NCBI GenBank assembly: GCA_002803225.1
Contig: NXFV01000602.1
Location: forward strand, 1-31,599
DNA: 31,599 nucleotides
DNA from: Gamarada debralockiae
Lineage: Eukaryota > Ascomycota > Leotiomycetes > Helotiales > Hyphodiscaceae
Direction: 5' to 3'
Shown: one piece after another, positions 1-31,599 of the stretch
Position numbering within the stretch: the first letter of the stretch is position 1
Layout: each line of letters starts with the position of its first letter
The notes under the pieces: generated by a model
The model's input: only the letters and a program-made list of their open reading frames with translations
Database searches by the model: none
What the model was told of the DNA's origin: nothing
Position numbers and translations under genes: made by a program

Positions 1-80
1 TGCCTGTACCGATATCTTGTTGCCTGTACCGATATCTTGTTGCCTGTACCGATAGCCTGCTGCCTATCCCTAGATATCAC
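1..80. repeat. 20-bp tandem repeat at window edge
   Basis: Two identical 20-bp units (1-20 and 21-40, starting TGCCTGTACC) are followed by a third (41-60) that keeps the first 14 bases, and by a weak fourth (61-80). The array touches the left edge, so its full length is unknown. Neither strand shows intron-like signals in the unit. It is a short minisatellite of unknown role. Confidence 0.85.
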
Positions 81-915
81 CGTACCTTCTAGACCTATCA
101 ACACTTTTAACGTCCTGTGTAAGTCGACGACTATAATAGGACGGTTCGAGGCCAGGGGGCCCAAACGTTTCAATATAAGTTACAAAAAGGTACTAGCCAA
201 TGTGTGCCAGGGGACATTGAGGGTCTAGCCAAAGAGTGTGACAAAGGAAATGGCGAAATGAACATAATTTTGCACGGTTAACCCTCCTCTTTTCCTACTC
301 CTTCATCTTCTACTGCCTTTTCTCCGATGCGTCTTTCTAGCTGCCATGGCCTAGTTGCAATTCTAGTCTCCCAATTCTAGTCTCCCTAAGGAACTCTAGC
401 GTTTTTTCTATTCCGAGCTTCGGGCGCCTCTTTGTAGGGCGCGGGAGAATCGAGTCGGCTTTCCGCTCCTTAGATGCACATGTGTAGATCAGATCTACCA
501 GCCCGGATCCAGGACTCCTTTGCCTTACCATCACGGAGCACGGAGGGGAGGGCACACGCTATTCTCTCTTTTGTCAGGCAAGCTTCATCGGAAGTTATTA
601 ACATCCGAGCCGTAACCGCTGGTAGCTAAGTTAATTCCAAGAATTCCTAGCATTTCTACCATGCGTATTCGCCTCTTTATCATGCCACAGTAGCTTAACT
701 GATTATAGGGACGGCGGAAGACGATCCGCCACGGATAGTCGTCCCTACCTTGTATCGATCCCCATTTATAAACCAACAAACCCACGAATGCCTTTACCAC
801 AAAACTCTCCAGCTGTCACATTTTATCTTCGTCGCCCATTGCTTCGCTCACTCATCATCAGTCTAATAGCTTCGCTTTTACCTCCTATCTACACAGGTTG
901 AAAATTAGCACAGAC
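81..915. other. Non-coding stretch, no gene recognised
   Basis: Only short open frames without family resemblance are present on both strands. The last part, just before 916, would have been the promoter of the broken VOC gene. I see no RNA gene or mobile-element ends here. Confidence 0.5.
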
Positions 916-1680
916 ATGACTGTTAATTTTACAGACCCTGGAAAAGCGGTGTTAAAGCCAGCGCGTCTCGCCCACTTCGTTCTAAAGACGAGCCATGAGC
1001 AGTTTCAAGGCCTAGTGAAATACTACAAAACCTTTCTCAACGCTGAAGCCAGCTTCGAAGATCAAACGATAGCCTTTTTGACATACTTTAGTACTCGAGG
1101 AAACAGTTGTATATTTTTTTGTCTGTGCACCTCTCGAAGATTCTACTTTAACAAGGGAAATCAACTAATAGAGTATCAGGCTTTTACTAGATTTTACCTA
1201 AATAGGTTTAAATAGCTAATAGGAGCACAGACATCAAACCTTGGATTGTTACCCCGAGTACGAAGTATGACGACGAGCATCACCGCATCGGTATCTGTGC
1301 CTTCGATGACTGCGGTCCTCGGGGAAAAATACTGCCGGCCTTATCCACACCGTATTTAGCTACAATACTCTAAGTGATCTTGCCCCTCTTGTATCGCCAG
1401 CGGAAGGTGCACGACATCGAGCCTTTGCGTCAATCACGGTCCTACGACTAGCATGTACTACTGCGATCTAGATGGGAACGAAATAGAGACATTTGTGGAC
1501 AACTGCGGCGCAGAGGAAGCGAGAAGGATTATGGAGACTGACATTTTCGCTGAGAATCCTCTTGGTATTAAGTATGACCCTGTAGAATTGGTTCGGAGGA
1601 TCGAGTCAGGTAAGGAGGAGAAGTCGATGAAGTCTTTCGAAAACATGACGGATGCTGCAGGTCGGACGTTTGCGAAGTAG
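916..1680 (+). pseudogene. Broken VOC-family (glyoxalase / extradiol dioxygenase-like) gene
   Basis: Pieces of one VOC-superfamily protein lie in order but in different frames. The N-terminal part (916-1085) reads LAHFVLKTS, then VKYYKTFLNAEASF and IAFLTY. After a 180-bp insertion, DDEHHRIGI follows directly (1269 on). The next pieces, GLIHTVFSYNTLSDL and LYRQRKVHDIEPL, need frame changes. The C-terminal part (about 1436-1680) reads VNHGPTTSMYYCDLDGNEIE, containing the conserved C-terminal metal-ligand region, then a tail rich in acidic and basic residues. The original protein would have been roughly 190-200 residues, similar to fungal biphenyl-2,3-diol dioxygenase-like proteins. At least three frameshifts plus the insertion make it non-functional. 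The exact substrate cannot be inferred. The ATG at 916 is the first in frame with the conserved part. Confidence 0.8.
1086..1265. mobile_element. 180-bp MITE-like insertion, TA target duplication
   Basis: The element interrupts the VOC pseudogene between the codons of FLTY and DDEHH. Its ends are imperfect inverted repeats: CTTTAGTACTCGAGG (1086-1100) and CCCCGAGTACGAAG (1252-1265), the latter reading CTTCGTACTCGGGG on the other strand. TA flanks it on both sides (1084-1085 and 1266-1267). Removing the element plus one TA restores the codons for T-Y-D-D-E, an independent proof of the insertion limits. It has no open frame. The size, inverted repeats and TA duplication fit a non-autonomous Tc1/mariner-type MITE; the superfamily is an inference. 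Confidence 0.82.
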
Positions 1681-2403
1681 CTACCTCACTGGTAAAAATG
1701 TAACAATTATTTATTATACTTGCCGAAGCCCAAGTACAGCATTAATTTTTTCAATGGAGCCGTCTTCTGACGAACCCCTAAAGGGAATCTGCTACCCTAG
1801 CTATGTCAGAAGATACAATGATCTCTTCCTGACTAAACGATCTGCATCTTGAAAAAGCTAAAGACGTTAACTAGACAGACTGTATTTGCAATACTAACTA
1901 CTTCTGGGTTCTCTATGCTATTACAAATGTGTTTTCGTTTTTCTTTAGTTATACAGTAATATAACAAAAGGCAACTACGAAACGTACTAGGAATTGTGCT
2001 AAGCCGACAAGTTATTTTTCGGATGTGGAAGCTTTAACATCCGTCGGAATGGTCTAAGTTCAAAAGAGCGCTTACAACTATTACCTTCAGGTTTATCTGT
2101 GATTGGAAACGTGGATGATTAAAGCGGACTAGGGCAGAGAGATCCAATTTGACGCTTTGACTGAGTTCTAATTTTGAAACCCAAGAGGGTAAGGTTTTGA
2201 TTTGTGCGGGGGGTCTGGACTAGTAAGCCCGGGACCTGTTTCGAGATAAAGCTGTTGATCTCTTCTTCTCCCTTTAACTTGATATTTCTGGGATCGTCTA
2301 TATCACGAATTATTAAGAATTGCAGAGCTTAATTGAACAGAACAATGAGGCTGGAACATCAAAGTGTCTCAAGCTAGTGGCTCATCACGGAAAAATAAGC
2401 GAA
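1681..2403. other. AT-rich non-coding stretch
   Basis: No open frame with family resemblance on either strand. The stretch is AT-rich and looks like decayed sequence between two pseudogenes. No repeat ends or RNA gene were recognised. Confidence 0.5.
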
Positions 2404-2647
2404 AGACGGAGATTATTTGTCAGCGGTTCGAGAGTCTTTCAAAGGCTCTACGGTCAGCAAGTTGAACCTCCTTCGAGACATCAGTGATGGCACCGACGGA
2501 CATTGCTTTTGCTTCGTCGAGTTATCAACGGCGGAAGATGCTGACAAGGCAATGGCCGAACTTAACTGCAAAGAAATGTGGGGTGGAAAAGTTCGGGGAG
2601 CCTCAAGGACGAAGGATACGTATGGCCCGGTAGAGAACAAAGCCTAG
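2404..2647 (+). pseudogene. RRM-domain RNA-binding protein remnant
   Basis: An RNP2-like string RLFVSG is readable near 2409-2426 in one frame. Following it in a second frame come VRESFKGSTVSKLNLLRD, then the RNP1-like HCFCFVEL, then STAEDADKAMAELN and the last strand GKVRGASRTK. This is the order of a single RRM fold (strand 1, helix 1, strand 2, strand 3, helix 2, strand 4). The helix-1 region is shortened and a frame change lies between RNP2 and helix 1. The frame closes with a stop at 2645-2647. No start codon or second domain is visible. It could instead be the last exon of a longer broken gene. The RRM assignment rests on motif reading only. Confidence 0.5.
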
Positions 2648-3531
2648 GGCTTTCGCTATAAGTCTTATAGTTTGCTTTGGATGTATTTAGAGATACCTAT
2701 GGTAACTCACATCCCTAGCACACCTTTGGTCTTCTAAAGCTCGATGAAGATGCATTTGTTGTCACGTGACATCATCTTCGTTTTCGTTACTTACCATTCT
2801 GCTTGTTCTTCTGCCCTACCACTTTCTGCGGCAGTTAATTGGGTGGCAGCTCCATGGTGCACACAAGTGTGCAAAAGTTCAGAAAACAGTTCTCCTGCGA
2901 AGTCTAGACCTTTCCGGTAGGTTTCGTGGAAGAATGACATGATCGCTGGTCTGTATTGAGTACAGTCTGATGTTCAGCTCAGATGCCTTCGGCAGCTATT
3001 TGCCAAGCCTTCAATATCCTATTTGTGCGACGCCTTTAGTCAAATCCTGGCATGAATGGTTCAGAATGAAATCTGATCATATTCAAGGAGCATTTTAGAT
3101 TGGATATTCACATTAGAAGAGTGATACACCCCTTCAAAAACAGTTTAGAATGATACCACCTAACCTCAGAGCTGAAAAATCATCACAGCTGATATTGCTT
3201 AATATTCACTCTTCTTTGAGATTTGAGGGCAATCAAGGCGTTGATTCAGGGTCAGCATGGTCGCCGGTATTAATGGTGCACCAATATATTGCGACTGTGA
3301 GTATGCTGTAAGATGGATTATGTGAGATTGCGGCTGCATATATATGCGCGTTCGGTTGCGACCAACAATTACCTGTCATAGGCAATGGCTTGGCAAAACT
3401 CTCACCGCAAGACTACATACATAAGCTCCTCGGATTCAGGTGAGCATCTTCTCCAAAACCTTGACAGAGTTCGATAGTCGTGACAAAGATACACGAATTA
3501 TTTGTGATTCACTCCAAGCAATTTATTCATC
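2648..3531. other. Non-coding stretch upstream of the GH16 gene
   Basis: No gene recognised. It contains a perfect 10-bp palindrome GTCACGTGAC (2761-2770), which is an E-box-type core, and a TATA-like CATATATATG near 3338-3347, about 190 bp before the GH16 start codon. These are candidate regulatory sites only. Confidence 0.5.
3338..3347 (+). promoter_or_regulatory. TATA-like element upstream of the GH16 gene
   Basis: CATATATATG stands out in mixed sequence about 190 bp upstream of the start codon at 3532. It is a plausible core promoter element for the downstream gene; no transcription start can be seen. Confidence 0.3.
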
Positions 3532-4338
3532 ATGAGTCCACCACCAGCAGAAACAGACTATACTCTCATCTGGCACGACGATTTCAGTGGGTCGAAGGGT
3601 TCCCTGCCCAACCAGAACAACTGGTCAATCATCAACGCAGGTCCCAACACTGGCAACAATGAAGTCCAGACCTACACCTCCAACACTAACAACGTATCCC
3701 TAAACGGGTCAGGGGTTCTCTACATCGAGCCACAGAAGGACGGAAATGGTCACTGGACTTCCGCTCGTTTAGAAGGAAAGTCAGCATTCTCCTGTCCAGC
3801 TGGCCACCGAATGCTCCTCCAAGCCGAAATCCGCACAGGCACATTTCCGTACAACAGCCAAGCAGGCATCTGGCCCGCATTTTGGGCTCTCGGGAAAGAC
3901 ATCCATAACGGCATTCCCTGGCCTGAGTGTGGCGAGTGGGATATCCTGGAGAATGCCCATGGAGTAGACTACACATTAGCCTCCTTACACTACGGACCTC
4001 ACGGCGGCGGGGAACTCTCTCAGGGAGGTCAGAAGGCGACTTTTGTGGTTGAGGACTTCCATACTTTTGCCATTAAGGTCAATAGAAGCTCCAGTGATTG
4101 GAAAGAGGAGAGTTTGCAGTGGTATGTGGATGGGAAGAACTTTTGTACAGTGACTGGAGCTCAGGTCAATGATCCTGTTCTTTGGGGTAATGTTGCACAC
4201 AAAGCTTTCTTTCCTTTGTTGAATGTTGCGGTTGGAAGTAACTTTCCAAATGATGGTGGTCAGCCTGATGGCAACACTGTTAGTGGTTTGGGGAGTGGAA
4301 TGCAAGTTAAATACGTGGCTTTTTACAAGTCTAACTGA
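3532..4338 (+). CDS. GH16 family glycoside hydrolase (beta-glucanase-like), 268 aa
   Basis: This single-exon gene encodes a concanavalin-like GH16 enzyme that would hydrolyse or remodel beta-glucans. The family signature E-x-D-x-x-E appears as GEWDILE, with the presumed nucleophile E135, the assisting D137 and the acid/base E140. It is preceded by the typical strand AGIWPAFWALG (about 111-121) and followed by SLHYGP (about 151-156). The N-terminal YTLIWHDDFSG (about 10-20) and NNWSI are also usual for the family. The length fits a catalytic domain alone. No signal peptide is visible: the protein starts MSPPPAETDYTL, directly before the first domain strand, and no upstream exon with a hydrophobic segment was found. 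Intracellular action or unconventional export is therefore possible. The exact substrate (1,3-, 1,3/1,4- or mixed) is not decided by sequence. The reading frame is intact. Confidence 0.9.
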   Translation: MSPPPAETDYTLIWHDDFSGSKGSLPNQNNWSIINAGPNTGNNEVQTYTSNTNNVSLNGSGVLYIEPQKDGNGHWTSARLEGKSAFSCPAGHRMLLQAEIRTGTFPYNSQAGIWPAFWALGKDIHNGIPWPECGEWDILENAHGVDYTLASLHYGPHGGGELSQGGQKATFVVEDFHTFAIKVNRSSSDWKEESLQWYVDGKNFCTVTGAQVNDPVLWGNVAHKAFFPLLNVAVGSNFPNDGGQPDGNTVSGLGSGMQVKYVAFYKSN

Positions 4339-4640
4339 GGGGAAATGGGGAATGGAAGGGTGGTGGTTCACACTAGTAGGAGTTAGACAATGCAAACTAA
4401 TTGGTGAAGTTGTTGCTTTGTTTTTCTGCAATGTTCTTTATGATCATCTTATCCTCGACTTAACCAAAGTGCCACGGTCCTCCGTCTGTACTTTAGAAAG
4501 TGCTGTCCATGAAATGCTTACTACCAAAAATAAAATGTCAATTATTCATCTGCCCCATTGCTATATTGTATATCCCAATCCATGACCAAAACTCAGTCTT
4601 GATAATTCTCAAGAATATTCCTCCATAGGACAACTTGGTC
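4339..4640. other. 3' region of the GH16 gene, nothing else seen
   Basis: The stretch between the convergent GH16 gene and the small minus-strand gene holds only short frames without resemblance to known proteins. It probably carries both 3' untranslated regions. Confidence 0.45.
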
Positions 4641-5001
4641 TTAATTTCCTCTTCCCTCTGCAACCTTTGCAGATGTTCTAATCATGTCCTCATCTTTTGC
4701 TTCCGCGCCAACTCTGTTGACTTCGAGTTGGGTAGTGTGCTTCCAGATTAGCTTGTCAACACGTTGTCCTTCTGCATTTGGATCTCTCTTGACTTCAGGA
4801 TCGAGGGTGATGCACATGATCGATATAAACATCAGGATACCGAGGGAAGGGGCGATAGCTTCTTGCTCTTCACGAGAGGATTTGTCGAAATACAACATAA
4901 TTAGGCATGGCTATTCTTTGGTTCTAGATTGATAACTTACATTGTTGGAGAAGAGAGCCAAGGAGCTCACTAGCCTCAGCTTCATCAGATAAAGGAGCCA
5001 T
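4641..5001 (-). CDS. Small hypothetical protein, LIWKH family, possibly two exons
   Basis: Not recognised. A possible model is exon 1 at 5001-4941 (MAPLSDEAEASELLGSLLQQ), intron 4940-4859 with donor GTAAGT and acceptor AAG, and exon 2 at 4858-4641, giving 92 residues in frame. The C-terminal part has EGQRVDKLIWKH followed nine residues later by GAEAKDED. A related string occurs on the other strand at 7133-7353. The acceptor is about 40 nt from the best branch-like CTAAT, which is long. A neighbouring open part (SSREEQEAIAP) also reads like coding sequence, so the gene may be frameshifted instead of spliced. A short hydrophobic segment (LGILMFISIMCI) is present. Function unknown. Confidence 0.4.
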
Positions 5002-7132
5002 AATCGTGGCAAGTGATTTCTTGTTGCGATTAGTGGATTGATGTTGGTTGGAACTGCCTAATCAGGTATAGCCTATATTTTCCCCTCTTTTGTGATATAA
5101 GAGAGCTCTTCCCCTCCTTGTATTTCAGCTCCTTAGATATCAGCTAAGTCTAGAAATGCCACTATATTTCGCTCCCAAAATACAGCTCCAATTGACAATT
5201 GAGGTGTTAGGATATTTCATTGTATATGAAAATTAAGGTCGCGATAATGAATGTATCTCGTGTCTTTATGGTTTTGGAATAAAATTTGGTCTTGAAGAAG
5301 CACAAAGCTATATTTATACCTATTCTCGCTTAGCAAACAATTTGGTTAGGCTTAGTGTGCATGAAAACCGCAACTTTTCGGAGCTGACAGAGCTTCTGTC
5401 CCAGAAGTCTGCTTCCAACATTGACTTATGGTCTCTAGTAGTTGAGCACTAAGACTCCATGGCGACTCAACTCAAGCAGAGCTTCTTTGATACGGCACCA
5501 AGTCTGAATATCAGCAAGATTGCACAACTTGTTCAACCTTTCTTACAACACATCCACTCGACTCGTTTCCCCGGGATCTGATCTGAATTCTGGCTGCATT
5601 AGCTTGAATAGTACTAAAGATTCTGACAAGGAAGTCAAAATCTTGAAGTCTTCCTCTTGAAATTGCTCCCATAAAAGGTTTGCTGTTTGTCATTATCAAA
5701 GTTTGCTGTAGCTATAATGAAACAAAGTTGGGAGATTTATGGCGACTATATTGATATTCGGGCTTCCGCTAGGGCAGCCTATCAAGGAAAATTTATTCTT
5801 CCTCTTACACTATCTTCCAATATTCTTGGTTTTATTCTGAGCTGTGTCACTTTCATCCCTCTAGAATCTGGTCCGAGCACCATAACCTTTGGTATTCTCC
5901 GTACTTTATTTAACTTACATACATTGAACTGAAGGAATACTGAATATTGCCACACCTATAATGTGCAAAGCAAATAAGATAATTGCATACTCTAGGCAAG
6001 AGACAGTTGTTTGCTAACAGTAAAATTTGCATTGACTGTAACTGAAACTGTTTGCTAGATGTGACGCTTGTGACAAAGGTGCAAGGCCTTGTTTCAACTG
6101 AAGGATAAAGGTGAATTGCATATGAATCTTGATATTTCCTAAGCCACACTAGCGCGATAAAGAAGAAGGATATAAGCCAAACCTGCTACCTGGCTGGGAT
6201 TTTGAGACTGAGGGAAACAACGACGCATCCCCTCGCCTGCGAAGCCTTCCTTACACAACCACATATCTCCAGAACACCGGTTGAGCCAGCGATTACCTCA
6301 TTACAGTCGCACTTTTGCCAATTTTGCAAAGGTTGCAGAGAGCGATGCGGTCGGCCCGGACATGCTCTGCTCTACAAGTCTGTTAGTGAACAATTGAAGG
6401 ATCCTGATCTGGACGAATGGATTTTAGTTGGAGAGGATAATTTGATGTGATTTGGCAGACATTCCATTGCGAAACTCGTTAGGGAGACTACGGATAATGA
6501 GGACTTGGATGAGAGGATTTGAATTTGGCACCGTCTACGAAGTGGCAGGAGGACTCTATGATTTCAGAGTTTGTGGTATCTAAAGCCTAGGCATGACGAC
6601 GACATTGAGGATGATCGCCATCAAGTGAACATGTCATGCAGGGTTCTTTCTACATGCACGATCAATTAGACCTAAGTAGCTATCTCAAGAGCAAGCTTGT
6701 TGAAGTATAATTGGGACGAGATACTGGGAAACCAAACTCGGTGCCTCTCTACAGTGCACGAGAGAACTACATACATATCGAGAGCATAATTTGTGGAATA
6801 TATGCAGTTCAATCTATTGGAACAATATCCGAGCTCGCCATCAGGACTACAAGTTGAGCGCATTCTCAACATACGAAACCGCAAACAGCCTGTGTCAACT
6901 CTACAAAAGGACGCTAGAACCTCGCTCGACCCCCTTCATCCGAGTACTCGTATAATCAGAGCCAAGTAATGCATCAACTATGGCATAGCTATCTATTGGC
7001 AACCAAGCAGCTGAATTATCCTGTCTGTACTTTTCAGTTGAGGGTTCCAGCATGGGCGCAAGTAATTTCTTGAGGAAATAACCATTTCCACCTCACTCTC
7101 AATTCTACCTTCTGGCGAAGCTAGCGCCAACG
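5002..7132. other. Long non-coding or decayed stretch
   Basis: Several short frames occur, none with recognisable motifs. One at 6202-6450 (plus) contains a cysteine cluster (CQFCKGCRERC) and an acidic tail. It has no convincing start context and I cannot assign it. Much of 5100-5400 is AT-rich. No RNA gene, inverted-repeat element or LTR end was recognised. Confidence 0.45.
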
Positions 7133-7353
7133 ATGTCAAGTCATTCAGCTACCTCGATGGCTTCATACGAGGAAGAACTAGAAGTCGATTTTGCTGCAGC
7201 CGAAGGGGAAAAATATGGTGAGCTGATTTGGAAGCATGTGGTAGGTTCAAGGGCACTATTCTTGGAGCTGAGAATAAGCACAACAATCTCTTTGAAGCTT
7301 CCACAAATACAGCTAAGAAGAATGTTGAAGAAGAGCTTATCAAGTTTTATTAG
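7133..7353 (+). pseudogene. Frameshifted relative of the LIWKH small protein
   Basis: From the ATG at 7133 the frame reads to EGEKYGELIWKHVVG. After one extra base near 7235 the reading continues in another frame as FKGTILGAENKHNNLFEAS and ends ...ELIKFY with TAG at 7351-7353. Compared with the minus-strand gene at 4641-5001, both have EV, then AEG, then LIWKH, and then GAE[AN]K exactly nine residues after the H. The two therefore appear homologous. A splice explanation is excluded because the gap would be about 11 nt. I infer a broken paralogue or one half of a dispersed duplication. Function unknown. Confidence 0.5.
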
Positions 7354-7529
7354 ACTGTAGGACGCCTTGAACGTGATTGGTGTGAGACCTGTGAACTTTA
7401 AAGCGGAAACAACCACAACATAATGAGATCATCGCATCATCACATCGATTCGAAACGCAAAAAAGACTGATCATCGTGCATCTCCCATAGTATCCATATC
7501 GAAACTCATGTCACCCACCCTTTACGGAT

Positions 7530-7826
7530 TCATGGAATACTTCCGGAGGAACTTCGGTGCGGCAGGATCGATTGATGAATTGCTCTGGCTATGCCCATCG
7601 GCGACAACACTTGCGCGTCGCTGGGCCAAGTCAGATTACAGCCTTCGGGTATGCCTTGAGCGCGCGCTCCGGCTGGGCCCAGTTCTTTCTCGTCGACATA
7701 GACTTCTTCCGCTTCCACGTTCAAAGTCTTTTCACCCCATTTCTCATCTCTCCAGGATCGGTCAAAATTACCTTTCTCCCCAAAGTGAATGACATGAGTG
7801 TCTTTCACGTCCTCATCGTCTACCAT
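7530..7826 (-). CDS. Hypothetical protein, 98 aa, doubtful
   Basis: Not recognised. The frame starts MVDDEDVKDTHVIHFGEKG and continues with a charged segment (WRDEKWGEKTLNVEAEEVYV) that has coding-like composition, then a less convincing C-terminus. Ten open codons precede the ATG (reading ALGAVLSQNYT), with an AG just before them, so this might be the last exon of a spliced gene. An overlapping plus-strand frame (7557-7895) looks like a shadow. There are no recognisable domains. Confidence 0.3.
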   Translation of the reverse strand: MVDDEDVKDTHVIHFGEKGNFDRSWRDEKWGEKTLNVEAEEVYVDEKELGPAGARAQGIPEGCNLTWPSDAQVLSPMGIARAIHQSILPHRSSSGSIP

Positions 7827-7895
7827 GGTATAGTTCTGGGAGAGGACAGCGCCAAGCGCCTTTGGTTACCGAGGAAGATTGAAAAGTCGAAATAG

Positions 7896-9228
7896 TGCAA
7901 AACTAAGTTGCTAGAAGTTGGTCGTTTCTGCATGAGCTCTCTCGAGGAGGGTGGGGCGGCCTATAAATAATAGCTAAAGAGTATGAAAGTATGATGTCTG
8001 TTCAACAGTTCTTGACCTGCTACGGGGTATCGCAGGGTTGGGTCACTCATCCTAGGGAATAACAGGGAGCTGTGGTGAGATGCTCAGCTACAATGATATT
8101 GTGTATCATGGTGCTGTAAATCGGTTTGCGGGGAGCTCCTTTTGCAACCAACCAGAGGAATGGGAGGTGGGCCACGTCCCATTGATGGACCTTAACAGCG
8201 CAGAGGGACCAATTGGAATATACGAGGGCTGCAAAATGCTGTGAAGTTTGTGCGATTGAAAGACCGACATAAAAGGTTCACTCCCAATCGCAACTGTGGC
8301 TGATTCGACGGTCATTACCGCCCTCACAGGGTTTCAGACGTGAAACATCATGACAAAAGGATACCCAACCAGCTCGCTACCCCGCAATGATCTCTTGCCT
8401 TGAGGTCGTTGTGAAAGTAGTGGTATTTTCGAGGTCGCATGAACGTTGGACCAGTAACAGCATGTGGCTTCGAAATATTACTTCGAAATGTTAATGCTCC
8501 CTGCTCAGAATCAGCGAAAGAACTATCGACTACTGGACTGGAATGGTATGATACACCTCATATCGTTATTCGATTTCAGACCAGAGCATTGTTAGCGCAG
8601 GAGAGAAATTCACAACGAAGGCGGAATTCATACTGGCAGGCGGAGATCCCTCCTTTCAATTGGAACTCCAAAATCCAGCTCCATCGTATGAATCTTGGAC
8701 GCATTGGCGGCTACCTTCGGGAGTTCTCATATTATATCTTAGATCCGAGTGGAAGATGATATTTGCATCGAATATCGAAGAGCTTAATCAACGAAAGAGG
8801 GGAGGCGCGTCGTCTTTACCACGGACAGCGCGATGTCGATGCTGGGAAGCTATCGAAGATCTGGACGCCCATGCACTCGCAGATTAGCTATCCCAAGGAT
8901 TAATTCAGGCATTGGCACGATGTGCCGTTCGTAAGGTAAAGCAGATGACCAAATGGCACATCTTGAGGGTGTAAGAATCCTTGAGACCGACAGTGGATGC
9001 GGGATGAAGGTGTCGGTTTTGCATGGACAGGGTGGAATTCGGCAGTGCAGCCAAACAAATGCCCTGAAGCCCGCCGCTAAATTCGGGCTCGGAATCCACT
9101 CGGTTCGCTATTACCGACGCTATCATTCCCCTGTTAGACAAAGCCGGAGTCAGGGGGCATTGAATCTCCCGTTTTATCATTGTTCTCCTACCTTCGTTTT
9201 TGAGTCTTCAACTTTGTCCGTGGAAATT
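7896..9228. other. Non-coding stretch with a possible coding remnant at 8439-8887
   Basis: Most of the stretch shows nothing recognisable. Between 8439 and 8887 (plus) two overlapping frames contain strings of coding-like composition, for example GEKFTTKAEFILAGGD followed by SFQLELQNPAPSYESW, then a stop at 8885-8887. An in-frame TGA lies upstream. I cannot assign a family. The part next to 9229 is the promoter of the Mpv17-like gene; the open frame extending upstream from 9229 to 8953 has no family resemblance. Confidence 0.35.
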
Positions 9229-9850
9229 ATGTCTTCTCCTCTGCTGAATGCCACTTTCCAGGCCGCTACGCTCAGCGCGCTGTCGAATCTTCTTGCACAA
9301 GGTCTACAGGCATATGGAAAACGGGCATTTTCTTTCGATGTTATTCAACTACTCCATTTTACGATTTTCTCGCTGCTCGTCACTCCCCCGAACTACGCCT
9401 TCCAGAAATTCCTCGAGCATACTTTTCCGACCACGACAGTTTCTGAATCTCAAGTCTCTGCTCCGGAATCCAAAGGAAACAGTGATGTCGAAAGTGGAGG
9501 AACGCTCTCTATCAAGAACACAATCATCAAGTTCGTTCTTGATCAGAGCGTCGGATCGTCCGTCAACACGTTGCTCTTCATAGCTGCGATGGGAATGTTC
9601 AAAGGCCTGACGATGTCTGCAATTCTTACCAACATCCAACAGGTATTCTCTCCATCCTACCTCCAAAATGAAAGAATGGCATGATAATCGGCGCCTGCAG
9701 GATTTCTGGCCCATGTTATCCGCCGGTTACAAGCTCTGGCCATTAGTGTGCCTCCTCAATTTGGTCGTGGTGCCGTTTGAACACCGCATGTTAGTTGGGA
9801 ATGGAGCGGCTTTTGGTTGGGGCATATACATAAGTTTGTCCTCGTTCTAA
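9229..9850 (+). CDS. Mpv17/PMP22 family integral membrane protein
   Basis: Two exons, 9229-9642 and 9701-9850, joined in phase 0 across a 58-nt intron (donor GTATTC, acceptor CTGCAG), give 187 residues, a normal size for the family. Mpv17/PMP22 proteins sit in the inner mitochondrial or peroxisomal membrane and have been linked to channel activity and organelle homeostasis. The C-terminal family signature is clear in exon 2: DFWPMLSAGYKLWPLVCLLN, then VPFEHRMLVGN, then GWGIYISL. Exon 1 holds hydrophobic segments around residues 38-60 and 107-130, separated by a polar, serine-rich loop (about 65-95). The ATG at 9229 is chosen because it starts just before the first amphipathic segment; the longer open frame upstream has no resemblance to the family. 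The targeting (mitochondrion or peroxisome) cannot be decided. Confidence 0.88.
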
Positions 9851-10766
9851 AGCTGGGATTTTGTTTGAGTATCGAGATTGCAGAGCTTGCAATGAGTCAC
9901 TTCTCCATTACATAGCCTGAAGATATAATAGAGGTTCAAAGATAGGAGGCATCCTTCTCTATGACAAGTGTATCTCAATTCTCGAGAGTTTCACTCTGTT
10001 GAAGTCATTGACTTCTACAAATTTAAAGTCTTCTTTGCCCCTTTCCTGCCGCAGGCGAAGGCGGAGATATTAAGCGAGAGAAAACGGCAAATCGCATCTC
10101 GATATCTTCCGAATACGATTTACAATCTCATACCTCCACCAGCTATTTTCTCCTCGATTTTACCCGTCCATCATTACCAAATGAATATCACCCCGTAGAA
10201 GGAGGATTGCGACGTGCGACAAAAACGTATGACTTTCGTTCCTTGCCAATCACATAAATAGACCTTGTTTACATTCTATTTTTACCGCTCTTATGAAGTT
10301 TCGAGCTTTGGGGTATGTGTGTGCTTAATATTTATTCAACGTCTGTTTTTTCCCCCGTTATTGGATTTCATGAAAGTTTTCAAATTTCTCAACTTCCAAG
10401 CAAGCTCAATGAATGGTTCGCAACCTACCACAAGGCTGAAGATAACAAGGATGAGCAATGAATGAATCATTGTAAGTTTATTCAAACAATCTGATTTCAT
10501 TTTCCCAAGCAAAAGACTGCCCAAGCTTTACTGCAACTAGCAACAGGAGCTCGTAGCAAGCCGTTAGCACTAAACTAAGCTGTGATTCAGGCTTTCAGCT
10601 GCAATAGAGCGACTTAGCCCTGAGAAGCCTCACTATTCTCCTAACAACGAATATGCCCTTATTTTTGCGATAGGATTTCTATCGCCACTACATCTAGAAT
10701 AGCATCACGATGCCAATCATTCATCCTTTCTCAACACTGATATATCGAAGTACTTTTGCAGTTGCG
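9851..10766. other. Non-coding stretch
   Basis: Only short frames without resemblance to known proteins. The left part presumably carries the 3' end of the Mpv17-like transcript. No repeats or RNA genes recognised. Confidence 0.45.
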
Positions 10767-11225
10767 ATGTCCTTCGGTTTCTCAATCGGAGATTTCATCA
10801 CCTTCCTCCTCCTAATCAAAGACGTAGCCCACGCACTCTCCAACACCACTGGCTCAGTATCCAATTTTAACTCCCTCCTCCTCTCTTTAAAATCCCTCGA
10901 ACAAGTACTCGTGACCTCCGAAGTCGTGTATCAACAATGCTAAACCTCCCTGACCCGCGATCCATCCTCCCGATTCTCTGCAATAACAAATGGCATACGT
11001 TTCGAGCACCAGCAATGTAAAGCGATATTAGAGAGTTATGTTAGGGAGTTGAGGCCGTGGAGTGAGATGGAGAGGTTTTTGGGGGCTCTGGGGGTTCGTC
11101 AGACCTTTAGAAACTGGGACTTGAGAGAAAACGCTGCCTTCCCCGCTGGGAATGGATACAAAGTGCGAGCAAGGATATCTGGATAAGTTATTTGGGCACT
11201 TGCCACAGGTGGCTGCTTCAATCAC
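10767..11225 (+). pseudogene. Truncated N-terminal domain of a fungal STAND-type protein
   Basis: From the ATG at 10767 the frame reads MSFGFSIGDFITFLLLIKD, the typical opening of the helical N-terminal domain found on many fungal NACHT/STAND and related proteins. It continues with ALSNTTGSVSNFNSLLLSLKSLEQVL, then an in-frame TAA at 10941-10943. The same frame resumes directly as DPSSRFSAITNGIRFEHQQCKAILESY and ELRPWSE, which are usual continuations. Further on, a frame change gives EQGYLDKLFGHLPQVA. No NACHT, ankyrin or other downstream domain follows before the CSE1 gene. This is therefore a truncated, mutated remnant. The family assignment is by motif memory; the original effector architecture is unknown. 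Confidence 0.62.
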
Positions 11226-11420
11226 TGTATGTAATTGAGGGATTGGTAATTGGTCATCGAAGTGTCAGGTATCATGGGATCATGTAACCTAAGGCCATAT
11301 CTATTGCTTTTTCATCTCGATCATCTCGCTCGGTCGCTGCCCAGAAATTATCCTCATATCATACAAACCTTTGCACGAAATGTATTCGTTCATCTCATCT
11401 CAGCGATTCACATCAACCAT

Positions 11421-14400
11421 CTATCTCATGTACGAGACCAGCACCTCCCGTGCCTCCGGACTCAGTCGCCCATTCACGTATCCCCCAATCGCACCCCCGT
11501 GCCTGGCATCCGCCGCCTTCAAATAACCGCCAACCCAAGGCTTAACATCCGTAACCTCGGGCCAATCATCCTTCGGGACCTTCTTACAAACATTCAGCTG
11601 CGTGAATCCAACCCCAAAACTAAGATCTTCCACATCAGCCTCGACAATCGTGTCCTCGACCGCAACTGGCATCGGTGGATTCTCCAGCAACTTAAGCAGC
11701 GCCTCGCAAGTCTTGCCCCAGCCTTTGACGTATTTGATTGCGAAGGCTTGGGAATCGGTCAGGGTTTTGGTGAGGGAGACAACGGCGAGTTTGCGTTCGA
11801 GTGGGCGAGCCAATTGCTGCGTCGTGGGTAGAATGATGGTGAGGTAGATGGGGACGAAGACACTGTCCTGTACGGTGTCGGAGTTGCTGATGAAGAAGTC
11901 GGCGCCCATGCCGTTTTGGTCGCGAGAGGAGACGAGGTGGTAGAATTTCACGAACCGTTGCTTGAAGCGCTCGGGTGGGTTGTTGTTAAGACGGGTGAAG
12001 AGGATTGTAAGGATTGTGGGAAAATACTGTTGAATTGCGGAACTGGGCTATGTTAGTGAAAGACTTTCTCGGTAGAGAATCGATAAAACTTACACGTCGC
12101 ACGAGGTGATAACGGCCTCGAGAACGTCGAATGAGTAGAGCTCTGTTCTTGTCTTGCCCGACATCAGTTTCTGGAAGATGCCTAGAATAGGCTCCAGCTG
12201 GTTATTCGCTACAATATCGGCACTGTTTCTGGGTATAAGGGAGGATAGCAATCTTGCAAGTGCCGGAACTGAAAATATCGGAGTTAGTAATCGCTCAATA
12301 CGGGTGAAAAACTGAAATTCGGGAAAATTACTTACCATTACCCTTCGATTCCCAGAGAGTAGGCATAAGAACAGGCGGAATTAAAGCCTTGTAGAAGTCG
12401 GATAATGGGCCATCTGGTCGAGCCTCGAGAAGAGCAGCGAACAACTGGAAGACGTAAGGCATGAATTCTGAGACTTCATTCTGCAAGATTCCTGCAAATG
12501 GTGGGTAGAGCTGTGGAAATGCGGGAGTCAGCAATTGCTCAAAACAATTGAAAGATTAGAGCTTAGCCGGTTCCATGAGTTTCGAGTTATAGTCTTTAAG
12601 GAGATTCCGTCCTTAGAACTCGCGAACTCACGCAGAACGGAAAAAGGAGTGCTCCGAGAAGTACATACCTCGTTCTCGAGCTTCTCTGGTTGGGAAGGAG
12701 CGGCGTATCTGATGAGCGCACCCATAGCTTCAAAGTGATAGTAGTAGAACCGTGGGTTACTAGGATTGGCACTAATGATTTGGGTGACATTGATCAAATG
12801 TTGGAGAACGCTGTCAGTAACCGGGACAACGCCTTCCTGAATGACGATCAACACTCTCATGACACAACGCATCAGGAATTCGTTTTCCTGTATCTTTTCA
12901 GGTGCGGAGTCCTTCTCTATTAAAGAGAAGAGGTGCTCCAGGAGATCTTTCGAGAAAGGCGCAACGTCGATCTTTCCGAAAACGTGTTGTTTCGAGTCAT
13001 CAGTGAGGAACAGGACTCGCTCAACTGCAATGGCAGCATATGTGTAGACAACATAGTTGGAAGAAGCTAAGTTCTTCACCAATGGAGGGAAGGCTGCGCG
13101 CCATTGCTCCTTGGTCAGCTGACTTCGGAAGGTGTAGAGGAACTTGATTGCATCCACTTTCAAGATCGGTTCGACTCCAGTATCAGCGATCAGATCGTTC
13201 GCGATGTTGTTCTGGAAGAATTCAACCACATTGACCAACGAATTGGTGGTTTTGACTCCGGCACCTGCTGTGATGGTTCCCTTTGCCGCAATCGAGGAGA
13301 ACAGATATACTGCCGTGTCTTTGGACTTCCACTCGCTCTGGTTTGATGCAAATGCTCCCAGGTAATGTGTGATGTACCGGCCGACAACATCTGTGACCAG
13401 CTTCTCAAACTTTTCCAGAAGCTTTCGTAGAAAGTCGGTCGCTGCTCTTCGTCGCGTATCTGCATCTGATCCTTCCAAATCTCTTCGGATGTATTCGATA
13501 GGCTCATCCTCGAACTGTTCAATGTCCGATTCTCTGAGGCTAACATTAGGAAGGATGACCTTCTCGACAACCTCTCCTAAAATTCCCTCGTTGTTGAAAT
13601 TTTGGGCATGCGTATCAATACCCGCTACGGCTGTCAGGAAGTGCAATGCCTTACTAACAAGGATGTCGAATTTCATCTCCGGGCCAATGGTTGTCAACAA
13701 CTCCCAAGTACTTGTGATGAAAGGCTTGCACAGCTCTCCGAAAGCATCCTCATACTTCTGAATGTACAGAGTCATAACCTCGCATATGCCAGCCTTGACG
13801 AATTCGAGAGCTCCTGATTCTGAGTCATCGTCTGTATTCAAGAGAGGGTTTTGGTAGGTGAGGTATTTGTGCAGTAGTGACGTGACATCGACAAGGTTGT
13901 CTTCGAAGATGGGAGGAAGATCTTGGCAAGAAAGATCGTAGAAGAGCTTGACGAGCAGATTCATAACCTCCACATGTGCCTTCAGGACTTCCTTGTTATC
14001 TTTGTTCGCTTCTATTTGTCGATCGGTGCTCTGCGAAGTCATAGAGTTAGCTCAAGGGCTATAGGGAAGCGACTAGCGGAACATACTGCAAGTAGATGAA
14101 CGTATGCCTGGCCAAACTTGCTAAGAACGTGATTGACTTCTGTGTAAAGATCGTCGGAGGCGAAAAGCGGTCTCCAACGCTTGAAGATGGAATGTGCGAC
14201 TTCCAGAACACCGAGATTGACCTTAGCATTGTCCTCTGTCAGGCGCGACACCAGATCCTATTGAATGTTAGCAGACGTGCTATAGAGCTTGCAGAGCTCG
14301 TCCAAACTCACATCCACTAAAGTATCCCAACGAGTCCAAAAGTCGGAGTCCGCAATAATGCTGATCGTTTCGCCCAACTGTGACTGAATGCTGGCCGGCA

Positions 14401-14799
14401 CCGAGATCATAAGACCTATCAGCTCCTTTTTGATTGTCACAACTTCGCTCTCGGGCAGCTTGTAAGTTCCATCTTCGTCCTACGCAGATTTAGCAAAGCT
14501 CTATCAAACAAGTGTGAAGTTACCTACCACCCAGTTGAATTTGATGAAGTTCTTGAAGCATAAAGCTCCAGATAGTCTGGTATTTATGGGAAGCGCTTCG
14601 GATGCGACGATATTGAGGAGGAGGAGTGAGAAACCGGGCTTTGTTTCTTCGACTTTGAGTGCGGCCTCAGCTACGGAAGTTAGCTGGGCAACCAAAACAA
14701 CACTATTTTCTTGAGCTGGGTAAAGTTACCTTGTTTATGTTGTCTGGGATCCAAAGTTGCATTAAGGAGCTGCGCAACAGTCTCCAAATTGGAAGCCAT
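11421..14799 (-). CDS. CSE1: CSE1 / exportin-2, importin-alpha re-exporter, 961 aa
   Basis: The karyopherin CSE1/CAS, with Ran-GTP, carries importin-alpha from nucleus to cytoplasm. Eight exons on the minus strand join in frame: 14799-14730, 14670-14528, 14479-14312, 14257-14087, 14030-12669, 12510-12336, 12268-12094 and 12042-11421. Introns are 49-158 nt with GT-AG ends. The result is 961 residues, the usual CSE1 length. The N-terminus MASNLETVAQLLNATLDP leads into the importin-beta N-terminal domain (NFIKFNWV, DEDGTYKLP, SDFWTRW). Exon 5 holds the central Cse1 HEAT repeats (EDEPIEYIRRDLEGSD, DTRRRAATDFLR). The CAS C-terminal domain follows (NNPPERFKQRFVKFYHL, about residues 765-780, and WPEVTDVKPWVGGYL near the end). 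The splice between exons 7 and 8 uses acceptor CCCAG; a nearby TAG would break the frame. It is divergent with TSC2. Confidence 0.95.
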
Positions 14800-15710
14800 A
14801 TTGGAGGAGGTGGTGATGTTGTGAGGTTGTAAGAGTTGCAGGAGTGGGACGGCTCAAAGTCAACAATCGCCAAATGTTTTTGGTTTGCTGGAAGCCTCGC
14901 GAAAGCTCTCTCCACACGATTCTAAGGCGGTGGCAGAATCTGGGAAGCCCTACCAGAAGTGGCTAGCAAAAGCAGGGGCCACATTGGAGGCACGTGATTG
15001 AAATCCGATTTGGGCATTGGATGACGAAAGGCTCGGATGGGTTCTTTCTTGCTTCACTTCCTTTCGAGGCAACGAATGAACTCCTTTCACGTCGAATATC
15101 CCACGTCAGAATATATTACTGAAGTTGGAAATCCCAGTGCAAATTTTCTTGCAGACCCTCCTTCCCAGTTCGGGGTGACGGGGCAGAAACTTGCGGCTTA
15201 CGCCCCATAAAAACCTTCTGGAAAGGGTTCCGATGCAGGGATAACCTCCAAAGCTTCCACATGACTTCCTTTTCAGACATCCGTGAAATGCAATCATCCG
15301 TGGCTTCTTCTCATCCACGACCGCTCCCCATTTTCTAGACAATTACACCACTCTCTCGATGATTATTACCTTTGCGAAAGATCCCAAGTTAATACTCCGG
15401 ATTCTGTACGACGAGGAAAAGCATCCATGGAACTGAGGGATCGTCTGTCAACTTAAATCATTTTATCCGTTTATCGCCACATCCCTTATCTACTCCACGA
15501 CAATCTGCTATGAGCCTTCAGCAACGATCGCTCTTGCCTACATTCACCCATGCGTGTACTGAACCTGTCGTAAGTATCACCATACCTTGACGAGTGCTTA
15601 GGTTGCAATCTTTATCCAAATATCTGCACGGCGACAGAGTCACTTGTGGAAATGAACGAAGTACTTTCTGAGATTTCACCTCCAAGAAGACCCGATGCTA
15701 ATCCTCAATC
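14800..15710. promoter_or_regulatory. Divergent promoter region between CSE1 and TSC2
   Basis: About 0.9 kb separates the two start codons, so both promoters lie here. A CACGTG core occurs near 14992. On the TSC2 side an upstream ATG at 15510 opens 26 codons ending in TGA at 15588-15590. A consensus donor GTAAGT (15570-15575) lies inside it, so the leader may contain an upstream frame, a leader intron, or both. The frame of the TSC2 ATG has a TAA at about 15699, which supports 15711 as its start. No other gene is visible. Confidence 0.5.
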
Positions 15711-18700
15711 ATGGCCACACAAATACCCAAAGAACCCCTTGCTGACAAGAACCTCTTGCGTGTAGCACTCATCGAAGTCCGTCCGGCACCCAAGACTCGA
15801 GATTCTATGTCTCCATCCTCTGGAGTCGTAGCCCAAACCCCCGAACCAAAAAATGCAAGTGGATTTGCGAGCGTCTTTAAGAGCTTGACTGGGAGCAAAT
15901 CGTCCAAGAGTCCGAATCCTCAATCGCCAGCTTCGATACCTCAGCATCTCAACACAGCGAATACATTGAAGAATGCGATTTATGGAGGACCGCCGAATTA
16001 CGAACAACTATTCGAACAATTGAAGATTGGGAATCCCCTGCCAGAGAGACTTGCTGCCGCAGAGTCTCTTCGCCATGCCGTTCAAGATTATCCGCTCAGT
16101 GGTGTACGTTCCCTGGTGCGAGGCTGTTGGAGGGAGGCTGACAAGGTTCTAGGTGACGAGCATATTTAAGGAAGGGAAGGATCTCATTCTACCGGACAAC
16201 CCACCCGAAGCTCGACTTGCAGGCTTCGAACTGTTGACGGCCTGTGTTCAGCATTCATCCTCCTCCGATCCAGAACGATTGGCATACTTTCGTGTTCTTA
16301 CGGCAGAAGCGAACCCCGAAGACTTCTATCTACAACTCGCATCTGTGGTCGAGCTGGCGAAACACGGGAAAGATCTTTCAGGATTCCATTATGATGCGAT
16401 CCCATTGTTAACAACTTGGTTGCGACAAACCTTCACTGCTACCTCAGCCGCGCGAAGTAGCAGAAATCGGCGAAATAAGGGTAAAGCCCCATTAGGAGAG
16501 GAGACAAACCTTGCCTTGCTCTTTGCGTTTATTGTGGATGTTATCAAATTCAACTTCAATGTTTCGAGCGAAGAGACTACCCGGGACCTGATCGATGTCG
16601 TCCTCCACATTTGTGTTCACACCTCCGTATCTGGCGACCTCAAGTCTTGTATCAATGTTATCGACGCGACAATTACATATGGGGAAATTCCTGGCAGCAA
16701 GCTTTTGGAATGTGTCAAAGTGCTCTGTTCTATCCACTGCATGGTTGAAGATGTACAGGCGGAGGCATGGCGATCCATCAGCAATCTCTGCAAGTCTCAC
16801 AACGGGCAAACTATTGTCAGGATTCTACTGGATATACTACGCAATCCACCATCCGATAGAGCCAATGAGAAGCAGACAATTCGTGAAATCCGTGGCGCAT
16901 TATCTGTGTTGGGAAAGCTGTTTGCGGAGGACGGCCAAAACGGCTACCCTCTTGTTCCTTTCACACTTTTAATAGAAGCCTTGTCGAAGGCAATTGTCGT
17001 GGAAAATTCGAAAGTCGAGACGGATATACTTCGACTCATCCTATCCCTTTTCAATGACGAGCATCAAGGAGTCAAAGACAATGTCATTGAAGAAGACTGG
17101 TCTTCAATGTTTGATGTTGTCTCGCAATGCTCCCAACGAGCGTTGGAAACCGCAGATGGCCGTCCGATCCCCAATCAGTCTCGGAAAGCAGGCCATGTGG
17201 CTAAGGAGGAAATGCCTGAACATAATTTGGCTACTAACATGGCACAAACTTTGTACAGCCTCATCATTCGAATCGAAGAAATTCTGATGAAGTCATCACC
17301 AACCGACTTTATTCAGAGAGATGACTGTATCAAGTTCTTCGTCGATGTCCATCCTCACCTTCCCGAGTCGTGCGCCAAGCTTGTGATTGATTACTACATG
17401 GAGTATCGTTGCTGTTACCCATCGGACTTGGAATGGAAAGACAACATCAGACTGATCCTCGGAGCTTTCTTTGCAGACCGCTCTCAGCCAACACACATCC
17501 GACTCCACGCCCTGAAAGCTGTTACCGAAGTATTTGAGGTTGTCGAGATGATAGATCAACTCGAGGATCCAGATTGTATTCAGGCCTTTGTCGCTGCGAT
17601 TCTCGAAGACATTGGAGACGAGAAAGACATTGCAATCTTGCAAGCGGTTGTTGCGTTTGCTGTATCAGTTGCGGAGACTGCGGATGAGAGCTTGTTCAAT
17701 TATGTCATTGATGCGATTCGTGGAAGCGTTATAAGTGATCGCCTACAATCACCACTTGGATCGCCGCCAGGGTCTCGTCATGGGTTGATGGGCGCGAGCA
17801 GACCAACATCGTCCCAAGTGCAGGGCTACTTGGTTCAAACTCCGTCGAATGTTGTAACCAGAGGGCTGGTCCAAATATTCATGAGAGCGATGCATAAATC
17901 GTCTTCGAAGAGTCTGCGGGTCTTTGATGAACTGCTCTGGATTGTAAAGTCCCACGATTGTGAGACCGATGCACGTATCTCGGCAATGAAATTGTTGTTC
18001 CGATTGAGAGCCGACTGGGCGAACAGAATCTTTCTGGCCCCTTGCACCGAACCCGATGGACTTGCGGCCTCTCTCTATCGAACAACTTCGTCATTGGCCA
18101 AGAAGCAAGCAGCTGACGAAGCAGCTCAACAAAATCGATCCTCGCGAATTGAAGACACTGCCACCGCTCGAATAGCGCGAAGCACTTCTTTCGGCCAAGG
18201 AAATCTAGGTCGGCCACCTCTTCGTACAGGCTGTGGTGCTACGAGAATTGCCAACCGAAATCAACGATTGTGGATGTACCCCGATCCTGACGCTCTCCCC
18301 GAGGCTGCATCTAATAAAGCCAGTTCGCTCCTTGTCTCCGTTGTGGACCTCGAAGGAAATACCGGCGAAAGTGTCAGAGACGGTGATGGTGCGCCAATTT
18401 CGCGCACTGCGTTGAATATCGGCCAATACCTACAAACTATCGTTGACTTGTTAGATCACGGATGTGAATGGGAAGTTTACAGCTTTATCTTGGTCCACCT
18501 GACTTCTCAGTTAACCAATCAAGCTCTCTTCAAGGCCGCGATCCCACAGATCAAGTCTCTCAGGGAGTTGGTATGCGACCAAATCAAAAACATTTCTTTC
18601 CACGATCCACCAGTTTCATCTGGACTTCGGAAAGCGGATGTCGCAATATGTCTTTTCCATATCTTGACCATGGTCATGAGCTACCACAAGAACTTCAAGA

Positions 18701-20640
18701 AGCCCGAAGAAGACGAGATTGTCAACGCATTCCTTCGAGGAATAGGCTCATGGGATCGGTCTTCCAAGTGCTGCATCCATGCTATCTCGATATGCTGCCA
18801 CGAGCTTCCTGCGTCAACGAGTAAAGCACTGGTGACGATTCTTCAAAAGATGTCCCAGATTATCACTCAATCTCATGTCGCAGTCCACATCTTGGAATTC
18901 CTGGCTTGTCTAGCTCGGCTTCCAGATCTTTACGTCAATTTCCGAGAGGAGGAGTATCGAATTGTGTTCATGATGTGCTTCCGATATCTTCAATATGTAC
19001 GAGATCAGCCATCTAAGGAAGCTGCGAATCGCAACAGTGTTCCCAGAAACTCCGCGACCTCGACAGAGTTGTTTCGTGAGAATTCTACGACGGACGGCAA
19101 TCTCTTACCTAATACGTCCGATGATCTACCACAATATGTGTACGCACTTGCGTACCAAGTCATCATATTCTGGTTCTTATCTCTGAAGCTTACGGACCGT
19201 GCTGGGCAAGTCAGCTGGATCACAAAGAATCTTGTTTCCACAGACGTGAACGGTAAGGAGAAGATTGATGAGCAGGCGCAGGTCACTCTTGACTTCATGC
19301 AAAGGGTCGCTTATGCTGATGTTGACGAGTCGGCCGCTGACCCTACATTCACGTCGGAACGGTTTGGGGAGATCTTGAAGAAGAGATGGATTGTTGGTCA
19401 AAGCATTGTAACTGTCGAACAGGCAACAAGAGGAGGCTGGGCTCAGATCACGAAACGACAACCTTCGGGAACCTCTTGCTATATCATTCGAGAGAAATTC
19501 ACACGACCACCACCTCATCAGAGTCAACTCACTGCCGATCTCATGCGAGATGCACGACACTCCGATGCCAATGTTGTTCTTCCAAGTCATCTCCTGCTTC
19601 AACTGACCGCCTCGATCCCTCAATCTGCGGAGGCGTTACGTCCGGTTGCACTACCCGACGACGACAACATGAGACGCTTCATTGGGGGTTTTGACCGAAA
19701 CTTTACAGTGGATGGTCACAAAGTTGGCGTTATCTACATTGGTGAAAATCAGACACAGGAAGTTGAGATTCTTGCGAACATCATGGGCAGCAGCGACTAC
19801 ACCGATTTCCTATCTGGCTTGGGTACCCTCACCAAATTGAAAGACGCCAAGTTCAATACTCAAGGCTTGGATCGTACCAACAATATCGATGGCGAGTATG
19901 CCTTCTGCTGGCGTGATCGCGTCACTGAAATCGTCTTCCATGTAACGACTCAAATGCCCACGAACCTTGATCACGATCCGCAATGCATCGGCAAGAAGCG
20001 TCACATTGGCAACGATTTCGTCAACATCATCTTCAATGATTCGGGACTCCCGTTCAAGTTCGATACCTTCCCATCCGAGTTCAACTATGTGAACATAGTC
20101 ATCACACCAGAATCACGAGCCTCGTTTGTCGCAACGAGACTACGATCTCAAGAGCACGTCGAAAATGCATTCTACAAAGTCCAAGTAATGAGCAAGCCCG
20201 GCTTCCCCAAGATCTCGCCCGCAGCAGAGACGAAAATCATCGGTTTAGCCGCTCTACCTGGCTTCATCCGCCTTCTCGCACTGAATGCCTCAGTATTCTC
20301 GCTTGTATGGGCAAATACAGCAGGTGGAGAGCACGTCTCGTCATGGCGCAACCGCCTCCGTGAGATAAACAAGCTCCGGGACCGGTACGGACCGCAAAAA
20401 TCGACCTCTTCCACTACCTCTCCACCAGGAACCTCGAACGGCACTCAGCAGCACGAGACACGAAACATCCGCGATAGTATCACCAGTCTTCGACGATCAT
20501 CTGTCGCGAATTTCCTGACTAATGCAAGCGAACCGAGTTCTCAGCGTTCCTCGGTCCTCTCTACGGCTGAGACGGAGGTTGGTCCTGGTGGTGCGGAGGA
20601 GAGCATTGTTGATGGATTGGACTTTTCTCGATGGGCGTAA
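15711..20640 (+). CDS. TSC2: TSC2 / tuberin-like GTPase-activating protein, 1626 aa
   Basis: Tuberin, with hamartin (TSC1), is the GAP for the small GTPase Rheb and restrains TORC1 signalling in response to nutrients. Two exons, 15711-16103 and 16153-20640, join in phase 0 across a 49-nt intron (GTACGT...CTAG with GCTGAC as branch). The joined reading is YPLSG-VTSIFKEGKDL. The long helical-repeat body matches tuberin N-terminal and central domains. The C-terminal Rap/Ran-GAP domain (about residues 1320-1530) contains DFLSGLG, YAFCWRDRVTEIVFHVTTQMP, KKRHIGNDFVNIIFNDSG and FNYVNIVITP. N1418 in HIGND corresponds to the catalytic asparagine thumb of this GAP class, so the enzyme looks active. The size lies between fission yeast and human tuberin. 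The tail is rich in Ser/Thr, a likely phosphorylated region. Frame intact. Confidence 0.95.
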
Positions 20641-21260
20641 TGGGTTTGACTTGATATGAAACGGCGTTTAGGGAAATGAAGGAGGAAATACCACAAAAGT
20701 TCTGATTTTGTTTCTTTGTTTGGATGGGTTTTCATGCATATCTTGAGTGATGGATGGCATCATAGGCGTATCTGTGGCCGCTGTGGCCTGTATATCACGT
20801 CCGGCCTTTATTCATGGAAAGGAAGTTCTTCAATTTCCTAGAAAATTGAGCGGGTTTTGTCCATAGGTGAATCGATGTAAGAATTTGATTATACTCCCTT
20901 TGGTATTTGCAATACCCTTCCGTCAATACACTGTCATGTCCCTCAAAATGTCTGAATGGACCTGAGATCATGTTGATCACCACCCCCTCCCCTCCTTTCG
21001 TCAACGTCTCTATTCCCTGCCATCTGCCCTTCCCCCTCATTAACATTAACACTTACTCACCATCCATTTCCCCTTTCCCCCCTCCCCGCATATAAACAGT
21101 ACTCACAACCTTCACATCAACAACCTTATTAATATACCCCACAGCCCCCACATCTACCGTTCCGCCAACCGTTATGCCTCCCTTTACCAATCCCTCTAGC
21201 ATCCATACTTTGGCTACTAATATCGATAGTATGGTCCGGTTCAAGTTCTTCGTTCCTCAT
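20641..21260. other. Intergenic stretch with C/T-rich tract
   Basis: This lies between the convergent TSC2 and HET genes. A strongly C/T-rich stretch (about 20980-21180, plus strand) with a TATA-like CATATAAACAG near 21089-21099 would fit a fungal promoter pointing right. However, the only frame downstream of it (21174-21407) overlaps the HET gene antisense and has no resemblance to known proteins. An antisense transcript is possible but unproven. Confidence 0.4.
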
Positions 21261-24200
21261 TCACGTGTCCCTAACACTAAGCCAGTAGTACGCACAAACG
21301 TCAAAAAATTCGCCCCTGAAACTCTTCCCTCTCAAACGAAATGTGTCTTCTCTGAATGGAACCCACACCGACTCGTTCGTAATGTCCTCCCTCGGATCTT
21401 TGTGTAACAACCAATACATAATGCTCTTGCTTGTCTGTTTTTGCCCTTCACAAGCCCTTCCAACGACAACACACTTCAATCTCTGAGTGTCTGTTATGTC
21501 TTCCCTATCGAGCTTCAACCACCCTCTTTTGTCAGCCCCTTCAGCAGATATAACGCATTTTGCATCTTGCGGTTCGATCGTATAATGACTGAATTCTCTC
21601 ACTGGCGCTCGCAGTTCGGCAGCTTTGCTAGGCTCCCATTTGACGGCGTCACTCCATTCTACCTTTCTGAATAGAATATCCATATAACTGATCTCTCCTT
21701 CGTATGCCATCCAGGACCACGACGGCACTTTCCTGTCTGGCGAGTACCTTATCCGCTCCATTCGCTTCGCCGTAGACCGTTGCCACAGTATGTTCCGATG
21801 TAGGTAATACTGGGAAATGCCGTAGCTCACTTTAGTCCTAAAAGCACTCGCAAATCTGCTCTCTAGTCCAGAGATCGCAACGGACCTGTCGGTAAGGTTT
21901 GTAAAGGCCAGCTTCGAATAGATCTTAAAGAAGGACTGCAAAAGAGAGAATCTGGTTTGATCGGATTGAGACACAATAGAATTCGGAAACGTAGAGTTGC
22001 CTAGCAAATTTGCCTTACTAGAAAAGTCAGATATATCTAATCGCTAGATCATCAAGGTAGTTGAAATCATCTCTAATAGAATGAAAATTAAAAAAAAATG
22101 CAAATATTCTGGGAGATATTCTAGCTCCCAAAGGGATTATAATTGAATTCGAGGGACTTACTTGTACATTTTGATAAGGCTTTCACAATGAACCCCTCTA
22201 TCGCACTCCCAATAGGTCTGCTTTTCAGTGAAATGAATTGTTCGACGTGATAAGGCTCTTTCTTGTAACACCCATCCCCGTTGGCTTAGTACTCCTTCCT
22301 CTACATCACGATGAAAATCATCGATATTTTCGCAAATATAGAATGGGATACCTGAGACACCTGGGACCGTCACATACTGTCTTGATGGCCGTGGACTGAG
22401 AAATCCCTTGGTGGAATCTGTAGCAGAGCTAGCAGCAATTGTACAATACGCCGAGCTGAAGACCGTTTCCATCTTCTTGGACTCCCTGTCCCAGTCATCG
22501 GGGTCATCTTGAATTATGCACAGTGAGTCAATCCAGAGGAATCGTATGCTGAGTTTTCGAGTGACTGTGACAGCGTCTTGAAATGTCTTGGTTCGGCCTT
22601 TAAAGTCGATACTTTCACATAGAGCGGCAATATTGTGACTGTAAGTGCAGAATTTCTGGCTCTCTTCAAGCTTGCCCCAGCAATGAGACAAAGCAATATA
22701 TTTTCCTCGTTCACTTTCCTTTGAACAATGAAGACGCAGCGAATCCGAGTACATAGGATCCCCTACATCAAGGACTCTTGTTGGCAGTGGACTATCAAAT
22801 CCAGTGTAACAATTATGACGTTTGTCACAAACTTGAAGCCATTCGCGAAGCAACTTGAAATCGATTAGACTTCCTGCTTCGAGTAACACTGGAGATCCAA
22901 CTTGGATATTAATAGGAGCTATTTTAGATCCTATTCACAAATAATAAGTCATTCTATATTGTGACACTTTCTTCTTCTCTTGCTTATGGACGGAGCTAAG
23001 TGAATATTTACATACCTAGACCCATACATATTTTGAGAACAGGCGGTTCATAACCACGCATTTTCCACATCGAACCATTTCTGAAGAGTATAATATCTTT
23101 TTGATCACTTGTGCTAGAATGATCCAAGTCTAAACATTGCAAGAGCATTCTGCAAAGTTCACAAGTCTCTGCGGTTTTCCTCAGCTGAGAGGATCTGATG
23201 TTATGGCGGAAATCCTGAGACGATATCTTACTACAGTCCCTACACAATTGCGAAGAGGCTGATTGTTGAGATAGCATATTCGGCCGGCTTTTTAGTAAAA
23301 ATTCATCGGCAAAAGCATTATCTATGTCATATTGCCATGTATCGTTAATCTATATTATATTTAGTATAACACCAATAAATTAAGAAAGCCACGTTCTGCC
23401 TAGGCTTAGGTCTACTTACCATCTACATCAGTAAGCAACATAAGGTCAGCAATCCACACACTTGCTCAGCCTAGCCAAGTCTATTTACCTCCTATACCAG
23501 CAAGCAAGACAAGGTTAATAATCCATACGCTTGCGTGGCCTAGCCAGTCTACTTACATCCTACACCAGTGATCAAGACATGGTTAGCAATCCACACCCTT
23601 ATTCGGCCTACCCAGGTCTACTTACACGCTACACCAGCAAGTAAGACAAAGTCAGCAATCTATACGCTTGCTCGGCCTACCCAGGTCTACTTACACGCTA
23701 TACCAGTAAATAAGACAAGGTTAATAATCTATATACTTACTCGGTTTAGCCAGGTCTACTTACACGCTATACCAGCAAGCAAGACAAGGTTAGCAATCTA
23801 CACGCTTGCTCGGCCTACCCAGGTCTACTTACAGGCTATACCAGCGACCAAGACAAGTCAGTAGTCTACACGCTTACTCGGTCTAGCCAGGTCTACTTAC
23901 AAACTATACCAGCGACCAAGACAGGGTCAATAATCTACACTCTTATTCGGCCTAGCCAAGTCTACTTACATCCTATACCAATAAGCAAGATAAGGTCAAT
24001 AATCCACTCGCTTATTTGGCCTAGCCAGGTCTACTCACAGGCTATCCCAGCGAGCAAGAGAATGTTAATAATCTACACTCTTGCTCGGCCTAGCTAGGTC
24101 TACTTACCTCCTACACCAGTGACCAAGACAAGGTCAGCAATCCACACGCTTCCTTTGCAGAGCCAGTTCTGCTTACTTCCTATAGCAATAAATGGAATAA

Positions 24201-24466
24201 AATAAGTAATATACATATTTACTTTGCTCTAGCATTCCTACTCACAGCCTATAAGATCAAAATTATATTAGTTACAAAATATAATCAGAGTCACTTATAT
24301 AACTTACAGTAAAAGAATCGGACTTGTCTAGAGGCTTGTTGGTTAGAAGCTCGCTGCTTGGAGGCTCGTTGGCGGGAGGCTCGATGGGTGGAGATTCAGC
24401 AACTAGAGGATCAGCAACTAGACGTCTACAGTGAGATAGTCGCTCATTCACACCTAATTTCTCCAT
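21261..24466 (-). CDS. HET-domain protein with a 13-microexon array, 685 aa
   Basis: Heterokaryon-incompatibility (HET) domain protein of the type that triggers cell death on non-self recognition. Model on the minus strand: exon 1 at 24466-24308 (53 codons, proline-rich PPIEPPANEPP); thirteen 3-nt microexons; exon 23349-23016; exon 22930-22162; exon 22017-21261. All junctions are GT-AG and the frame is open throughout, giving 685 residues. Residues 67-90 (INDTWQYDIDNAF...) are open coding upstream of the M at 23277, behind a TACTAAAT branch and TATAG acceptor; this ties the array to the gene. A C-x2-C (LCRDC, about 101-105) precedes the HET domain (about 255-405): YIALSHCWG, LWIDSLCIIQ, RGWVLQERALSRR. 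The exon 1 start is the first ATG, but a TTTTCCCTAG just before it could be an acceptor of a further upstream exon. Skipping the whole array as one 958-nt intron also keeps the frame. Confidence 0.82.
23350..24307 (-). repeat. Tandem array of 14 introns separated by 3-nt microexons
   Basis: Read on the minus strand, the approximately 69-bp repeat is an intron plus one codon. Introns 2-13 (24245 to 23423) are homologous, 66 nt each except two of 65 nt. Intron 1 (24307-24249, 59 nt) is unrelated, and intron 14 (23419-23350, 70 nt) shares only its first 13 nt. Every unit starts GTAAGT, GTGAGT, GTAAGC or GTAAAT and ends TAG. Most have a branch such as GCTAAC, GCTGAC, ATTAAC or ATTGAC about 20 nt before the acceptor. 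Microexons sit at 24246-48 (GCT), 24177-79 (GAA), 24108-10 (GAG), 24039-41 (CCT), 23970-72 (GAT), 23901-03 (TTT), 23833-35 (CCT), 23764-66, 23695-97 and 23626-28 (CGT each), 23557-59 (GAT), 23489-91 (GAG) and 23420-22 (ATG). All are in phase 0 with both flanking exons. Confidence 0.85.
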
Positions 24467-25702
24467 ATTGTCTGATGCTAGGGAAAATAAAAATAGACCA
24501 TGTGACACCTGTTATGCCAAAATCTCTGCTGAGAACAATCAAGATTGCTCATATAAAAGAAAGGGAAACTTGATATACTTTAAGTTGAAAAATAAAGGTT
24601 TAGTGAATTATCCAATTGAAATCTGCCACGTACAATGCCGGCAAACTGTGCCCGTTTTCCAGAGCACGTGCATACACGTTGCATACTGTGAATGAATTCT
24701 ATTGGGCATTTTTGATCACCTCCAATCTGCCACCTATTTTTAAATCATCCTGAGATCTCCTCGTTCAGGGCATCAGCGATTCGAATATTAGGTAATATTA
24801 TTAATTGTCGAACCTGCAGGCCACGTGACTTACCAGATCAGGACTACTCTCACTTGGCCCTTTAAAAATCCTTTCTTCGTAGCCTTAGATAGCATTCGGT
24901 ATAATATCCAGGAGTATATTCGGATCTCGCAGCCAATTTACATTATTTCTAGCTGTCCACGTTTTGGCTGCTGGACCGTATCAAGTTCCCGTTCCGCGTG
25001 CCATTGGAGAGTCTTCTCTCGCTTACACCGACAGACGGCGCCTTGCCACGTCATGAAGAAGCTTGTATCCAGCCGGGCTCCAGACATCCCATAACTCTGT
25101 GACTGAGCCGAAGGCTCTTATGCAGTTGGCTACTCCTCGCTATCTTGATCTTTGCGGTCAATCATGACACAATCTTACCTTAGACTGGAAGAGTGGATAC
25201 ACCTGAACAATGCTAGCTCATATACGGCTTCTCCGTACGTCTCTGCCGTAGTAGCCGATTAGTTTGCGACAGGATCTTGGGGGAGCTTGGAGGCCGCTTC
25301 CTGGGATCCTTCAGGGACGGGTCGGATGCGCAACTCGCGGTCTGGCTACAGCACTTCCTGGGCTGTTTGGAGGAGGATTTGAACATGTCCTGATTATGGC
25401 CTGCCATCTTTCCCATGTGTGCTGTAGGACAGAGGTATAATAAAAGTGGTTTTCATGCTCATGCAATTCATGTAATTCCAGATTGCATAAACTCCTTCCC
25501 TCTGCCCCGCTTCTTTTCTCTTCTCCTTTCTCTTACGGCCCCTCCCATCCCGGTACTGCCGAATCAGGAATAACCATTGGAGTTCCTAGAGCTCCAATGC
25601 CAATGATCCAGTCTAGTCCAGGCCTCGATCCAGTCCGGGCCTCGATCTAGTCCGAAGACAATGAGTTCGAATCCAACTCCAGCCTAACTTAGTCCGATCC
25701 AA
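24467..25702. other. Upstream region of the HET gene and 3' region of the phosphatase gene
   Basis: No gene recognised. On the minus strand a strong donor-like GTAAGT near 24828-24833 and a pyrimidine-rich acceptor TTTTCCCTAG just upstream of the HET start codon could bound a leader intron of about 350 nt. The right part (25200-25560) shows short frames without resemblance to known proteins. Confidence 0.4.
25615..25653. repeat. 17-bp short tandem repeat
   Basis: Two 17-bp units (25615-25631 and 25632-25648, starting AGTCC and containing GGCCTCGATC) differ at two bases and are followed by a partial third (AGTCC). The repeat lies about 50 bp beyond the phosphatase stop codon, so it may be part of its 3' untranslated region. 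Confidence 0.6.
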
Positions 25703-26494
25703 TCAGAGCACTGTTGGTAACTGCAGAAGCATCTCGCCCAATTCCCGCTGAGTCGTCCATGTCATGACTTGCGCCGTGACCTTCTCGGATTGCTCTTCTG
25801 GGTCGTTCTTAGCCTTGGCGATAAGCTTCTGAAGCAAATAGCCGTCGCGGGCGAGTACGAGATCCGAGGGCGAAAGGCTGAGGCTAGGACAGAGGTCATT
25901 GAAACCGTCACCAACGTACATTGTACGCACATCACCTGCATTCTCGCTCAGGCCCAGTTCCTGCCTCGCTCTTTTTAAAATGTTACTCTTGCACATGTTG
26001 GCTGTGCATTTTCTTTGGCAGTAGTGCGGTGACGATAGTGACTGATAAGGCTCGACATGAACGGCATCTTTGGTCATCCATCTTGCTGGGTTAGTATATA
26101 TTTCATCGAAAATACCCCCGCTTAGACCATTGGCTTTCAAGATCTCATCGATGAAAATCGTATTGGCGTCCGAGAGGATGATCAGCTTAAGGGATGGACC
26201 TTGGCTGGAGCGTAATTCCTGCAGTGCTGAGACGAGAACCGGGTCCATCTTGACATCGTGCATACACGCAAGCACATCTGCCTTGCTGTAGCCTTCTTGT
26301 TTGGCTAGATCGGCGAGCTGGGTCTGCATGATTTGAGTCCATCCGAGTCCTTCCTGGCGCAAAGTGGTAAATCGTTGCCGGAGTGGTTGACCATATGGCA
26401 GCTTGTTGAATAGCACGAGGTCGGAGTTAGTGTCGATGAGCGTGTGGTCAAAGTCGCACGCCACTAATAGGAGCTGATTGCCTGTAGTCTGCAT
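25703..26494 (-). CDS. PHOSPHO1/PHOSPHO2-family HAD phosphatase, 263 aa
   Basis: This intact single-exon gene encodes a haloacid-dehalogenase-type phosphatase of the PHOSPHO family, whose animal members act on phosphoethanolamine/phosphocholine or pyridoxal phosphate. Motif I is DFDHT with the nucleophile D14 and D16. Motif II is LIILSDAN, supplying the serine. A cysteine-containing segment (CQRKCTANMCKSNILKRA) precedes helix and motif III, and carries the likely motif III lysine. Motif IV is YVGDGFNDLCPS, with the magnesium-binding aspartates. The cap-region pattern and the length of about 260 residues match the family. The start ATG at 26494 is about ten residues before motif I, as usual. 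The cytosol is likely, since no signal or membrane segment is seen. The substrate in this fungus is not deducible. Confidence 0.9.
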   Translation of the reverse strand: MQTTGNQLLLVACDFDHTLIDTNSDLVLFNKLPYGQPLRQRFTTLRQEGLGWTQIMQTQLADLAKQEGYSKADVLACMHDVKMDPVLVSALQELRSSQGPSLKLIILSDANTIFIDEILKANGLSGGIFDEIYTNPARWMTKDAVHVEPYQSLSSPHYCQRKCTANMCKSNILKRARQELGLSENAGDVRTMYVGDGFNDLCPSLSLSPSDLVLARDGYLLQKLIAKAKNDPEEQSEKVTAQVMTWTTQRELGEMLLQLPTVL

Positions 26495-26994
26495 TGCATG
26501 AAATTTTGTTTTGTTGGTAACGGATCAGTCTCTGAATATGACGTATCAGACAGCCTTTGTAAGATACTAATGGCATGAGGAGCAAAGCTAAAGGTCTTGT
26601 AGTTCTGCTCAAGGCATCAAAATGAGGGTGTGAAGAAGGACAAGGCGTGGCAGTTGAGCAAGCAGAAGAGCTATCGCCGTGATCCTAACGCAGAAATAGA
26701 AAGTCACCGTGATAATTTCACGGAAGCTCACACCACCCGAAAAAAAACTATGGTGCGCACGAGCGAGAGTTACTGGCTGTCGTTTACTGTATGTAGAGCA
26801 GGAGTAATTTGTGCCAGGCGCCGATATTCGGCGACGTGATTAATCCTCAGGCAGAATCTTCATTCTACGTGCAACATCTTGAGCAGGGTACCAGCCTGCG
26901 GCTCACACGAAGCCTTCGAAATTCAGTAAAGTATTAGAATTTTAGAAAGATATATTAGAATAATCTGTTGATAAGTGTATAGTCAGTGAAATCA
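26495..26994. other. Non-coding stretch upstream of the phosphatase gene
   Basis: The stretch contains the phosphatase promoter (minus strand) and otherwise short frames without resemblance to known proteins. The part from 26930 on is AT-rich and may be the decayed continuation of the retroelement remnant to its right. Confidence 0.4.
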
Positions 26995-27340
26995 ATAAAA
27001 GTTTTCTCTCTAGTATCGCATGCTCAAGCGCCTAGACCTTCTCTCTCTGCTGCGCAATCTCTGCTGCTAAGTTCTACAGGCTCTTAGGTCTATCTCCTTG
27101 CCTTAGAAGTTATAGTTCCTCTAGGTATCGCCTCTCTATTATCGTATACTCAAGTGCCTGGACCCTCCTACTCTGCTGCTCAATCCTTTCAACTAACCTC
27201 TGCTGGCTATGCTTAAGTGCCTGGACCTTCTCTATCTGCAGCGCAATCCTCTCTAGCAAAGTCTGCTGACTTATAAGTTCAGGATCTTGAGAAACTTAAG
27301 TAATAGGTAAAGTAGGGAGAAAATTAGCAGGAGATAGCAT
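26995..27340 (-). pseudogene. Gag-like coiled-coil retroelement remnant with RIP-type stops
   Basis: On the minus strand, from an ATG at 27340, one frame reads MLSPANFLPTLPIT, a TAA, then a repeated coiled coil. The first unit of 21 residues contains LLERIALQIEKVQAL; the second contains LVERIEQQSRRVQAL. After an RQGDRPKSL spacer, a third contains LAAEIAQQREKV-stop-AL. The third unit's TAG falls where the other two have CAG, a C-to-T change. Two further stops (TAG and TAA) could also come from CAG and CAA. A heptad-like coiled coil just inside an LTR fits the start of a Ty3/gypsy-type gag, but this is an inference. No protease, reverse transcriptase or integrase is visible. Confidence 0.5.
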
Positions 27341-27346
27341 GATATA

Positions 27347-27568
27347 TGTGACGGGTTACACCCGATGTTATGCTTGGCGCTAAAGCGCCTGCGCTGTCAC
27401 GTGAACAGGCGCATGGCTCGTGCCACTGCCGCTGCCACTGCCACTAGCGGCCGCAGCACCCCCTTAATTTCTAAGAAGTAGATACTTCTTCTCTTTCCTT
27501 CTTTAGCTAATTCTTCTTGTAATACAAACGAGCTTTTGCACTGTACACTTTGCATTCGCCCCGTGACA
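27347..27568. mobile_element. 222-bp LTR, solo or left from a truncated retroelement
   Basis: The segment starts TGTGACGGG and ends CCCCGTGACA, so the ends are TG...CA with a near-perfect short inverted repeat. It is flanked on both sides by ATATA (27342-27346 and 27569-27573), a possible 5-bp target duplication, although the surroundings are AT-rich. It contains a CACGTG, a GC-rich dyad (GGCGC...GCGCC, about 27374-27390) and a short trinucleotide-like run. Orientation is uncertain. If the gag-like remnant to the left belongs to it, the LTR reads on the minus strand; if the ATATA duplication is real, it is a solo LTR. Confidence 0.6.
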
Positions 27569-28739
27569 ATATATATAAGATTAACAGAAGAGAAAATCTA
27601 GGTCTTTGGACAGACTAAATAGGAATTATATGAACACTACCCTTTACCTTCCTACTAATACCTAAAAAAAGAAAAGACAGATAAAACACGCATATTGATA
27701 CAAGAATAAGGGCACTAAACAAAACACGCGTCCGATGGACGCAATATTGATACCTTAATCTTAAGGCAGAAACACGTGCAAGCAAAACGGAGAAACTAAA
27801 AAGCCGAACCCACTGTACTCTCTATCTTCGAAACATCTTTCTTATTTTAGCTAACGCTAAAATTCGATGGCAAATGGTATTTAGCACAGCTCAATTATAC
27901 TGTACTAGTAAAATCATTGAGCCGGATGTGCCACCGATTTCCGCTTAGAACACTTCCGAAAATTTATAGTCAGCCATATCCCCAATATCTCATCCACCCT
28001 AATTTAAGGGCAGAATTCGATAACGTGCATTGGTAGACTAAATGAAGTTCAAGATGTCAAGTAACACCCTCGACTTATCGGGCTCTCGCTTATTTCGCCA
28101 ATGATATGATGTATGCAGTTGTCCGAATATATAAGTTGGTTAGATTTCGTGAGGCGGCAAAGACTGTTGGACTTTCGAATGCTCCCCACCTGGCAGCCTC
28201 ACAATCGAAAAAATGGCCACAACACTATCTGAAATCGAGCATCTGCTGCTCCGATGCTAGTGTGATAAAGGTAAGATTACCTCCTCCCATAGAACAAATC
28301 TGTCCCTCCCAACTCAAACCACCCACGACAGGGAACCTCGTCGTACCATCTTCCAAGTCATAACATCTCTGGCCTTTTCTGCATTCTTTTGATTTGCCGA
28401 ATACGCGGCATGCCATATCTAGCGCCCGACTGGGCCTCCCGAACGCGCGACCAAACCTCATTGCACTACCCCCAGATCCTCATCTAATTATCATCTTCCT
28501 CATATCCTACCGCACACGGGCCATACCCGACCAACCACTTACAAATTATCTGCTGCTACAGCTGCGCCAAAGACAGCCAACTGACCAACTCGAAACTGAG
28601 GTCAAAAAGTCAACTAACTTCTTGAACCGACCGAAATTGCCCCTTAACTACTCCCTCCAACAGCGCCGCCCTCACCACGAACTACTCTCTTATCTTGCTA
28701 CGATCCTCAAACCCATCAAACCCAGCATGCCTTATCGCG
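27569..28739. other. Non-coding stretch and leader of the NLR gene
   Basis: Contains a perfect 8-bp hairpin (ATTTTAGC at 27844-27851, four-base loop, GCTAAAAT at 27856-27863) of unknown role. A minus-strand frame at 28225-28461 has coding-like composition (CRVFGKSKECRKGQRCYDL) but no recognisable domain and no clear start. It may be chance. The last 300 bp are rich in C and A and probably form the leader of the gene starting at 28740. Confidence 0.4.
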
Positions 28740-31599
28740 ATGACTGATCCTTTACCACCTAAAAATCGTTCGGATTTTGAGATAGCTGTTATTTGCGCCT
28801 TGCGTTTGGAGGCTGACGCTGTGGAGGCTTTGTTCGACAAATTCTGGGATGACGATGGGGACAGATACGGAAAGGCGCCAGGGGATACAAATACATATAC
28901 GACAGGCGTAATTGGTCGTCACAATGTCGTCCTGGCATTTATGCCCGGTATGGGCAAAGGCAATGCGGCGGCCGTAGCAGCCAGCTTCCGATCCAGCTTT
29001 GGGAGGATCAGGCTCGCTCTGGTCGTTGGGATTTGTGGCGGAGTGCCTTGTGGGACAGATGAGGAGGAGGAGATCCTACTCGGTGACGTCATTGTCAGCG
29101 ACGGACTTATACAGTACGACTTTGGGAGGCAGTTGCCAGACAGATTTGTCAGGAAGGACACTCTCAACGATAATCTAAGACAGAACTCCGAAATCCGAGC
29201 ATTCTTAACCAAGTTGAAAGGGCGAAGGGGTCGGATGCGCCTGAAAGATAGGACTTTTCATTACCTCACCGCCCTACGCGCGGAGCTAGGCGCCGAGAAC
29301 ACACGATATCCGGGCGCAATTGAGGATAAGCTCTTCGAGTCCAACTACCGTCACAAGCATCATGACTCGCCGACGTGCACAATCTGCGCCAAATGTGAGA
29401 GGAAAGAGGATGAGGTCTGCGAGGCTGCTCTTGATTCATTGTGTTCGGAATTGAAGTGTAGCGAGAGCAAGCTAGTACGTCGCATCCGGCTGCTAAATGC
29501 AGTTGAGGCTAGGGGTGATACAGAGGAACCAAAACCGCTGATACACTATGGCTTGATTGCATCTGGGGACGCAGTTATGAAGTCAGGTGAGCGCCGTGAT
29601 GAGATCGCCTTACGGGAGAATGTTATTGCCTTTGAAATGGAAGGAGCTGGAGTGTGGGACAATTTCCCTTGTGTTATAATCAAAGGGGTTTGCGACTACG
29701 CCGATAGCCACAAGAACAAGAAGTGGCAGAGCTATGCTGCAGCAACGGCGGCAGCATGTATGAAAGCATTCTTGGAAGCATGGGTTTCCCCGGATAAACT
29801 GTTGCTAGATGCGTCGGTTCACAGTAAGTAATAACTTTAGTTGGGAATTCCTTCCCCTTATCAACTCACTATACTGCAGCTCATATGCTGTATAATTTCG
29901 GAGACGGGGCTCGGTCTGAATAATCAACATAATACAGATTTTCAACGATTTAGTGCTTGTTAAGTATTGAGACACGCAGCTTCATTTCTTCTTTTCTTTG
30001 TTATTAAATATGTTCTTAGCTCTCTTATACTTAAGGAAGCACGGTTTTTTAACTTAATTTAATACTGGGATCTAAATCAAAAATTGTAGATAAAGCAGAA
30101 CTACGGAAGCCCGTACTTGATCTCATAGTGTCTAGATATATGTGATGGTTATAGAATCTTATGCTAACCTTACTCTAGAAACACCAAAGGGACATTGGCT
30201 CGTTCCATTCGGGCGCAACAAGCAGTTTGTTGGTCGTGACTCTGAAGTCAAGCAGGTTACTACTAAGCTTGACCCCGGTAATGAAGATGACTGCCAGCGG
30301 GTTGCAATTACAGGCTTGGGAGGAATGGGCAAGACTCAAATTGCCCTTGAGGTTGCCTTTCGGATTCAGAAAAACTATCCTGACTGCTCGGTGTTTTGGG
30401 TTCCTGCCATGGAGACGACTACCTTTGAGCGTGCGTTTCGGGAAATTGGCCAGAAACTCCAGATAGCCGGCATAGATGAGGACAAAGCAGATGTCAAATT
30501 ACTAGTAAAGATGGCCCTGAGCCAAGAGAGTGTGGGCCGATGGCTGATGGTTATTGACAACGCTGACGATGCGGGAATGCTTTACACTAAAGCCGATAAG
30601 AGTAGTGAAACCAACGGCTCTTCTCGTCTTCTCGACTACCTTCCTTTCAACCGAAAAGGTTCAATCCTCTTCACGACCCGGGACGGCAAGGCTGCAGTCA
30701 AGCAAGCCGAACTAGACGTAGTAACGTTAAAAGAAATGAGCGAGAGTGACTCTTTGCAGCTCCTGAAAACGAGTCTCCAAGACCCAAGTCTGTTAGGAGA
30801 CATAATCTCTGCAAAGAAGCTTCTTGATATACTTGCTCACCTTCCACTCGCGATGAAACAAGCCGCAGCTTTCATTAACGAGAATACTACATCAATTTCT
30901 GAATACTTAGAAATCTGCGAATCTAATGAAGAGCAATTTGTTGAGCTTCTCAGCAGAGATTTCGAGGACAAGGGGCGGTATAAGAGTACGACAGCGGTCA
31001 AAAATCCGATTGCTCTAACTTGGTTGATCTCTTTCCGTCAGATCTTGACTCATGATCTACTGGCTGCAGAGTATCTGTTCTTTATGTCTTGCGTCGCCCA
31101 GCAGGATATTCCAGACTCTTGGTTACCAGCAGCTCTAAAATTGAAGAAAACGGATGCGCTTGGGACGTTGAAGGCATATGCATTTATTACTCCACGAGCA
31201 GAGCAGCACTCATATGATATTCATCGACTCGTCCAGATTACAGTGCGCAATTGGTTAAAAGAGAAGAATGAATTGGATTTGTGGAGAGGCAAAACGCTCC
31301 AACAGGTCGCAAAAGTCTTTCCATTCCCGAAGCATGAGAACAAGGACATATGGACGTTATATCTTCCCCATACCAAATATGTCCTTAGCTCTGAGAATTA
31401 CTCGGGCAAGCTTGGAGAATCTTATTGGTGTCTGGTTTTCAACGTTGGAGAGTGCTTCCGAATCACTGGAAAATATGACCAAGCTGAAACATCGTATCAA
31501 CGGGCGCTCGAATTGAGAGAAAAGATGCTCGGCGTTGATCACCCGTCGACGCTAGATAGCATGAACAACCTCGCATTAGTGCTCAGCAATCAGGGTAAG
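28740..31599 (+). CDS. Fungal NOD-like receptor: nucleoside phosphorylase, NB-ARC, TPR (incomplete)
   Basis: Exon 1 (28740-29823) and exon 2 (30179 to beyond the window) join in frame across a 355-nt intron (GTAAGT; GCTAACC branch; CTCTAG), giving 835 residues so far. Residues about 10-345 form a PNP/UDP-phosphorylase domain (FEIAVICALRLEADAV, VVGICGGVP, IAFEMEGAGVWD, IKGVCDYAD), with the cysteine-rich insert usual for such fungal proteins (YRHKHHDSPTCTICAKC). The NB-ARC ATPase follows: FVGRDSEV, Walker A GLGGMGKT (407-414), Walker B WLMVIDNADD, SILFTTRD and HLPLA. The last residues start tetratricopeptide repeats (YDQAETSYQRALELREKMLG, then LDSMNNLALVLSNQG). This is a STAND/NLR receptor with the phosphorylase as effector domain and TPRs as sensor. 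All motifs look intact. Confidence 0.92.

Follow-up and report, generated by a model that had tools for sequence, protein, structure and literature searches.

Can part of a protein be assembled from exons of a single codon each? This question is raised by a gene on the minus strand of the window (the whole stretch of 31,599 nucleotides that was analyzed), where a sequence-only reading had described 14 introns separated by thirteen 3-nt microexons at 23350 to 24307 and had proposed that a HET gene builds a 13-residue segment from them. Reading the minus strand from 24307 to 23350 confirmed this arrangement. The 14 predicted introns alternate with 13 triplets, all 13 stretches between introns are exactly 3 nt long, and the candidate first exon (159 nt from its ATG) and the exon that starts at 23349 are both in phase 0 (Table 1). 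Every donor reads GTRARY (14 of 14), every acceptor reads TAG (14 of 14), and a YTRAY branch-site match is present in 13 of the 14 introns; a GT donor, a branch site, an AG acceptor, and a short fungal length are the features of U2-type introns. Because intron 2 has no YTRAY match, our rule-based finder (donor, branch site, YAG, and introns of 45 to 100 nt) recovers 11 of the 13 one-codon exons. Each repeat unit had been described as a complete intron followed by a triplet, and this holds for the splice sites, but not every unit is a copy of the 69-bp tandem repeat, which spans 23408 to 24184. Introns 3 to 13 (11 of 14) are close copies of one another, whereas the body of intron 1 is unrelated to the repeat (z = 0.1 versus intron 2) and intron 14 is only partly like intron 13 (z = 4.3). 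On sequence comparison, we consider it likely that the array consists of 14 predicted introns and one-codon exons in a HET gene, the 13 codons most likely being joined as a linker before a conserved block.

Table 1. Predicted features of the one-codon-exon array and of the gene around it, with positions in the window
Feature	Position	Strand	Evidence or remark
Candidate exon 1 (ATG, 53 codons, phase 0 at end)	24308..24466	-	No like exon in 16 homologs
Array: 14 introns and 13 one-codon exons	23350..24307	-	Splice motifs; 69-bp tandem repeat over 23408-24184
Intron 1, 59 nt, body unrelated to repeat	24249..24307	-	
One-codon exon 1, GCT	24246..24248	-	
Intron 2, 66 nt, divergent copy, no YTRAY branch match	24180..24245	-	
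One-codon exon 2, GAA	24177..24179	-	
Intron 3, 66 nt	24111..24176	-	
One-codon exon 3, GAG	24108..24110	-	
Intron 4, 66 nt	24042..24107	-	
One-codon exon 4, CCT	24039..24041	-	
Intron 5, 66 nt	23973..24038	-	
One-codon exon 5, GAT	23970..23972	-	
Intron 6, 66 nt	23904..23969	-	
One-codon exon 6, TTT	23901..23903	-	
Intron 7, 65 nt	23836..23900	-	
One-codon exon 7, CCT	23833..23835	-	
Intron 8, 66 nt	23767..23832	-	
One-codon exon 8, CGT	23764..23766	-	
Intron 9, 66 nt	23698..23763	-	
One-codon exon 9, CGT	23695..23697	-	
Intron 10, 66 nt	23629..23694	-	
One-codon exon 10, CGT	23626..23628	-	
Intron 11, 66 nt	23560..23625	-	
One-codon exon 11, GAT	23557..23559	-	
Intron 12, 65 nt	23492..23556	-	
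One-codon exon 12, GAG	23489..23491	-	
Intron 13, 66 nt	23423..23488	-	
One-codon exon 13, ATG	23420..23422	-	
Intron 14, 70 nt, body mostly different	23350..23419	-	
Exon after array; starts 4 residues before conserved Trp of block upstream of HET	23016..23349	-	
Exon with HET domain (PF06985, about 22700-22260)	22162..22930	-	Pfam profile match
C-terminal exon region (predicted start); HET-protein homology changes frame near 21440	21307..22017	-	

The gene that contains the array matches the HET profile PF06985 at 102.6 bits (cut-off, 22.5), and Pfam returned HET only over its three exon frames; genes of this kind serve in self/non-self recognition. The best matches of its protein are in Tricladium varicosporioides (65%), Halenospora varia, and Cudoniella acicularis, all of them Helotiales (Leotiomycetes), which makes this the probable order of the fungus; its genome holds at least 150 HET domains. 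In the exon after the array, the first in-frame ATG (residue 25) comes only once the conserved W..D..FA block has begun; thus, the start codon should lie upstream of the last acceptor. The candidate first exon has no counterpart among 16 homologs, which makes its link to HET weaker than the reading of the one-codon exons, and no linker comparable to that of the window gene was found in the homologs compared.

To assess whether the codon size of these exons is more than chance, we used the spacing between an acceptor and the next donor, here called k. In the genome (54.3 Mb in 1112 contigs), the pattern GTAAGT-intron-TAG-k-GTAAGT occurs at 62 places for k = 0 to 12. Of these, 33 are at k = 3 (GTAAGT N42-72 TAG NNN GTAAGT), against 29 over the other twelve lengths, and tandem runs are found at k = 3 only, with none among the 29 others. 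The k = 3 places comprise 6 in the window array, 5 on contig C16, 2 on C17, 14 on C835, 2 on C347, 1 on C332, and 3 singles. When the finder was applied to the 30 best HET matches, each taken with flanks of 1.5 kb, k = 3 runs (at least two exons) were present in 3 of the 30 loci (the window, C571, and C16); of the remaining lengths tried, k = 6 gave one run and the other eleven gave none. Neither the genome-wide spectrum nor this set of HET loci was chosen by the k = 3 pattern. A set of 205,533 bases, which was partly chosen by that pattern, was scanned for two or more k-nt exons in succession: such runs occur at six places when k = 3 and at one when k = 6 (inside the window array), with none at k = 0 to 2, 4, 5, or 7 to 15; in ten replicates shuffled locally, with k = 3 as the length tested, there were no runs. 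Isolated k-nt exons in the same bases carry little information (seven places at k = 3, between zero and four at each other k, and 2.6 in shuffles). A backward-pattern control, compared with what was found, gave 11 versus 33, 150 versus 62, 32 versus 41, 29 versus 8, and 3 versus 5; because the backward pattern has a different base make-up and is not a clean null, we relied on the k spectrum as the control.

The sequence-only reading took the array as a feature of one gene, and this proved too narrow: the k = 3 layout is found at five further places of the genome (C16/C17, C571, C347, C332, and C835). An array interrupted by contig ends has one end on C16 and the other on C17, with 6 and 3 triplets read, respectively, and we infer that the two belong to one gene; the C16 array has a unit of 71 nt, and the HET gene downstream of it is 49% identical to that of the window. 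The array on C835 has 16 one-codon exons (16 of 16 at 3 nt), introns of 63 to 79 nt and therefore units of varying length, and a first exon that is signal-peptide-like as judged by eye rather than by a predictor. The paralogs C347 and C332 begin with a different signal-peptide-like exon and carry four and two one-codon exons, respectively, the later splice signals of C332 being changed. A protein kinase domain lies upstream in C571 and also in C536, a further kinase-HET paralog with a single intron at the array position. Overall, array introns are 54 to 79 nt long and every array exon is 3 nt. Array acceptors lie 3 to 4 residues before a conserved Trp in the window array (C258), C16, and C571, and this shared distance suggests that the place of the array is probably ancestral to these three. 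Homology to HET proteins shifts to another frame about 45 codons short of the end of the window gene and, in the C16 copy, within the HET domain; either gene may be damaged or contain an assembly error. A single frame runs through C536, and the only frame change of C571 falls at a gap compatible with an intron.

The C571 locus, which was found through HET homology and not through the k = 3 pattern, bears most directly on translation. In it, six introns, one of which is GC-AG, enclose five one-codon exons (TAT GAG TTC CCC AAA), and each intron has a donor, a branch site, and YAG; at the start of the chain, the choice of donor is ambiguous (intron of 54, 68, or 72 nt). The six introns have no mutual similarity (median z = -0.1), and since they are unrelated to each other, recent duplication does not explain their splice signals and 3-nt spacing. 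Counted from the corresponding intron, codon 10 encodes the conserved Trp in C571 and likewise in C536. Those ten codons are distributed over six exons in C571 and lie in one exon in C536, whose junction is backed by P0122 and P0123, reading TQNEYSVEPM across it. For comparison of the linkers, a profile placed 45 kinase-HET search proteins, 44 of which yielded a segment before the Trp; DY..PKLD..W is found in 4 of these 44 segments. The residues Y-E-F-P-K of C571 match homologous linkers such as DYGHPKLDPTKW more closely than random codons do (p = 0.003 for the mean of the ten best scores and p = 0.026 for the best score), and they rank 4th (mean of ten best) and 7th (best score) among 120 permutations; four similar proteins (P0147, P0148, P0153, and P0154) contribute most to this fit, which was scored by one scheme. 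Collectively, the comparison with the five further places, the unrelated C571 introns, and the linker fit speak for the proposed segment of one-codon exons and indicate that the one-codon exons of C571 are most likely read into protein, as, by homology, are those of the window gene.

The arrays also differ internally in where they vary. In column tests, the p-values of which treat columns as independent although the copies are related, the pairwise difference of the triplet columns was 0.62 versus 0.22 for the intron body in the window array (11 copies, introns 1, 2, and 14 being left out; 2.8 times; p = 0.003), 0.60 versus 0.21 in C835 (15 copies; p = 0.001), and 0.32 versus 0.13 in C16/C17 (7 copies; p = 0.12, not significant). 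Splice columns vary less than other columns in C835 (p = 0.004) and C16/C17 (p = 0.009); in the window array, their lower variability is not significant (p = 0.06). This pattern fits splice signals that are kept and codons that are diversified, and homogenization of the introns could contribute to it.

An explanation that overlaps with the translated linker is a combinatorial cassette, in which one-codon exons are alternatively included and each gene yields many linker variants. All junctions are in phase 0 and every exon is 3 nt long, so that skipping any subset would keep the frame, and alternative splicing has a precedent, in the available parts of the relevant papers, in Tuber NACHT-ANK genes and flatworm micro-exon genes. 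However, the five C571 codons fit a linker equal in length to that of C536, which argues for steady inclusion there, and we regard the combinatorial version as possible but somewhat doubtful.

The array could alternatively be a noncoding minisatellite within one long intron, with motifs inherited from a founder intron and exon 1 joined straight to the HET exon. The close copies among the window introns, and splice columns that are only slightly more conserved than the rest, would suit such an origin. Yet C571 keeps its chain with unrelated introns, so the signals have outlasted the similarity, and k = 3 recurs in arrays with different intron bodies. In addition, without its five codons, the C571 linker fits homologs worse (best score of 15 versus 29 with them), and we therefore consider a noncoding minisatellite unlikely.

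We find it quite improbable that the array acts mainly as a splicing gate that limits or times expression of a cell-death protein, with codons that matter little. The unspliced array does contain 26, 32, and 32 stops in the three frames, and HET is described as a death effector domain in the text available from PMC4986451; however, the layout is also found in two gene types with signal-peptide-like first exons, and no part of the unit varies more than the triplets, a variability that a pure gate leaves unexplained. A coding repeat or RNA gene on the opposite strand, or an intron-borne small RNA cluster, can be dismissed as extremely improbable: open frames of 106 and 115 amino acids on the plus strand cross parts of the window array, but its plus-strand frames hold 8, 10, and 10 stops, the C16 and C835 arrays hold 5 to 9 and 16 to 21 stops with shorter open stretches, no frame is kept across the 71-nt and variable units of these two arrays, and no Rfam match reached gathering scores in six sources. 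An opposite-strand repeat protein was rejected on the stop codons and the lost frame, and a known structured RNA was rejected on the Rfam result. An intron hairpin under selection was likewise rejected, as an intron's own arms pair no better than swapped ones (p = 0.32) and there is no covariation.

If the one-codon exons are translated, as we prefer, the introns would be removed one by one through intron definition, probably in 5' to 3' order. By the time a donor comes into use, the codon before it would already form the end of a longer, joined exon, and the crowding of a 3-nt exon would be avoided. The spliced array would supply a linker of up to 13 residues before the conserved block upstream of HET. 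With a repeat unit that consists of an intron plus a whole codon, unequal crossing-over would gain or lose whole residues while the frame is kept, and because the triplets are highly variable, the linker would vary in sequence as well as in length. The gene family alone suggests that this linker may have a role in recognition. More broadly, we tentatively propose, as an idea that could well prove wrong, that one-codon-exon genes are a recurring fungal architecture in fast-evolving recognition or secreted genes, in which the repeat writes residues, crossing-over is frame-neutral, splicing holds the introns in register, and the codons diversify. If transcripts contain the codons, the array would put the minimum size of an exon to an extreme test, with acceptor and donor 3 nt apart 13 consecutive times, and also a minisatellite that alters a protein by exactly one residue per repeat. 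Such a mutation mechanism would sit in gene families where variation in length and sequence is thought to be important. One-codon-exon genes are probably missed by standard gene finders and RNA aligners.

Codon-sized exons as a class are known in outline from a truffle. More than 50 such Tuber genes are reportedly likened to schistosome micro-exon genes in the Iotti 2012 abstract. The sequence-only reading had known of no fungal precedent, which does not stand: in the portion available, Dyrka 2014 (PMC4986451), citing Iotti 2012, states in two places that NACHT-ANK genes of Tuber melanosporum diversify via alternatively spliced codon-sized microexons, also termed mini exons. As far as that text goes, these nank genes resemble the window gene as members of a fungal NLR-type family with multiple codon-sized exons, which are alternatively spliced in Tuber. 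They are, however, NACHT-ANK genes in a truffle, whereas those described here are HET, kinase-HET, and signal-peptide-like-exon genes in a fungus with a Helotiales-like HET protein; membership of the nank family entails NACHT and ankyrin domains, and Pfam gives HET only for the window gene.

Micro-exon genes of schistosomes and tapeworms have a similar layout in their long runs of exons divisible by three, and the schistosome proteins are secreted (available parts of PMC10526429 and PMC7653826). PMC7653826, in the section available, defines such a gene by at least 7 exons, at least half of them micro-exons (<70 nt and divisible by three), and a run of at least 4; the predicted gene has 13 micro-exons among about 17 exons, in a run of 13, and would be a micro-exon gene in this structural sense. 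Schistosome exons measure 6 to 81 bp in the body text seen of PMC10526429 (3 to 81 in its abstract), mostly 15 bp, and their introns measure 0.1 to 5 kb, whereas the exons here are 3 nt and the introns 54 to 79 nt. Still shorter exons are described in excerpts of other reports, namely, 1-nt exons in Fusarium CYP621A and plant APC11 and VPS55, a 3-bp exon in Drosophila hth, and 3-, 18-, and 22-bp exons in human RPS24. Exons of 1 to 3 nt are thus spliced in fungi, plants, and animals, but in these accounts they number one to three per gene, compared with 5 to 16 consecutive ones here. The text available from PMC12940212 terms the Fusarium 1-nt exon the first in any fungal gene, and that from PMC11121469 overlooks the Tuber report when it calls functional microexons undescribed in filamentous fungi.

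Fungal introner-like elements and stwintrons are proliferating fungal introns too (PMC8469720, in part). According to that source, introner-like elements integrate at many gene positions, whereas the copies here are in tandem and the C258 and C835 arrays each lie at their own place rather than as near-identical copies dispersed in unrelated genes. A dispersed introner was rejected, as DNA searches with these two arrays return the query place only, although short divergent copies could be missed by such searches. In a stwintron, one intron is nested in the splice signal of another; the introns here are consecutive and 3 nt apart. Tandem duplication is described as creating introns in a potato RdRp (PMC4974935, in part), whereas the repeated unit here is a whole intron plus one codon, present up to 16 times. 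No report of tandem intron-plus-one-codon arrays, or of one-codon exons in HET genes, was found in the literature searched. New here are the occurrence in HET genes, the tandem arrays of an intron and one codon, and the chain with unrelated introns.

Several other matches to the k = 3 pattern were noted. Single matches on C374, C887, and C1020 were taken as chance, with no chain in the loci read. Further k = 3 places are on C1035 (two matches with a shared donor), C571 (33623-33685), C462, C891, and C20, all but C20 being recorded by position only, as are those on C1056 (two matches about 87 bases apart), C213, C275, and C554. Added pattern matches lie on C202, C562, C802, C824, and C867.

One-codon exons were also predicted in genes on other contigs of the genome. 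In the gene on contig C835, 16 one-codon exons come after a signal-peptide-like first exon, and four of the 16 read TGT (Cys). A pair of paralogous precursor-like genes (loci L065 and L066, on contigs C347 and C332) share a signal-peptide-like exon and a Lys-Arg site and contain four and two one-codon exons, respectively; the C332 copy has altered splice signals in its later part. Three further places match the pattern of a 3-nt interval between two candidate introns (k = 3) and are known by their coordinates alone; the C1035 place consists of two matches with a common donor, and that on C1056 of two matches near each other.

Locations of the further features
Feature	Location	Strand
Predicted C835 gene	L064:3875-5230 (C835:50374-51729)	
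Precursor-like paralog, C347	L065:3924-4590	+
Precursor-like paralog, C332	L066:4359-4889	-
k = 3 place, coordinates alone	C1035:84621-84754	+
k = 3 place, coordinates alone	C571:33623-33685	-
k = 3 place, coordinates alone	C1056:24652-24860	+
PNP_UDP_1 frame, then NB-ARC and TPR frame	window 28626-31599	+
Two overlapping open frames antisense to array	window 23544-24097	+

Among the HET paralogs, one of the six introns in the C571 kinase-HET chain (L070:2927-3331) has a GC donor (GCAAGA). The C17 part of the putative C16/C17 paralog may include one extra one-codon exon (CAG GAA GTTAGT) 5' of its first unit (L063:1-260, minus strand), as judged from sequence; the body of the preceding intron is unrelated, and this exon was left out of the counts. 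The HET homology of the window gene changes frame at 21438-21441 (minus strand), approximately 45 codons upstream of the gene end, and the C16 paralog changes frame within the HET domain; these changes may represent real damage or assembly error.

The antisense frames across the array (106 and 115 amino acids) are probably a coincidental product of a 69-bp unit whose length is a multiple of three. Approximately 4 kb from the window HET gene, the PNP_UDP_1, NB-ARC, and TPR frames form a predicted NLR-type gene or gene pair.
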